From Ancylothrix sp. D3o (GTDB taxonomy: Bacteria > Cyanobacteriota > Cyanobacteriia > Cyanobacteriales > Oscillatoriaceae), in assembly GCF_025370775.1 (NCBI RefSeq), contig NZ_JAMXEX010000007.1, positions 1-64,000 of the forward strand: a DNA stretch of 64,000 nt, given 5' to 3'. Shown here one piece after another: positions 1-64,000 of the stretch. The notes below the pieces were generated by a model, which had not been told where the DNA came from, did no database searches, and saw only the letters and a list, made by a program, of their open reading frames with translations. The position numbers and the translations under genes were made by a program. Numbering within the stretch: position 1 is the stretch's first letter; each line of letters opens with the position of its first letter.

Positions 1-54
1 TGCTTTTTGCAGTCGCTCTATCTGTTGGGAATTGAGATGATTTTGGGCTGGCAT
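1..54 (-). CDS. N-terminus of a probable IS630-family transposase, cut by the window edge
   Basis: An ATG at 54 on the minus strand opens a frame reading MPAQNHLNSQQIERLQKA before the window ends. This resembles the start of cyanobacterial IS630-type transposases, which begin with a short helical segment before a helix-turn-helix domain. The catalytic DDE residues would lie outside the window. An insertion-sequence end would then be expected in roughly the first 100 bases, but I could not fix a terminal inverted repeat. Only 18 residues are visible, so the call rests on resemblance of a short segment. Confidence 0.4.
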   Translation of the reverse strand, partial: MPAQNHLNSQQIERLQKA

Positions 55-519
55 TTTTCTACAAAGTGACTAGACTATATTTTAATTATACCCTATTTAA
101 ATGTACAACAGCTTATCTCATCACTTATTTAGCCATTTCGCCGAATTCTACCCTTTCTTTTTTCTGGCAAAAACTTGCTAGAACCAGCAGTAAAAATGCG
201 CCAAAAAATACGCAACCTTCAATATCACGCCGACGAAGAATTCAAACAATATAGCCCCCAAATCCCAAGTACAACCCAAAACCCCTGACCAAAACAGAAA
301 ACCCATCAGTGGAGCAGGCATCTTGCCTGCTTTATATCTGCGGTTTAAAAAAACCCCCCATCAAAGCCAACCGGCCCAGAGACCAAAAGATAAGCTAATC
401 TTAAAACTAGACCCAAAAACAAACCGGCCAGCAAAAACAGCCGGTAAAAGAGTCTAAAAACCGGGAAAAAACAACCCCGGTGCCACTTACATGACCTATT
501 GACGAGCGAACTCCCACTC
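55..519. other. Intergenic region without a convincing gene
   Basis: I see no gene with a ribosome site or recognisable product. The short open frames here have no supporting features. It holds an AGCAGGCA-TCT-TGCCTGCT hairpin (313-331), a fragment of the ATCTGCGGTTTAAA dispersed repeat (335-350) and a C/A-rich stretch leading to the ATPase gene. Part of its left end may belong to the neighbouring insertion sequence. Confidence 0.5.
313..331. repeat. Short palindromic repeat (AGCAGGCA / TGCCTGCT)
   Basis: A perfect 8-bp inverted repeat with a three-base loop. A related unit with the same AGCAGGC and GCCTGC arms lies at 62045-62065, so this looks like a dispersed intergenic element rather than a local regulatory site. 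Confidence 0.5.
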
Positions 520-3363
520 ATGTCATCACATACTCTGCCGGATAAAGCAGTAGCATGGCAAACCTTGCCAGTAGACAAAACCCTAGAACAACTTCAAACC
601 GACAGCGAGGCCGGCCTAAGCGCCAGCCAAGTATCCGAACGCCAGACACGCTACGGCCCCAACGAACTCCAAGAAACAGCCGGACGTAGCGCATGGCAAA
701 TCCTCCTCGATCAGTTCACCAACATCATGCTACTGATGCTGATCGGAGTCGCCATAGTCTCAGGCGTTTTAGACTTCTTGGATCTTCAAGCCGGCAAACT
801 CAAGCCCGGAGAAGTACCCTTCAAAGACACAGCCGCGATTTTGATCATCGTCATCCTCAACGGAGTCCTGGGCTACCTGCAAGAAAGCCGCGCTGAAAAA
901 GCCCTCGCAGCCCTCAAAAAACTCTCCTCACCCCTAGTGCGAGTGATCCGCGACGGCAGAACCCAAGAAGTCGCAGCCAAAGAAATCGTCCCCGGAGATG
1001 TGATGCTCCTCGAAGCCGGAGTCCAAGTCGCAGCAGACGGACGCCTCATCGAAGCCTCCAACCTGCAAATTCGAGAAGCAGCCCTCACCGGCGAAGCCAA
1101 CGCCGTCAACAAACAACCCCAACTGCAACTCAAAGAAGACACCCCCCTAGGCGACCGGCTAAACCTCGTTTTTCAAGGCACCGAAGTAGTACACGGACGC
1201 GGCAAAGTCATAGTCACCGGCACCGGAATGCAAACCGAACTCGGACGCATCGCCGCCCTCTTACAAGGCGTGGAATCCGAACCCACCCCATTGCAACAAC
1301 GCATGGGCCAACTCGGCAACGTCCTCGTATCCGGCTCACTTGCCCTCGTCGCCATCGTCGTAGTTTTCGGCTTAATACAAAGCAACTGGAACCTCAACGT
1401 CCTCAAAGAACTTGTTGAAGTCTCCCTCAGCATGGCCGTAGCCGTCGTACCCGAAGGCTTACCCGCCGTTATTACCGTCACCCTCGCCCTGGGTACGCAA
1501 AGGATGGTGAAACGCAACGCCCTGATCCGCAAACTCCCCGCCGTCGAAACCCTTGGATCAGTCACCACCATTTGCTCCGACAAAACCGGCACCCTCACCC
1601 AAAACAAAATGGTGGTACAGCGCCTCGAAACCGCCAGCCACACCATCACCATCACCGGCGAAGGCTACGCGCCCGTCGGAGACTTCCGCACCTCCGACCT
1701 CACCATCAGCCCCGAACAATACACCGACCTGCAAACCCTCCTGCTCGCCTGCGTCCTGTGTAACGATGCCGTCTTGCAGATGGACAAAAATCAATGGAGC
1801 ATTCTTGGCGACCCCACCGAAGGCTCCCTCCTCTCCCTCGCAGGCAAAGCCGGCCTCTACAAAGAAGAATGGGGCCGCAAACTCTCCCGCGTCGGCGAGT
1901 TTCCCTTCTCCTCAGAACGCAAACGGATGAGCACCATCTGCCAAAACGCCTCCACCGTTTTGCGTTCCCTCGCCTTTGACGGCCCCGATGGGGATGCCCC
2001 TTATATCATGTTCACCAAAGGCTCCCCCGAACTGATCCTCGAACGCTGCTCTCACATTCTCATCAACAATCAAGTACAAAATCTCACAAACGCCCAACGA
2101 GAAAGGATTCTCGAACAAAACAACCAAATGGCAGGGGCCGGTCTCCGCGTCCTCGGCTTTAGCTGCAAACCTCTTTACGAAGTCCCCCCAGAAAGCCAAG
2201 ACGAAACCACCGAACAAAAGCTAGTCTGGCTTGGCTTAATCAGTATGCTCGACGCCCCGCGCCCGGAAGTCCGCGAAGCCGTCGCCAAATGTCGCGCCGC
2301 CGGCATCCGTCCCGTAATGATCACCGGCGACCACCAACTCACCGCCAGCGCCATCGCCCAAGACCTCGGCATCGCAGAGGCCGGTGCTCGTGTCCTGGTC
2401 GGCCAACAACTCGAAAAACTTTCCCAAAAAGAACTCGAAAAAGAAGTCGAGCACGTCAGCGTCTACGCCCGCGTCGCCCCCGAACATAAACTTAGAATTG
2501 TCCAAGCCCTCCAAACAAACGGCGAATTTGTCGCCATGACCGGCGACGGAGTAAACGACGCCCCAGCCCTCAAACAAGCCGACATCGGCATCGCAATGGG
2601 CATCACCGGCACAGACGTCAGCAAAGAAGCAAGCGACATGGTATTGCTTGATGACAACTTCGCCACCATCGTCGCCGCCACCGAAGAAGGCAGAACCGTT
2701 TACACCAATATCCGCCGGTTCATCAAATACATCCTCGGTAGCAACATCGGCGAAGTCATCACCATCGCCGCCGCCCCACTTCTAGGCTTAGGAGGCGTTC
2801 CCCTTTCCCCCCTCCAAATTTTGTGGATGAACCTCGTTACCGACGGCGTACCGGCCCTCGCCCTAGCAGTCGAGCCTGCCGAGCCAAACGTAATGAAACG
2901 CCCCCCCAACAACCCCAAAGAAAGCATCTTTGCGCGTGGTTTGGGTTCCTACATGGTGCGTATAGGCATCATTTTCGCCATCCTCACCATCGTCCTCATG
3001 CAATGGGCCTACTACCACACTACTCAACTGCCCTCCCCCGCCGGCCTCAGCCCGGAACGTTGGAAAACAATGGTCTTCACCACCCTTTGTTTAGCCCAAA
3101 TGGGACACGCCCTCGCCATTCGTTCCAACACCCAACTGACGATAGAAATGAACCCCTTTACAAACTTATTTGTTTGGGGCGCTGTCATCGTCACCACCGC
3201 ACTACAACTAGCACTGGTTTATGTCAAACCCCTCCAAGCCTTTTTTGGCACTCATGCTCTCAGCGGCATAGAATTATTAATTTGCATTGGTTTCAGTGCC
3301 TTAATGTTTGTCTGGATTGAGTTGGAAAAACTCTTTATCCGCTGGTATCGTTCCAGGAAATAA
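520..3363 (+). CDS. P2-type cation-transporting ATPase (Ca2+ ATPase-like)
   Basis: A membrane pump of 947 residues that would use ATP, through an aspartyl phosphate, to export Ca2+ or a related cation. The order is that of P2A pumps: N-terminal cation ATPase domain, paired membrane helices, actuator loop with LTGEA, the PEGLPA helix, the phosphorylation motif [12 protein letters not shown], nucleotide domain, MITGDH and the hinge [20 protein letters not shown], then C-terminal membrane helices. PEGLPA is typical of SERCA/PacL-like pumps. An in-frame TTG at 499 would add seven residues, but ATG at 520 fits the family start better. No strong ribosome site is visible. Codons are strongly C-ending compared with recF just downstream. 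The ion is inferred, and a Na+/K+-type or Mn2+ pump is possible. Confidence 0.93.
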
Positions 3364-3483
3364 CACCCAGATACAAAAATGATTGGTAATTGGAAAATCC
3401 CATAATAAACCCCTCCAATTACCATCACTACCAACACAAAAAAACCACCTATATAAACAAAAACCCATAACAAAACCGATAAC

Positions 3484-3520
3484 CCATCTGCGTTTATATG
3501 CGTTTATCTGCGGTTTAAAA
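3484..3520. repeat. Dispersed repeat, ATCTGCGTTTA type
   Basis: Tandem near-copies of a 10-11 base unit ending in ATCTGCGGTTTAAA, between the ATPase gene and recF. The same unit in either orientation occurs at about 335, 16032-16144, 19039, 20797-21016 and 49330-49374, always between genes. Confidence 0.7.
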
Positions 3521-3541
3521 AATCCCCAAATATAAAATCGA

Positions 3542-4675
3542 ATGTATCTCAAACATTTACACCTGCGGCAGTTCCGCAACTATCTTGACCAGGAGGTAAA
3601 TTTTGCCGCCCCAAAAACAATTTTAGTAGGCGATAATGCCCAAGGAAAATCAAATTTATTAGAAGCCGTTGGCTTACTTTCAACACTCAAAAGTTATCGG
3701 GCCGGTCGGGATAAAGAATTGGTCAAAGATGGCGAAACCACCGGCCAAATTTATGCTAATCTTTACCGCCAAAACGGGCCGGTCGAACTTGCTTTAACCC
3801 TCCGTACCACCGGCCAGCGTACCTGCACCGTTAACGGCAATTCCCTACGCAGGAAACATGACTTTTTAGGAATTTTAAACGCCGTCCAATTTTCCAGTTT
3901 AGACTTAGATTTAGTCCGAGGAAGCCCCGAAAATAGACGCAATTGGCTAGACAGTTTATTAGTGCAACTCGAACCAATTTATGCCTATGTTTTACAACAA
4001 TATAATCAAGTTTTACGTCAAAGAAATGCCTTATTAAAACAAATCCACAATTCCGAAATTCGCCGCGATCCCACCGAACTTGCCCTCTGGGACGCCCAAC
4101 TAGCAACCACCGGCACCCGCGTCACCCGCCGCCGCGCCAGAGCAATTGAAAGACTCGCACCTATTGCCGAAATTTGGCACTCGGCCATCAGCGGCAGAAT
4201 CGAAAATTTAGAAATAAAATATACCCCAAATTTAGGCGCAGTTTATGACAATTCTCTCCGTGATGACCCCGAAAAACTCAAACAAGCCTTTTTAGAACAA
4301 ATACAACAAAAAGCCACCGCAGAATACCATCAAGGCACAAGTTTAGTAGGGCCACATCGAGATGAAATAGAACTAATTATCAATCAAACACCGGCCAGAC
4401 AATACGGTTCTCAAGGTCAACAAAGAACCCTTGTTTTAGCCTTAAAATTAGCCGAATTAAAACTCATAGAAGAAGTTGTGGGAGAACCGCCGCTGTTATT
4501 GCTTGATGATGTTTTGGCAGAGTTAGACCCCCGCCGGCAAACGCAATTACTTGAAGCAATTCAAGAGCGTTTCCAAACCTTAATTACCACAACCCATTTA
4601 GGCACATTTGATACTTCTTGGTTGCAGGATTCTCAGGTGTTATCTGTACAGACCGGCCACATTTCTACTCCCTAG
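3542..4675 (+). CDS. recF: DNA replication and repair protein RecF
   Basis: RecF binds gapped duplex DNA and, with RecO and RecR, helps load RecA at stalled forks; it acts in the cytoplasm. The 377 residues start with the usual RecF opening (MYLKHLHLRQFRNY). They contain the Walker A motif GDNAQGKSN near residue 32, the ABC-type signature GSQGQQRTL near residue 286 and the Walker B stretch LLLLDDVLAELD near residue 320. Length matches the family (about 360-380). The gene stands alone on this strand, with the dispersed ATCTGCG repeat just upstream and a hairpin just downstream. It is not next to dnaA/dnaN as in many bacteria, and separation of recF from those genes is common in cyanobacteria. 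Confidence 0.96.
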   Translation: MYLKHLHLRQFRNYLDQEVNFAAPKTILVGDNAQGKSNLLEAVGLLSTLKSYRAGRDKELVKDGETTGQIYANLYRQNGPVELALTLRTTGQRTCTVNGNSLRRKHDFLGILNAVQFSSLDLDLVRGSPENRRNWLDSLLVQLEPIYAYVLQQYNQVLRQRNALLKQIHNSEIRRDPTELALWDAQLATTGTRVTRRRARAIERLAPIAEIWHSAISGRIENLEIKYTPNLGAVYDNSLRDDPEKLKQAFLEQIQQKATAEYHQGTSLVGPHRDEIELIINQTPARQYGSQGQQRTLVLALKLAELKLIEEVVGEPPLLLLDDVLAELDPRRQTQLLEAIQERFQTLITTTHLGTFDTSWLQDSQVLSVQTGHISTP

Positions 4676-4703
4676 GCTGTTGCTTTGCCCAACAACAGAG
4701 AAA

Positions 4704-4728
4704 GCCCACCAGCATAATAATGGTGGGC
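4704..4728. terminator. Hairpin between recF and the DUF3172 gene
   Basis: GCCCACCA and TGGTGGGC form a perfect 8-bp stem with a 9-base loop between two convergent genes. There is no long T tract on the plus side. On the minus strand the stem is followed by a pyrimidine-rich run. It could serve as a shared transcription end. Confidence 0.45.
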
Positions 4729-4761
4729 AGAACAACAACCTAAAAATACCAATTGCCCAAA

Positions 4762-5259
4762 TTAAAATCGTTCGGTTTCTGGTGGTGGAGCACCGGCACC
4801 CGGTTGATTTAAAAATAGGTTTTTAGCAGAGTCGTTTTGGTACACACAGTTAATTTCCGGTTGACTTTCTAAAACGCCGGTGAACCCAAAAGTATTCATC
4901 CGGTTTTTACATTCATTACTTTGTTGTTGAGTGATAAGCTTGCGCTGTTCCAAAACAAACCAGTTATTTGTCCGCAACACACAACCCGGTTTCATACTAG
5001 GCTGGGCAACATAAACATTAAAAGGATTTAATGTTACAAAAATCCGAGCATCCATAACCACCGCACTAGCACCAAATTGAATACATACATCGGGGTTAGG
5101 CGCACTGCGGTCAATAAATTCGCGGGAGGCGACATTTTCGGGGCCAACGTTTGCCGTAGAACTAAAGGCAATACCAATGCCAACACCTAAAATAAAAATG
5201 CCAGCAAACAGTGCCAAAGAAGTGTAATTAAAAAATGAATTACCAGATTTACGTTTCAT
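4762..5259 (-). CDS. DUF3172 family membrane-anchored protein
   Basis: A 165-residue protein with a short basic N-terminus (MKRKSGNS), one hydrophobic helix at about residues 14-32, and a soluble domain containing CIQFGASAVVMDARIFVTLNPFNVYV and several cysteines, ending in a proline-rich tail. This matches my recollection of the cyanobacteria-restricted DUF3172 family, which has no assigned function. The anchored orientation suggests a soluble domain outside the cytoplasm or facing the lumen. ATG at 5259 was preferred over an in-frame TTG at 5268. It is convergent with recF and not obviously part of an operon. Confidence 0.75.
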   Translation of the reverse strand: MKRKSGNSFFNYTSLALFAGIFILGVGIGIAFSSTANVGPENVASREFIDRSAPNPDVCIQFGASAVVMDARIFVTLNPFNVYVAQPSMKPGCVLRTNNWFVLEQRKLITQQQSNECKNRMNTFGFTGVLESQPEINCVYQNDSAKNLFLNQPGAGAPPPETERF

Positions 5260-5392
5260 ATTCAGCAACTCGACTCCAGTTTATTATAAGAAAAAAGCGC
5301 GGTTTGCCTGTACTTTAAAATTTCCAGCCCCGGCCTATTCTGTTTCCCTGATACTATTTTAGATTTTAATTGTAAAGATTTAAGACACTTTC

Positions 5393-5412
5393 TCCCCTAC
5401 GGGGGTAGGGGG
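5393..5412. repeat. GC-rich palindrome (CCCCTAC / GTAGGGG)
   Basis: A short inverted repeat inside a C- and G-rich stretch in the 225-base gap between two minus-strand genes. Sequences of this kind (CTCCCCTACGGGGG) look like remnants of a small mobile or repeat element. A second G-rich remnant follows at about 5460-5480. No gene is seen in the gap. Confidence 0.35.
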
Positions 5413-5484
5413 GGAAAGAAAATCTAGCGCTTACTCAAACTCCCCGTTAGCTAAAACGCAAGGGTATAGGGGAGTGCCGGTGAA

Positions 5485-6975
5485 TCAAAGTTCGCTTCGG
5501 ACGGTTAAAACTTGGGGAGGCGTTGCATCGGGAGGATAGAGAAAGTCAACTTGCACTAAGCGGCGATCTCCGGGGGGCATTTTTAAAGTAACTAATGCTT
5601 GTCCTTCTTGTCCTCGCCGCTGCACTAAATGCACATAACGGGTTTGAGGCGTTCCGCGTTCGTCGTTGTAGCGCACTCGGACTGTGCCGCGAAAAAAGAT
5701 TTGCCCATCGCGGGGTTGTAGATACAATAACCCATCTTTCAGTTGATCGGATTTTAAAGGAGTGGAAATCGAGACACTTACCGTCTGAGGCCGGTTTGTA
5801 TTGTTGTATAAAGGCATTGTCAGGTTATACTCTATGGCATAATTGCCATGCGCTTGATAGGCTGTATCAGGATAACGCGCTAACATTTCGGCACTTTGTA
5901 TCTGGCCGGTGCCAAGGGTAATTTCGTGAAGGGTACTCAATCCATAGGAAAACGCCTCGCCCCGTTCAGGCACACTTAAATAGGCACTATTGTTTTGATC
6001 AGTAATTTGGCTTACCCATCGGGAACCGACAGCAACACCGGCCACCCGACCATAGACAATATCCCCACTTGTGTCATTAAGCGGAGTCGGTCGTCTATCT
6101 CGCGGGCCGGCCAGTCCGCCATTAGTTAGCAAGCGCTGCCATTCCTGTAAAGTTGGGGCTCGTTCGCTGCCATCCGGGTTGAGGGGCGAAAACATGGCTA
6201 AATTCGCCACATAAACCGGCCCCGAAGAATTCAGACGCATCAAAGTTGACCGGCCATTAGACACCGGCGCCACTTTCCCCAAGGGTAGGGGCAAATTCAT
6301 CAACATTCCCCACCCACCAGGGGCCAGGGTTATTGTGGCCGGCCAGTTGTTTTGCCGCACACCCCGCAAAACATCGCTCATTGCCCGACTCCCCGGCCCC
6401 GAAAATACCGTACCATTGGGGTTATCTATTGCATCAGCTAATTCGACAAACAAAGCATCAGGAGAAGTGAGATAACTTGCCCCCTGCAACACCTGAAAAG
6501 TTATCGGTTCAGGGTTTGGGTTATATAAAATTATTCCTTGATACAAAGTCCGTAATTCAGCGGCGGTGCGGGCGCGAGCAATGTGGTGAGAAAATAAATC
6601 AAACCGGCCCTCAAAAGGGTAATTTAAGTGCGCTTCAGGAACCCGCATTCCATTAGCAGGAAAAGTAGAAAGCAAAATACCTTCATTGAGAACTAACTCA
6701 GGACTATTGCTGTTAAACACCGGCACAGTGTCCAATTTTCCGGGTAAAGCGCGTATTTCCGTTGGTTCCACCACTTCTTGGGGCGGTACCCGTTCCATAG
6801 CCGGCAACTCATCAAGGGGTGGTAGCGCTTCCGGCGGTGGTAACGGCGGAGTCGGTGGGGGTGCCGGTTGAGGAACAGTCGGCTGAGGAACAGTCGGTTG
6901 AGGCGGCACCGACATTCCCCCTGGGGGGGCGGGTATAATTTGAGCAACCGTTACAACAGGCAAAAATGGCAGCAT
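5485..6975 (-). CDS. DUF3370 family exported protein
   Basis: A 496-residue protein of the cyanobacterial DUF3370 family, function unknown. It has a Pro-rich, low-complexity segment at residues 15-60, then the conserved run with LPGKLDTVPVFNSNSPELV, and ends with the family's DRRLVQVDFLYPPDATPPQVLTV-like tail. The ATG at 6975 gives only a stub of a signal sequence. Upstream, the frame stays open to a stop at 7018-7020 and encodes IFDKKLPAVYSSLQ. That would complete a normal leader (Lys-Lys then hydrophobic), although the only possible earlier start in it is an ATT. The N-terminus is therefore uncertain. It is divergent from the MORN gene, with which it shares a 179-base upstream region. Confidence 0.82.
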   Translation of the reverse strand: MLPFLPVVTVAQIIPAPPGGMSVPPQPTVPQPTVPQPAPPPTPPLPPPEALPPLDELPAMERVPPQEVVEPTEIRALPGKLDTVPVFNSNSPELVLNEGILLSTFPANGMRVPEAHLNYPFEGRFDLFSHHIARARTAAELRTLYQGIILYNPNPEPITFQVLQGASYLTSPDALFVELADAIDNPNGTVFSGPGSRAMSDVLRGVRQNNWPATITLAPGGWGMLMNLPLPLGKVAPVSNGRSTLMRLNSSGPVYVANLAMFSPLNPDGSERAPTLQEWQRLLTNGGLAGPRDRRPTPLNDTSGDIVYGRVAGVAVGSRWVSQITDQNNSAYLSVPERGEAFSYGLSTLHEITLGTGQIQSAEMLARYPDTAYQAHGNYAIEYNLTMPLYNNTNRPQTVSVSISTPLKSDQLKDGLLYLQPRDGQIFFRGTVRVRYNDERGTPQTRYVHLVQRRGQEGQALVTLKMPPGDRRLVQVDFLYPPDATPPQVLTVRSEL

Positions 6976-7154
6976 TTGTAGGCTTGAATAAACAGCAGGA
7001 AGTTTTTTATCAAAAATTCAGATATGATTGCTGAGCACCCGAATAAAAGCATAAAGCAATTGCAAATTTTATGCTTTGCTAGATTCAAAACTGCTGCAAT
7101 TATTGTGCCAGCAGCAAGAATTTAAAATTTTTTGCTCTTGCATTTGTTTCTTTA

Positions 7155-7910
7155 ATGGCTGCCGATATGTCTTGGAATTCACGATTCATTTTTTCTCAAC
7201 AACTTTCTTCTCTCTCGACCGTTATTGCCGGTTTTGGTTTCCTCAGCGTTCTATATTTTGCCACACCGGCCACCGCCAACACCCCCACAAGTTATTGTCA
7301 AGGAGAAGGCAACTCAAAAGTAATCAACGGTCGAGGCGTTTGTAGTTTCCCTTCTGGCAACCGTTACAGCGGCGAATTTCGCAACGGTATCCGCGAAGGC
7401 CAAGGCGTTTTTACCTACATCAATGGTACCGACTGCGAAGGAGAATTTAGAGAAAATGCCCTCAACGGCAGAGGTACTTGTCTGTTTTCTTCGGGAAACC
7501 GTTATGAAGGCGAATTTAAAAATGGTTTGCCCCAAGGCCAAGGCGTTTTTACATCCTTAGATGGTGTTCGTTGTCAAGGTGAATTTCAAAACGGACAGCT
7601 TAATGGCAGAGGCGTTTGTCTCTTTCCTTCTGGCAACCGTTATGAAGGCGAATTTCTCAATAATAACCGGCATGGTCAAGGCGTTTTAACCTTTACAGAT
7701 GGCACTCGCTGTCAAGGAGAATTTCGCAATGGGCAACTCAATGGCAGAGGCGTTTGTCTCTTTCCTTCTGGTAATCGTTATGAAGGCGAATTCCGCAATA
7801 ATAACCGGCATGGTCAAGGCGTTTTCATCTACAGCAATGGCACTCGTTTACAGGGAATTTGGCAAAATGGAAATTTAGCAAGGCCCGCTCAACCGGCACC
7901 CAGAAGATAA
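7155..7910 (+). CDS. Exported MORN-repeat protein
   Basis: A 251-residue protein with a signal peptide (hydrophobic stretch VIAGFGFLSVLYFATPATA, likely cleavage after ATA) followed by eight consecutive 23-residue MORN repeats from about residue 59 to 242 and a short basic tail. The repeats alternate between two versions, one with FPSGNRYEGEF and one with GVFTYINGT-like residues, so the real period is 46 residues. MORN repeats form beta-hairpin rods and often mediate membrane or protein contacts; the partner here is unknown. An alternative start is the ATG at 7167, which leaves the signal peptide intact. Odd-numbered repeats carry a cysteine (GVC), as do several even ones, so disulphides are possible in the periplasm. 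Confidence 0.85.
   Translation: MAADMSWNSRFIFSQQLSSLSTVIAGFGFLSVLYFATPATANTPTSYCQGEGNSKVINGRGVCSFPSGNRYSGEFRNGIREGQGVFTYINGTDCEGEFRENALNGRGTCLFSSGNRYEGEFKNGLPQGQGVFTSLDGVRCQGEFQNGQLNGRGVCLFPSGNRYEGEFLNNNRHGQGVLTFTDGTRCQGEFRNGQLNGRGVCLFPSGNRYEGEFRNNNRHGQGVFIYSNGTRLQGIWQNGNLARPAQPAPRR
7329..7880 (+). repeat. Eight tandem MORN-coding units (69 bp, paired as 138 bp)
   Basis: The DNA repeats with a 69-base step and a stronger 138-base step. The unit pairs at about 7605-7742 and 7743-7880 are nearly identical (GGCAGAGGCGTTTGTCTC and TTTCCTTCTGG recur), indicating recent duplication by unequal exchange. Confidence 0.8.
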
Positions 7911-8017
7911 TTTGATTTTTGGGCAACTTCAAAAGTTGCCCCTACTGCCAGCTTGCTAACAATTTTCCAAAAATGTTATCATCAAATATGCAAATTAAAT
8001 TAGAAAAGAGCAATATT

Positions 8018-8986
8018 ATGAAAGCAACCGACATATCCAATGCACAGACATTAGGTGATTGGGCTTATTTAGCAATTGAAAAACATTTCCAAAAAACCTT
8101 AGACCACGAAGCGGCTGTTATGAAAGATACAGACCCAGAAGAACTGCATCAAATGCGAGTAGGAATGCGCCGGCTACGTTCCGCAATTACCGGCTTTTCC
8201 AGTGCTTTACAATTACCAAAAGCCGCCGCTGAAGAAAACATCGGAAAAATTGCTCGCCGGTTGGGAGAATTGCGAGATTTAGATGTTTTGATAGAAGCTC
8301 TACAAATGGAATATAAACCCCATTTACCAGAACAAGAACAAGAAAATCTTGATACAATTGTAGAAGTTTTGATAAAACAACGTCGCAAAGTATTTAACAA
8401 AGTCTATAAAACCCTCAATGGTAAAACCTATCAAAAATTAAAAAATCATTTAAAAAACTGGCTAGATAAACCGGCCTACTCAGGCGTTGCTGAGTTTCCA
8501 GTTCAGTTAGTGTTACCCGACTTACTCGCCCCACAAATCAGCCGGTTATTGTTACATCCGGGGTGGTTAGTGGGGGGAAGTTTAGGCGATTTTCATGCCG
8601 AACCTCTCAACGATGCAAAACCAACAACTATCGAGGCTGAACTTGCCCAACAAGGGCCGGTTTTGCACAGTCTTCGCAAGCAAGTTAAACGAGTCCGTTA
8701 TCAAATGAGTTTGTTTACCAAACTTTATGGCGAAGAGTATGAAGAATATGTCGAAGATATGAAAGATGTTCAAGAAGTATTAGGAAACATTCAAGATAGT
8801 TTAGTTTTAGCAGAAATGCTTTCAGAAATTTTGGATAATCCCCTCGAAAACGAATTGCCAACTTTAGCAAAAAACCTCACTCAATCACGTCAAAAAGCTT
8901 GGGAAAAATGGCAACCTCTCCAGCAACGTTATTTAACCACAGAAACACGCAAAAGTTTCCATTTATCCCTAGTTAATTGTTCGTAG
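8018..8986 (+). CDS. CHAD domain protein
   Basis: The CHAD domain is an all-helical fold rich in conserved histidines and basic residues that binds inorganic polyphosphate. This protein of about 323 residues consists essentially of that domain: the diagnostic LHQMRVGMRRLRSAITGF segment lies near residues 43-60, followed by IARRLGELRDLDVL, and a second half contains LRKQVKRVRYQMSLF and DVQEVLGNIQDSLV. ATG at 8018 was chosen because GAAAAGAG lies about eight bases upstream; upstream in-frame starts (TTG 7919, ATG 7973, ATG 7988) lack a ribosome site. It lies about 110 bases after the MORN gene and ends in a good terminator. It is likely a polyphosphate-granule protein, with no CYTH phosphatase domain fused. 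Confidence 0.88.
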   Translation: MKATDISNAQTLGDWAYLAIEKHFQKTLDHEAAVMKDTDPEELHQMRVGMRRLRSAITGFSSALQLPKAAAEENIGKIARRLGELRDLDVLIEALQMEYKPHLPEQEQENLDTIVEVLIKQRRKVFNKVYKTLNGKTYQKLKNHLKNWLDKPAYSGVAEFPVQLVLPDLLAPQISRLLLHPGWLVGGSLGDFHAEPLNDAKPTTIEAELAQQGPVLHSLRKQVKRVRYQMSLFTKLYGEEYEEYVEDMKDVQEVLGNIQDSLVLAEMLSEILDNPLENELPTLAKNLTQSRQKAWEKWQPLQQRYLTTETRKSFHLSLVNCS

Positions 8987-8991
8987 TCATT

Positions 8992-9025
8992 AGGCATTTC
9001 TGCTTGGGATGAATGCCTTTTTTTC
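8992..9025 (+). terminator. Rho-independent terminator after the CHAD gene
   Basis: AGGCATT (8992-8998) pairs with AATGCCT (9012-9018) and is followed by a run of seven T residues. Confidence 0.8.
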
Positions 9026-9027
9026 CT

Positions 9028-9052
9028 GTGACTAATGACGAATGACCCATGC
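9028..9052. repeat. Degenerate heptanucleotide repeats (TGACTAA/TGACGAA type)
   Basis: Near-tandem 7-8 base units (TGACTAATGACGAATGACCC) of the kind known as short tandem repeats in cyanobacteria. Related stretches lie at 53341-53413 and 57443-57503. Confidence 0.55.
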
Positions 9053-9119
9053 CAAGTGGCCATTACCCATATTTAGTTTATTGATTACCTTAGCTTAAGG
9101 TTCGCCGTTTAAACTAAAA

Positions 9120-9140
9120 GACGAGATTTGCAATCTCGTC
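9120..9140. promoter_or_regulatory. Perfect inverted repeat upstream of the Crp/Fnr gene
   Basis: GACGAGATT and AATCTCGTC form a 9-bp perfect inverted repeat around TGC, ending 23 bases before the ATG of the regulator gene. It could be an operator for autoregulation or an RNA hairpin in the leader. Similar GACGAGATT palindromes occur as dispersed elements in cyanobacteria, so function is not certain. Confidence 0.45.
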
Positions 9141-9163
9141 CGTCTTTGCTGGGGTAAACAGGC

Positions 9164-9808
9164 ATGGTTCCAATTTGCAATAGCCTTATAGAAATTGATA
9201 GCCCAGATGAAACCGAGACTCGCCGGTTACAGCTTTATGGAAAAGGTGAATTAATAGATACCACAACTCAACGCATTTGGCAAGTTTGTAAAGGAATTGT
9301 TCAGTTAAGTACCCTTTACCCCACCGGCGAAGAAGCATTACTAGGATGGGTTGGCCCTTCGATGTGTTTTGGCCCTTGGTTTACATACCTGGAAACTTAT
9401 CAAGCAAAGGCGGTTTCTGATGTTTATCTGATGTGGTTTTCTCCAGCAGAAATTGAATCTTCTCCCCAACTTGCAGCCCAACTTTTGCCCCAAATGAATC
9501 ACCGTTTACGGCAAATGGAAGCATTACTAGCAATTGGCGGTTTGCGTCGTGTGGAAGATCGTTTAAATCAGTTATTGTTATTACTTAAACAAGAAATGGG
9601 ACAGCCCGTTTCAGACGGTACTTTGTTAAATATTCGTTTGACGCATCAAGATATTGCAGGCGCTATTGGTACTAGCCGGGTTACAATAACTCGTCTCATG
9701 GGACAGTTAAAGCAACAAGGTTTGATTGGTTTTGATTCTAAGCGTAAGATCATCTTAAAAGAACCGGCATTTTTGGCAGCAAGTCAGTGTTCTGTCTTAC
9801 GCCGGTAG
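9164..9808 (+). CDS. Crp/Fnr family transcriptional regulator (NtcA-like C-terminus)
   Basis: A 214-residue cytoplasmic DNA-binding regulator. Residues about 15-115 form the cyclic-nucleotide-binding-like beta-roll (GELIDTTTQRIWQVCKGIVQLS, EEALLGWVGP). A long dimerisation helix follows (residues 118-150), then a winged helix with the recognition segment LTHQDIAGAIGTSRVTITRLMGQL at about 163-186. The helix-turn-helix resembles NtcA, but the sensor domain is shorter and lacks NtcA's typical N-terminus, so I do not call it ntcA. Effector and targets are unknown. A perfect inverted repeat just upstream may be its own operator. Confidence 0.88.
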   Translation: MVPICNSLIEIDSPDETETRRLQLYGKGELIDTTTQRIWQVCKGIVQLSTLYPTGEEALLGWVGPSMCFGPWFTYLETYQAKAVSDVYLMWFSPAEIESSPQLAAQLLPQMNHRLRQMEALLAIGGLRRVEDRLNQLLLLLKQEMGQPVSDGTLLNIRLTHQDIAGAIGTSRVTITRLMGQLKQQGLIGFDSKRKIILKEPAFLAASQCSVLRR

Positions 9809-9809
9809 C

Positions 9810-9840
9810 AGAAGGGCTTTGATTTTTTTCCTTCTTTTTG
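9810..9840 (+). terminator. Terminator after the Crp/Fnr gene
   Basis: AGAAGG (9810-9815) pairs with CCTTCT (9830-9835), followed by TTTTT, directly after the stop codon. The stem is short. Confidence 0.55.
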
Positions 9841-9972
9841 GAGGGGCGGTTTTTGTCTAGTTAGGCCGGTGCCGGTGGAACGTCTGTACCCTGGAACGTC
9901 TGGCGGAACTACCCACACCGGCCCACCCACAACACTGTAAACTTATGTAAAGTGTTGTTTCAAATCGCCACC

Positions 9973-10530
9973 ATGATTTCCCGTCGCAAATTTTTAAGCC
10001 TTGTTTTAGCAAGCTGTCTCGTATTCTTTAGCTGGATTGGCTATACTCCCGCAGCCTCAGCCTTGGGTGGAAAATTACCCCCCCTCAACGAACCGGCGCC
10101 CGAATTTACCCTTCCCACCAACACCGGCGATGGGGAAATTTCCTTAAACGACTATCGCGGTAAATGGTTGGTACTCTACTTTTACCCCAAAGACTTTACC
10201 TCTGGCTGCACCCTGGAAGCACGCCGGTTTCAGCAAGATTTATCAAAATATCAAGCAAAAGGCGCTGAAATTTTAGGCGTAAGCGCCGATGACATCGAAT
10301 CTCACGCCGAATTTTGCGACTCCGAAGGCTTGAAATTTCCCCTCCTCGCAGACACCACCGGCAGCGTCAGCAAAGCTTATGGATCTTGGTTAGGCTTTTT
10401 CTCCCTGCGCCACAGCTTTATTATTGACCCTAAAGGCAATCTCCGCGAGATTTTCCTTAATGTTAGCCCCGCTGTTCACAGCAATGAAGTTTTAGCACGT
10501 CTCGACGAACTCCAAAAAGCTGATTCATAA
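9973..10530 (+). CDS. PrxQ/BCP-type peroxiredoxin with a twin-arginine leader
   Basis: A thiol peroxidase of 185 residues that would reduce hydrogen peroxide and organic hydroperoxides. After a leader starting MISRRKFLSLVLASC (twin-arginine plus hydrophobic core, likely cleaved near ASALGG) comes the thioredoxin fold: APEFTLPTNTGDGEISLNDYRGKWLVLYFYPKDFTSGCTLEARRF. The peroxidatic cysteine is in TSGCT. Most PrxQ proteins have the resolving cysteine five residues later; here that position is Arg. Another cysteine (EFCDSEG) about 45 residues on may take its place. GTG at 9952 is possible, but ATG at 9973 gives the better leader. Location is probably the thylakoid lumen or periplasm. A strong terminator follows. 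Confidence 0.9.
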   Translation: MISRRKFLSLVLASCLVFFSWIGYTPAASALGGKLPPLNEPAPEFTLPTNTGDGEISLNDYRGKWLVLYFYPKDFTSGCTLEARRFQQDLSKYQAKGAEILGVSADDIESHAEFCDSEGLKFPLLADTTGSVSKAYGSWLGFFSLRHSFIIDPKGNLREIFLNVSPAVHSNEVLARLDELQKADS

Positions 10531-10551
10531 TATGGGGTAAATCTCAATCAA

Positions 10552-10599
10552 AAACCGGGTTTCTACAACCAACGCCAAACTTAGAAACCCGGTTTTTTT
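10552..10599 (+). terminator. Strong rho-independent terminator after the peroxiredoxin gene
   Basis: AAACCGGGTTTCTA (10552-10565) pairs with TAGAAACCCGGTTT (10582-10595), followed by a T run. Confidence 0.9.
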
Positions 10600-10627
10600 A
10601 AAAAAAATTGACGCATTTTTTATTGCC

Positions 10628-11140
10628 ATGACAAACAACCAATTCGACCCGCAAAATTCACCCGAATTTGCTGAACCTGTCGCCCCCCAAAAGTTAGATT
10701 TACAGTTAAATCTTCCACCGGCCATCGATTTTGTAGAAGAAAAACCCAGCGAATTAGAAATCGAAAATCCTGCCTCTACCAGCAAAAATAAGCCGGTTTT
10801 GGGAGTAGGTTTTTTGCTCAGGGTTTCCACCGCCGCCAGTCATTTTTTCGCAGAAGCAGCCAAAATTGACCGCGATTCTATTACCGATTGGCAAATGAAA
10901 CCGGCGCGCATTTATACAGGCTTGACATTTACCGGTTTTAGTGCATTAGGATTAGTTTTATTAATGTTTTATATCAGCCGGTTTCATCCAGAATTTGCCA
11001 GAACAGAGTGGGTTAAATATTTTTGGTATCAATATATTTTGCTAGTAAGTTTAGGAGTAGCAGGAATGAGTATGCTGGGGAGAGAAGCCCTACGCCGGCC
11101 ACTAAAAGAGCAAAATTATCTTGATGAGCGAGTAGATTAA
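10628..11140 (+). CDS. Conserved-looking membrane protein of unknown function
   Basis: A 170-residue protein that I do not recognise. The first 55 residues are acidic and Pro-rich and look disordered. A segment LLRVSTAASHFFAEAAKIDRDSITDWQMKPARIYTGL follows. Two membrane helices sit at about residues 96-117 and 131-150, and the end is charged. The coding character is supported by the clear domain division and by placement between two terminators, which makes it a single-gene unit. The tail and N-terminus would be on the same side of the membrane. No cysteines or known catalytic motifs are visible. Confidence 0.65.
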   Translation: MTNNQFDPQNSPEFAEPVAPQKLDLQLNLPPAIDFVEEKPSELEIENPASTSKNKPVLGVGFLLRVSTAASHFFAEAAKIDRDSITDWQMKPARIYTGLTFTGFSALGLVLLMFYISRFHPEFARTEWVKYFWYQYILLVSLGVAGMSMLGREALRRPLKEQNYLDERVD

Positions 11141-11159
11141 AACTATAATTTTGCCAACC

Positions 11160-11210
11160 CAAAAAAACAAAATAGGAGCGCCGGTCGCCAGAAAAGCGGT
11201 TTGGCGCTCT
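11160..11210 (-). terminator. Terminator for the anti-sigma/PP2C transcript (minus strand)
   Basis: GAGCGCC (11176-11182) and GGCGCTC (11203-11209) form a stem. On the minus strand it is followed by CTATTTTGTTTTTTT, a good termination tract downstream of the minus-strand pair. Confidence 0.65.
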
Positions 11211-11273
11211 TGAAAAACAAAAAATGCGCTACGAAAAATGATTCTGTAAGCGGTCGGACTTTTAGCGCTGCAA

Positions 11274-11702
11274 CTAAACTTTTTTCAAGTCTGGTAAACT
11301 GGCGTGTAACTTCAGACAATTTCGCCCATCAACTTGCAAACAATATTCAACACGATCCATAAGCCGGTTCATAATCAACCAGCCATAACCGCCATCTTGC
11401 AAATCTTCAGGCGAAGGAGCCATATAAGTTGATAAATCATAACCTTGACCGTGATCCCAAACTTCCAGAGCGATATCACGATCCTTGAGTTCTAAACGAA
11501 GAACCACCGGCAAATTTGGCCTATCCCTGTGAGCGTGACGCACCACATTAGAATAGGCTTCAGCGAGAACCAAGCGTAAACGATTGGATTGTCTAGGCCA
11601 ATCCGTATGACCGCTCAGATCAAGCTCTAAACTGCCCAGCAGCCAGTTTTCAACAATGGTCAAAAACCGTAAATCGCTTGGCACATGAAGCTCACTTCTC
11701 AT
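11274..11702 (-). CDS. RsbW-type anti-sigma factor kinase (HATPase)
   Basis: A 142-residue single-domain ATP-binding protein of the GHKL family. The N box is EAYSNVVRHAHRD (about residues 50-62), the G1 box WDHGQGYD and the G2-like GGYGWLIMNRLMD. Such proteins are serine kinases that phosphorylate an anti-sigma-factor antagonist and may bind a sigma factor. The gene follows the PP2C phosphatase gene with a 3-base gap, so the two form one transcript with opposing kinase and phosphatase activities. No antagonist (STAS) gene is adjacent, so the target must be encoded elsewhere. Confidence 0.88.
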   Translation of the reverse strand: MRSELHVPSDLRFLTIVENWLLGSLELDLSGHTDWPRQSNRLRLVLAEAYSNVVRHAHRDRPNLPVVLRLELKDRDIALEVWDHGQGYDLSTYMAPSPEDLQDGGYGWLIMNRLMDRVEYCLQVDGRNCLKLHASLPDLKKV

Positions 11703-11705
11703 AGC

Positions 11706-13358
11706 TTACAGAACCTCCAGAGAAAGCATTGTTTGATCGTCTTCCTGCTCAACCGCTCTTTCACGAACGCGAGCCAGTAAATTATCGAGATCCAAAGGCG
11801 TCGGCTCAAGAAGCAACATTTCCCACAGCCCATCCTGTTGAAGCATAGCCCCCGCACGAGAGCCGATAGAGTTTTCTTCATTGATAGTGGCTTCTGTGAT
11901 GCCATCGCTTGTCAGCAAAAACACATCACCACCTTTCAACTCTACGCTACCTCCTTTGCCTCTCCACACCGGCAGAATCCCCACCGGAATGCCCCGCGTT
12001 TTCAGAAAATTCGGCTCTACCGTTTCTTTAGCAGCCAGAGCAGTTTGCGACCACAGCAAGGGATAAATATGGCCGGCATTGGCATAGGCTAACTGCCCAG
12101 TAGACGGCGAATAGCGAGCCAAAACCATTGTAATAAAGCAGTTATTGCTCACTAAATCTTCCGACAAGATACTATTGAGGTTCTGCATAACCTGTTCTGG
12201 ATCAAGCCTGGTTTCTTGAGACAATTCTCGCCGCATCACCGAAATGGCACTAGCCATAAACAACGCCGCCGGAACACCTTTTCCCGACACATCCCCCACA
12301 GCTACCCAAATATCCCCCTGCGGGTGAGCATAGACTTCAAAGAAATCTCCGCCAACCTCACGGGCTGGATAACAACAAGCCTGCACCTTGACGCTTTCGA
12401 GTTCTGGCCAGCTTTGCCGAAGCAAATTCATTTGAATTTGTCGCGCCACTTCTAGCTCAGCCCGCATTTGCTGTGCTTGCTCTTGGGAACGCTGATACAG
12501 TTTGGCTTGGGATAAAGCTAAGGCTGCTTGTTCGGCAACGCCTTCAATGAGTTGAATATCATCACTTGACCAAGCCTGAGCCTGAGCATCCTGAGCAAGG
12601 CACAAAACCGCCAGAAACTCTTTTTGGTAGTGTAGCGGCACCACCAATCTTGTGATGTGATCTTGGCTTTCTTCAGCTAAAGAAACTTGACGCTGGCGGC
12701 TATCTAGGGCGGCATGAATCATTTGCTCATCGGTTGAAATCGGCGTTTGCGCCTCAGATGCCTGATAACTAAACGATTCAGTAAGCAGCTTTTCTCCCTC
12801 AATGGCTCGCAACACACAGGTACTTGCCTGAAAGCTGCGTCCGACGGTTTCGGCAATCGTCCCCAGCATACTCCGGTAGTCCAAAGACTCCCGAATCGCA
12901 CTCATCACCTCATTAAATAGCAATTCCCGCCGCAACGAACGCTGTAACTCGTTGGTGCGTTGTTTAATGACTTTATAGGTTTCTGAGGCTTGCTGGACTA
13001 CTGCTTTAAGTTCGTCTGGCTGCCAGGGCTTTGTGATGTATTTAAAGACTTGGCCAGAGTTAATTGCTTCGACCAAATCTTCGACATCTGTGTAGCCGGT
13101 TAATAATATGCGGATGGTATCGGGATACCGTTCGACGGTTTTTCCCAAAAATTCTGTACCGTTCATCTCTGGCATTCTTTGGTCAGAGATAATGACGGCC
13201 ATTTCTCCATGCTGATCGAGGGCTTCGAGGGCGGTAAAGGCACTGTCTGCCCGATATACTTGAAAATCCCGCCGAAATGTCCGATAAAGCAGGTCTAGGT
13301 TGTCTGCCTCGTCATCAACGACTAGGAGTTTTAGTTTGCTCCGATTTCCTTGGCTCAT
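11706..13358 (-). CDS. Response regulator with GAF and PP2C (SpoIIE/RsbU-type) phosphatase
   Basis: A 550-residue cytoplasmic signalling protein. An N-terminal receiver domain (LLVVDDEADN; phosphoacceptor Asp in VIISDQRMPEMNG) is followed by a helical linker (about 125-160), a GAF domain (about 165-295), a coiled coil, and a SpoIIE-type PP2C domain (about 325-550) with metal-ligand motifs EVGGDFFEVY and VAVGDVSGKGVPAALFM. Phosphorylation of the receiver would adjust dephosphorylation of an anti-sigma antagonist. ATG at 13358 was chosen over GTG at 13370; GGTGGGGT lies about seven bases upstream. It is cotranscribed with the RsbW-type kinase gene. The partner histidine kinase is not in the neighbourhood. 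Confidence 0.93.
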   Translation of the reverse strand: MSQGNRSKLKLLVVDDEADNLDLLYRTFRRDFQVYRADSAFTALEALDQHGEMAVIISDQRMPEMNGTEFLGKTVERYPDTIRILLTGYTDVEDLVEAINSGQVFKYITKPWQPDELKAVVQQASETYKVIKQRTNELQRSLRRELLFNEVMSAIRESLDYRSMLGTIAETVGRSFQASTCVLRAIEGEKLLTESFSYQASEAQTPISTDEQMIHAALDSRQRQVSLAEESQDHITRLVVPLHYQKEFLAVLCLAQDAQAQAWSSDDIQLIEGVAEQAALALSQAKLYQRSQEQAQQMRAELEVARQIQMNLLRQSWPELESVKVQACCYPAREVGGDFFEVYAHPQGDIWVAVGDVSGKGVPAALFMASAISVMRRELSQETRLDPEQVMQNLNSILSEDLVSNNCFITMVLARYSPSTGQLAYANAGHIYPLLWSQTALAAKETVEPNFLKTRGIPVGILPVWRGKGGSVELKGGDVFLLTSDGITEATINEENSIGSRAGAMLQQDGLWEMLLLEPTPLDLDNLLARVRERAVEQEDDQTMLSLEVL

Positions 13359-13714
13359 GCAAGACCCCACCCGGCTAATCCATCAATTCGCTTTTTAGGT
13401 GACGCTCCCAACATTAGATTTTTTCTCCCTAGCCCGAATTTGTCATGGTGTATGAATGAGCGCCCCTCAATTAAAATACAGCTTTCCGCATCTGCACAAC
13501 TGCCAAACTTCCAACAAATTAAGAAAAATAACAGGTTTTTCGGTTTTACGAGACATTTGTTTTCAATTCGTATTTTTGTTTAGGCCAGGTATCTTGACAT
13601 CGGATTTTAGATTTTGGATGCCTAGATTTTAGATTTTCAAAAGGCCGTGAGCCATGAAACTGACGCCGTTTAGGGCCGTTTTCGGGTGAGGGGTTTAACC
13701 CCCTATCCTATATA
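13359..13714. other. Intergenic region between the PP2C gene and rsmH
   Basis: No gene is supported here. It contains heptameric ATTTTAGATTTT-type repeats (about 13600-13640) and GGCCGT direct repeats near 13641-13680. Both flanking genes run on the minus strand, so the promoter of the PP2C gene should lie close to 13359; I cannot point to clear -35/-10 boxes. Confidence 0.5.
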
Positions 13715-14596
13715 TCACGGACTGCTTTTTTCCGCTATCCGCAGTTTGGCAGAGCGAGAGCGGGGGTTGGTTGCCTGTTCTTGTTCTTGGGGCAAGATCG
13801 GCTTTTTGGTGAGCACGCGCAATTGTTCATTTTCCCTTAGCCGGTGTTTTACAATCCGGTCTTCTAAGCTGTGAAAGCTGATAATACCTATTTTTCCCCC
13901 TGGTTTTAGCCAATTTGGCGCTACATCAATAAATTTTTCGAGGGAGGTTAATTCAGCGTTGACGGCTATCCTTAAGGCTTGAAATACTCGCGTTGCTGGG
14001 TGGATTCTACCATGTCGATATTTGGCCGGCACGCAAGAGGCTATGGCTTCGGCCAGTTGGGTTGTTGTGGAAAAGGGCCGGCTACTGACTATTGTGCGTG
14101 CGATCCTCCGCGAGAGTCTCTCTTCTCCGTAGGTGAAAAATATATCGGCGAGTTGTTTTTCTTGCCATTTGTTGATGATTTCGGCTGCTGTCAGGGGTTG
14201 TCGGTTGTCCATCCGCATATCGAGTGCGGCGGTGTGCCGAAAGCTAAACCCTCGTGCCGGTGTGTCTAGTTGCCCGGAACTTACGCCTAAATCGGCTATG
14301 ATTCCATCAAATTGCTCGCTTTGCCCCGGATATTCACAAAAATTTCCGCGCCATATCTTGACATTTTCGCCGAATTGTGATAAATAAGTTTGAGCAGTGG
14401 CAATGGCTTGTTCGTCGCGGTCTATGGCGGTGACACGGACATCGGGGGAGGTGGCGAGGATGAGGCTGGTATGACCACCGGCCCCCAGGGTGGCATCAAG
14501 GTAGTGTCCGCCTGGGTGGATATTTAAAGCTTCGATGAGTTCTTTGGCAAGGACGGGGATATGGACAAAGGCCGGTGGAGTTGGAGAGTCTGTCAT
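13715..14596 (-). CDS. rsmH: 16S rRNA (cytosine(1402)-N4)-methyltransferase
   Basis: RsmH (MraW) methylates N4 of C1402 in 16S rRNA, fine-tuning the ribosomal P site, with S-adenosylmethionine as donor. The 293 residues include [36 protein letters not shown] (SAM-binding motif I, about residues 12-48), [31 protein letters not shown], and the C-terminal [19 protein letters not shown] motif. Length agrees with the family. It is divergent from ndhH. Unlike in many bacteria it is not part of a cell-wall/division (mra/dcw) cluster here. Confidence 0.97.
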
Positions 14597-14842
14597 TTTT
14601 GGTAAATTAACGCCGCTTCTATTGTGCGTTGTTTGGAGGCTGTGAATACAAATTTGTCAATGGCGGCTATAAGCGATTAAAACTATCTTGCTCAAAGTGC
14701 TTTGCCTTCAGCCAATATAATGAGGAGAAGCTAAATAAAACTCAACATAAAGCTGAGACAGAACACCGGCGCTGTTTTTTGCCGTAGATGGGAAAATGGT
14801 GGGGCCGGTGCAAAAACTGATAAAGGGGAGAATGCAATAGCG

Positions 14843-16027
14843 ATGCCGAGACTAGAGACAAGAACAGAACCCATGATTTTGAACATGGGGCCACACCATC
14901 CCTCAATGCACGGGGTGTTACGCTTGATTGTGACGTTGGATGGCGAAAATGTCCTCGACTGCGAGCCGGTAATTGGCTATTTGCACCGGGGAATGGAAAA
15001 AATCGCCGAGAATCGTACTAATGTGATGTACGTTCCCTATGTGAGCCGGTGGGACTATGCAGAGGGGATGTTTAACGAAGCGGTGACGGTGAATGCACCG
15101 GAAAAATTAGCCGATATCGCGGTGCCCAAACGTGCCAGTTATATCCGCATGGTTATGCTGGAGTTGAACCGCATTGCTAACCATTTGTTGTGGCTTGGCC
15201 CCTTCATGGCGGACGTTGGCGCACAAACTCCGTTCTTTTACATTTTCCGCGAACGCGAATTAATTTATGACCTCTGGGAAGCAGCAACCGGCTACCGGAT
15301 GGTAAATAATAATTACTTCCGTATTGGCGGGGTGGCGGCTGATTTACCCTATGGTTGGGTAGATAAGTGTTATGACTTCTGTGATTACATGATGCCGAAA
15401 GTTGACGAGTATGAGCGGTTAATTACAGATAACCCAATTTTCCGCCGCCGCGTTGAAGGCATTGGTACTATCAGTCGTGAAGAGGCACTTAACTGGGCAC
15501 TTTCTGGGCCGGTGTTGCGCGCTTCTGGGGTACAGTGGGATTTACGCAAGGTTGACCACTACGAATGTTATGACGAGTTAGACTGGGATGTGCAGTGGGA
15601 AACAGCGGGTGATTGTATGGCTCGCTATTTGGTGCGTATCCGCGAAATGCGTGAGTCTGTGAAAATTATCCGTCAAGCTTTAAAGGGTCTGCCTGGTGGC
15701 CCTTATGAAAATTTGGAAGCCAAACGGATGACCGAGGGGCCGAAGTCTGAGTGGAACAGTTTTGATTATCAGTTTATCGGTAAAAAGATTGCTCCTACTT
15801 TTAAGATTCCCAAAGGTGAACATTATGTGCGCGTTGAAAGCGGGAAAGGTGAGTTAGGAATTTTCATCATGGGGGATGATAATGTTTTCCCCTGGCGTTG
15901 GAAAATTCGGGCTGCTGATTTTGTCAATTTGCAAATTTTACCGCAGTTGTTGCGCGGGATGAAGGTTGCAGATATTGTGACGATTTTGGGCAGTATCGAT
16001 GTGATTATGGGTTCGGTTGATCGTTAA
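14843..16027 (+). CDS. ndhH: NAD(P)H-quinone oxidoreductase subunit H
   Basis: NdhH is the 49-kDa-type subunit of the peripheral arm of NDH-1, helping form the plastoquinone site beside the N2 iron-sulphur cluster. The complex drives cyclic electron flow and respiration on the thylakoid membrane. The 394 residues begin [20 protein letters not shown] and include the conserved HGVLRL at residues 23-28, [19 protein letters not shown] and the C-terminal [13 protein letters not shown]. The start agrees with the family; GGGGAG lies about 13 bases upstream, with a tiny ATG-CAA-TAG frame between (14832-14840). A TATAAT box is at 14716-14721. The MidA/NDUFAF7-like gene follows 124 bases downstream. 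Confidence 0.98.
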
Positions 16028-16031
16028 TTTT

Positions 16032-16144
16032 GAACCGCAGATGAACGCAGATGGACGCAGATAGGCTATTTGTGTGCATCTGTGGTTAACTTTTTTTAGA
16101 AGCAGAAAACCCATCCGCGTTTATCTGCGTTGATCTGCGGTTAA
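16032..16144. repeat. Inverted pair of CGCAGAT repeats between ndhH and the methyltransferase gene
   Basis: The left arm (16032-16063) carries AACCGCAGATGAACGCAGAT, the right arm (16112-16144) the complement type ATCTGCGTTGATCTGCGG. Together they could fold the whole spacer into one long hairpin. Arms match the dispersed family seen elsewhere in the window. Confidence 0.8.
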
Positions 16145-16151
16145 TAAAAAT

Positions 16152-17315
16152 ATGCTCTCAGAAATAATTAGCCAAAAAATATCAGAAAACTCTCAGGGAA
16201 GAATTTCTTTTGCTGAGTATATGGAGTTGGTTTTATATCATCCTGAACAGGGGTATTATGCAACAAATAAGGTGAATATTGGAGCGGATGGAGATTTTGT
16301 GACTTCGCCGCATTTATGTAAGGATTTTGGGGAGTTGTTGGCGGTTCAGTTTGCCCAAATGTGGGAAGTTTTGGGGAAACCCGCTTGTTTTCAGTTGGTG
16401 GAAATGGGGGCCGGTCAAGGGTTATTGGCGGCGGATGTTTTGAAGTTTTTGCATAAGCATCATTTTGATTTTTTTGAGTGTTTGGAATATTTGATTGTTG
16501 AAAAGGCTGCCGGTTTGATTGCGGAACAAAAGCAGATTTTAGATAAGTTGTCAAGTAATTTTGGGGCTAAGATTCGTTGGTGTGGGTGGGATGAGATAGA
16601 GGAGAATTCGATTACCGGCTGCTTTTTTTCTAATGAGTTGGTGGATGCTTTGCCGGTGCATTTGGTGGCGGTAGAAAATCAAAAATTACGGGAAGTTTAT
16701 GTGAGTTTTGAAGGGGGGGATTTCACGGAGGTGGTGGGGGATGTTTCGACACCGGCAATAGAGGATTATTTTAAGTTTGTTGGGGTTGATATTTGTGGTT
16801 ATGAAGATGGGTATCGTACGGAGGTAAATTTGGCGGGGTTGGAGTGGATGAAGTTGGTGGGGAGCCGGCTTTGTCGGGGTTATGTTTTGACGATTGATTA
16901 TGGTTATACTGCGGAAAGGTTTTATCATCCCCGCAGAAATGAAGGTACTTTACAATGTTATTTTAAGCATTCTCATCATAATGATCCGTATGTTAATGTG
17001 GGGTTTCAAGATATTACGGCTCATGTGGATTTTACGGCGTTGGAAAAACAGGGTTTTTTGTGTGGGTTGGATAAGGTTGGGTTTGTGCAGCAGGGGTTAT
17101 TTTTGATGGCTTTGGGGTTGGGTGAAAGAATTGCTGCTTTGTCTTTTGTTGGCGAGGTTGAGGATATTGGGAATGTGTTGCGCCGGCGGGAGGTTTTGCA
17201 TAGTTTAATGAATCCTATGGGGTTGGGAAATTTTGGGGTTTTGGTGCAGTGTAAAAGTTTGAATGAAAGCGAGATAAATGTGGGTTTGAAGGGGTTAATG
17301 ATGCCGGTGATGTAG
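16152..17315 (+). CDS. MidA/NDUFAF7-type SAM-dependent methyltransferase
   Basis: A 387-residue class I methyltransferase of the MidA family. The mitochondrial member, NDUFAF7, symmetrically dimethylates an arginine of NDUFS2, the counterpart of NdhH, early in complex I assembly. Visible features: ISFAEYMELVLYHPEQGYYA at the N-terminus, the SAM motif LVEMGAGQGLLAADVL near residues 81-96, FFSNELVDALPVH in the middle, and VLTIDYGY near residue 252. It lies directly after ndhH on the same strand, separated by a long inverted repeat. The sense strand is markedly G+T-rich. The protein substrate in cyanobacteria is inferred from the neighbour, not shown. Confidence 0.88.
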   Translation: MLSEIISQKISENSQGRISFAEYMELVLYHPEQGYYATNKVNIGADGDFVTSPHLCKDFGELLAVQFAQMWEVLGKPACFQLVEMGAGQGLLAADVLKFLHKHHFDFFECLEYLIVEKAAGLIAEQKQILDKLSSNFGAKIRWCGWDEIEENSITGCFFSNELVDALPVHLVAVENQKLREVYVSFEGGDFTEVVGDVSTPAIEDYFKFVGVDICGYEDGYRTEVNLAGLEWMKLVGSRLCRGYVLTIDYGYTAERFYHPRRNEGTLQCYFKHSHHNDPYVNVGFQDITAHVDFTALEKQGFLCGLDKVGFVQQGLFLMALGLGERIAALSFVGEVEDIGNVLRRREVLHSLMNPMGLGNFGVLVQCKSLNESEINVGLKGLMMPVM

Positions 17316-17370
17316 CGGGTTTGTTAGATTGGTAAATGCGGTTTTTTGTGAGGTTGAAAAAAAGGTTTTA

Positions 17371-17405
17371 AAAAAGCCGGGGTTTGGGGAAACCGGCTTT
17401 TTGGT
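17371..17405. terminator. Bidirectional terminator after the methyltransferase gene
   Basis: AAAAAGCCGG (17371-17380) pairs with CCGGCTTTTT (17393-17402), giving A and T flanks that can end transcription from both convergent genes. Confidence 0.85.
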
Positions 17406-17417
17406 AATGTTTTTATT

Positions 17418-17618
17418 TTAGTTAAATTCTTCGGAGTCTGGGAGATGATATCGTTTACGGAAGTGCTGGCAAACTTGATAAGATTTTGTTTGGAATGGCT
17501 GGTCGTTTAGCCAACAGTTTCCTACTTCTGGTTGTCGGCGACTCCAGAAAGCGCAGTGTTGACAGTTTTTTCGGTTTAAGGAGATTTTTGTTTCGGCTTG
17601 TCTGGTTTTAGAAAACAT
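17418..17618 (-). CDS. Small four-cysteine protein, unknown function
   Basis: A 66-residue basic protein with the pattern C-x2-C (NCQHCAFW), then GNCW and a final VCQHF, suggesting a small zinc-binding knuckle. I do not recognise the family. It is convergent with the methyltransferase gene and uses the shared terminator. ATG at 17618 is preferred; a longer frame begins at TTG 17681. No clear ribosome site is visible. The regular cysteine spacing is the main reason to regard it as real. Confidence 0.5.
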   Translation of the reverse strand: MFSKTRQAETKISLNRKNCQHCAFWSRRQPEVGNCWLNDQPFQTKSYQVCQHFRKRYHLPDSEEFN

Positions 17619-17977
17619 TGTTAATCGGGGGATTTTAAATAAGCTGGGACTACTTTTAGTGTGACGCACTCTTAGCGTCAATGGCCTATGGCAATTGGTA
17701 TATCATTCTTTACTAGCTGAGATTGGCTACATCCGTATATTTTTTGATTGGGTGTGTCTTGAGGAGTATTACTTTTTGCGGATGTAGGAAATAGGATGAG
17801 GATAATTCAAAGATTTCTCAAGGCTTTACACTAGCTTTGAGTTAAGAAAATATTTATTAGGGGTTTTAATAATTGCTGTTATTATAAATACTTTTATTTA
17901 GCAAGATGATTTCAATATTATTTTTATTCAAAAAATATATCTCCCCTTTGCCAGAAAAAAGGGGAGTTTCTCATCTA

Positions 17978-19003
17978 TTAATAGCGAATTCGCGGATCGA
18001 TGTAGGCGTTTAAAATGTCGATTAAGATGCTGGCAATTACGACTATTGCTGCAAAAAATACGACAATTCCTTGTACGGTTGGATAGTCGCGGGAGGAGAT
18101 GGCTTCATAAAGCCGGTTGGCTAATCCTGGCCATGAAAATGTGACTTCGGTTAAGATGGCTCCTCCGAGTAGGGAAGCTAGGGTTAATCCGAGTACGGTG
18201 ATAACTGGAATTAAGGCGTTTTTTAGGGCGTGGGAAACTAAAATTCGCCCTTCTGGAATGCCTCTGGCTCTGGCGGCTTCTACATAGTCGGCTTGTAGGG
18301 TTTGCTTGAGGTTTACGCGGACAATTCTTTCAAAAATTCCGCTGATGAGAATTCCGAGGGTTATTGATGGTAAGGCGAGGTGATGAAGGGCGGTAAAAAA
18401 TTGGGTGAGGTTGCCAGAAAGGAGGCTATCAAGGGTGTAAAGGCCGGTGATTGTTGGGGGTGGGGTGATGGTGACGGGGAAACGGGTTCCTAATGGAAAC
18501 CAGCCTAATTGTACGCCGAATATTAGTTGTAAGATCATGCCGGCCCAAAAGGCGGGGACTGAGTAGGTGATGATGCCAAATAATCGGCCTCCAGCATCCC
18601 AGCCGGTGTTGGGTTTTGATGCTGACATCATGCCTATTCCTATGCCAACAGTTAGGGCAATTAGCATACTAAATACTGCTAATTCTACTGTGGCAGGAAA
18701 GTAGTCTGTGATGATTTTCCAGACGGTTTCTCCGCGTGTTGTTATTGAGGTTCCTAGGTCGAAGTTGAGTAGTTGTTTGAGGTAGTTTAGGTATTGTAGC
18801 CAGATGGGGCCGGCTAGTCCTAATTGTTCTCTCATTATTTCTTTGGCTTCTTGGGAGGCTTTTGGCCCTAATATTGCATCGATTGGATCTCCGGGGGTTG
18901 CTCTCAGTAATAAAAAGACTACTGTGATTATTGTGAAAAGCATTAGGGGGGCTAATAGTAGTCTGAGTATTATGTAGGATTGTAGGGCTTTTGATCTTGA
19001 CAT
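17978..19003 (-). CDS. Oligopeptide/dipeptide-type ABC transporter permease (DppB family)
   Basis: An inner-membrane permease of 341 residues for peptides or a similar cargo. The N-terminal RLLLAPLMLFTIITVVFLLLRATPGDPID is the family's hallmark opening helix, and the EAA loop VEAARARGIPEGRILVSHALKNALIPVI lies near residues 235-262. It ends NAYIDPRIRY, typical of DppB. It lies 140 bases after two binding-protein genes on the same strand, which probably supply its substrate. The usual partner permease (DppC) and the ATPases (DppD/F) are not in the window, so the transporter must be completed from another locus. Confidence 0.92.
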   Translation of the reverse strand: MSRSKALQSYIILRLLLAPLMLFTIITVVFLLLRATPGDPIDAILGPKASQEAKEIMREQLGLAGPIWLQYLNYLKQLLNFDLGTSITTRGETVWKIITDYFPATVELAVFSMLIALTVGIGIGMMSASKPNTGWDAGGRLFGIITYSVPAFWAGMILQLIFGVQLGWFPLGTRFPVTITPPPTITGLYTLDSLLSGNLTQFFTALHHLALPSITLGILISGIFERIVRVNLKQTLQADYVEAARARGIPEGRILVSHALKNALIPVITVLGLTLASLLGGAILTEVTFSWPGLANRLYEAISSRDYPTVQGIVVFFAAIVVIASILIDILNAYIDPRIRY

Positions 19004-19038
19004 GGGGGTTTTTTTTGGATGCTGGGGTTTATATATTT

Positions 19039-19070
19039 AACCGCAGATAAACGCAGATAAACGCGGATGA
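19039..19070. repeat. Dispersed repeat, AACCGCAGATAAACGCAGAT type
   Basis: Three near-tandem units, AACCGCAGATAAACGCAGAT then AAACGCGGATG, between the permease gene and the binding-protein gene. Same family as at 3484 and 16032. Confidence 0.75.
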
Positions 19071-19143
19071 ATAGGATGGTTTTTGATGGGTATTTGGCTC
19101 TGCCTCCTCTGAAAAAGCGAGGCAGAGATTGGGGAGGAGAGGT

Positions 19144-20775
19144 TTATTTTTTCATTGTCCAGAATGGGATGCGTTGGGTGGGTTCGATTGTTATTCCTTG
19201 AATTTGTTTTTGGGCAAATAGGTATTCTTTACCTTGCCATAGGGGAATATAGGGGATGTCTTTGGCGACAATTTGTTGCAGTTCTTGGAATATTTGTTTG
19301 CGGGTTTGAGGGTTTTGTTCTTTTCTTTGTTTGTCTATGAGTTCGTTAGCGCGGGGGTTGTAGTAAAAGGAACCGGCTTGTTTTGTTTCTCCTTCTTCAC
19401 AGCCTTTTTCTGCTGTTCCTTTGGTGCATTCCATGAAGGGTTGCAGGTAGTTGTCGGGGTCTAAAAAGTCGGGACTCCAATCTAAGATAAATAAGGGATA
19501 AATTCCTTTGGCTAGGTTATCGTAGGCGGTGGCTGATTCGACTCCGTTTAATTGCAGTTGTAAGATTCCTCCGAGTTTTCTTTCTATGTCGGCTTTGAGG
19601 GTGCTGGCTACTAGGCTGTCTGTGGTGAGGTTTGAACGATACCAAAGTTCGAGTTTTAATGGGTTTTGGGGGCTGTAACCGGCCTGTTTTAAGGCTTCGG
19701 TTGCTTTGTTTATATTGGTGTCTCCATTTTGTTCTTTAAACACCGGCTGATAGATGTCTTCCATTGTGACGGGAATGAGGCTATAAAGCGGTTCAATTTG
19801 ACCGCGAAATACTCGGTTTTGCAATACGGGCCGGTCGATGACTGCGGCTAAGGCTTGTCTTACTGCGAGGTTATCTAGGGGTTTGCTTTGCAGGTTTAGG
19901 TTGAGGTAATAAATGCCGTTGCTGCGTTGGGAAAAAACTTGCCAGCCGGTGGAAGATGCTTGTTTTTCTAAGTTGGAAATTTGGTCTAAATCTAAGGTTT
20001 GATAAGCTACGTCAACGGCGCCTGTGCGGAAGGATGTAAAGAGGTTTGATGAATTGCTTAGGCGTTGGATATCTATGCCTTTGTTGAGGGGTTTTTCTCC
20101 CCAATATTTCTCAAAGGGTTCGAGTTTGATGTTGTCGGTTCCGTAGCTGGTTAATTTATAGGGGCCGGTGCCTACAAATGTGTCGGGTTTGAATTTGCCG
20201 GTGCCGGTTTCGTAGGCTTTTGGAGATACTGGACAGGCTCCAAAAAATGTTAGTAATGATGTGAATGCTGCAAAGGGTTTTTTGAGTTTGATGGTTAATT
20301 CGTAATCGCCGGTGGCTTTTATTGAATCTACTCTACCGGCAAATAATGAGGATGGCCGGCCTCCATTTTCTATTAGCCTATTGAGGGAAAATGCCATTGC
20401 TTCGGCATTAAATTCTGTGCCATCGTGGAATAATACGCCTTTTCTTAAGGGGATGGTGTAGGTTAATCCATCAGGGTTAATTTTGGGTAGTTCTGTGGCA
20501 AGTTGAGGGATGATTTCTGTGGTGCCGGTTTTGTAGGTGTAAAGCCGGTCTCCTAAGTTATAAAGTAGGGTGCCGGATGCTATTTCGTAAGCGTCTGCGG
20601 GGTCAATAGTTCGCAGTTTTGATGTCATTCCTATGGTGATTCTTCCTGGTTGGCCTGTTGTTGCTTGGGGGGTGGTTTGCCGGCCACAACTCACTGCTAA
20701 TATGCAGCAGATGCTGAATAATGTTAGGAATTTGACAATTTTTTTTAGGGGTTTGTATGGATGAGGTAAGTTCAT
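19144..20775 (-). CDS. Peptide-type ABC transporter substrate-binding lipoprotein (SBP family 5), copy 2
   Basis: A 543-residue binding protein of the OppA/DppA class. The leader (KKIVKFLTLFSICCILAVSC) ends in a lipobox, so the mature protein is tethered to a membrane by its first cysteine. Family landmarks include RTIDPADAYEIASGTLLYNLGD, VLFHDGTEFNAEAMAFSLNR and FVGTGPYKL. A longer frame starts at 20877, but that extra part is encoded by the CGCAGAT repeat and is not believable, so ATG 20775 is used. It is paralogous to the upstream gene at 21022-22656, which has the same layout, and precedes the DppB-type permease gene. The ligand is unknown. Confidence 0.9.
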   Translation of the reverse strand: MNLPHPYKPLKKIVKFLTLFSICCILAVSCGRQTTPQATTGQPGRITIGMTSKLRTIDPADAYEIASGTLLYNLGDRLYTYKTGTTEIIPQLATELPKINPDGLTYTIPLRKGVLFHDGTEFNAEAMAFSLNRLIENGGRPSSLFAGRVDSIKATGDYELTIKLKKPFAAFTSLLTFFGACPVSPKAYETGTGKFKPDTFVGTGPYKLTSYGTDNIKLEPFEKYWGEKPLNKGIDIQRLSNSSNLFTSFRTGAVDVAYQTLDLDQISNLEKQASSTGWQVFSQRSNGIYYLNLNLQSKPLDNLAVRQALAAVIDRPVLQNRVFRGQIEPLYSLIPVTMEDIYQPVFKEQNGDTNINKATEALKQAGYSPQNPLKLELWYRSNLTTDSLVASTLKADIERKLGGILQLQLNGVESATAYDNLAKGIYPLFILDWSPDFLDPDNYLQPFMECTKGTAEKGCEEGETKQAGSFYYNPRANELIDKQRKEQNPQTRKQIFQELQQIVAKDIPYIPLWQGKEYLFAQKQIQGITIEPTQRIPFWTMKK

Positions 20776-20796
20776 GGGTTTAAGGTTAGGGGATTT

Positions 20797-21016
20797 AACC
20801 GCAGATAAACGCTGATAAACGCAGATGTGTTTTTGGTTTGGCCAAAAAAGTCCATCTATGAATGTATCAGGTTTCACGCCTCAAGTTACACCTTTTCGTT
20901 AAAGTTTTCAGGAAACATTATCTAGTCCATATTTCTTGTAACTATTTCTTATCTACTGTTCGCACCAAGAGAAGGCTACGCTAACATCTGCGTCCATCTG
21001 CGTTCATCTGCGGTTA
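20797..21016. repeat. Inverted pair of CGCAGAT repeats between the two binding-protein genes
   Basis: AACCGCAGATAAACGC occurs at 20797-20812 and the opposite orientation ATCTGCGTTCATCTGCGGTT at 20997-21016, flanking about 170 bases. Another repeat fragment (CGCACCAAGAGAAGGCTACGC) is at 20961-20981. The spacer must also hold the upstream region of the downstream binding-protein gene. Confidence 0.7.
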
Positions 21017-21021
21017 AATTT

Positions 21022-22656
21022 TTATCTTTTCTCAATTCCCCACAGTGGTAACTGTTGAGTTGGATCTAAAACCACTCCTTGAATATTCGCTTGGGCGAAG
21101 GCATGATCTTTGTTTTGGAACAGGGGAATATACGGCACATCTTCCGCTACTATTTCATCAATTTGTCTTAAAATCTGGTTGCGTTTTTCTGGATTTAATT
21201 CTTTTCGCTGCCGGTCTATTAACTGATTCATTTGTTGACTGTAATAAAATGATCCTAGGTTTTGACTTGCTCCATTTTTGCAGACATTCCCAACAGCTTG
21301 CCGGCAATCTAAAAAGGGTTGCACAAAGTTGTCTGCATCAAAAAAGTCTGCATACCAGTCTTGCAAAAATGTCTGATATATGCCTTTTCTCAAGTTGGCA
21401 AAGGCTACCGGCCTCTCTACTGTATTAATTTCCAGTTGTAGGATTCCATTTAATTTGTCTTGGGCGATGGCTTTGAGGGCGTTTCCTAATAACTCGCGGT
21501 TGGGTGATGGCGATGGATACCATACTTCTATTTTGAGGGGATTCTGTTGACTGTAACCGGCCTTTGTGAGGAGTTGTTTGGCTTTTTCGGCATTTTGGCT
21601 ATAGCGTTCTTTAAAAACCGGCTTGCTTGCTTCAAATTTGCTGGGAATCATGCTATATAATGGCTCTGATTGCCCAAACCGGACTCGCTCTGCTAATAGT
21701 TCTCTGTCTACAATTAAGGCTAAGGCTTTGCGAATTTCGGGGTTATTTAAGGGTGCTTTGCTAATATTTAAGACCCAGTGTGTAACGTAATTTCCGCTGG
21801 CAGATGTTACTTGCCAATTTTTACTTTTTGCTTGTTGTTCGAGGGTGCGAATTTGTTGGCTGTCTAGTTCTTGGTAGGCTATATCTACTCCGCCGGTGCT
21901 AAAGGCGTTATACAGGTTGCCGGCGCTGTTATAAAATTGTACATCTACGCCTTGATTTTTGGGTTTTTCTCCCCAATATTTCTCAAATATATCTAATTTT
22001 AGGGAGTCGGGGGCATATTTTGTTAATTGATAGGGGCCGGTGCCTACAAAACTGGTGGGTTTGAATTTGCCGGCCCCAAGTTCATAAGCTTTTGGTGATA
22101 CTGCACACATCCCATTAAATGTTAATAAAGCTGTGAAGGCTGAAAAAGGTTGCTTGAGTTTTATGGTGAGTTCGTAGGGTGCGGTGGCTTGTACAGAGGC
22201 GACAATATCTGTTAGTAAAACTGCTGGGTTTCCCTGATTTTCCATGAACCGGCGCAGGGAAAATTCCATTGCTTTTGCATTAAATTCTGTGCCGTCGTGA
22301 AAGATAACATTTTGACGCAATGGGATGGTATAAGTTAAGCCGTCTTTGCTAATTTTTGGTAATTCTGTTGCTAGTTGGGGGATGATTTTTGTGGTACCTA
22401 CTTGGTAAGTATAAAGCCGGTCTCCAAGATTGTTTATCCAGGTGGCTGAGGCTTGTTCGTAGGAGTCGGCGGGGTCAAGAGTACGCAGTTTTAAGGTGGT
22501 GCCAATGCTGAGGCGTTGTGTTGTGGCGGTTTGGGGGGTTTGGGAGGCCGGTTTTGGCTGGCAACCGGCCACCACCAGAATGCAAGCACAAATACTCAAA
22601 AGCAAAAAGCTGAAGCGAAATAAGTTGATTTTTTGTTTTGCTTTTGATGGTTTCAT
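21022..22656 (-). CDS. Peptide-type ABC transporter substrate-binding lipoprotein (SBP family 5), copy 1
   Basis: A 544-residue extracytoplasmic binding protein. The N-terminus MKPSKAKQKINLFRFSFLLL leads to a lipobox VVAGC near residue 32. The body repeats the landmarks of its neighbour: TLKLRTLDPADSYEQASATW, VIFHDGTEFNAKAMEFSLRRF, FVGTGPYQL and the C-terminal EDVPYIPLFQNKDHAFAQANIQGVVLDP. The two genes clearly arose by tandem duplication and have since diverged substantially, which suggests different ligands. Both lie upstream of a single DppB-type permease gene on the same strand. Confidence 0.92.
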   Translation of the reverse strand: MKPSKAKQKINLFRFSFLLLSICACILVVAGCQPKPASQTPQTATTQRLSIGTTLKLRTLDPADSYEQASATWINNLGDRLYTYQVGTTKIIPQLATELPKISKDGLTYTIPLRQNVIFHDGTEFNAKAMEFSLRRFMENQGNPAVLLTDIVASVQATAPYELTIKLKQPFSAFTALLTFNGMCAVSPKAYELGAGKFKPTSFVGTGPYQLTKYAPDSLKLDIFEKYWGEKPKNQGVDVQFYNSAGNLYNAFSTGGVDIAYQELDSQQIRTLEQQAKSKNWQVTSASGNYVTHWVLNISKAPLNNPEIRKALALIVDRELLAERVRFGQSEPLYSMIPSKFEASKPVFKERYSQNAEKAKQLLTKAGYSQQNPLKIEVWYPSPSPNRELLGNALKAIAQDKLNGILQLEINTVERPVAFANLRKGIYQTFLQDWYADFFDADNFVQPFLDCRQAVGNVCKNGASQNLGSFYYSQQMNQLIDRQRKELNPEKRNQILRQIDEIVAEDVPYIPLFQNKDHAFAQANIQGVVLDPTQQLPLWGIEKR

Positions 22657-23083
22657 TGTGGGGTAGGAGGTGGCTTAAGGGGTGAGCATTTTTCTAGTAA
22701 ACCATAGTCAGCTTCTAAAAACCCCGTTTCTTTAAAAAAGCGGCTTTTTGCCGTCTCACAGTGAACTGAAAAACGTTCTAAAATATTAAGTATTGCGGTT
22801 TGATATCTTAAATCGGCCTCGCTACTGGGCCATCATCTCAACGAATCTGCCAGAGCCATTATTTGAGTTGGCTTTTATTCCTAAAGGTTTATCTTTATAT
22901 GGTAATTTAATCAATTTGTTATTTAGTTTTCATCTAGCAAATCTATCTTTTGGGAGATACAAACAAGCAATCCTATCATTTAAAACTAATAGTAGGTGAG
23001 CAGGTTATTCAGGGTTGTAACTGAGTAAAAATCTGTTAAAAAGCCTATCACAATATCAAGGCATAAAATAGGAGAATTTCATT
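22657..23083. other. Divergent upstream region, no supported gene
   Basis: This 427-base stretch separates the minus-strand binding-protein gene from the plus-strand small exported protein gene. An open frame at 22793-22999 has no ribosome site and no recognisable product. An imperfect hairpin (AAAACCCCGTTTCTTT / AAAGCGG) is at about 22718-22750. The promoter for the gene at 23084 should lie near 22990-23050, but no clear boxes stand out. The ribosome site AGGAGAA is at 23070-23076. Confidence 0.5.
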
Positions 23084-23428
23084 ATGGCTACGAATTTCAA
23101 GCAATCCCTTTCCCGTTTCGCTCGTGTTTTCTTTGCTTTTTTTGCTTGTGCAATGTTGGTGTTTTCTGCGGTATCTCCCGCCTATGCTGTTACCAGCAAC
23201 CCCCGCGATGGTGAATCCAACTTGATGGAAATTGAGAAGAAATCTCAAGAACTTGTTTTGTCTGATCCCTACGGCTTGGAAAAAACGAGCAAAGAAGCCA
23301 ACAAAGGTATTAATGAAGTCCAAGGGGATGCCGACAAAGACAAGATGTTTAACCCCTCTAACTCTAAGTCTACCTCCTTTGAAAGCAAAGTTAAAGGATT
23401 GGTTGATAATATCACCAGCAAAGACTAA
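23084..23428 (+). CDS. Small exported protein of the low-temperature-induced type
   Basis: A 114-residue protein with a clear signal peptide (basic start, hydrophobic core FFAFFACAMLVFSAVSP, cleavage expected after AYA) and a short, charged, hydrophilic remainder with ESNLMEIEKKSQE and GINEVQGDADKDKMFNPSNS. This layout and these motifs match what I recall of cyanobacterial proteins annotated as low temperature-induced protein; their biochemical role is unknown. AGGAGAA lies eight bases before ATG, and a good terminator follows, so it is a single-gene unit. Upstream of the c-di-AMP riboswitches, it fits a stress-related neighbourhood, but that is inference. Confidence 0.75.
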   Translation: MATNFKQSLSRFARVFFAFFACAMLVFSAVSPAYAVTSNPRDGESNLMEIEKKSQELVLSDPYGLEKTSKEANKGINEVQGDADKDKMFNPSNSKSTSFESKVKGLVDNITSKD

Positions 23429-23499
23429 TCAAGTTACCTCCCTGCTGGAATTTATATCTTAAAAAACCCTTTCCTAATCCCAGCTAAAAATCAATAAAA

Positions 23500-23540
23500 A
23501 ACCCCGGTCTATTTTGGATGAGCGGGGTTATTTTATTTTT
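23500..23540 (+). terminator. Terminator after the small exported protein gene
   Basis: AACCCCG (23500-23506) pairs with CGGGGTT (23523-23529), followed by ATTTTATTTTT. Confidence 0.8.
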
Positions 23541-23589
23541 ACTTTAACAAAAAATAAACAACGATTCTTCTATATTGCCTTGCCGGTAC

Positions 23590-23617
23590 TTGACTTTTTT
23601 AAGAAATATGCTAAAAT
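23590..23617 (+). promoter_or_regulatory. Promoter candidate for the first riboswitch transcript
   Basis: TTGACT (23590-23595) and TAAAAT (23612-23617) are 16 bases apart, placing a start near 23624, about 15 bases before the riboswitch core. Confidence 0.55.
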
Positions 23618-23638
23618 CATCCTTACAAATTAATAATT

Positions 23639-23802
23639 AGTCAGCCTAATCGTTTCCTGTGGTGGCTGTAATGTGGGCCTAACAGGACGCGAGCGGAGGA
23701 ACCAATAACTATTTAGGGGCGTATCTCTTGTTTCATACAGAGAAGGGTATCTCTCAACTCTAGCCCGTCAGCTAACTTCGCCGGCATTGAGAGGAGACTG
23801 AA
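23639..23802 (+). ncRNA. ydaO-yuaA (c-di-AMP) riboswitch 1
   Basis: The segment shows the conserved elements of the ydaO aptamer in order: AGTCAGCCTAATCG near the start, GAGCGGAGGAACCAA at about 23691-23705, GGGTATCTCTCAACTC in the second half, CCCGTCAGCTAACTTCG at about 23764-23780 and closing GCATTGAGAGGAGACTGA. The aptamer binds two molecules of c-di-AMP and usually turns expression off. Between it and the carrier gene lie about 200 bases with weak hairpins (CCTC/GAGG then TTTTTA near 23884-23906; ATCCCTA/TAGGGAT at about 23911-23933) that could form the switch. It controls the ArsB/NhaD-type gene downstream. Confidence 0.92.
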
Positions 23803-23999
23803 AAGAGAGCATTTATACAATCCCTATGCCGCTCGTCAGCTTTCCTCACTACATTTCTGTTTGCTGAAACCAGCTTAAATTACCCTCGCAAAGGAGAGGA
23901 TTTTTATATTATCCCTAAAGCCAAGCTAGGGATAACTTCTCATAGAATTTTATCTTTGAAACTCGGCAAACTTTCACCTATTTAACTTAGAGGAATGCT

Positions 24000-25337
24000 G
24001 TGTTAACTCTACAAGCAATTTTAGCAACTTCTATCTTTGTGGCGGTCATATTTCTGGTAATGACAGAGTGGCTTCACCTGACAATTGCTGCTTTTTTAGG
24101 GGCATTGCTTTTGGTGTTTTTTAACATCCTTACTTTTCCAGAAGCAATTAACTATATCGGCCAAAGTCACGGTACTTTAGCTTTATTTTTTGGTGTCATG
24201 GTATTGGTTCGCGCTTTTGAACCAACGAAAATTTTTGATTATTTGGCAACGCAAATGGTGCTGCTGGCAAAGGGAAAAGGCAAGCGATTACTATTAGGAA
24301 TAGTAGCAATTACTACGCCAATTTGTGCTGTTTTACCTAATGCGACAACGGTGATGCTTTTGGCTCCTTTAATTCCGCCAATGGCAGAAGAAATAGGCGT
24401 TGATTTTGTGCCGTTGCTGATTTTAATGGTGTTTGTTGCCAATAGTGCCGGTTTGCTGACTTTGGTGGGAGATCCAGCCACGTTTATTGTCGGAGATGCG
24501 ATTAATATTAGCTTTACCGATTATTTGGCAAAATTAAGCTTAGGTGGAGTTCTTGCCGTTGCTACAATTACCCTGATGTTGCCTTGGTTATTTCCGCAAA
24601 TTTGGCGAAAAAAATTAGACGATCTCGATCACTTACCCCACCCAAAAATTAATCATCCTAGAACTTTAACAGTTGGGGCGATTATTATTACTTTTGTCTT
24701 GGTGTTTTTTGTGGTGGGAGAGTCTTTGCCGGTGCCGGTGTCTCCCGCCGCTGTTGCTTTGTTGGGAGGTGCTTTAGCCTTAATGCTGGCTCATCACAGC
24801 AAAATTGATACTGTGAATAATATTTTACGCGATGTAGATTGGAGTACATTGCTGTTTTTTATGTCAATTTTTGTTTTGATTGGCGGGTTAGAAAAAACCG
24901 GTGTTATCAGTAGTATGTCCGGTGTTTTAGCTGTGTTGTTAGGCAAAAATATCTTGTTGGGTTCAATGGCATTACTGTTTTTTGTGGGTCTTCTTTCCAG
25001 CGTTATTCCCAACATTCCCTTGGTGGTGGCTATGGTTCCCCTCTTAAAACAATACGTTGTTAATGTTGGTTTAGCACCGGCTGCCGTCCTTGATCCAAAC
25101 TTTTCTGGGCAATTTCCCCCCGAAGTTTTACCCCTATTTTATGCCATGATGTTCGGCGCTACTCTCGGTGGAAACGGTACGCTTGTTGGTGCTTCTTCTA
25201 ACATTGTCGCTGCCGGTATTTCCGAACTACATGGCAAACGAATTTCTTTTCAAAATTTTCTGCGCTATGGTATTCCCGTGATGTTCATGCAGCTTTTGAC
25301 CTCTGCATTATATGTTACATTACGTTTTTTAATCTAA
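24000..25337 (+). CDS. ArsB/NhaD-superfamily (SLC13-type) membrane carrier
   Basis: A polytopic membrane protein of 445 residues with about 11-12 hydrophobic helices. The diagnostic helical hairpin contains ITTPICAVLPNATTVMLLAPLI and later FVANSAGLLTLVGDPATFIVGDA; the second half repeats the pattern with GATLGGNGTLVGASSNIVAAGI. This internal symmetry is that of the ion transporter superfamily that includes ArsB, NhaD Na+/H+ antiporters and citrate-Mg carriers. The start is GTG at 24000, with TTAGAGGA five bases before it. Because a c-di-AMP riboswitch precedes it, a role in Na+/H+ or osmotic balance is more likely than arsenite export, but the substrate cannot be read from sequence. Confidence 0.88.
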   Translation: MLTLQAILATSIFVAVIFLVMTEWLHLTIAAFLGALLLVFFNILTFPEAINYIGQSHGTLALFFGVMVLVRAFEPTKIFDYLATQMVLLAKGKGKRLLLGIVAITTPICAVLPNATTVMLLAPLIPPMAEEIGVDFVPLLILMVFVANSAGLLTLVGDPATFIVGDAINISFTDYLAKLSLGGVLAVATITLMLPWLFPQIWRKKLDDLDHLPHPKINHPRTLTVGAIIITFVLVFFVVGESLPVPVSPAAVALLGGALALMLAHHSKIDTVNNILRDVDWSTLLFFMSIFVLIGGLEKTGVISSMSGVLAVLLGKNILLGSMALLFFVGLLSSVIPNIPLVVAMVPLLKQYVVNVGLAPAAVLDPNFSGQFPPEVLPLFYAMMFGATLGGNGTLVGASSNIVAAGISELHGKRISFQNFLRYGIPVMFMQLLTSALYVTLRFLI

Positions 25338-25447
25338 GTAAAAATGCTGAATTTTGCAGTCGAAAGGTGGGCTAATTTCGCCAAAAAACCTATCTAAAGA
25401 TAGGTTGACGCTCCTCAAAAGATCAGTTAGAATAAGCGAAATAAAAA

Positions 25448-25652
25448 TAGTCAGCCTAATCTAACGTTTCATCCTTAATAGGGTGAACTTAGAGCGGAGG
25501 AACCAATTTTAGGGGTTAATCTCAAGCGAGTTTAGAAAAGGAAAAAATCTCAAATCTACAAGCTTTCTGTTTCCTTCTCTACACTCGCCAGAAGGGCATC
25601 TCTCAGCCCTAACCCGTCAGCTAACTTCGCAGGCATTGAGAGGAGACTGAAC
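25448..25652 (+). ncRNA. ydaO-yuaA (c-di-AMP) riboswitch 2
   Basis: A second aptamer with the same landmarks: AGTCAGCCTAATC, GAGCGGAGGAACCAA at about 25491-25505, GGGTTAATCTC, then a longer variable arm (about 25525-25590), GGGCATCTCTCAGCCC, CCCGTCAGCTAACTTCG and GCATTGAGAGGAGACTGA. The variable arm is much larger than in riboswitch 1, so the two are not a recent straight copy. It precedes the operon for an ABC transporter and a universal stress protein. Confidence 0.92.
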
Positions 25653-25688
25653 AGAGAAATTTCTATTAAAAATAGATAAATCTCGTCA

Positions 25689-25740
25689 GAGTCTCCGGTT
25701 GATATTGGTCAGGAAAATTCTGCCCCAGACTCAGAGGAGG
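25689..25740 (+). promoter_or_regulatory. Candidate expression platform of riboswitch 2 next to the ribosome site
   Basis: GAGTCT (25689-25694) can pair with AGACTC (25727-25732), which directly abuts the ribosome site AGAGGAGG (25733-25740) of the permease gene. No T-rich terminator is obvious, so control of translation by masking the ribosome site is the simplest reading. This is a structural guess. Confidence 0.4.
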
Positions 25741-25745
25741 AATGT

Positions 25746-26597
25746 ATGGCATTTAATATTAGTTTATCCATGCTTGCGGTAGCGGGAAAAGTTGCTTGGA
25801 AAAAAGCAAAACCAATTGTGATGCGGGATGTATTTTTGCTTCCGTTGGCAGGTTTTACCGGCATTATTTTATTGTGGTGGATAGTTGCTCTTTTCAACAG
25901 TGAATTAATGCCTACTCCCCTCCAAGCATTAATTGCTAATTGGGATTATATCAGTAACCCATTCTATCAACGAGGGCCAGGCGATTTAGGCATTGGTTGG
26001 TTACTTATCGCCAGCATTCGCCGTGTTTTACTCGGATTTGGATTAGGGGCTCTTGTTGCTATCCCTTTAGGCTTTTTAATTGGAATGTCAAAAAAAGCCA
26101 TGATGGCCTTAAATCCAATTATTCAAATCTTCAAGCCGGTTTCCCCCCTAGCATGGCTACCCATTGCCTTAGCTATCTTTAACCTTGCCGAGCCTTCAGC
26201 AATTTTTGTGATATTTATCACCTCCTTATGGCCGACAATTATTAACACCGCCTTGGGAGTTTCTAGCGTTTCCAAAGACTATTTAGACGTGGCGCAAGTC
26301 CTCGAAATGCCACGCTGGAGACAAATTACTAAAATCATTTGGCCGGCTAGTTTACCCTATATCTTCACCGGCCTGAGAATCAGCTTAGGAATAGCCTGGA
26401 TAGTCATTGTTGCCGTCGAAATGCTCACCGGCGGAATTGGCATCGGATTTTTTGTCTGGGATGAATGGAGCCGGTTAAATTTAAGCTCCGTTTTTCTGGC
26501 CATATTTGTAATTGGATTAACCGGCCTAATTTTAGATTGGGGAGTAGGCAAACTTCAAGAACTCATCACCCACCGACGCACCGTAGCAAGCCGTTAA
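25746..26597 (+). CDS. ABC transporter permease, nitrate/bicarbonate/sulfonate family
   Basis: A 283-residue inner-membrane permease with about six helices and the family's EAA-like loop (DYLDVAQVLEMPRWRQITKIIWPASLPYIFTGL near residues 178-210). It belongs to the group of NrtB, CmpB, SsuC and TauC. ATG at 25746 has the excellent ribosome site AGAGGAGG six bases upstream. It is the first gene of an operon with the binding protein (28 bases later), ATPase and universal stress protein genes, all after riboswitch 2. Substrate cannot be deduced. Confidence 0.9.
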   Translation: MAFNISLSMLAVAGKVAWKKAKPIVMRDVFLLPLAGFTGIILLWWIVALFNSELMPTPLQALIANWDYISNPFYQRGPGDLGIGWLLIASIRRVLLGFGLGALVAIPLGFLIGMSKKAMMALNPIIQIFKPVSPLAWLPIALAIFNLAEPSAIFVIFITSLWPTIINTALGVSSVSKDYLDVAQVLEMPRWRQITKIIWPASLPYIFTGLRISLGIAWIVIVAVEMLTGGIGIGFFVWDEWSRLNLSSVFLAIFVIGLTGLILDWGVGKLQELITHRRTVASR

Positions 26598-26625
26598 AAA
26601 ATCCTCAAAAAATTAAAGCAAAAAA

Positions 26626-28080
26626 ATGAATCAGCCTCCTCAATATAGCCGGCGAAAATTTCTCACAGGAATTACCGCAGCAACGGCAGGAATTGCCCTA
26701 TCTTCCTGCGCCATAAACGCCGACCGCTCAGCCAAAGGAATCACCGACGAAGCAGCCGCAATAGAACCCGTAATCAAAGCTGAAGAACTCGAAAAACCAG
26801 ACCTAACAATTGGCTATGTTCCTGTTAACGACTGCGCTCCCTTTGCTATTGCTTGGAAAAAAGGATTTTTCCGCAAATATGGCTTAAATGTTCGCCTCAA
26901 CCGTGAAGCAAGCTGGGCCACATCCCGCGACGGAATTATCTTCGGACGCCTCGACGCTTCCCCCGTTGTCTCCGGCGCCGTCACCAACGCTCGCATCGGT
27001 GCAGAAGGCGCACGCCACGCTCCTTTATGTGCAGCAATGACGATTCACCGGCACGGAAATGCCATCACCATGAATCGAAAAATGTGGGATTTTGGCATTC
27101 GTCCCTGGTACGAATACAAACAAAAATATGGCGAGAGAGCCTTAGAAGAATTTGGCAAACAATTCCGCGCCTATTTTGACAGCCAAACCCCAGAAAATCG
27201 CGTTTGGGCTGTAGTTTTAAGCTCGTCGATTTATGAATACTTTATCCGCTATTTATCCGCAGCAGCCGGAGTAGATCCAATCAAAGAATTTCGGATCATT
27301 ATTGTTCCGCCGCCGCAGATGGTAACAAACGTGCGAATAGGTGCCATGCAAGCTTATATGGTGGCCGAACCTTGGAACACTCGCGCTATTTATGAAAAAG
27401 CTTCTAACGGCGATGAAGGAATAGGATTTAGCTTTGCTCAAGGTAAAGAAATTTGGCTGGGGCACCCAGATAGACTTTTGGGGGTGATGGAATCTTTCAT
27501 CGCAAATTATCCTAAAACTTACCGAAGTTTGCTCAAAGCAATGATCGAAGCTTGCCGGTATTGTGGCGATCCAAATAACCGCGCCGAAGTGGCAAAATTG
27601 CTCACAGAACGCTCCTTTACTGGGGCAAAACCGAAAAAGGGGCCGGTGGATAAATTCACTGCACCGGCCATTGTTGGCGATTATAACTACGGGGGTTTTG
27701 ATGGACAAAAGCGGATTATTTCCTCTGATGATGGAACCATATTTTTTGACATTCCTGATAACATTCCTCACCTTCCCAACGAAAACTCAACCTTTATGTG
27801 GCGTTCTCGCAGTTTGTGGTTAATGACTCAAGCTGCTCGCTGGGGACAAATTAAAGAAATACCCAAAGATGCCGATAAAATTGCCGAAAAAGGTTGGAGA
27901 ACCGATATTTACCGAGAAGTCACAAAAGAGATGGGAATTCCCTCGCCAGACGAAGACTTCAAAATCGAGTCTCCAGAGCTATTTATAGACAATAAAGGCT
28001 TTGATCCGAGCGATCCTGTTGGCTATCTCAAAAGCTTTGAAATTCGCGCTAACCGGCCCCAAAATTTCTTTTTTTCTTAA
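26626..28080 (+). CDS. CmpA/NrtA-like ABC transporter substrate-binding lipoprotein
   Basis: A 484-residue binding protein. Its leader starts MNQPPQYSRRKFLTGITAAT, a twin-arginine signal, and ends at the lipobox ALSSC, so a folded, lipid-anchored protein is expected. The body resembles NrtA/CmpA: LTIGYVPVNDCAPFAIAWKKGFF (about residues 60-82), VVSGAVTNARIGAEG and AYMVAEPWNTRAIYEK (about 245-260). These families bind nitrate, bicarbonate or related small anions. Closeness to CmpA/NrtA is by overall pattern; ligand-pocket residues were not compared. It sits between permease and ATPase genes of one operon. Confidence 0.88.
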   Translation: MNQPPQYSRRKFLTGITAATAGIALSSCAINADRSAKGITDEAAAIEPVIKAEELEKPDLTIGYVPVNDCAPFAIAWKKGFFRKYGLNVRLNREASWATSRDGIIFGRLDASPVVSGAVTNARIGAEGARHAPLCAAMTIHRHGNAITMNRKMWDFGIRPWYEYKQKYGERALEEFGKQFRAYFDSQTPENRVWAVVLSSSIYEYFIRYLSAAAGVDPIKEFRIIIVPPPQMVTNVRIGAMQAYMVAEPWNTRAIYEKASNGDEGIGFSFAQGKEIWLGHPDRLLGVMESFIANYPKTYRSLLKAMIEACRYCGDPNNRAEVAKLLTERSFTGAKPKKGPVDKFTAPAIVGDYNYGGFDGQKRIISSDDGTIFFDIPDNIPHLPNENSTFMWRSRSLWLMTQAARWGQIKEIPKDADKIAEKGWRTDIYREVTKEMGIPSPDEDFKIESPELFIDNKGFDPSDPVGYLKSFEIRANRPQNFFFS

Positions 28081-28104
28081 TTTCACTTTATCTTAGCAAA
28101 AACC

Positions 28105-28938
28105 ATGACTTCCTACACCTACAGCAACGTAAACGAACAAATCGGCTCTCAAAATGCTTTTCTGGAAATAGACAACGTTACCAAATCTTACACCAATGCA
28201 GAAGGCAAAGAATCTGTAATTTTAGATGGTGTGAGTTTAAATGTTGCTGAAAATGAATATATTTCGGTAATTGGACACTCTGGCTGCGGCAAATCTACGC
28301 TGTTAAAAATAGTGGCCGGTTTGGAAAAAGCCACAAGTGGATCAGTGCGATTAGATGGCAGAGAAATCCGCAAACCAGGGGCGGAAAGAATGATGGTTTT
28401 TCAACATTATGGATTGCTTCCTTGGCTGACGGTGCGCGAAAATATCCGCCTGGCAATTGATGAAGTTTTGAAAAATGCTACCAAAGCCGAAAAAATAAGT
28501 CTTGTCAATGAACACCTGGCAATGGTAAACTTAACACCAGCAGCCGATAAGTATCCCGATGAAATTTCTGGGGGCATGAAACAGCGGGTTGGAATTGCTC
28601 GCGCCTTAGCAATTCGCCCAAAAATGTTATTAATGGATGAACCTTTTGGCGCACTGGATGCACTGACACGCGGAAAGTTACAAAAACAGGTGCTAGATAT
28701 TTGGGAAAACCATCGGCAAGCTGTAATGATGATTACCCACGATGTAGATGAGGCAATTTATATGTCAGACCGCATCGTAATGATGACCAATGGCCCCGCC
28801 GCCACAATTGGGGAGATATTAGAGGTGCCTTTTTCCCATCCCCGTGATCGCCATGAATTACGAGAATCAAAGGAATATTACGAACTTCGTAATCATGCCT
28901 TGGATTTTCTGGATCGCTACTTCAACTCAGAAGATTAA
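28105..28938 (+). CDS. ABC transporter ATP-binding protein, nitrate/taurine family
   Basis: A 277-residue ATPase that powers the adjacent permease. Walker A is GHSGCGKST (about residues 57-65), the Q loop MMVFQHYGLLPWL, the signature ISGGMKQRVGIARAL and Walker B LLMDEPFGALD followed by MMITHDVDEAIYMSDR. It is the NrtD/CmpD/SsuB type: a single nucleotide-binding domain without the binding-protein-like C-terminal extension of NrtC/CmpC, and no such fused second ATPase is nearby. It is the third gene of the riboswitch 2 operon. Confidence 0.93.
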   Translation: MTSYTYSNVNEQIGSQNAFLEIDNVTKSYTNAEGKESVILDGVSLNVAENEYISVIGHSGCGKSTLLKIVAGLEKATSGSVRLDGREIRKPGAERMMVFQHYGLLPWLTVRENIRLAIDEVLKNATKAEKISLVNEHLAMVNLTPAADKYPDEISGGMKQRVGIARALAIRPKMLLMDEPFGALDALTRGKLQKQVLDIWENHRQAVMMITHDVDEAIYMSDRIVMMTNGPAATIGEILEVPFSHPRDRHELRESKEYYELRNHALDFLDRYFNSED

Positions 28939-29138
28939 GCTAAAATAAAATTAGCTTCAATAAGTGAGCCTGTGTCTGCCCGCGTCGATGTAACTGAGAC
29001 TACAAAAAACAGTTACTTTGATCTAGCCATACCATTTTGGAGTTTAGAGAAAAAAATCGAAAATCTAAAATCCAAAATTTAAAATACCCAGGCTCACATC
29101 GCCTCAGTCCATTCTTTGATTTGAGAGAGGTTAAAGCT

Positions 29139-29891
29139 GTGAAGATCAAGCCAATGTTAGCGCGTCTGGAAAGTGCAATGGGTTGCCGCGATTTAATCGA
29201 GCAAATGCTATTGTTACCAGAACCAGCTAACCCAATTTCAGACAAGGAAAAAAACCCAAAATCGATTAATTTAGTTGTTGGCTACAGCAGTTCGCCTCGC
29301 AGTCAAACGGCCCTTGATCTAACTTTGTGGATCGCCCATCAAACCCGCCTCGCCACACAAAAACAAGTAACTGTTCAAGTGGTTTATGTAGTTGATGAAA
29401 GCTTGTCTCCAGAATCGCCCAATTTTTTCAGTTCTAGCGATGAACTAGAGGCATTAAATGAAGAAAAATTTTTAGAAACTGAAGTCAGAAATGCGGCAAT
29501 TTCTGCCAAGTCTGTAGCCGTGCAAAATAAAAATAAATGGCTGACGGCAAGCCGGCAAAAAGCAACTTCAGATCGGCGCAACTACAAAACCAAGTTTTTT
29601 GGCGGCAATTCCTTGGAACAAGCCGACAGAATTTTATGGCAAGCACGGTGTTTAGCTGAAGAGTGGCGAGGTTCATTTAAAGCTCATTTACGTTTTGGCA
29701 ATCTTGCCGGTGAATTGCGAAAAGTTGTAGAGGAAGAAAGCGCAGAATTACTGTTTTTGGGTTGTGATTCTTCCACCCATGCAATTGTACAAAAATTGGG
29801 CAAAAACTTTCCCTGTGCCGTTTTAGGTATTCCTAAAAGCATGAATACGCAAGACCCCTTTGCTTCTTGTGCAAGCAATGCTTTGGTTTAA
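29139..29891 (+). CDS. Universal stress protein family, single domain with inserts
   Basis: A cytoplasmic protein of about 251 residues. The core shows a USP fold: NLVVGYSSSPRSQTALDLTLWIAHQTRL (strand, loop, helix) and the C-terminal VVEEESAELLFLGCDSSTHAIVQKLGKNFPCAVLGIP, with a long Lys/Asn-rich insert in the middle. GTG at 29139 with GAGAGAGG eight bases upstream is the best start; ATG at 29154 is possible. A longer frame from 29037 runs through A/T-rich heptamer repeats and is rejected. It follows the ABC ATPase gene by 200 bases. USP domains often bind ATP or AMP and sometimes c-di-AMP, which would fit its position after a c-di-AMP riboswitch, though binding here is inference. Confidence 0.75.
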   Translation: MKIKPMLARLESAMGCRDLIEQMLLLPEPANPISDKEKNPKSINLVVGYSSSPRSQTALDLTLWIAHQTRLATQKQVTVQVVYVVDESLSPESPNFFSSSDELEALNEEKFLETEVRNAAISAKSVAVQNKNKWLTASRQKATSDRRNYKTKFFGGNSLEQADRILWQARCLAEEWRGSFKAHLRFGNLAGELRKVVEEESAELLFLGCDSSTHAIVQKLGKNFPCAVLGIPKSMNTQDPFASCASNALV

Positions 29892-29922
29892 AAGATTGCC
29901 GGTCACATAACTGGGGTACACG

Positions 29923-29958
29923 AAAAGCCCGGTTTCTTTAAGTAGAAGCCGGGTTTTT
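29923..29958 (+). terminator. Terminator after the universal stress protein gene
   Basis: An imperfect stem AAAGCCCGGTTTCT / AGAAGCCGGGTT is followed by TTT; it closes the riboswitch 2 operon. Confidence 0.7.
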
Positions 29959-30060
29959 GGCAGACCGCAATATCTCCTGTGGTTAACCTGTGGCAAGCAA
30001 GCAAAATTGTTAAAATTTAATAAACCTAGCCAAAAATAGACAAACTTGTGCCGATAATCT

Positions 30061-30666
30061 ATGCACCTAAAATTCTCCAGAGACATTGAGAAACTGTTAA
30101 AACAACTTTCCGACAAACCCCTAACCGTCTCCGACATTCTGGCAGAAACATCAGAACGCGGATTTAGCCTCGTGATCGGCTTGTTGGTATTGCCGTTTTT
30201 ATTCCCGATGCCGCCTGGTTTCACGGCGATTTTAGGGGCCGGTTCCCTGTTATTAGGGTTGCAAATGGCCTTGGGCCGGCGTACCCCTTGGTTGCCTAAA
30301 AAAATCGCCCGTTTTCGATTTCCCCACAAATTTGTTTTATTGTTATTAAGTAACCTCAAACGTGGCACCGGCTGGATAGAAAAGATCGCTAAACCCCGGT
30401 GGAAAAAACTCGCCGACCACCCTTATGCTTGGAGGTTTAACGGCATCTGCATTGCATGGCTAACCATCTTATTAATGTTGCCAATTCCCTTTACAAATCC
30501 CATTCCCACCCTTGCCATTTTATTATTTGTTATTGCCACAATGGAATCGGATGGTTTGCTCATTTGCTTTAGCTACATTCTAACCGGCTTAATTAGCTTG
30601 TTATTCATTTTAGCCGGTGACTTTTTGGTGCAACTTATCAACAGAATACCCAGTTTAATGCAATAA
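30061..30666 (+). CDS. ExoD family membrane protein
   Basis: A 201-residue protein of the ExoD family, named for a Rhizobium gene affecting exopolysaccharide and alkali tolerance. It has the characteristic N-terminus (KPLTVSDILAETSERGFSLVIGLLVLPFLFPMPPGFTAILG) and about four membrane helices, with a further pair of helices around residues 135-160 and 168-190. Biochemical function is not established for the family. It stands alone between two terminators and follows the c-di-AMP-regulated block, so an osmotic or envelope role would be consistent but is unproven. Confidence 0.88.
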   Translation: MHLKFSRDIEKLLKQLSDKPLTVSDILAETSERGFSLVIGLLVLPFLFPMPPGFTAILGAGSLLLGLQMALGRRTPWLPKKIARFRFPHKFVLLLLSNLKRGTGWIEKIAKPRWKKLADHPYAWRFNGICIAWLTILLMLPIPFTNPIPTLAILLFVIATMESDGLLICFSYILTGLISLLFILAGDFLVQLINRIPSLMQ

Positions 30667-30691
30667 AATAATCTGGAGCTATGACCAATAA

Positions 30692-30722
30692 AACCTCGCC
30701 CTAAAAACTCTGGGGCGGGTTT
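30692..30722 (+). terminator. Terminator after the ExoD gene
   Basis: AACCTCGCCC pairs imperfectly with GGGGCGGGTT around a short loop, followed by TATAT. Confidence 0.6.
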
Positions 30723-30723
30723 A

Positions 30724-30807
30724 TATAGCATTTTTCTATCTGCTGACCCCCCCTTGACCTCCCCCGGGGGGTTGTTTTTGTACTTGATGAGATTGAAAAA
30801 CGCTATA
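30724..30807. mobile_element. MITE-like hairpin element
   Basis: TATAGCATTTTTCTATC (30724-30740) and GATTGAAAAACGCTATA (30791-30807) are inverted repeats matching at about 15 of 17 positions. They enclose a second GC-rich stem (ACCCCCC / GGGGGGT, 30746-30772). The 84-base size, terminal inverted repeats and TA-rich ends suit a miniature mobile element. No transposase is adjacent. Confidence 0.5.
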
Positions 30808-30836
30808 AGGAATTCAGCCCAGGTCTAATTTTTGGA

Positions 30837-32336
30837 TCAAGCTGATATCGATAATATCTGAGATTGATGGCGAATAGGAATCTGAATAGTAAACTCTGTC
30901 CCACTGCCTGGTACAGAAACACACTCCAAGATTCCCCCGTGTTTTTCCACTATAATTTGCCAACTAATTGACAATCCAATCCCCGTACCCTTACCAGGGG
31001 GTTTTGTCGTAAAAAACGGGTTAAATACATGGCGGCGAACTTCATCCGATATCCCTGGCCCATTGTCTTTAATTCGGATAGTTACGCCATTGTTACTGGT
31101 GACTTGTGTGCTAATACAAATAACACTGGGATTCTCTTCAATTTCTTTTGGTGATCTTTGTTTGTTCCACTCCTCAAGAGCATCAATTGCGTTTACCAGT
31201 ATATTCATAAATACCTGATTCATTTCTCCTGCATAACACTCAACTTGTGGCAGGTTTGATGAATACTCACGCACTACTTTAATTGCGGGATAGTCTGACT
31301 TAAATTTCAGTCGGCTATGTAAAATCATCAGAGTGCTATCAATGCCTTCGTGAAGGTTAACAACACTCATTTCAAATGCTTCTTGCCGTGCGAAGTGGCG
31401 CAAAGATAAAACAATTTCCCGAATGCGATCAGCGCCTAATTGCATCGATTTGAACATCTTGGGAAAGTCGTTTTTAATAAAATCTATCTCCTTTACTTCG
31501 CTTTCTTCTTGTATCTCTTCAGGAGGATTGGGATAATATTTTTCGTAAAGCTCAAGGATATTGATTAAATTTTTTGAATATTCCAAGGCATAAGTAAGAT
31601 TCCCATAAATAAAATTAACTGGATTATTTATTTCATGGGCAACACCGGCCACAAGCTGACCCAGAGCAGACATTTTTTCACTTTGAATAAGTTGGCGTTG
31701 AACCTGGCTGAGTTCGCGCAGGGAATTTTCAAGTTGTAGAGCCTTCTGGCGCTCGCGCGCTTCCGATGCTTGCAAAGCGGCTTCAGCAAGTTTGCGTTCA
31801 ACAATCTCCTGTTTGAGCCATTCATTTGCTTGGGAAAGTTCAATTGTTCGGGCTTCTACTCGCGCCTCTAGTTCTTGTGCCAAAACTTGCAGATCCGCCT
31901 GCGCTCTCTCACGCTCAACAATTTGCGCCTGAAGCTTTTTAGTTAAATTACGCAGATTGAGGTGTGTGGTAGCTCGAGCTAAAACTTCTTCATGTTGGAG
32001 AGGTTTAGTAATATAATCAACAGCCCCTACATTAAAACCTTTGACTTTGCTTTCTGTATCGTCTAGCGCCGTCATAAAAATTACGGGGATATCTTTAGTT
32101 AACTCATTTGCTTTCAGGTGTTGACAAGTTTCAAATCCGTCCATTTCCGGCATCAAAACATCTAACAAAATTAAATCCGGCTGAGAATATTGAACTTTTT
32201 TTAAAGCGCTAGGCCCACTGCGAGCTACCCAAACAGTGAAGCCAGCACTACTCAAAAAATCTAATACTGAACCCAAATTAGTCGGCGTATCATCAACAAT
32301 TAAAATGTTTCCTCGGTCTAAAGATTGGCTATTCAT
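30837..32336 (-). CDS. Response-regulator/histidine-kinase hybrid (REC, coiled coil, HisKA, HATPase)
   Basis: A 499-residue cytoplasmic kinase. An N-terminal receiver (ILIVDDTPTN; phospho-Asp in LILLDVLMPEMDGFE) is followed by a coiled coil at about residues 125-215, a HisKA segment with the phosphorylated His in GVAHEINNPVNF and an ATPase domain with NILVNAIDALEEW, IKDNGPGISDEV and GKGTGIGLSIS. It has no membrane helix, so it is driven through its receiver. It starts 9 bases after the 2018-residue kinase gene ends on the same strand. The pair is probably cotranscribed and may form a phosphorelay from the larger kinase. Confidence 0.93.
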   Translation of the reverse strand: MNSQSLDRGNILIVDDTPTNLGSVLDFLSSAGFTVWVARSGPSALKKVQYSQPDLILLDVLMPEMDGFETCQHLKANELTKDIPVIFMTALDDTESKVKGFNVGAVDYITKPLQHEEVLARATTHLNLRNLTKKLQAQIVERERAQADLQVLAQELEARVEARTIELSQANEWLKQEIVERKLAEAALQASEARERQKALQLENSLRELSQVQRQLIQSEKMSALGQLVAGVAHEINNPVNFIYGNLTYALEYSKNLINILELYEKYYPNPPEEIQEESEVKEIDFIKNDFPKMFKSMQLGADRIREIVLSLRHFARQEAFEMSVVNLHEGIDSTLMILHSRLKFKSDYPAIKVVREYSSNLPQVECYAGEMNQVFMNILVNAIDALEEWNKQRSPKEIEENPSVICISTQVTSNNGVTIRIKDNGPGISDEVRRHVFNPFFTTKPPGKGTGIGLSISWQIIVEKHGGILECVSVPGSGTEFTIQIPIRHQSQILSISA

Positions 32337-32345
32337 TATTATTCC

Positions 32346-35300
32346 TCATCTAAATTGTTGTACAAATTCTATTAACTTGTCTTCTTCAAAGCTTTTAGCT
32401 AATTCTATCAAGTGATTGGCAAAAGCTGCATAACGCCTATCCATTGCTTCCAGCTTCTTAGCGCGCTGCTCAATAGTGAGGAGTTCACCTTTCATAGCTA
32501 AATCGAACAAAACTGCAACTTCTTCGGAAGGGGGAGCAATTATTTCTTGGGGTTGGATTTGGGAAGGGGGCGCACTGAAGATTCCTTGAGAAGTAAAAGT
32601 TGTTTTATCCTCATAAATCCATTGCAAATTTAAATGGTGGCCCAAGCATTCTAATAACTCTTCTGCCCGAATTGGTTTAAGGAGAAAAGCGTTGCAACCA
32701 GCTAGACAACTTTCTTGGGCATCAGAAGATAAAATGCTCGCAGAAGTTCCAATCAAAATTACATTTTTTAAGTGAGTATTTTTTCTTATTTGCCTTACCG
32801 CTTCAAAGCCATCCATTACGGGCATTACTAAGTCTATTATAATACAGTCTGGCTGAAATAATAGCGCCTTATTCACGCCGTCTTGACCATCGCTGGCTTC
32901 CATCAATTCAAACCCAATAGGGGCTAAAAGATTTACGAGTACAGACCGGTTTTCCCAGCGATCATCAACGACTAAAACTTTCTTTTTAGGGCCAGAAAAA
33001 CTCTTGATAACTTTTTCAGTTTCTTTTTGATCATCTTCCCAGTTTTCAGGAATAGGCAACTCTAAATCAAACCAGAAAATACTGCCTTTCCCTGGAGAGC
33101 TTTTAACTTTCAGTTCACTACCCATCATCTCAACTAATTGCCGACTAATTGCTAACCCTAATCCTGTGCCCTCTGTTTGGCGAAATGACCCGCTGGTTTG
33201 CTCGAAGGGCAAAAATATTTTTGATAATTCTTCAGGTTCAATGCCAATCCCTGTGTCTTCTACTTGAAAACGAATTTTTGCAGTTAGGGCTTGCTGCTCG
33301 GCGATTGGTGATGACAAAGATTGCCCAGTTTCCAATCTTTCTACTTTAAAAGTAACGCCTCCTTTATCCGTGAATTTGACGCCATTGCCGAGTAAATTGA
33401 TGATAATTTGCCGTAATCTTTTTTCATCGGCGCGGACGCAAATGGGAAGTGTAGTGAGCGGTTCGTAAATTAAAGAAATCCCCTTTTGTTGAGCGCGGAC
33501 GTGGCAGATTTCAGCAATACCTTGAAGGAAGTCAGACAAATGTAAATCGCTGAGGTAGAGTTCCATTTTCCCAGCTTCGATTTTGGAAAGATCGAGAACA
33601 TCATTAATCAGAGTTAACAAATGTTCGCCACATCGGTGAATAATTTCAACTCCTTTATTTTGCTGTTGATTTAAGTTTTGATCGCGTTTAAGGATTTGAG
33701 CATAACCCAAAATACCGTTGAGGGGGGTGCGAAGTTCGTGGCTCATGTTGGCAAGAAATTGGCTTTTAGCACGGTTTGCCGTTTCTGCTGCTTGTTCGGC
33801 TCGCTGGCGCTCTTTTATTTCTACTTCTAGGCGGGCATTTTTTTCTTGTAATTCCTGCGTTCGTTCTTCTACTTTTCCCTCTAAATTGTGGTTATATTCG
33901 GCTAATTGTTGGTTAGCTTTTTCTAAATTTGCATAGAGTTGGGCATTTTCTAGGGCAATAGCAGCCTGTGCTGACAGCATCCGTAACACTTCCACTCGCT
34001 TCTGGGTAAAAGCGCCCGCCGTCAGATTATTTTCTAGGTAAAGAATTGCGGTAAGTTTGCCTTGATAGATAATCGGCGTACACAGGATAGATTTTGGTTT
34101 TTGTTGGGTAATGTAGGAATCGGTATTAAATATTTCTTCGCGGCTGGCATCGTTTAGCACTACATCTTTTTGAGTTCTAGCAACATAATTTAGCACTGAG
34201 AGAGGTAATTTTTGAGTCGTGGAAACAGGCAAAGATTGCAGCACTTGGACTTCATCTTTATTCCCCGCTGCTTCGATGACAAATTGACCTTCTTTTGGCA
34301 AAATCAGCGCACCCGTTTGAGCACCGGCATTTTCGATCAAAATTTTCATTAACTTATCGAGCAAGTTTGGGAGAATAATTTCGCCAGAAATTGCCTGTGA
34401 AGCTTTCATTACGGTTGCTAAGTCTAAAGCCTCGGAAATCCCCGCGCCTGTAGCCGTAATCGTTCCCTGGAGGGTTTTGAGCGTCGCCTCGCCTGTGTTG
34501 CTGCTGAGCTTTTGGTTGAGGATGCTGGCGAGTAATTGCGGATATCGTTCCTCTAAATCTTCGACTTTAGCTTTAGCACCCCAGCGAATATAGCCATAGT
34601 AAGCATCCGTCATATAAGTTTTAGCAATCTTTTCTCTGCCAAGGAATAACTGAAACTCTGCTGCCAATTCATTCGCTAAAGCTTCTTCTTGAATATATTC
34701 CTGCTCTTTTGCTCCTTTAATTGCTCGTTCGTAATAATCAATTGCTTTTTCATTCTGCCCCAACACCCGCGCTTTTTCTGCTACAACTAAGTCATGCTTA
34801 TGCTGGCAATTCATCGGAGCATGAATTGCCCATTGTTCCATTTTTTCTTGATTTTTATCCACAATATTTAAGTATTGTTCTCGTTCGCGCTCTGAAACAT
34901 TGGGAGATTGAGCTAAAACTGCAAGAGAATAGTAGAAATTGTGTTCCGCATCTATTATCAAACCGCGCACGCCATCTATATACTTTTCTGCTAAAGCGAC
35001 GTTGACAACAGATTGCTCGTAATCTTTAAACAAATAAAATCGCATCGCTTTGGACAGATAAATCATAAAAATAAACATATAATTATTGGTGGCAAGCGTC
35101 GATTGCAAAATCTCTTCTTCATTCAGTATTTCGCCATTACTGAGGCGGTATTCTTCCTGGGATGCGTCGAGTAAATGTAATGTGATTATTCGCAACGACT
35201 TGACGTAAAGACTGTGCAAGCTTTGTTTCAATTTCAGCATTGAATCGAGGTGTTGCGCTTGCTTCTGATTTACAAAGTCTAGCGGTTCCCCAGTAAAAAA

Positions 35301-38300
35301 TATGTGCTGACAGTAGTATAAAGAGTTATAGCCATTCCACTCTATATCTCCGTTTTCCAGCGCGGTTTGAGCCGCCTCCAACATTGGGGCTACGGTTTCC
35401 CTAGCGTGTTCTTTCCAGTGTCTGACATGACCGTTAAAGAGAAGGCAAACTTTACCATAAATCGAGCGAGCGTTAAATTGATCGACTAGCTTCATCCCTA
35501 GTTTCCCAAATCGATATCCAGCCTCAACGCCTGTCGGCGAACTGCACAACAGAACACCATTAAGCGCATATCCAACTGCGGCGCTCGCAGAGTTCCCGTA
35601 TTGAATACTCAGCTTGAGCATTGTAAATGGAAACTTTGGAAATAAATCAGGCTTTACAGTATAAGCCGCCGGAGCAGTTATCATTAGTATCCTCATCGCC
35701 GCTAGGAGTTCGGGAGAGGTCATTTCTGGCAGATCGGCCAACTCCTCAAAATCGATTTCTCCAGGTGGTTCTTCAGCAAGGGATACGCCCAGCATATCGA
35801 GAACTCGCAGCGCGATATCTACTGTTTTTAGCTGCTGGTTTTGCTGGGTACAAAACAGCATTTGCAGTTCTTGAACCCTGACGCGATCAAGAACAGTTTT
35901 TGCGTGCTCTAGCACTACTTCAGAAAGAATTTCTGCCCGCTCGAAATTGATGTTTAGGTATTCCGCAGCCGCCGCTTCTACATACAAGTCTAAAGTCAAA
36001 TCGTACTTGGTTTCCCAGCTATTTTTCTCTAGGAGTTCTAGCCCCACAGTTAAATACTTAACGGCAGTTTCATACGCCGTTGCTGCTTTGGCTTTCTGTC
36101 CGGCTATAAGATTGAGCGACGCCAGTTCATATTTTTCTGAAACAGTGGTCAGTAAGTTCGTGCCGTAATTCAGTTGGTTGACTAAAGCAAAGATATTTTC
36201 TTTTCGCTCTTCTGCTGTCGTATTTTGCAGCAAGAGTTGACCGATTTTTAGGTGGGTCTGTTTTTTCTGGTCATCGGGAATCAAAGAATAAGCAGCTTGC
36301 TGCACTCGGTCATGTAAAAACTTGTAGTCAACTTTGACATCTGTTAAGCTCAACCCGCCCGATTCTTCCTGGCTGAATACAAGTGGAATTTTGTACTCAT
36401 TGCTCAAAGGCAAAATCAACCCAGCCTGAAGTGCTGACCACAACTGTGCTGACGTAACTAAGGAAGATTTCTCATTGACAACGCTCAAAACTTCTAAGTT
36501 AAAGGTGTTGCCAATACAAGCGGCTAGTTTTAAAACGTTCTGTGTATCTTCTGATAATTTGCGAATATTCCGAGCGACCAGTTCAACCACATTTAAGTCG
36601 GTAATACCAATGGCTTGAATTTGCTCAAGATTCCACTGCCACGCCGCTGAATATAAGTCATAAATCAACAAGTCTTCTTGATAAAGTGTCTTCAGTAATT
36701 GTGTTAAAAAGAACGGATTTCCCCCCGTTTTATTGAATAGTAATTCCGCTAGCAGCTTGGAATTAATTGCTTCATTTAAGGTATCGGCAATTAATGCTTC
36801 GATGTCAACAAGTTGTAACGGACTGAGTACGATATTATTAACCGTCGCACCTGCTTGTTGAATTTTTTCAATGGTTTGAATCGTCGGATGGGTGGGATAA
36901 ACTTCGTTATCTCGATAGGCACCAACCAGTAATAAATATTGGCTATCAGTATCAGTTATCAACAGTTCGATTAATTTCAGCGATGCTAAATCTGCCCACT
37001 GCAAGTCATCCAGAAACACAACTAAGGGATGTTCTTTCGTAGTAAATACGCCGATAAATTGTTTGAATACTCGACTAAAACGGTTTTGCGATTCGGTTGC
37101 ACCGAGTTCTGGTATAGATGGTTGTTTTCCTATAATTAATTCTACTTCGGGAATCACATCAATGATGATTTGTCCGTTCGCACCTAAAGCGGATAGCAGT
37201 TTTTCTTTCCAAATCTGGATTTCGGCTTCTCCTTCGGTTAGTAGTTGCAAGATTAAGGACTGGAAGGCTTGAATCAGAGAAGCGTAGGGAATGTTGCGCT
37301 TGAATTGATCAAATTTCCCGGCGATAAAATAGCCCCGCTGTCGCACAATTGGTTTGTGGACTTCATTCACTAAAACGGTTTTGCCGATGCCAGAATAGCC
37401 AGAAACAAGCATTAATTCAGTGGTACCACTGGCAACGCGATCAAAGGTTTCGAGAAGTGCAGTTACTTCGGTGGTGCGACCGTAGAGTTTTTGCGGTATA
37501 TTTAATTGCCCTGCTTTATCTGCACTTCCAACAATAAAATCGGAAATCGAGCCGCTAGATTTTAGATTTATTAAGCAGGTTTCTAAGTCAAATTTTAGCC
37601 CTTCAGCGCTTTGATAGCGGTCTTCTGCATTTTTTGCTAATAATTTCATCACAATCGCTGAAATTTGAAGCGGGATTTCGTGATTTTGTTGATGAGGGGG
37701 AATGGGTGTTTTGGCAATGTGGCTGTGTACTAATTCGAGTGGATCTGTGGCTTGAAAAGGTAACTGTCCTGTGAGAATTTCATAGAAGGTAACACCAAGT
37801 GAATAAAAGTCAGTTCGGTAGTCTATTGTGCGGTTCATTCTGCCGGTTTGTTCTGGCGACATATAGGCAAGTGTACCTTCGAGTAAGTCTGGATGCGAAA
37901 GTGCTGCGTTTTCTTGTCCTAGGCGTGAAGCGATGCTGAAATCAATAAGTTTAACTTTTTCTGTAATTGGGTTGATAATAATATTTTGGGGTTTTATATC
38001 TTTATGAATAATGTTATTTTTATGCAGTTCTGCTAAGGCGCAGACAAGCTGGATGGCAATAGAAATAAACTGATATGTTGCAAGTGTTTTCCCATTCATC
38101 CACTTGTTAATAGCCTCCGAATTTGAATCTTCTAAAATTAATGCTAAACCATTTTCATAGTTTTCTAAACTCAGAGGTTTGATAATGGTTTCTACGTTCA
38201 AGCTGTGCAGAATTTGATATTCGTTTCGTAAGCGGGTGATGTCAGAAAGAGTGGGATATTCAGCTTTTAAGGTTTTGATGATAACGCTTGAAACTTCGGA

Positions 38301-38402
38301 GTCTTTGCGGGCACGATCCACACAGGTTCTGACTCCGTTGTGGAGGGTTTCAATGAATTGATAGCCGGCTAAATTGATAGTCATTGTTATTTTACTTTTC
38401 AT
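32346..38402 (-). CDS. Giant multisensor hybrid kinase (Ser/Thr kinase, AAA ATPase, GAF, histidine kinase, REC)
   Basis: A 2018-residue cytoplasmic protein. Domains in order: a Ser/Thr-kinase-like domain (residues about 10-275; [10 protein letters not shown] with HKD for HRD, and DFS for DFG), a signalling ATPase (Walker [10 protein letters not shown] near 339, Walker [13 protein letters not shown]), a long helical, probably TPR-like region (about 620-1330), a GAF domain (about 1337-1480), a coiled coil, HisKA with [13 protein letters not shown] near 1552, HATPase (about 1660-1760), and a receiver with [10 protein letters not shown] and phospho-Asp in [13 protein letters not shown] near 1857. 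This architecture is known in filamentous cyanobacteria, with mostly unknown signals. ATG at 38384 is an alternative start. It is followed after 9 bases by a REC-histidine kinase gene. Confidence 0.93.
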
Positions 38403-38917
38403 AATAGAATTGACGGTGAGAACAAGGATATTTTAAAAACTACTTGTAAAGAAGTTGTTTGCTGAACAGTTAGAGTGTTTTTTAGCAGACCGTTTCTTTT
38501 CTAGGAAACAGTAGAAGAGTTAAGGGCAGTAAGTCAACAAGGTTTCTCTATAGCTAAAAGTCGGCTAGGGGAAAAAGGTTGTACTTGCCTTTACGGGACT
38601 CGTACTGATTTATTTAGAATGTACTTAAAACTATAAAAAATATCAAAATGTAATAAAATTTAATTTAGATGCTAGTGGTTACTCTCTTTGCATAAATTGG
38701 CTACTGCTTATACAGACGTTATTTAATTATACTTTTGTATCGAAAATCTATAGAAAATTTAACATTTATTTTTGCCAAATAATTTAAAAAACTTCCAATG
38801 ACTTTAACAAATCCGCTTTTGTAGAAAAATTTTATAGTTATAAAACTACTATAAAACTGTAATTTGTTTTAAATTTATGCTCTCTGATCGCTTTAGGGTA
38901 GAGGGCATACATTTTAA
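38403..38917. other. Intergenic region between the giant kinase and the CHAT gene
   Basis: 515 A/T-rich bases between two minus-strand genes, with no supported gene. The promoter of the kinase gene should lie near 38420-38500. I see neither a clear terminator for the CHAT gene nor repeats of the families found elsewhere. An imperfect inverted repeat (CCGTTTCTTTTCTAGGAAACAG, 38490-38511) could form a small hairpin. Confidence 0.45.
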
Positions 38918-41900
38918 CTACCAAGGGCTGCCAATCATTGTAAAACCTGACCAATAATAAGGATGAGAAAGTGAGCGACTATTTTTAAGATTTAAAGATG
39001 GGGGTAAAACAATACCGCCACGAGTATCAGAACCCCGCAACTCGCCATTTTCAATGGTAACTTTTCCGCGTAACATTGCAAGCTGCGCCTCACGCAACGC
39101 CTCTGCTTTAATGGGAGTCGCACTTAAATGATCATAAAACTCATTCATTAATCCCAAAGTTCCCTCATCACTGACATACCAAAGCGACGCCAAAGCAGAC
39201 TTTACTCCAGCAGCAACTGCCAAACCGGCAAACCCTAATTCTGCTTTTTCATCTCCCACTGCTGTACGACAAGCTGACAAAACCAATAACTCCACCTGCG
39301 GAGAATTTAAACGCAACTGTCGCAGATCATCCAGGTTTAATTTATCATCCCATAATTGAATAAAAGACTGTTGTAAATCTCCCCTTTGGAATTCTGCATG
39401 AGTTGCTAAATGCAATATTTGATAAGGATGGTTTTGGCGTTGGTCAACAATATTATTGCGAGTAAAGGCTTCATTTAAAAATGCTTTTCCTCCTCGTTCT
39501 TCTGTAATTGTTTCTAACTCTAACGGTACTGCCGGCAAAGCATTAAGACTCTTAAATTCCGAGGCTCCAAAAGCCAAAACAGGGGAGCTTTGGATGGCTT
39601 GATATCGCGTATCCATCAAGCTGACAGAAGGAATTAAGCCCATGCTATATTTTTCGATTAAAAATTGTTGACCATCATTAAGAGCCGCTACCGGCAAAGT
39701 TCGCAACCCGCTGTCCATACTAAACAGCAATGTGTTAACTTTATTCGCTTGCAGTTCTTTTTCTATTGGGGCAATTAACCAGTTATAAAGCTGCTGGGAT
39801 GGCTTCATATAACTGTTAGTATTTCGGGTTTTAGGATCTGTCAAAGCATTGGTAAATTGCCATGCTGTGAGCAGCAGTTGTTCTTTTGGTGCTTGGGGGA
39901 TGGTATGGCGCACCGGCTCGCCTTCTGGGGTGAACAAAATTAACTCTAATTCATTTTCAAGAGCCGTCACATAAATAATCGCTGAACGGTTGCCGGTTTG
40001 TTCGGCAATTTTGCTTAAAGCATTGCGAATACTGTCAACTGTCACGGGTGCAGTGGGGGCATCTTTGCCGAGATAACTTGAGTATTCTTCTGTGCGGTTT
40101 TGCTCTAATTTTTCGATAGCTTGGTTGGTGTTACTTGCCAAAGCATTTTGGCTTCCACCGCTCATAATATTTAAGCCGGTAATTTTTCGGGCTATACTTT
40201 CAGCGCTAGTTTTATCTGGCAGAGTGGTAAAAACTTTGCCCGGTTTGGAGGCTGTATTTTCATCAATATTTAGAATATTTCCGCCGCGTAAATTGCCGCC
40301 AGAAAGCATTTGAGCAGTGTTGATGCCGTTTTTGGCTTCGAGGTTTATAATGCCGGTTGTTCCCTCACCGGCAACGCTTTGAACAATGCCGGCATTAATT
40401 GCACCGGCACGGCTGGTAATATTAATATTTCCACTATTTTGTCCGGCAATAGAACTCACATTTCCCACCGTGACATCGTTTTGTGCTTCTAAGTTAATAT
40501 TGCCGCTATTTGCTAATTGAGAAATTGAGGAAATATTGCCGGTTGTCAATGCTCCTTGTTGACTGGTGGCTGTGATATTTCCTGAGCCAGTTTTGCCTTG
40601 AGTTTCTAAATTGCCGGTGGTGACATTTCCTTGAGCCGCAACATTAATATCGCCCGAATTACCATTTGTTGAAATTGAAGAAATATCGCCCGTTGTCACG
40701 GTTCCATTGCTGCTTGTAACGCTGACATTTCCGGCGCCGGTGTTGCCGGTTGAAGAAACATTGCCGGTGGTAACATCGCCGCCCGCATCTACAGAAATAT
40801 TGCCACTATTTCCTTGTTGAGAGTTAGAAGAAACATTAGCAGTGATAACATTTCCCTGAGAATCAACAGTAATATTCCCAGAACCGGCAGAGCCAGATGA
40901 AGTAATATTTGCACTATTGATATTCCCAGAAGTGGTAAATGTATTGAGTTGAATATTTCCAGAAGTGCCGTTAGGTGCGAGGGTTTGAATATTAGCAGTG
41001 TTAATACCGGCACCACGACTAATAATCGTCACATCGCCGCTTTCTAAATTTCCATAAGTAGTAACATTATTGAGTGCAACATTTTCAGAAGCTTCTATTC
41101 GCACATCCCCGCCGGTGCCTTCGGATGAATAAGTTTGTAAATCATTTCCTGCTGTATTAATGGCACCATTATTACTGGTGATATTAATATTTCCGCCTTG
41201 CGTTGCGCCTTGAGATTGAATACTGTAGGCAGTGCCGGTGAAATTAATATTACCAAACGCATTAACTGTCACCGAGCCGGCACGACCTAAATTAGAATAA
41301 GATTCAAGTAAACCCGCGCTATTAATTGATCCATTATTGCTAAGAATAGCGATATTTCCGCCGTTGCCGGTGCCTTTTGCGTAAGAACTAATTTCACTAG
41401 TATTAATATTCCCCGCCGCCGTCAAACTCACAGCACCTCCATTACCAGGATTAGGAATATTTGCATTTATACTCTCTTCAACGGGATTGAGAGCAGAAGA
41501 TACCAAAGAACCGGCAGAAGTATCAATACCTCCATTGAGACTATTTAATGTAATATTTCCCCCGTGTAAACTATTACTATAGCTAGTAATGCTTGCCGTA
41601 TTAATGAAACCATTTGCTGTTAAATTGACGGCTCCTCCTGAACCAGAATTAGAGGAAGAAGCAAGCAATCCCCCTGTGGCATTAATATCCCCATTACTAC
41701 TTGTAATAGTGATTACACCTCCATTTCCCGTGTCTGAAGAAGTCCAAATATAACCTGTTTCAATGTCTCCCCTCGCGGAAATGTTGACATTTCCTCCCTG
41801 ATCAAAAAATGACTCGCCTCTCAATTCATGTGCAGTGGTATTAATTGTCCCATTTATGCTAGTTAAATTGATATTTCCACCTTTTCCCAAAGCAAAAGAA

Positions 41901-44900
41901 ACGATACGTCCGGTGTTAATATCTCCTGATGCAGTAAAGTTAATTTCGGCTGCATCCCCGCTAGGAGAAGAAGCATCTATCTCAGCAGCAGTTGTATTAA
42001 TAGAGCCGGAAATACTTGTTAAAGAAATGGCACCAGAATTTGTAGAGCCAGTCGTTGAGATGTTATTTTTTAATGTAATATCCCCATTCGCTGTCAGCGA
42101 AAAATTACCGCCGCCAGAAGTAGAAATTCCCCCCATTGCCGGAATTCCTCCTAAGGTTACTCCCCCAGATGGAGAATCAAAATAAGCGCCATTACTGCCG
42201 GTTTTCGCGGCTAAATTTGTGGCATTAATTCGTAGGGGTTCAGTAGCTAAACCAATTCCGCCACTACTGAGGGTTAAAAACCCCGCATTTCCCGCAGAAA
42301 TTAAAGAGTTTGGTGAGGCACGAAATACATTTCCGCCACTGGCATTTACTTCAACTGAGCCGGTGGTATTGAGATCAGCCAACGTGATATTTCCTACTTC
42401 TGAAAGCGTACTTAATTGAATTAAAATATTACCAGTACCGCTATTTAAACTGGTTCCTGGCACCATTGTAATATTTGCTGTTCCTGGTTGACGCCGGTTG
42501 ATATCTGCACCCTTATCATTTGCTTGCAAATAGATATTGCCCCCACCCGCAGACGTATCAATATTTGCATTAATATTAATATTCCTTCCCGCTCGCAATT
42601 CTAAATTTGAAATACTGCCAGAAACAATTGGTTGATTAATGCTAATATCATTGTGTGCTTGCAAAGAAACAGAGCCAGAAGACGAATTAATTTGAGAAGC
42701 ATCGGCACTGCTGTCACTGTCAGGATTGGGTGTTAAAATATCATCACTTCCACCAGGAGAAATATTGAGATTTCTTGAACCATTGAAACTGCCGGCAAAA
42801 ATACTCCCAGCATTGGAAGCAATACTAATTTTACCAGGCGTACCACTAGCAGAAGAAGCATCTAAATTACTTGCTGCCAAATTGACATTGCTGCTATTGC
42901 TAGTCAGGCTAATATTCCCCCCTTGCAGCATACCAGAAGTATTAATATTTCCTACAGTTAATAACTGTTCTGTAGTAATTTGAACATTTCCGCCATTTCC
43001 CGTAGAAGACGAAGCATTAATAAACTCAATATTGGCAGTGCCGGTGGTGCTATTTACAGTAATATCGCCCCCTTCGCCACCATTTCCAAAAGCCATAACG
43101 GCGGTATTAACATTTCCTGTGGCTGTAATATTTACATTGCCGGCATCCCCATTAAATGCTCCATTACTGACTCCATACAATATAGTAACATCCCCACCGC
43201 TATTGATAGTAATATTGCTAGATTTTCCTTCGGTTACCTCCGCATAGACAGTTTCTGTTTCAATATTTCTCCCCGCATTTAAGTTAATTTCTCCGCTTTT
43301 TGTGCCACCCGTAGAAATAAAATAAGCACTTAAAATATCACCAGCGGCTGTAATGTTAATATTTCCACCTTCGCCGTTTATAAACCCACCCTTGTTAGCA
43401 ATTCCATCTCCATCAATAAGATTAATATTTCCCCCACTATTGAGGTTAATATTCCCCCCTTGACCGTTCTCTGCGCGAGCGTCAATTAGATGTGATATAA
43501 TATTTCCAGCAGCATTTATATTAATATCACCGGCTCTTCCCTCGGCAGAAGAAGACGATACTTTATCACCGGCAGTTGTATCAATTAAACCCGCCGTTGT
43601 TGTTAAACTAATATTGCCCCCACTGCCAGTAGAATTATTTTGGGTCAAAACATTATTAGTTAAAATATCACCACTTGCATTAATTGAAATAGTGCCACTA
43701 TTTCCTATGTAAGAACTTGCATCTAAAATACCCGCAGTTGTATTTACCGTACCCCCACTATTGATAGTAATATTGCCTGGGGTGCCGGTTGGCGTTGGTG
43801 CGCTATTTTGTGGAGTTTCTTCATAATCGGGTATAGTTAGAATAGTATTTCCTGCCAAAACCGCACCATTTGTTGTCACATCAGAGGTAGCATTTAAACT
43901 AATATTACCGCCTAAGCTTACCTGGGAATTAGAACTTAAATTCCCCGTAGAAATTGCCCCATTGGTAGCATTTAAACTTATTGAAACTCCCGCCGCTGTC
44001 GTCGAACTTGTATTAATATTCCCCGCCGTAATATTAGCCGCTGAAATCGTTAAATTTCTGCCTTCTGCTGTAATTGATTGGGTGGTATCCATTGCAAAAG
44101 CACCCACACCATTATTATCCGCATCCGCCTTAAAAGAAATTGCCCCTCCAAAGGGAGAAAATGTTAAAGAAACCCCATTATCCAGCGTAATATTATTCGT
44201 CGCTTCTAAACTTACGGTGCCGGTGATTGCTTCCAAATTTGTCTTAGAAATTGTAAACGTAGAACTCGAACTATCACCAAACAAAATTTGCCCATCTGTT
44301 AACTGCGAATCATCAGCACCCACCCCATCAACAATCGTAATATTTTCGGGATCTAAAAGCAAATTTCCCACATTGCCATTCACCGCACTTAAATTAACAT
44401 TGCCGCGAAAAATTAAATTTTCTTTTCCCGAAACTTCCACAAATCCGCCATTTCCAGAAAAAGCACCCCCGCGAGCACTGATATTTCCAAAAAATCCGGT
44501 ATTTTGATTGCCCCAAACCATCACCCGTCCGCCATTTCCGCTTTCAATAGCATCTGCTTGTAGCGTAGAATTTGCATTAATTAATGTGTTTAAAGCATTG
44601 GGAACATTTCCTAAACCCCGATAATCTCCACCGGCTAAAATTGTCCCCCCGCCATGATTTCCAGAAACATTAATTTTGCCATCCACAACCGCCACATTGT
44701 TGCCTAAAATATTAACAGTTCCGCCTTGTTTGTTGTCAGCAGTTATCACAGAACCGCTGGCAATTGTTGTAGCCGGCAAATTAGGAATAGTTAAATTAGC
44801 ATGAGTTAAAATCGCCTCGCCTTTTTCATTTACTCTTAAAGTATTTGCACTTTCAAAAGGAGAACCTGTCAGCAATTGTGGTAAAGAAAGTGGGTTAAAT

Positions 44901-45643
44901 TCTGTGCTATTAGTAGCATTCGGTGTAATTTCTAAATTTAATATATGACCGGCTTGAGAAATCCGCACGCTATTATTACCAGGAATTGCCGAAAGCGTAA
45001 TATTTCCCCCTGGCGAAGAAAGGGTGCCGGTGTTAATTACATTTCCGCCTAATAACGTTAAATTTGAACCCGGAGTTAAGCTTAAATTGCCCAAATTTAC
45101 AATACTTCCAGGTTGGGAAACAGCAAAATTAAACCCCGCAGGAGTCCCCACCAAAGCTGTATAATTATTATTGCCAATGGCATTAAACAAACCCTGATTC
45201 AAATTAATGCCAGCCGCCGTAGTCACAGTAAAATCTGCCGGCACATTTAAAGCCGCATTTGGCCCAAAAACAATCCCCGCCGGATTCATTAAAAATAAGT
45301 TAGAATTTCCCCCCGATACTTGAATTAAGCCATTAATATAAGAAGCATCTCCGCCATTAATTCTGCCCAAAATGTTACGGATATTAGGATTAGAAATAAA
45401 ATTTGCAATTTGTCCCTCACTGAGGTTAAATTGCGTAAAACTGTGAAAAAGATTTGCACTATCTCCAGAAAAACTACCGCCGGTGATATCAAATGAATTA
45501 TGATGAGGAGAAACTACTGTGCCGGTGCCATCATTTGCCGGTTGAATAGGTTGCGCCATTGCCGGCAAAACAACACCCCCCACCAGGGTAAAAATCGTTC
45601 CCCATTCAAAGCTTTTAACAAAGAAAGATTTTAAAATTTTCAT
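38918..45643 (-). CDS. Secreted filamentous-haemagglutinin-type protein with C-terminal CHAT protease domain
   Basis: A 2241-residue protein. A signal peptide (cleavage near AMAQP) precedes a two-partner-secretion domain (residues about 40-260; FISNPNIRNILGRINGGDASYINGLIQVSGG, LFLMNPAGIVFG). A very long Gly/Asn/Ser/Thr-rich beta-helix repeat region follows (about 260-1800). From about 1900 there is a CHAT domain, a caspase-like cysteine protease, with the catalytic His in LHLATHAEF (about 2078) and Cys in VLSACRTAVGD (about 2122). ATG at 45643 begins a normal leader; a start at 45667 would add eight residues. TPS proteins need an outer-membrane TpsB partner, which is not in the window. Secretion is inferred from domains. 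Confidence 0.93.
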   Translation of the reverse strand: MKILKSFFVKSFEWGTIFTLVGGVVLPAMAQPIQPANDGTGTVVSPHHNSFDITGGSFSGDSANLFHSFTQFNLSEGQIANFISNPNIRNILGRINGGDASYINGLIQVSGGNSNLFLMNPAGIVFGPNAALNVPADFTVTTAAGINLNQGLFNAIGNNNYTALVGTPAGFNFAVSQPGSIVNLGNLSLTPGSNLTLLGGNVINTGTLSSPGGNITLSAIPGNNSVRISQAGHILNLEITPNATNSTEFNPLSLPQLLTGSPFESANTLRVNEKGEAILTHANLTIPNLPATTIASGSVITADNKQGGTVNILGNNVAVVDGKINVSGNHGGGTILAGGDYRGLGNVPNALNTLINANSTLQADAIESGNGGRVMVWGNQNTGFFGNISARGGAFSGNGGFVEVSGKENLIFRGNVNLSAVNGNVGNLLLDPENITIVDGVGADDSQLTDGQILFGDSSSSTFTISKTNLEAITGTVSLEATNNITLDNGVSLTFSPFGGAISFKADADNNGVGAFAMDTTQSITAEGRNLTISAANITAGNINTSSTTAAGVSISLNATNGAISTGNLSSNSQVSLGGNISLNATSDVTTNGAVLAGNTILTIPDYEETPQNSAPTPTGTPGNITINSGGTVNTTAGILDASSYIGNSGTISINASGDILTNNVLTQNNSTGSGGNISLTTTAGLIDTTAGDKVSSSSAEGRAGDININAAGNIISHLIDARAENGQGGNINLNSGGNINLIDGDGIANKGGFINGEGGNINITAAGDILSAYFISTGGTKSGEINLNAGRNIETETVYAEVTEGKSSNITINSGGDVTILYGVSNGAFNGDAGNVNITATGNVNTAVMAFGNGGEGGDITVNSTTGTANIEFINASSSTGNGGNVQITTEQLLTVGNINTSGMLQGGNISLTSNSSNVNLAASNLDASSASGTPGKISIASNAGSIFAGSFNGSRNLNISPGGSDDILTPNPDSDSSADASQINSSSGSVSLQAHNDISINQPIVSGSISNLELRAGRNININANIDTSAGGGNIYLQANDKGADINRRQPGTANITMVPGTSLNSGTGNILIQLSTLSEVGNITLADLNTTGSVEVNASGGNVFRASPNSLISAGNAGFLTLSSGGIGLATEPLRINATNLAAKTGSNGAYFDSPSGGVTLGGIPAMGGISTSGGGNFSLTANGDITLKNNISTTGSTNSGAISLTSISGSINTTAAEIDASSPSGDAAEINFTASGDINTGRIVSFALGKGGNINLTSINGTINTTAHELRGESFFDQGGNVNISARGDIETGYIWTSSDTGNGGVITITSSNGDINATGGLLASSSNSGSGGAVNLTANGFINTASITSYSNSLHGGNITLNSLNGGIDTSAGSLVSSALNPVEESINANIPNPGNGGAVSLTAAGNINTSEISSYAKGTGNGGNIAILSNNGSINSAGLLESYSNLGRAGSVTVNAFGNINFTGTAYSIQSQGATQGGNINITSNNGAINTAGNDLQTYSSEGTGGDVRIEASENVALNNVTTYGNLESGDVTIISRGAGINTANIQTLAPNGTSGNIQLNTFTTSGNINSANITSSGSAGSGNITVDSQGNVITANVSSNSQQGNSGNISVDAGGDVTTGNVSSTGNTGAGNVSVTSSNGTVTTGDISSISTNGNSGDINVAAQGNVTTGNLETQGKTGSGNITATSQQGALTTGNISSISQLANSGNINLEAQNDVTVGNVSSIAGQNSGNINITSRAGAINAGIVQSVAGEGTTGIINLEAKNGINTAQMLSGGNLRGGNILNIDENTASKPGKVFTTLPDKTSAESIARKITGLNIMSGGSQNALASNTNQAIEKLEQNRTEEYSSYLGKDAPTAPVTVDSIRNALSKIAEQTGNRSAIIYVTALENELELILFTPEGEPVRHTIPQAPKEQLLLTAWQFTNALTDPKTRNTNSYMKPSQQLYNWLIAPIEKELQANKVNTLLFSMDSGLRTLPVAALNDGQQFLIEKYSMGLIPSVSLMDTRYQAIQSSPVLAFGASEFKSLNALPAVPLELETITEERGGKAFLNEAFTRNNIVDQRQNHPYQILHLATHAEFQRGDLQQSFIQLWDDKLNLDDLRQLRLNSPQVELLVLSACRTAVGDEKAELGFAGLAVAAGVKSALASLWYVSDEGTLGLMNEFYDHLSATPIKAEALREAQLAMLRGKVTIENGELRGSDTRGGIVLPPSLNLKNSRSLSHPYYWSGFTMIGSPW

Positions 45644-46005
45644 GTTGTGCTGCTCACAAAAAATCAATAAAACACCTAATCAGTTTGTTTATAAATAAGC
45701 TTTTCCGCTTCTCCATCAAAACCAGGAATAATAGCTGCCTTACTGAAGAATTAGCTAAATTAAAGCTTATGAACAGATGCACACCATAAAATAAATTTAT
45801 TTAATTATCTCATATGCCAAACTAATTGTCACTATCCCCAATAAACTAAAAACCAGAGAAAAATCATTGTGTAGCCTTAGAACCGTGAAATAACCTTATA
45901 AAAACTCTGGCAAAAAAACACACCAAGCCACCGCCGGATCGAACGGCCCCACTTGTGTAGCTACAATTAAGACAATTCGTCAATGCCGGCAATGGCGCGA
46001 AAACC
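45644..46005. other. Divergent upstream region of the CHAT gene and a Ser/Thr kinase gene
   Basis: 362 bases, A/T-rich, with no supported gene. It must hold promoters for both divergent genes. I see no convincing -35/-10 pair or strong inverted repeat. Confidence 0.45.
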
Positions 46006-47418
46006 ATGACCACCCTGTATTGCACTCAGAAACACCAAAATCCCGACACAAACCGTTTTTGCAGCCAATGCGGCGAAAAACTAAACATTCCCACCCCTAC
46101 AAAGCGTTATCGCATCATCCGCGAACTCGGACAAGGAGGCTTTGGCATAACCTATTTAGCCGAAGACAATAACCGTTTCAAAGAACTCTGCGTTTTAAAA
46201 GAATTTGCCCCCCAAATACAAAACCCCCAAGCGCTTAAAAAAGCCGAAGAACTCTTTCAAAGAGAAGCCGGCGTCCTTTATCAACTGCAACATTCCCAAA
46301 TTCCCAAATTTAGAGAACTTTGCTACGAAGTTATCAACAACCAAGAACACCTCGTTTTAGTACAAGACTATATCCCCGGAGAAACCTACCGGCAAATTCT
46401 TTATTCCCAAAAAACCTTTAGCGAAAATCAAATTCTCAACTTCCTGCATCAAATGTTGCCGGTACTGCAACATATCCACGCACACGGAGTCATTCACCGC
46501 GATATATCCCCCGAAAACATCATTCTTAGAACCACAGATAAATTGCCAATTTTAATAGATTTCGGCGGAGTAAAAACCGCCGCCATTTCCGCAATTTCTG
46601 CCGCCAATCAACCCCTAAAATTCTCAACCCACATCGGCAAACCCGGTTACGCACCCGAAGAACAACTCCAACACGGAAAAGCCTATCCCAGCAGCGATTT
46701 TTACTCGCTTGCAGTTACCACCATTGTCTTACTTACCGGCAAAGAACCCAAAGACCTTTTTGATAATTATAATGCCAAATGGCAATGGCGAAAACATACA
46801 AACATCAGCCCAGAATTAGCAGTAATTTTAGATAAAATGATCAGCAGGCATCCGGCAGATCGATATCAAACCGCCAGAGAAATTTTGCAAGCCTTACCAC
46901 CCACAAATATTGCCCCTCAAAACAACAATTCCACTCAAATAAAAACCTTAGTTGTCGCACCGGCAGCCCCCCAGCAGCAAGCCGTACCGATACCTGTCGC
47001 CCCACCCCCAACCCCAGCACCCCTAAAGCTTCCAAACTTCAACTTCTTACCCATAATCTTTGCACCCTTCCACTGGACATTAAAATTAATCAGTAAAACA
47101 GCCTTCCTTAGTGCCGGCGTTTTATTACTAGCTGGAATCAGTGCCTGGGCTGGGTATAAATTAGTTTCTTGGACACCACCAACCTTACCGAAAATATCCA
47201 ACACCAGCACAGAACAACCGCAAACCTTACAAGCACGACTAAAAGCCCTCAACCTCTCCGAAGTGCAATTTTATGCAATGGTAGACGCAGAATTTTATCA
47301 AAAACATCCAGAACTCAACAAACGCCTATTAACAAACAAACCAAAAGACGAAAAATTGCGTCAAGAATGGGTAGAAATTGCCGAAAAAACTCTCAAAAAA
47401 CTCGAAGAAAACAACTAG
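46006..47418 (+). CDS. Zinc-ribbon Ser/Thr protein kinase with one membrane helix
   Basis: A 470-residue kinase. The N-terminus has a zinc-ribbon pattern (YCTQKH, then RFCSQCGEKL, residues 5-28). The catalytic domain (about 33-300) is complete: GQGGFGITYL, Lys in CVLKEF (about residue 63), VIHRDISPEN (about 165) and LIDFGGV. A Pro-rich linker is followed by a membrane helix at about 364-386 and an outside domain of about 60 residues that contains FYAMVDAEFYQKHPELNKR and ends WVEIAEKTLKKLEENN. That last domain recurs in the kinase at 50798-52759. Targets are unknown. This is a common cyanobacterial Hanks-type kinase layout. Confidence 0.92.
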   Translation: MTTLYCTQKHQNPDTNRFCSQCGEKLNIPTPTKRYRIIRELGQGGFGITYLAEDNNRFKELCVLKEFAPQIQNPQALKKAEELFQREAGVLYQLQHSQIPKFRELCYEVINNQEHLVLVQDYIPGETYRQILYSQKTFSENQILNFLHQMLPVLQHIHAHGVIHRDISPENIILRTTDKLPILIDFGGVKTAAISAISAANQPLKFSTHIGKPGYAPEEQLQHGKAYPSSDFYSLAVTTIVLLTGKEPKDLFDNYNAKWQWRKHTNISPELAVILDKMISRHPADRYQTAREILQALPPTNIAPQNNNSTQIKTLVVAPAAPQQQAVPIPVAPPPTPAPLKLPNFNFLPIIFAPFHWTLKLISKTAFLSAGVLLLAGISAWAGYKLVSWTPPTLPKISNTSTEQPQTLQARLKALNLSEVQFYAMVDAEFYQKHPELNKRLLTNKPKDEKLRQEWVEIAEKTLKKLEENN

Positions 47419-47563
47419 CCAATATTTCGTTTTATAGAAAGAGATTTACACCAGCATTTTAATGAAAAAAACCTCCCCTCATCTCCCCCTATATGCCCCA
47501 GCTTTTGTCAAGAGATCCTGATAACCTATCAAAAAATAATTATAAAAAATCCCCTCAAACAAA

Positions 47564-47569
47564 TATAAT
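47564..47569 (+). promoter_or_regulatory. Probable -10 box of the porin gene
   Basis: TATAAT lies 58 bases before the porin ATG. No good -35 box is visible at the expected distance. The ribosome site is GAGGAG at about 47613-47618. Confidence 0.4.
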
Positions 47570-47627
47570 CAATAGCGACAGACAAAAAGCTAGAAATAGC
47601 CTTAACTTGGTGTGAGGAGAACAGCAA

Positions 47628-49307
47628 ATGAAAAAATACCCTTGGATGGCATTACTAACCGGCCCAGTAGTAATAATCAGCGCCGCAATATTAGCCGCCA
47701 CAACTGCCACCGCCACAGAAACACCCGGACTGCAACTAGCACAAACCGAACCCAGCATCGAAAACTTCCCCAGCGTAGGCGACCTCAACAACCCCACCCC
47801 AGAAGCAGAAGACGCAATGGGACAACTGCGTTCTGTCAACGAACTCTCCGACGTGCGACCCACAGACTGGGCCTACGACGCCCTGCGAAACCTGGTAGAA
47901 AGATATGGTTGTATTGTAGGCTACCCTGACCGGACATTCCGAGGCAACCGTGCTCTCACTCGTTACGAATTTGCAGCCGGTGTAAACGCCTGCCTAGAAG
48001 CCATCACAGCCCAAATACAACCTGGAAACAACTTCGTTACCCGCGAAGACCTCAACACCCTCGAACGCTTATTAAACGAATTTCAAGTTGAAATAGCCAC
48101 CCTACGCGGACGAGTAGACTCCCTCGAAGCGCGTACCCGCGAACTCGAAGAAAACCAATTTTCCACCACAACAAAACTGGCCGGTGAAGTCATTTTTGCA
48201 GCCACCGACGGCATTGGAGAAGGCAGCAACAGCGTCCCCTCCCTACAACAAAGGGTACGTTTATTTCTAAACACCAGCTTCACCGGCAGCGACCTCCTCG
48301 TCACCCGTCTGCAAATGGGGAACAGCCAAGCCCTCGACCACAACAACCGAAACAACGGCATCCCCAATCAATTCACCACCAGCGAAGGCTTCCAAACCCA
48401 TCAAGTCTTCGGCAACACCACCAACAACGTCCTCCTCGACTGGCTATCCTACACCTTCCCCGTCGGTGACAAAATTAAAGTCACCCTCGAAGCCACCGGC
48501 GGCGTCTTCGACGACTTCACCCCCACCCTCAACCCCCTCTTTGAAAACTACGACGGCGGAAGCGGTTCCATCAGTACCTTTGCCCAACGCAACCCCATCT
48601 ATCGACTTGGTGGCGGACAAGGTATCGGCATCAGCTTCAAACCCAGCAGCCAACTTGAACTAACCGCCGGCTACCTCGCCTCCGAAGGTTCCTCCCCAGT
48701 CCCCGGTAACGGCTTCTTTAACGGCAACTACTCAGCCTTGGGCCAAATCACCTGGACACCAAGCGACCGCTTTGGAGTAGCCTTCACCTATAACCACGCC
48801 TATTTCGGCCCCGGTAGCTTTGGCTTTGACAACGGCGGCGGCAGCCTCGCCACCGGCAACCTCCCCTTTGCCGGAACTGCGGTTGCCAACACCATCGGTG
48901 CCAACAACCCCGTCACCAGCAACTCCTACGGCGTACAAATGGCCGTCCGAGTCAGCCCCCGCTTCCAAATTAACGGCTGGCTTGGCTACACCGATGTTTA
49001 TCTCCGCGATAGCGACGCCAACGGCAAAATATGGAACGGCGCCATCGCCTTTGGTTTCCCCGACTTAGGCAAACAAGGCAACTTGGCCGGTATTGTCGTC
49101 GGCGTTGAACCCTACCTCAAAGAATTAGATGGTTTGCAAAACTCTTTTGCCACCGATGTTCCTTTGCACATTGAAGCGTTTTATAAATACCAACTCACCG
49201 ACAATATCGCCATCACTCCGGGGGTTATTTGGTTAACAGCACCCAACCAAGATAACAACAATAACGATGCCGTGATTGGTACCCTCAGAACCACTTTCAA
49301 TTTCTAA
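47628..49307 (+). CDS. SLH-domain OprB-type porin (iron uptake porin family)
   Basis: An outer-membrane beta-barrel protein of 559 residues. After a signal peptide (cleavage near TATATE) there is an S-layer-homology domain at about residues 75-125 (LSDVRPTDWAYDALRNLVERYGCIVGYPDRTFRGNRALTRYEFA) that anchors to the cell wall. A coiled coil follows (about 140-175), then a porin barrel of alternating strands ending in the typical aromatic residue (TFNF). Members of this family are the main outer-membrane porins of cyanobacteria and have been linked to uptake of inorganic ions, including iron. A good ribosome site lies upstream. Codons are strongly C-ending, as expected for a highly expressed gene here. 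Confidence 0.95.
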   Translation: MKKYPWMALLTGPVVIISAAILAATTATATETPGLQLAQTEPSIENFPSVGDLNNPTPEAEDAMGQLRSVNELSDVRPTDWAYDALRNLVERYGCIVGYPDRTFRGNRALTRYEFAAGVNACLEAITAQIQPGNNFVTREDLNTLERLLNEFQVEIATLRGRVDSLEARTRELEENQFSTTTKLAGEVIFAATDGIGEGSNSVPSLQQRVRLFLNTSFTGSDLLVTRLQMGNSQALDHNNRNNGIPNQFTTSEGFQTHQVFGNTTNNVLLDWLSYTFPVGDKIKVTLEATGGVFDDFTPTLNPLFENYDGGSGSISTFAQRNPIYRLGGGQGIGISFKPSSQLELTAGYLASEGSSPVPGNGFFNGNYSALGQITWTPSDRFGVAFTYNHAYFGPGSFGFDNGGGSLATGNLPFAGTAVANTIGANNPVTSNSYGVQMAVRVSPRFQINGWLGYTDVYLRDSDANGKIWNGAIAFGFPDLGKQGNLAGIVVGVEPYLKELDGLQNSFATDVPLHIEAFYKYQLTDNIAITPGVIWLTAPNQDNNNNDAVIGTLRTTFNF

Positions 49308-49329
49308 ACTTTTTGCTGGCCCAGTTATG

Positions 49330-49426
49330 CTGCGTTCCTCTGCGGTTTATTTTTAACCGCAGATAAACGCAGATGTTCGCGTTCGCGTTAGCGGCGCGTA
49401 GCGCTAGCGTCGCGTTAGCGAAACGC
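49330..49426. repeat. Composite repeat cluster after the porin gene
   Basis: CTGCGTTCCTCTGCGGTTTA (49330-49349) and AACCGCAGATAAACGCAGAT (49354-49373) are inverted copies of the CGCAGAT family forming a close hairpin. Directly after comes a palindrome-rich run of GCGTTAGCG and GCGTAGCGCTAGCG units (about 49378-49426), a different repeat class. Confidence 0.75.
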
Positions 49427-49485
49427 GGATTTATTAAAAAAGTTAAAATCTTACAAATTTCTCTTGCTGAAGTTATTTTTTTATG

Positions 49486-50690
49486 GGAAACTAACTTCAG
49501 CTTAGGAAACTTCACCGGCACGACGAACCGATCTGGAAGTCTTAGCGAAAGCAACCCCATTGAAAACTATAATTTTACCGTTAATCAAACCTCCGATTTT
49601 ATCTTAGGACTCCGCAACCTCACCGCCGATGCTGATGTAAGCGGAGGACGCGCTTTAAACAATAATGGATTTATCGAATTTGACGAAGAAATAGATACAT
49701 CTGAACAACAAGGAACAGTTGATGAATCTCTCAATCTTAAACTTACCCCCGGCAATTATTTAGCTAAAGTTTATCTCTTTGAAGACGGGAAAAATACACC
49801 TGACAATCTCGACTTATCCTTAAATTTTTTGGCGACTCCCACCCAAGCTTTAGGCAAATCTTTGGCCGGTGCAACAAATGTAGGAACCTTAAACGGAATT
49901 GATCCCCTCACCGGCACCCTAAACAACGCCAAACCAAGCGATATTTACCGCTTCAACTTAGACGAAAACCGCGACTTTAGTATTTTCTTAGATGGAGTGG
50001 GCAATAATACAAACCTGCAACTTATCCAAGACTTCAACAATAACCAAATAATTGATAGCGGCGAAGTCATTAACACCGCCACAGCATCTTATACAAATAG
50101 CGGTGTTATTGCCTATAACCGGCACCTATTTTGTGCGTGTCCAATCGCCAACCGCAACCAATTATAACCTAAGTTTAGAAGCCCCAGGCAGCGGAAACAC
50201 CGGCAACAAATTCGTCCCCGCAATTTCTGCCAATAAAAGCATCCAAGACGAATTATTACTTTCAGCGAGTTTCAATTCTTTAATTCCGGGGGCTGTTCTT
50301 TCTGAGTACCAACTAAACGATGTTGTCGAAAATCAGCAAGTCATTATTAGCTTAACCTCTACAAAATTTGACCCAGCCTTACAACTAATCAACACATAAA
50401 ACGGCCAACTTCTTGCCCAAACCAATAACAGTAATGGCACAAATGCAGCCATTATCTTTACAGTTTAGCCCAACAGAAATTATCGCTTTTTAGACACCAA
50501 TTTTGCAGGATAATGCAAAAACACCGGCGCATTTAACTTAACCACAACTAGCTCAACTCTCAGCGGAAACCTTGGTTTAGGTCAAACCCAGAACGGTGCA
50601 TTAGCAGCTAGTGATTTAAACAATGATAATAATTCCAGCGACTTTTCTAGCTTATTCGAGTCGCGTGTACATCCGCTTATTTTTTGAGCC
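49486..50690 (+). pseudogene. Decayed gene for an exported protein with PPC-type domains
   Basis: The first open part encodes repeats such as SGSLSESNPIENYNFTV and FILGLRNLTADADVSG, and then GTLNNAKPSDIYRFNLDENRDFSIFLDGV. These resemble bacterial pre-peptidase C-terminal domains. At about 50115 the frame breaks: GCCTATAACC should probably read with two more bases to continue as ITGTYFVRVQSPTATNYNLSLEA in the next frame. That frame then meets stops at 50397, at about 50466 and again a little later, while recognisable text (NGQLLAQTNNSNGTNAAI) persists between them. No good start codon or leader is present, and the 5' end is probably lost next to the repeat cluster. Confidence 0.8.
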
Positions 50691-50797
50691 TCAAAAACTT
50701 TGTAACTCTTACTAATTCTAGCCCACCGGCCTAAATTTCCAACCACTACCAAATCCACTTGATACAATTGTTTCAGCCCTTACATCGCCCAAATTAA

Positions 50798-52759
50798 ATG
50801 AAACCTGTTTTTTGCACTCAAGGACACGAAAACCCCACCGGCAGCCGGTTTTGCCTCCAATGTGGCGAAAAACTCAACCCTGCCAACACCGGCATCCTCA
50901 GTCAAGGAATGATTCTCGGCGAACGTTACCGCGTGCAGCGAGAAATAGGACGAGGTGGCTTTGGACGCACATATTTAGCCGAAGACATCAACCGCTTTAA
51001 CGAACATTGCGTCTTAAAAGAATTTGCCCCCCAAGTTGCCGGCACCTACGCCCTCCAAAAAGGACAAGAACTCTTTGAAAGAGAAGCCGGCATATTATAT
51101 AAACTCCAACATCCCCAAATTCCCCGCTTCCGCGAAATGTTTCGGGCAAACTATAACAACGAAGGACATTTATTTTTAGTTCAAGACTATGTAGAAGGAC
51201 AAAATTATCGCACCCTCCTCCAAAACCGGCGCGTTCAAAATCGGCTTTTCACCGAACCCGAAATCACACAATTTTTTATCCAAATTTTGCCCGTTTTAGC
51301 CTACATTCACAGCCAAGGCGTCATTCACCGCGACATATCCCCAGACAATATCATCTTAAGAAATAGTGATTTATTACCCGTATTAATCGACTTTGGCGGA
51401 GTCAAAGAAATAGCAGCCAACCTGCAATCAGAATTTGTTGGTACCCAACCAGCCACCCGCCTCGGCAAAGTCGGATACGCCCCTGACGAACAAATGCAAA
51501 TGGGCAAAGTTTACCCCCACAGCGATCTTTATTCCCTCGCCGTCACCGGCCTAGTTCTCCTCACCGGCATCGAACCCCAAAACCTCAGAGATCCTCAAAC
51601 CCTACTTTGGAACTGGCATAAACACACAACCCTCAGCCCCACCTTTAGCGCCGTCCTTGATAAAATGCTGGCCTACCGCCCCGGAGAACGCTATCAAAAT
51701 GCCGGTGAAGTCCTCAACGCCCTACAAAACTTTTCTACACCCACACCCCAACCACAAAACCTCACTCAAAACCTCACTCAACCCATCGCCCCACAACAAA
51801 AGCCGGTGGCCAATATTTCCCCCCAACCCAAAACAAACTCCAACGGAAATTTATTAGTTATGGGTGGCATAATTGTAGCCATGACAAGTATCGGATTATG
51901 GGCCGGCAACTATTGGGTAGACAGCCAACGCCAGCCAAATAATACTGACAATATCACCCCAGACAATACCGACATCTCCAGCCAATTTTCCCCCCAAGAA
52001 CAACAGCGCAAAATTGCTTTGCAACAGCAACGAAAACTTTTACTAATTGATTATAAATTTTACGTCCAGTTAGTAAATCAAATTTACTTTGACCAATATC
52101 CCGAACAAAAAGGCACTACCTTAACTGATAAGCCACAAGACGAAACCTGGCGCGAGAGATGGGATAACATTGCTCAAGAAACGTTAAAAAAACTCCAAAC
52201 AATAAGCGAACCGGCCCGCCGACGAATGGGAAGTTATAAGCGCAGCGATCCAGACCGGCGCAAAATCGAAATTAACAAAAAATTCCTCGGCAGTCGATCC
52301 CTCAATGACTTAACCGATGTAAAATTTTTCAGCTTATTTCCCGAACAAAGAAACAACCAGAATTTTATTAATACACCCATTGGTCAAGTATGGCAAGCCA
52401 TTGCCGAAGAACAAACACAAAATATCTTAAACGGAACCGCAATAGAAGAAATAAAATTTCAAGCTGGCACCACCAGCACAGCCCTTAACGACACTCTACA
52501 ACCCGCAACCGGCAAAGCTTATATTGCCAAACTCAATAAAAATCAATTCATGCAATTAAATTTAGAACCACAACCAGAAATACAACTTTCTATTTACCCA
52601 CCCTCCGGTAAAACCCCACCATTATTGCAAGACTCCCCTCAATTAAACTGGTCTGGAAAATTACCCGAAAACGGTTATTACGAAATCATTATTGTATCCC
52701 AAGCCACACAGCCAGTTTCCTACCAACTCACCCTCAGCGTCACCAATAGCGCCCCCTAA
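50798..52759 (+). CDS. Zinc-ribbon Ser/Thr protein kinase with large external domain
   Basis: A 653-residue relative of the kinase at 46006. It has a zinc ribbon (FCTQGHENPTGSRFCLQCGEKL, residues 4-25), a complete kinase domain (GRGGFGRTYL, CVLKEF near residue 72, VIHRDISPDN near 178, LIDFGGV) and a membrane helix at about 352-370. Outside are two related segments: YFDQYPEQKG...W..IAQETLKKL and FFSLFPEQRN...VWQAIAEEQTQNI. These are followed by a C-terminal PPC-like beta domain (GKAYIAKLNKNQFMQLNLEP to the end). The external part suggests it senses something in the periplasm. It stands after a decayed PPC-domain gene on the same strand. Confidence 0.92.
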   Translation: MKPVFCTQGHENPTGSRFCLQCGEKLNPANTGILSQGMILGERYRVQREIGRGGFGRTYLAEDINRFNEHCVLKEFAPQVAGTYALQKGQELFEREAGILYKLQHPQIPRFREMFRANYNNEGHLFLVQDYVEGQNYRTLLQNRRVQNRLFTEPEITQFFIQILPVLAYIHSQGVIHRDISPDNIILRNSDLLPVLIDFGGVKEIAANLQSEFVGTQPATRLGKVGYAPDEQMQMGKVYPHSDLYSLAVTGLVLLTGIEPQNLRDPQTLLWNWHKHTTLSPTFSAVLDKMLAYRPGERYQNAGEVLNALQNFSTPTPQPQNLTQNLTQPIAPQQKPVANISPQPKTNSNGNLLVMGGIIVAMTSIGLWAGNYWVDSQRQPNNTDNITPDNTDISSQFSPQEQQRKIALQQQRKLLLIDYKFYVQLVNQIYFDQYPEQKGTTLTDKPQDETWRERWDNIAQETLKKLQTISEPARRRMGSYKRSDPDRRKIEINKKFLGSRSLNDLTDVKFFSLFPEQRNNQNFINTPIGQVWQAIAEEQTQNILNGTAIEEIKFQAGTTSTALNDTLQPATGKAYIAKLNKNQFMQLNLEPQPEIQLSIYPPSGKTPPLLQDSPQLNWSGKLPENGYYEIIIVSQATQPVSYQLTLSVTNSAP

Positions 52760-52934
52760 ACCTTACCAAAAAAACACAAAAGCAAAAAAATTTCAGGCAT
52801 TTTTCGCCCCCAAACAACAAATCTCTGCCCTCTCTCCGTAATTTTACTGAGTCAGTCGGCCCGGAACTCAGCTAATATCGTAAAAGTCTGGTAAAGTACG
52901 CAACTCAAAATTACGGTAATTAAGGAGAATTGCT

Positions 52935-53333
52935 ATGCTGCTCATTCGCGCCGAAGACTTAGAAAGCGTTGGTATTGCCTGTGGTACAGCCACTCAACTC
53001 ACTTTTCAAAATACCAGCTTCACCAAAGGCCGGTCATTCGCAAAAAGCGAACGTCAAGCAGCTATTACAACTTGCAACCAGTATCTTAAGGCAGATATTT
53101 TATGCCTAATTGTGGAAAATCCAACTCACTTTACCCTCTGGCCCGAAAAAAAAGATGTCAATCTTTCCTCACGAGACTCCGCCCTTTCTCCTAGCAAAGC
53201 CAGTAAATATCAAAATACTTTGACATCCCCCACTTCCCAAGCAAAAAACTCTCGCTACCACCAAACCAATTTAATTAACCCAGAAAATAATTACCATCCC
53301 TCTGCATCCCGCTTTGCACAAAATAAGCATTAA
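52935..53333 (+). CDS. Small protein of unknown function
   Basis: A 132-residue soluble protein that I do not recognise. The first 75 residues look folded (LLIRAEDLESVGIACGTATQLTFQNTSF, then CNQYLKADILCLIVENPTHFTLWPEKK) and the rest is polar and probably disordered. The ribosome site AAGGAGA seven bases before ATG and a compact hairpin region upstream (CTGAG/CTCAG, 52847-52870) support it as a real gene. It lies between two kinase-like genes on the same strand, 175 bases after the first, so it may belong to their transcript. Confidence 0.65.
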   Translation: MLLIRAEDLESVGIACGTATQLTFQNTSFTKGRSFAKSERQAAITTCNQYLKADILCLIVENPTHFTLWPEKKDVNLSSRDSALSPSKASKYQNTLTSPTSQAKNSRYHQTNLINPENNYHPSASRFAQNKH

Positions 53334-53340
53334 TCAATTG

Positions 53341-53413
53341 TGGTTGGTCATTTGTCAATTGACAAAAGACAATTGACCAATGACAATTGACCCATAACAA
53401 TTGACTCTTGACT
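53341..53413. repeat. Heptanucleotide repeats (CAATTGA/CCAATGA type) abutting a start codon
   Basis: Degenerate tandem 7-8 base units, such as GACAATTGACCAATGACAAT, fill the whole gap and run to the ATG of the pseudokinase gene. They leave no room for a normal ribosome site. Confidence 0.8.
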
Positions 53414-55321
53414 ATGTTTTTTCCCATTCCCCTCGGCACTACTTTACAAAACCGCTACTGCCTAATAGACTTAAACCCCCCGGAAAAATTTTACCGCAGC
53501 TATTTGGCCAAAGACCTACAACAGCAAAACCAACTGTGTACTGTCCTCGAAATAACAACCCCCGAAATAGCAGACCGGCCAGCCTTTAAAAAGCAATTCC
53601 AAGACGAAGTAGAAAACCTTTACCGTCTGCGACACCCCCAACTCCCCAAAATTTACAGCAGCTTTGAAGAAAACGACCGGCTTTTTTTAATCCAAGACTA
53701 TATCGAAGGCAAAAGCTATTCTCGCCAAATTAAACAGCAGCAAACTCCTTTGAATGAAGCAGAAGTCATCCAAATATTACTGCAAATTTTGCCACCGCTA
53801 GAATATCTCCACACTTTCGGTTTCACTCACGGCCAAATTTCTCCAGAAAATATTATTCAACCGGCCAGCATCGGCAACCTGACGCCAGAAACAACACTTT
53901 TGCCGGTGTTAATAAACTTGAATTTAGTCCCCCAACTCCTTCACCGTTTACTCCCAGACAACCCCGAAACTTACCCCCAAAGCGATGTCGGTAGAGACCT
54001 TTATGATCTTGCCATCACCGCCACCACTTTCCTCACCGGCATCCCCTATCCAGAATTAATCGATAAGGCCGGTCAAATGCGTTGGGACTGGCAAACCCTC
54101 ACCCCCATCAGTATTGAATTTGGGCAAATTCTAAATCGCAGCCTCAGCTACCAACCAGGAGTACCCTACCACAGTGCCAGCGAATTACGCCACGCCCTAC
54201 AAAAATTATCTCAGCCCCCCCAACCCACACCCCAACTTTCCCCTCAACCGCGCCCAAAAAAGCCGACAACTGTTGCTCACAAATGGGGAAACCCTTGGGC
54301 ATATTTATTCAGCCTGCTTTTAGTAGGAGGCGTTGGCGCTGGGACATGGGCTGCATTGAATTTATTACTTAATCCTAATTTTCCCCCCATCCCCACTTGG
54401 CAGATGCCAGGGAAAAGCACATCGAAAGCCACTCCCTCGAAGATCGCCCCCACCCCACTACCCTCACCCACCACTTCACCGGTTGTCTTAAAATTATCTC
54501 CCCAAGGAAAAACCACCCTAGAAGGCAGTCTCAAAGATCAGCAAAGCATTATTTATAAAATTTCTCTAAAAGCCGGTCAGCAGTTAAATGCTTCCCTCGC
54601 TGACAAAGCAGTGGCGATGACAGTTCTCAATTCCAACCGGCAACCCCTAGACGCCCAAGCATTACAAGTACAGCGCTATACAGCCCCATTGTTTTCTGGA
54701 GGCGATTATTTTATTCAACTGGTGCCGGCCTCGAATACCCCTCAGTCGAAATATAAACTAGATGTCAATATAAACAATTATTTTCCCAAAAAAATCTGCC
54801 AAGAACCATCAAACCTTAAAGCAGAAAATTGGTATCCAGTTTTTGTAGACTACACAAAACAAAACTTAGAAACAATACAATCAAAATATTGCCGCAACAC
54901 CTTTATTATTCCCGCCACAGCAACAACCGGCCCCTCAGTACAAGTAGCAGCATTTGGATCAGTTGAACAAGCAAAAGCCTTTGCCGAATTAATGAAAACC
55001 CAACTTGGTAGCGCCCTGGTTGGCAAACCAACAAAAACCCCAAAAATATCCTGTAGCGACGCTTCAACGGGGAACGAAAAAACATGGTATCCCGTGTATC
55101 TGGAATACAGTAAAGAAAAATATGATCAAATTCTCTCTTATTGTCCCACAGCATCCGTAACAGACAGACCGGCCCGCCAAGGCACCTATATTGAAGTGGC
55201 GGCATTTTTGGATCGTTCCAAAGCAGAACAACTCGCGGCTTTTATTAATCAAGAAATCGGAGGAGCAGAACTTGGAGAAGCAAGCAACCGGAATGCAGCA
55301 GAATCAAATGCAGAAAAATAA
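53414..55321 (+). CDS. Membrane pseudokinase with PPC-like and repeated C-terminal domains
   Basis: A 635-residue protein clearly derived from a cyanobacterial Ser/Thr kinase but without catalytic residues. The Gly-rich loop is missing, the ATP-binding Lys is Glu (VLEI, residue 46), HRD has become HGQ (FTHGQISPENII, residue 141) and DFG is NLN (residues 168-170). SPENII and the C-lobe are kept. A membrane helix (about 295-319) is followed by a PPC-like domain (about 360-455) and two similar segments starting W-Y-P-V (YPVFVDYTKQNLETIQ and YPVYLEYSKEKYDQIL). Each of these ends in a SPOR-like VQVAAFGSVEQAKAFA or IEVAAFLDRSKAEQLA unit. There is no zinc ribbon. It is likely a scaffold or binding protein at the envelope. 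Confidence 0.85.
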   Translation: MFFPIPLGTTLQNRYCLIDLNPPEKFYRSYLAKDLQQQNQLCTVLEITTPEIADRPAFKKQFQDEVENLYRLRHPQLPKIYSSFEENDRLFLIQDYIEGKSYSRQIKQQQTPLNEAEVIQILLQILPPLEYLHTFGFTHGQISPENIIQPASIGNLTPETTLLPVLINLNLVPQLLHRLLPDNPETYPQSDVGRDLYDLAITATTFLTGIPYPELIDKAGQMRWDWQTLTPISIEFGQILNRSLSYQPGVPYHSASELRHALQKLSQPPQPTPQLSPQPRPKKPTTVAHKWGNPWAYLFSLLLVGGVGAGTWAALNLLLNPNFPPIPTWQMPGKSTSKATPSKIAPTPLPSPTTSPVVLKLSPQGKTTLEGSLKDQQSIIYKISLKAGQQLNASLADKAVAMTVLNSNRQPLDAQALQVQRYTAPLFSGGDYFIQLVPASNTPQSKYKLDVNINNYFPKKICQEPSNLKAENWYPVFVDYTKQNLETIQSKYCRNTFIIPATATTGPSVQVAAFGSVEQAKAFAELMKTQLGSALVGKPTKTPKISCSDASTGNEKTWYPVYLEYSKEKYDQILSYCPTASVTDRPARQGTYIEVAAFLDRSKAEQLAAFINQEIGGAELGEASNRNAAESNAEK

Positions 55322-55538
55322 ACCATTCATTTGTCAAAAATCACTACTAAATCTATTGTCTCGTTCCTTCTCCTCTTGTCTTGCGCTGGCGGAGCCGGGT
55401 GGTAGTTGTCACGAACGCCTTCATAGAATAGGATGATGAAGCGGTTTCCGTGGAGCAGGTCAAATATGGATAGCTTGGGGAATGAGTCATTTTCCGGTCA
55501 AAATAAACGATTCATGTAAATTCATTCAAATTAAGGGG

Positions 55539-55575
55539 GCGCAATCTATAAAAGTCCCTATAAGGGATTGAAAGC
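55539..55575 (+). repeat. Solitary CRISPR-repeat-like sequence
   Basis: These 37 bases have the size and layout of cyanobacterial CRISPR repeats: GCAAT near the start, a short A/T-rich middle, then CCCTATAAGGGATTGAAAG at the end with its CCCT-AT-AAGGG palindrome. No second copy occurs within the next several hundred bases and no cas gene is in the window, so this is not an array. It may be a relic or a chance match, and it lies 14 bases before the next gene. Confidence 0.45.
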
Positions 55576-55588
55576 ACAGGCAACAGCA

Positions 55589-56242
55589 ATGAGTGACAGC
55601 ATGGCATTTGTAGCAGGCGCAGCCGTTGCTGGGATTGCGGCGCTCCTCTTGTTTCGCGGAACTGGTAATCCGCTAGAAAATTCTCCACCTCCCAATTTAG
55701 TACCGTCCCCTCCGGCGGCGGTTCAGCCACAACCTACACCCCTGCCGGTGCCGACAACACCGACACTCAATCCGGTGCTTGAGCAGCAACGCCTTGATAT
55801 AGAAAAACTCAAAGCTCAATTAGAACAGCAACGCAACGATGCTGAGCAGCTACGCCAACAACTTCGCAATCAACAAATAACCCTTGAAGCGGTGCGATCA
55901 CAGGCATCCGTCAATGCGTTAAACCCGCCACCAATCGCGCCACCGGCACTTCCGACCACCCAACCACAGCCGGCAAATAATTCTTCAATTGGTTCGGCAA
56001 TGTTGTGGGCGCTGGCCGGCATGATTTTAACATTGGTGATTGGCATTGTCGTAGTGGTAGCTTTTGCCTTATTTGCCCAGCAACAACGGCCCAGCCGTAC
56101 AGTGCAAGTCATTCAACCCATGCAGTATCCCCCTTCGCTTCCGGCCAGACGCCGGCAACAGTTTCAACCACCTCGAATGCGAGATAGCTCTGAGCGTTCG
56201 CTTCGCTATCGGGAGCGATTTGATACAGAAGATTTTGAATAA
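55589..56242 (+). CDS. Two-helix membrane protein with coiled coil, unknown function
   Basis: A 217-residue protein without recognised family. It has a hydrophobic N-terminal helix (AFVAGAAVAGIAALLLF), a Pro-rich stretch, a coiled coil at about residues 63-100 (LDIEKLKAQLEQQRNDAEQLRQQL), a second Pro-rich stretch, a strong membrane helix at about 140-162 (LWALAGMILTLVIGIVVVVAFALFA) and a basic Arg-rich tail. ATG at 55589 is used; an in-frame TTG at 55568 falls inside the CRISPR-like repeat. The Pro-rich linkers and coiled coil suggest a structural or tethering role. A strong terminator follows. Confidence 0.7.
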   Translation: MSDSMAFVAGAAVAGIAALLLFRGTGNPLENSPPPNLVPSPPAAVQPQPTPLPVPTTPTLNPVLEQQRLDIEKLKAQLEQQRNDAEQLRQQLRNQQITLEAVRSQASVNALNPPPIAPPALPTTQPQPANNSSIGSAMLWALAGMILTLVIGIVVVVAFALFAQQQRPSRTVQVIQPMQYPPSLPARRRQQFQPPRMRDSSERSLRYRERFDTEDFE

Positions 56243-56295
56243 TTTGTCATTTCTAAAATCTAAAAAGTGTGTTAGTGAAATGCCGGCCAAATAAA

Positions 56296-56326
56296 AAGCC
56301 TCCCCTGATTTGGGGGAGGTTTTTTT
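56296..56326 (+). terminator. Strong terminator between convergent genes
   Basis: CCTCCCC (56299-56305) pairs with GGGGAGG (56313-56319) around a short loop, followed by TTTTTTT on the plus strand; AAAAA on the left side also suits the convergent petA transcript. Confidence 0.85.
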
Positions 56327-56420
56327 GTGTCAAATTTTCGCTACAAATTTCTAAAAGTTGGTTGGTTTCGAGTCACCAGTCACCTGTAAGCAGTCACTAA
56401 TCACCAGTCCCCAATTAAGC

Positions 56421-57407
56421 TTAGAAATTCATTTCGGCGGCTTGGACTTTCTCGACTTGTTTCTTCTTCAAAACCAAGAAGATTTGAGTAATCGTCACAA
56501 TGCCAAAGAAAGCTAATAAACCTTGAATGCGACCAGAACTTTGCAAGACAATTTCGGTGTCAATTTGACCAAAACCGCCAACGTTGGGGTTAGCATTTAA
56601 AGGTGAACCGGCAGCAATTTCTTGCCCTTCAGAAACCACCAACTCAGGGCCGGCGGGAACGTTATCAACAACGGTTTTGCCATCAGCGGTTTGAATGCTG
56701 ACTTGATAACCGCCTTCTTCTTGCTGGGCAATTTTGGTAATTGTACCGGCAGCAGAAGCGTTATAAATTGCATTGTTGGTTTTTTCGCCGGTGGGATAAA
56801 TTTGACCGCGACCGCGATTTCCGCCAACGTGGATAGGATATTTCCCGTAATGGATATTTTTATCGGTTTCGGGATTCGGAGACAGCACCGGGAAAATTAA
56901 TTCTTGGTATTGTTCACCGGGGAGAGGGCCAATGATAACAACGTTATCTTGTCCTTCGGCGTAAGGTTGATAATAAAGCCCTTCGATTTTTTCCTTCATT
57001 TCTTCAGGAATGCGATCTTCGGGGGCAATTTTAAAGCCTTCGGGTAACATCAAAACGGCACCGACATTCAGGGGCCCTTTGCTACCATCGCCCAAAACTT
57101 GCTGGTTGTTGGTGTCGTAAGGAATTTTAACGACGGCTTCAAATACGGTATCTGGCAAAACTGATTGAGGAACTTCAACTTCGGTGGGTTTGGCACCGAG
57201 GTGGCAGTTGGCGCAAACAATGCGACCGGTTGCTTCGCGGGGCGTTTCTGGGGCTGTTTGCTGCGCCCAAAAGGGATAGGCAGCAGCGGACTGAGGCAGG
57301 GCTAGGTCACTGGCTAAGAAGATGACGACAGTTGCAGCGGCGAGTAATACGCTTTTGACAACGGCCTTATATCCCAGCAACATCACCGACAAACGAGTTC
57401 TTTTCAT
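56421..57407 (-). CDS. petA: Cytochrome f, apoprotein
   Basis: Cytochrome f of the b6f complex passes electrons from the Rieske protein to plastocyanin or cytochrome c6 on the lumen side of the thylakoid. The 328-residue precursor has a leader with hydrophobic core [18 protein letters not shown] cleaved before YPFWAQQ, whose Tyr amino group ligates haem. The CANCH haem-attachment motif follows, and the C-terminal anchor is [24 protein letters not shown] at 57407 gives a normal leader; a longer frame to 57455 runs into the heptamer repeats and is rejected. It is downstream of petC in the standard petCA order. Confidence 0.98.
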
Positions 57408-57442
57408 CTCTAAAAATGGCAAGATTTCAGCAATAACGGTCA

Positions 57443-57503
57443 AATGATTTGTCATTGGTCATTGGTCATTTGCCTAATGACTATAGACAAAGGACTAATG
57501 ACG
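57443..57503. repeat. Heptanucleotide repeats between petC and petA
   Basis: Degenerate tandem units (TTTGTCATTGGTCATTGGTC, then CTAATGACTATAGAC) fill most of the 101-base petC-petA spacer. They are transcribed if petCA is one operon. Confidence 0.75.
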
Positions 57504-57508
57504 ATTTT

Positions 57509-58048
57509 TTAGGCCCACCAGGGGTCATCACCTGTACGGAAGTCGGTTTCTGTCCAGGGTGTGAAGGCAACTTTGTCGTCGGCGACGTTGGCGTGGACAA
57601 GAGCCAACGACAGGGGGGCCGGCCCGCGTACCACTTTGCCGGTGCTGTCATACTGGGAACCATGACAGGGACACATGAATTTGTTTTCGCTGGCGTTCCA
57701 AGGTACCACGCATCCCAGGTGGGTGCAAACGGCGTTGATGCCATAGTTGGCAATGGCTGAGGAGCTTTCCACGACTATATAGGTGGGGTCTCCTTTTAGC
57801 CCTTGCGCTAGAACACGTTCGCCGGTGTTGTGGGTCTCCAAAAAGTTGCTGAGGCTGATGTCATTGCCCAAGGCATCTTTGGCTGTGACACCACCGCCGC
57901 TGCCGCCAGAGGAGGGGGGAATGAAGTATTTAACGACGGGATAGAGTGCGCCCAATGCGGTGCCGGTGAGGGAGCCAAACATGAGCAGGTTCATAAACTG
58001 CCGACGACCCATGCTGGGTACGTCTGATGATCCAGAAACTTGAGCCAT
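57509..58048 (-). CDS. petC: Cytochrome b6f Rieske iron-sulphur protein
   Basis: The 179-residue Rieske subunit carries the 2Fe-2S cluster that takes electrons from plastoquinol. The N-terminus has a twin-arginine-type signal anchor ([32 protein letters not shown]), followed by a Gly-rich hinge (SSGGSGGG) and the soluble domain. The cluster motifs are CTHLGCV and CPCHGSQYD. The Rieske protein is a known substrate of the Tat pathway, and a tatC gene lies about 900 bases away. It is the first gene of petCA and divergent from the DUF3067 gene. Confidence 0.98.
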
Positions 58049-58253
58049 GACCTATGCTGAGCTATCTGTTAAGTTATTTGTCTAATTCAACCATTTAACC
58101 ATGCTTTTTTGGCCTCGACTGCAAGCAGTCTTTGATGCCTCAAAGTTGGTGCTGATACTGCTATTGCTTTCACAATGCAGGTTACAGCTTTTCTGTGAGT
58201 ATTATTGCATTTTTTTAAGACTCGACGTTTTTCTTAATAAATGTAAATTTATT

Positions 58254-58281
58254 TTGAGATATTTTCACACTCTGGTATAAT
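58254..58281 (+). promoter_or_regulatory. Promoter candidate toward the DUF3067 gene
   Basis: TTGAGA (58254-58259) and TATAAT (58276-58281) are 16 bases apart, with TGG just before the -10 box. The start would leave a leader of about 210 bases. Confidence 0.45.
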
Positions 58282-58460
58282 TACTTTTTTTAATTATTAG
58301 CTTAACTGACTTGCCCAAAAGCAATGAAGGCTTGACGGACACCGGCTAGGAGCCGAATTGCTGAAAAGTATGCTCCCAAAGCATTTGAGTTGAAGGATGT
58401 TAACGCTTGACTACAATAGCGTTTTACAATCAAACATGGTTGCTGCCAAACCGACGGGCA

Positions 58461-58497
58461 AAAAATCTAAAATCTAAAATCTAAAATCTAAAACTAA
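58461..58497. repeat. Perfect heptamer repeats (AATCTAA) before the DUF3067 gene
   Basis: Four consecutive copies of AAATCTA-type units end two bases before the ATG, so no normal ribosome site is present. Shorter runs of the same unit lie near 13600-13640, 29055-29085 and 56253-56268. Confidence 0.8.
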
Positions 58498-58498
58498 T

Positions 58499-58816
58499 AT
58501 GACCGGCAACGACTTACGCGAACTGTTGCTGAATAAGTGGGGACGCTCTTATGATGTCCAACTGCGCCGCACTCAAGGCAAAATTTTTGTGCAGGTAATG
58601 TGGAAGTACCTCGAGCAAGTTTCGTTTCCGATGACGGAGCCGGAATATGTTTCTCATTTGGATACGATTGCTGGTTATTTACACGCTTGGGGTGCGGTGG
58701 AGCAGGTGGAGCGCTATATCCGCCAAACAAGGGAACGTCCCCGCTTGGGTAAGGCGGTGAGTATTCCGATTGATTTGGGTGAGCGTGCTTCGGAATGGTT
58801 GCTGGAACAGTTTTAG
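58499..58816 (+). CDS. DUF3067 family protein
   Basis: A 105-residue soluble protein of the DUF3067 family, found in cyanobacteria and plastids, with no ascertained function that I can name. Landmarks: LRELLLNKWGRSYDVQLRRTQGKIFVQVMWKYLEQ at the N-terminus and LDTIAGYLHAWG in the middle. It is divergent from petC and convergent with tatC. That position beside cytochrome b6f and Tat genes suggests a link to thylakoid electron transport or to Rieske biogenesis, but this is inference from neighbourhood. AATCTAA repeats abut the start. Confidence 0.85.
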   Translation: MTGNDLRELLLNKWGRSYDVQLRRTQGKIFVQVMWKYLEQVSFPMTEPEYVSHLDTIAGYLHAWGAVEQVERYIRQTRERPRLGKAVSIPIDLGERASEWLLEQF

Positions 58817-58913
58817 GTGAGATTTTTTCAGCCTCTCATCCATAACATAAGCTTTTAAGGCAAACAAATTTCAAAAAAATGTCGCTGCTATAGCCTGGTT
58901 TGTCCTCAGAATT

Positions 58914-60329
58914 TTAGCGTCCAAGGAGCATGACGGCGCCGGTGCCGCCGAAGTATAAGCCAATAACAGCACCGGCCAATAACATTTGAGTAATAGGATC
59001 TGTGGACGGGGTGAGGACGGCACCTAAAACTGCTCCTCCAAGTAAGACGTAACGCCAGCCGCTTAACATTTGTTTTGAGGAGACAATGCCGAGTAATCCT
59101 AGTAACATTTGGATGACTGGTATTTGAAAGGCTAGGCCGGTGCTGAGCATTAAAAGTAAGACGAATTCAAAATAGCGATCAATTGATAATAATTGCTCGA
59201 CTACTCCTTCTCCATAGTTGATTAAAAAGTTTAAGGCTGCGGGTATAAGGGCTATATAAGAAAATGCAAGTCCTGCTACAAATAAGATGCTGGAACCAAA
59301 AACAATCGGGGCTAAAAACCGGCGTTCGCGTCTGGTTAAACCAGGAATGACAAATTGGATGATTTGGTAAAGTATGAAGGGTGTAGCGAGTAATATTCCA
59401 CTATAGGCGGCGGTTTTTACGGAGACGAAGAAATATTCGCCTGGGGCTATTTGAATAAATTTAACGTTTTGGGCCGGCACTTCTAAGAATTGGACAATGG
59501 GTTTGACGGCAAAAAAGCTTCCACCGGCTGCAATAACTACTGCTAAGACTGAGTAAAAAATGCGTTCTCGTAATTCTTCGAGGTGGTCAAATAAGGACAT
59601 TTCTACATCGTCGGGAATGTCGCTGAGGTAATCATCTTCTGGGAGTGATGTAATGTCTTCGGATGTGCTTGGTGATGCTAGGGCGAGGGTGGTAGGGGAT
59701 GCTGGGCTGATTGGGTTTTCTTCACTTTCATAATTTTCTAAGTTTGTGGGTTCTAAATAGCTGTTTTCTAAGGCTTCTATGGTGCTTTGACTGATGGCCG
59801 GTGGTAGTATTTCTGGTATTTGTTCTTCTTCCTTATTTTGTTCTTCGGAAAAATTTTCCACTTCCCCAATATTGTTATTTTCGGGGGATAAAATTTCTTC
59901 TTTGGTTTCGCTGTTTTGTTCGGTCGAAATAAGTTCTGATTCTGAGATATTGTTTTCTGGCGTAATGTGATTTTCTGGAATTTCTAAATTTGTAGGAATT
60001 GGTGCCGGTGTGGGTGGGAATGTTGTTGTGCTGTAAGCTAAGGCTTGTTCAAGGGCTACGCTGTTAATTAATTCGGCGATTTTTGCTTGAATTTGAGCGT
60101 CTGCAATTTGGGCGGGATTGTAATTTATGATGATGGATGCGGCGGTGCGGTTGATGCGGGTGCCGGTGATTGAGGAAAGATTGTTAAGGGCTTTTTCTAA
60201 TCGTTCTGTGTAGTCTGGATCTTCGGAAATAAGGGGGATATTGAAGCGAATTCGTCCGCGAATGGCGTGGACGATTTTATAAGAAATGTTGGGGGCGGAT
60301 GGTGAGGAGTTATTGTAGGTTTGAGACAT
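58914..60329 (-). CDS. tatC: TatC with an N-terminal HMA-like domain and acidic linker
   Basis: TatC is the receptor of the twin-arginine translocase that moves folded proteins across thylakoid and plasma membranes. The last 228 residues, from [14 protein letters not shown] at 244, are a normal TatC of six helices with [10 protein letters not shown] and [10 protein letters not shown]. The first 243 are unusual. Residues about 15-95 resemble the HMA-like fold seen at the N-terminus of some metal ATPases ([33 protein letters not shown]) but have no metal-binding CxxC. Residues 105-240 are acidic, Pro/Ser-rich and probably disordered. An internal start at residue 244 (59600) could also yield plain TatC. 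It follows a binding-protein gene by 26 bases. Confidence 0.93.
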
Positions 60330-60355
60330 GATTTGATAGAGGATAATTGTAGTTT

Positions 60356-61306
60356 TTAGGGATTTTGAGTTGGGCGAGAGGGAAGGTTAAAATTTTGGGG
60401 GGTAAGGGTGTCTTGTGTTAGGGGTAAACCCCAATATTGGAGCCGGTTTTCTAACCATCCTTCTGCTTTCCAGGCTTGGATTGCATAGTTTACTTCTAAG
60501 CGTAAGTTAGCATATTGGAGCCCTTTTGGCATGGCGATGCTAAGGGGTTCTGCTGTGAGCAAGGTGGGTAAAATATGATATTCTGGGTTTTCTTGTACCC
60601 AACCGGCTAGAATGCTGGCATCACCGGCAAAGGCGGTGGCTTGTCCTTGTTCGATGAGGGTTTTGGCGTTTTGGTAGGAGTCGGTGCCGAGTAGTTTGGC
60701 GTTGGGGATAAAGTATTTGATGTTGGCAATGGTGTCGGAGTTGTTGAGGACGACGATTGTTTGGTTACTGAGATTTTGGAGGTTTTTGATGTTGGGGTTT
60801 TTGGTGATGATGCCGGCGCCGTCTAGGTAGTAAGGGATGCTGAATTCTACAAGCCGGCCTCTTGTTTCTGTGGCGGTGAGGCGGGCAATTGTGAAGTTAA
60901 CTTTTTCTTCTAAAATGACTTTGAGCCGGTCTTTATTGGAAACGGGGATAAGTTCTACAGCATCGGGGTTTCCATAGAGTTCTTCGGCTAATTTGTGTGC
61001 AATATCTATTTCTAAGCCTTGGAGGGTTGCGGTGTTGTCTCGAAAGCCAAGGGGACGGATGTTGTCTTTAATGGCGATTTTGAGTTGGGTTGGTTTTTGC
61101 TGAAAGGGGGTGCCGGTGGCGCTGAGAAAGGGGTAAAAAGTTGTTAAAAAGCTAAAGAATAAAGCAATTAAAAATAGGCTTAGAAAGCTAATCGATGAAA
61201 AAAGGGGTGTTTTGATTTGTTGGGGTTTGATTGTGGCCTGGAAAACCCGAAGTTTCTTTAAGAAAGGGGGGTTTTTAAAGATAGCGTATAGGAAATGTTT
61301 TTTCAT
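60356..61306 (-). CDS. Family 3 solute-binding protein (polar amino-acid type) with membrane anchor
   Basis: A 316-residue protein. A basic N-terminus and a hydrophobic helix ([21 protein letters not shown], about residues 40-60) precede a periplasmic binding domain: [38 protein letters not shown], then [31 protein letters not shown] and [11 protein letters not shown]. It may bind amino acids or related solutes. No lipobox is visible and no permease or ATPase gene is adjacent. ATG at 61306 is used because longer frames overlap rplT and its terminator. It ends 26 bases before tatC on the same strand, so the two are probably cotranscribed. Confidence 0.85.
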
Positions 61307-61318
61307 AGAAACGCTAAT

Positions 61319-61348
61319 AAAAAATATTCCCAGACTTGTGCCTGGGAA
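61319..61348 (-). terminator. Terminator after rplT (minus strand)
   Basis: Read on the minus strand, TTCCCAG and CTGGGAA form a stem followed by TATTTTTTA, between rplT and the binding-protein gene. Confidence 0.75.
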
Positions 61349-61367
61349 CGATAGAAAGCCGAGAGTT

Positions 61368-61721
61368 TTATTTAGCTTGAGCGGCCATTTCAACGACTTT
61401 GTTAAAGCTTTCTGCATCAAGGACTGCGAGTTGAGCCAGCATTTTACGGTTGAGTTGAATGTTGGCTTTTTTCAACTTGCCGATGAGTTGGCTATAGCTC
61501 ATGCCGTGCTGACGGGCTGCGGCGTTGATGCGGGTGATCCAGAGGCGGCGAAAATCGCGTTTGCGACGTTTGCGGTCGCGGTAGGCGTTGCGTAACGCCT
61601 TCATTACCTGCTGGTTGGCTGTACGGAACAGTGTGGAGTGGCTGCCGCGATAGCCTTTGGCGATTTTGAGAATTTTATTGCGGCGTTTGCGGGCTACATT
61701 ACCGCGTTTGACTCTGGTCAT
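61368..61721 (-). CDS. rplT: Ribosomal protein L20
   Basis: L20 binds 23S rRNA and is needed for early assembly of the 50S subunit. The 117 residues start [19 protein letters not shown], very basic, and include [17 protein letters not shown] and [18 protein letters not shown], all typical. It follows rpmI by 19 bases. The usual bacterial infC gene is not upstream, which is common in cyanobacteria. Possible feedback by L20 on its own messenger cannot be judged from sequence. Confidence 0.98.
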
Positions 61722-61740
61722 GGGTGGGTTTCCTTAGATT

Positions 61741-61938
61741 TTACAAATACGGGAGCATTCCGCGCACGTTGTCGGCATCGCGTTCATCAACGAGGGCCAT
61801 TTTGCCGAGGTTGCGTTTGCGGTCTGCGCTTTTGTGTTCGAGAAGGTGGCTTTTGAAGGCTTTCCGGCGCATGATTTTGCCGCTGCCGGTGGCTCTAAAA
61901 CGCTTGGCGGCTGCTTTGCGGGTTTTTAGTTTAGGCAT
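61741..61938 (-). CDS. rpmI: Ribosomal protein L35
   Basis: L35 is a small basic protein of the 50S subunit. The 65 residues begin [20 protein letters not shown] and include [17 protein letters not shown], matching the family. It is the first gene of the rpmI-rplT pair. Confidence 0.98.
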
Positions 61939-62040
61939 GGTCTATTAATATTTAGACACAATTCCCTATCTTATCATGGATTAGGTTTTTTGGCAAATGC
62001 TCAAGTTGGGGGTCGGCATCTGTGGCGCCGGCGTTCCCTG

Positions 62041-62068
62041 TAGAGCAGGCGGGACGCCTGCACCACTG
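62041..62068. repeat. Short palindromic repeat (AGCAGGC / GCCTGC)
   Basis: AGAGCAGGCGGGACGCCTGC is an inverted repeat related to the one at 313-331, in the upstream region of the ABC-F gene. Confidence 0.5.
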
Positions 62069-62180
62069 GCGTCTACAGGTTTGGATGAGGTGGGGCCGGC
62101 ACCAGTCCCCTTAATTACGGTAGGCTTATAAATAATGGCCTGATTTTTTGATTTCCCAGAGTTTGGATGGAGTTTGGTTG

Positions 62181-63890
62181 ATGCTGAGATTAGAACATAT
62201 TAGTAAGGTTTACCCCACCGGCGAAGTGCTTAAAGATGTGAACTGGGAAGTCAAACCTGGGGATCGAATTGGTTTGGTGGGGGTTAATGGTGCGGGAAAA
62301 TCTACGCAACTTAAGATTATTGCCGGTGAAGTCGAACCGAGTTCGGGTGTGGTAATTCGACCGGCTAGTTTGCATATTGCTTATTTAACTCAAGAGTTTG
62401 ATGTTGATCCAACTCGGACGGTGCGCGAGGAGTTTTGGACGGTTTTTAAAGAAGCAAATGATGTGCAGCATGGACTCGCACGGGTTCAGCGAGAAATGCA
62501 AACGGCGACGCCTGAAGAGTTGGATAAATTGATTCACGAGTTGGATAGATATCAGCGCAAGTTTGAGGCGTTGGATGGGTATGGTTTGGATGCGCGAATT
62601 GAGAAAATTTTGCCGGAGATGGGTTTTGAACAGGAGGATGGCGACCGGCTGGTGAGTGCGTTTAGTGGCGGCTGGCAAATGCGGATGAGTTTAGGAAAAA
62701 TTTTGCTACAAGATCCTGATTTGCTGTTGCTGGATGAACCGACTAACCATTTAGATTTGGAGACGATTGAGTGGTTAGAAAATTATCTGCGGGGGTTAAT
62801 GATTCCGATGGTAATTGTGGCGCATGACCGGGCTTTTTTAGACCGGCTTTGTACGCAAATTGTAGAGACGGAGAGGGGGGTTTCTACGACTTATTTAGGT
62901 AATTATTCGACGTATTTGCAACAAAAAGCTGAGAATAAGATGGCGCAGTTGTCGGCTTATGAACGGCAGCAAAAGGAGATTGAAACTCAGCAGGCTTTTG
63001 TGGAGCGTTTTCGGGCGAGTGCGACGCGGAGCACGCAGGCAAAAAGCCGCGAGAAGCAGTTAGATAAGATTGAGCGTATTGAGGCTCCGATTTCTGATGT
63101 GCGGACGTTGAAATTTCGTTTTCCTGATCCGCCTCGGAGTGGTCGAGAGGTAGTTATTATTGAGGATTTGGTGCATTCTTATGATGAAAAGATTTTGTTT
63201 TTGGGTGCAGAGTTGTTGATTGAACGGGGCGACCGGGTGGCTTTTTTGGGGCCAAATGGTTGTGGAAAATCGACGCTTTTGCATTTGATTATGGGGATGG
63301 AAAAGCCGACGGATGGGACGATTAAGTTGGGGGATCATAATGTGATTCCTTCGTATTTTGAGCAAAATCAGGCTGAGGCTTTGGATTTGAGTAAGACTGT
63401 GATGGATACTATCCATGATGAGGTTCCTGATTGGAAGAATGAGGAGGTAAGGACTCATTTGGGCCGGTTTTTGTTTGCTGGGGAGATGGCGTTTAAGAAG
63501 GTGGAGGCTTTGAGTGGGGGTGAGAAGGCTCGTTTGGCGTTGGCTAAGATGCTTTTGAAGCCGGCAAATTTGTTGATTTTGGATGAGCCTACGAATCATT
63601 TGGATATCCCGGCTAAGGAGATGTTGGAGGAGGCTTTAAAGAGTTATGAGGGGACGGTGATTTTGGTTTCTCACGACCGATTTTTTATTTCGCAGGTTGC
63701 TAATAAGATTGTTGATGTTCGTGATGGGGAGTTGCGGTTATATCGGGGGGATTATCAGTATTATTTGGATAAGGTTGCTGAGGAGAAGGAGAAGGCGAAG
63801 TTAGATAAGATTGCGGCGGAAAAGGCTGCGAAGGCTGAGGCGAAACGGGTGGCGCAGAAGGAGAAGTTGAAGGGGAAGAAGGGTAAGTAA
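62181..63890 (+). CDS. ABC-F family ATPase (Uup/EttA-like)
   Basis: A soluble protein of 569 residues with two ATP-binding cassettes and no membrane part, as in ABC-F factors that act on the ribosome. Cassette 1 has GVNGAGKST (about 37-45) and FSGGWQMRM with LLLLDEPTNHLD. A charged linker (about 245-300) joins to cassette 2, with GPNGCGKST and LSGGEKARLALAKMLL, LLILDEPTNHLD. The C-terminus is a Lys/Glu-rich coiled coil, as in Uup-like members. ATG at 62181 was chosen; the frame's earlier TTG at 62148 adds eleven residues with no family support. Its exact subtype cannot be set by eye. A terminator follows. Confidence 0.93.
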   Translation: MLRLEHISKVYPTGEVLKDVNWEVKPGDRIGLVGVNGAGKSTQLKIIAGEVEPSSGVVIRPASLHIAYLTQEFDVDPTRTVREEFWTVFKEANDVQHGLARVQREMQTATPEELDKLIHELDRYQRKFEALDGYGLDARIEKILPEMGFEQEDGDRLVSAFSGGWQMRMSLGKILLQDPDLLLLDEPTNHLDLETIEWLENYLRGLMIPMVIVAHDRAFLDRLCTQIVETERGVSTTYLGNYSTYLQQKAENKMAQLSAYERQQKEIETQQAFVERFRASATRSTQAKSREKQLDKIERIEAPISDVRTLKFRFPDPPRSGREVVIIEDLVHSYDEKILFLGAELLIERGDRVAFLGPNGCGKSTLLHLIMGMEKPTDGTIKLGDHNVIPSYFEQNQAEALDLSKTVMDTIHDEVPDWKNEEVRTHLGRFLFAGEMAFKKVEALSGGEKARLALAKMLLKPANLLILDEPTNHLDIPAKEMLEEALKSYEGTVILVSHDRFFISQVANKIVDVRDGELRLYRGDYQYYLDKVAEEKEKAKLDKIAAEKAAKAEAKRVAQKEKLKGKKGK

Positions 63891-63914
63891 TTTTTGATTG
63901 ATTTTTAGATGGGT

Positions 63915-63950
63915 AAGGCTCGCTTTGGCGGGCTTTTTTTTTTGTTTTTT
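63915..63950 (+). terminator. Terminator after the ABC-F gene
   Basis: AAGGCTCGC and GCGGGCTT form a stem with a short loop, followed by a long T run. Confidence 0.85.
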
Positions 63951-63956
63951 GGGGAT

Positions 63957-63984
63957 TTGAAGTGAGGGAAGTTTGATGTATAAT
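63957..63984 (+). promoter_or_regulatory. Promoter candidate at the right edge
   Basis: TTGAAG (63957-63962) and TATAAT (63979-63984) lie 16 bases apart, reading out of the window. The gene it would serve is not visible. Confidence 0.35.
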
Positions 63985-64000
63985 GAAAATCAAAGAGTCT

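Follow-up and report, generated by a model that had tools for sequence, protein, structure and literature searches.

An HMA_2 domain on an acidic tether is fused to TatC in a few cyanobacteria and may serve as a cytoplasmic docking arm of the Tat receptor

TatC, the core of a machinery by which folded proteins are exported, is highly conserved, and its N-terminus is located in the cytoplasm. The tandem TatC of haloarchaea (TatCt) is also a natural TatC fusion; it is composed of two TatC units and does not contain a soluble domain. According to the available text of one study, the N-terminus of TatC binds the signal peptide together with the first loop of the protein, and the complex contains three copies of TatC (PMC13186574). 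A search of the open-access literature found no accessory domain on TatC, and nothing on a fusion of HMA with TatC, on the family PF19991, or on unusual TatC proteins of Microcoleus. The TatC encoded in the window, which is the whole analysed stretch of 64,000 nucleotides from Ancylothrix sp. D3o, has a 243-residue N-terminal extension that consists of an HMA_2 domain and an acidic, largely disordered linker, and is followed by a complete TatC (Table 1). Both domains were known before, and their combination is a new architecture of a known family.

The sequence-only reading of the locus had described a full-length TatC behind 243 added residues in an open frame, an N-terminal HMA-like domain without CxxC, and an acidic Pro/Ser-rich stretch of about 140 residues, and this description was confirmed. 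The TatC profile PF00902 matches residues 248–452 with 221.7 bits (cut-off 25.1, E 1.1e-65) over positions 1–206 of 208, and TIGR00945 (tatC) reaches 259.8 bits, with a cut-off of 132.7, over its complete length (1–215 of 215). The comparison of residues 1–100 with Pfam and structure databases, which had been suggested as a check, identified HMA_2 (PF19991) with 47.9 bits (cut-off 30; profile positions 9–80 of 154) and the HMA domain of CopA. The second half of the PF19991 profile is unmatched not only in the window fusion but also in other members found here, for example in a P-type ATPase matched at 10–81. Aspartate and glutamate form 20% of the linker, lysine and arginine 1%, and proline, serine, and threonine 34%. 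In the AlphaFold2 model of the whole protein, the block means of pLDDT in the HMA domain (residues 21–90) are 95–97, and pLDDT is below 50 at residues 112–181 and 191–231. Besides the fusion, no TatC gene was found in the genome of Ancylothrix sp. D3o, which is 95.7% complete and contains two TatA_B_E matches over the cut-off. Judged by this gene content, the fusion should therefore serve as the TatC of the cell, whatever the function of the extension.

Table 1 Coordinates of the fusion, its parts, its neighbours, and related genes in other loci. Positions without a locus name are those of the window.
Feature	Location	Strand	Basis or remark
HMA_2–linker–TatC fusion gene	58914..60329	-	471 aa, ATG start, frame open
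HMA_2 domain, residues 18–89	60063..60278	-	Pfam, AF2, alignments to CopA/ATP7B
Acidic Pro/Ser/Thr-rich linker, residues 91–230, net charge -26	59640..60059	-	composition, pLDDT
Acidic TatC N-tail, residues 231–243	59601..59639	-	resembles tails of non-fused cyanobacterial TatC
TatC core, residues 244–471	58917..59600	-	Pfam and TIGR00945
Extracellular solute-binding protein family 3	60356..61420	-	upstream neighbour, ends 26 bases ahead of fusion ATG
DUF3067 protein	58499..58816	+	neighbour
petC (Rieske protein, GRRQF near N-terminus)	57509..58048	-	neighbour
petA (cytochrome f)	56421..57455	-	neighbour
LL protein, G002	L055:2527-4461		
LL protein, window genome	L054:9670-10725	-	without HMA1
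HMA_2 P-type ATPase, window genome, contig C12	L054:12379-14631	-	TIGR01525, 523 bits
190-aa ORF adjoining LL, G002	L055:4434-5006	-	HMA_2 cluster
Fusion of G005	L067:6311-8044	+	in-frame lack of 53 residues
TatC of G008	L026:1093-2223	+	acidic tail, without HMA_2
TatC of G407	L063:1719-2789	-	acidic tail, without HMA_2

The fusion is rare. Among 388 genomes drawn from the order, it was found in four at E 1e-126 or better, a threshold below which a strongly diverged fusion could score. The carriers are the window genome and three genomes (G002, G005, and G007) of the genus that holds Microcoleus vaginatus, and the same four carry it among the eight genomes analysed from the family. In each of the four, the fused gene is the sole TatC found. 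The family members G001, G003, and G004 have TatC without the HMA_2 part, and the TatC match of G006 covers only residues 397–470, apparently because it is cut by a contig end. In an evenly drawn sample of 388 genomes of the class, which did not include G002, G005, and G007, 376 genomes match the fusion at E 1e-60 or better and twelve do not; among the matches listed, only that of the window begins before query residue 132. Matches of non-fused cyanobacterial TatC to the window fusion begin past the HMA_2 part. An artefact of assembly or reading frame was rejected, since HMA_2, linker, and TatC are joined in frame in three other genomes, which also argues against a chance fusion. The sequence-only reading had named absence or a frameshift of the extension in relatives as evidence against it. 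Absence was found in G001, G003, and G004, and the extension is in frame in the three Microcoleus-genus genomes, which together indicate a real, lineage-specific feature.

Long frames at TatC in five further genomes (G163, G397, G407, G110, and G367) were considered as fusions and rejected after reading of their first approximately 60 residues, which resemble an ordinary TatC start or a longer acidic tail. In G163 and G397, a stop codon separates the upstream ORF from TatC in the ORF listing, and a Pfam search of G407 (L063) and G008 (L026) identified TatC alone. The TatC of L063 has about 120 acidic residues before the core methionine, and the 149-residue acidic tail of that of L026 contains near-repeats of a VSNLEDEEV-like unit. 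The number of residues ahead of the equivalent of Met244, counted from the first in-frame ATG, is 24–61 in 34 of the 35 non-fused loci measured and 149 in L026. This does not agree with the expectation that cyanobacterial TatC starts within about 20 residues of its first helix. The 35 loci were selected from 53 by leaving out the window copies (L001 and L002), the fusions (L003–L005 and L032), copies and near-copies of loci already counted (L025, L031, L033, L035, L037–L040, and L049), two loci cut by contig ends (L024 and L053), and L043, which has no upstream ATG. Elongation of acidic TatC tails seems to have occurred at least twice in cyanobacteria.

The gene order in the window is L20, solute-binding protein, HMA_2-tatC, DUF3067 on the opposite strand, petC, and petA. 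The order in G003 is that of the window minus HMA_2, with one extra gene after tatC that resembles a PAS/kinase gene. As recognised by resemblance, tatC of G001 and G004 is also preceded by a gene like that of a solute-binding protein, with petC downstream. The fusions of G002 and G005 are instead preceded by a large gene for a histidine kinase on the opposite strand, and a PAS/histidine kinase gene, a DUF3067-like ORF, petC, and petA follow downstream (the kinases of G002 were identified by Pfam). No RNA families were found at positions 56000–64000. Between positions 58800 and 61800, there are five promoter-like sites, compared to 4.3 in shuffled sequences, and four terminator-like sites, compared to 3.5.

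The fusions of the Microcoleus genus are composed of an HMA_2 domain (HMA1), a hydrophobic stretch, a second HMA_2 domain (HMA2), the acidic linker, and TatC, and their frames begin at an ATG with a Shine-Dalgarno-like sequence and extend over 350–403 codons before the core methionine. The window fusion contains one HMA_2 domain and lacks both HMA1 and the hydrophobic stretch. The fusion of G005 lacks the 53 residues that span the hydrophobic stretch between the HMA_2 domains. In the window genome and in G002, HMA_2-domain proteins, including the scaffold-like protein LL, are encoded next to an HMA_2 P-type ATPase, which itself bears an HMA_2 domain. LL of G002 is formed by HMA_2, a hydrophobic stretch, HMA_2, a long acidic linker, and a short C-terminal module. 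LL and the Microcoleus fusions thus have the same order of domains, but LL ends in its own module and the fusions end in TatC. The N-terminal part of the G002 fusion is 51–52% identical to LL of G002 and G005 over 287–290 aa (E about 1e-91), and the DNA ahead of the start codon is similar in the fusion and LL (ttggagtggaga and ttggaatggaga, respectively). As judged from these alignments, the N-terminal part of the Microcoleus fusions is a diverged copy of LL, a paralogue in which TatC replaces the C-terminal module. LL of the window genome lacks HMA1, in parallel with the TatC fusion of the window. The ATPase of the window genome does not contain CPC before DKTGT (the stretch is LDFATGIRVSVP) and has only two cysteines in 750 aa, although by TIGR01525 it is classed as a P-type ATPase for heavy metals. 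Pfam gave no match to the 190-aa ORF that adjoins LL in G002 (E up to 0.01).

The first domains of the fusions group with the first domains of LL (support 98/92) in a tree built from 43 HMA_2 domains. The same tree, which is based on 82 columns and has long branches, places neither the second domains nor the window HMA_2 firmly. The window HMA_2 is located apart from the Microcoleus domains, although a single clade is not rejected (p-AU 0.35), and its best BLAST match is LL of G002 with 49% identity, compared to 43–44% for the fused Microcoleus domains. The window and Microcoleus fusions may therefore have been formed separately. In contrast, a tree of the TatC core and PetC (18 rows, PetC for seven) unites the four fused proteins in a clade with support of 97/97, which fits a single fusion event in their common ancestor, and the fusion probably arose in this way. 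In such a case, HMA1 and the hydrophobic stretch would have been lost in the lineage of the window.

The HMA_2 domain of the window and HMA2 of the Microcoleus fusions are 44–47% identical, with pN of 0.37–0.38 and pS of 0.77–0.82, at which synonymous sites are saturated. The local score of the window HMA_2 against that of G007 is 193, whereas the maximum of 2000 shuffles is 47. The similarity of the linkers of the same two proteins is no better than that of shuffles, as 61% of 2000 reach the score, and the linkers of the fusions preserve a length of 122–140 residues and a net charge of -18 to -26. Therefore, the domain has been preserved as a folded unit and the tether as a charged one, but not in its sequence. 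Part of the HMA_2 conservation would predate fusion if the fusions of the window and of Microcoleus arose separately. Omega values were calculated by the Nei–Gojobori method for pairs among the three Microcoleus genomes, with bootstrap intervals. They are 0.21–0.23 for HMA1, with intervals below 1; 0.24 for the hydrophobic part in one pair; 0.30–0.74 for the spacer before HMA2, with intervals that include 1; and 0.33–0.53 for HMA2, where the interval excludes 1 in one of three pairs. The values for the linker, TatC, and the LL gene are 0.44–0.55, 0.01–0.05, and 0.37, respectively. Evidence of selection is stronger in the window–Microcoleus comparison than in the omega values within Microcoleus.

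We propose that the LL-derived HMA_2 fusion has been kept by selection as a cytoplasmic docking arm of the Tat receptor for a putative partner, a reading that we favour and that seems to us about equally apt to be right or wrong. A docking role is suggested because the domain is under selection and the usual metal ligands are absent from it. The cytoplasmic orientation of the extension, proposed earlier, is supported by the established topology of TatC, and the recruitment of a partner, suggested along with it, is the putative function that we favour. Since the cytoplasmic N-terminus of TatC binds the signal peptide together with the first loop, the arm would be held on its flexible acidic tether at the cytoplasmic mouth of the receptor, near the signal-peptide site. 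It may be a module, derived from the LL scaffold, that docks to a protein or a membrane, and may hold the Tat receptor beside a putative partner at the cytoplasmic face of the membrane. A receptor would carry three such arms if the complex contains three TatC. As a counterpoint, HMA2 is less constrained than TatC in Microcoleus, and not every fusion has HMA1 and the hydrophobic stretch, since the window fusion has neither and that of G005 lacks the stretch.

The same counterpoints would be expected if the extension were a tolerated passenger, that is, an accidental in-frame HMA_2 fusion without a role in export on a TatC that accepts N-terminal additions. The linker, which diverges as if unconstrained apart from its composition, and the long acidic TatC tails of other cyanobacteria, such as that of L026, are also in agreement with a passenger. 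However, the identity retained by HMA_2 at saturated synonymous sites, the score far above that of the shuffles, the frames that are open in four of four fusions, and the omega values of HMA1 all argue for constraint, with the caveat that the conservation of HMA_2 partly predates fusion if the fusions are separate. We therefore consider a passenger unlikely.

The putative partner of the docking arm could be specifically the complex of the HMA_2 P-type ATPase, next to which Tat receptors would thus be placed. A gene next to that of this ATPase encodes a paralogue of the fused part, and the ATPase bears an HMA_2 domain of its own. The genomes G001–G006 encode homologues that are 73–77% identical to the ATPase of the window genome. 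In contrast, the best match in G007 is another P-type ATPase-like frame with 37% identity, and both HMA_2 matches of this genome are located inside the TatC fusion. However, G007 corresponds to a metagenome-assembled genome, 99% complete, and its lack of the ATPase cluster could come from a gap in the assembly. G007 thus has both fused HMA_2 domains and no HMA_2 ATPase was seen in it, which makes specific docking to the pump improbable. The arms seem not to need that pump, and the HMA_2 ATPase is probably not their sole partner. Neither the origin from the LL scaffold nor retention without the pump was found in the open-access literature search. HMA_2, an offshoot of metallochaperone domains, can leave the context of P-type ATPases, which suits docking better than the transfer of metal.

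The HMA domain was also modelled alone from 25 sequences, with a mean pLDDT of 88.5. The order of elements in the model is strand-strand-helix-strand-strand-helix, and the first helix consists of two segments. A phmmer search of the PDB matched the window domain to the HMA domain of CopA (1p6t, E 1.3e-7), and the profile of the HMA_2 family matched ATP7B; the E of this match, 4.6e-11, is that of the whole chain and adds up repeats that each fall short individually. Structural matches of the model include the N-terminal extension of CzcP (Z 9.5), ATP7B (9.2), CopZ (8.8), and PacS (8.4), but ferredoxin-like folds other than HMA tie with them, namely the S6 permutant (9.8) and 2phc (10.2). A Foldseek search with the model found nothing at or below E 0.001. 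The fold match alone is not decisive, and the HMA assignment rests on the sequence matches to CopA. According to the model and these matches, the window domain has the HMA fold. The sequence-only reading was thus right about the fold, but the motif HAIRGRIRF on which it had relied corresponds to a hairpin at the N-terminus of the model, away from the position of the metal loop. In 25 aligned sequences of the family, GRxR is invariant at the glycine and at both arginines.

The CxxC of ATP7B and CopA aligns in HMMER to E36-D-P-D-Y40 of the window fusion. The equivalents of the two cysteines are E36 and D39 in the alignment with ATP7B, or D37 and Y40 in that with CopA, by extension, as the alignments differ by one residue. 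The position of the CxxC of classical HMA domains is thus occupied by EDPDY, and, with an E limit of 1, the classical profile PF00403 was not matched by the window protein. The 471-residue fusion does not contain any cysteine, and the only histidines of the extension are His21 and His121. The domain probably does not bind metal via CxxC, and the lack of cysteines makes metal delivery unlikely. It had been suggested that the extension helps metalloprotein cargo such as the Rieske protein. An arm that handles metal would use HMA_2 to bind or sense metal, and would aid such cargo or check the loading of cofactors. Tat exports cofactor-loaded proteins, petC is the second gene downstream of the fusion, and the fold matches are to domains of the HMA type. 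Nevertheless, petC is close to tatC also in relatives without HMA_2, and the residues described above do not support help for metalloprotein cargo; we regard a metal-handling arm as very improbable.

The core of the fusion starts with Met244, and it had been proposed that initiation at this codon produces a second, short form of TatC. All 52 loci that span this position (L001–L052, among them those of the window and near-duplicates) have a methionine there, preceded by an acidic tail, and an in-frame ATG lies further upstream in 50; L024 is cut and L043 has only GTG or TTG. The pairing energies with the anti-Shine-Dalgarno sequence in the window are -1.1 kcal/mol for Met1 and -1.6 kcal/mol for Met244, neither of which is clear. 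In the Microcoleus fusions, the energy of the core methionine is -2.3 to -2.4 kcal/mol, whereas that of a far-upstream ATG is -6.9 kcal/mol in all three, and one other internal methionine of G005 reaches -6.6 kcal/mol. In 13 non-fused loci, the values range from -0.9 to -7.0 kcal/mol for the core methionine and from 0.1 to -8.6 kcal/mol for the first ATG, and this wide overlap means that the test separates little. Coexistence of a long and a short TatC is highly improbable, since Met244 is evidently a conserved residue and the Microcoleus signals are stronger upstream, even though the complete Pfam and TIGR matches lie in the core, the core methionine is Shine-Dalgarno-like in some non-fused loci, and the unclear signals of the window leave initiation at Met244 possible.

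A lineage-specific domain that is under selection and tethered by the signal-peptide site would be a natural experiment on whether Tat receptors can gain extra arms that select substrates or sites. The TatC of Oscillatoria sp. PCC 10802 (L007/L035) is a non-fused counterpart with a similar acidic tail; its core is 69% identical to the window fusion over query residues 194–471 (L007), and its gene has a solute-binding protein-like gene upstream and petC downstream, as in the window. The HMA domains of CopZ, CopA, ATP7B, and PacS have the ferredoxin-like fold and detectable sequence similarity in common with the window domain, which differs from them in the lack of CxxC, in an extra N-terminal strand in the model, and in GRxR that is invariant in its family. 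The N-terminal extension of CzcP (4u9r) is an HMA-like match over 73 residues, with rmsd 2.3 and 20% identity. This extension belongs to a metal pump, whereas the HMA_2 domain of the window sits on an export machine.
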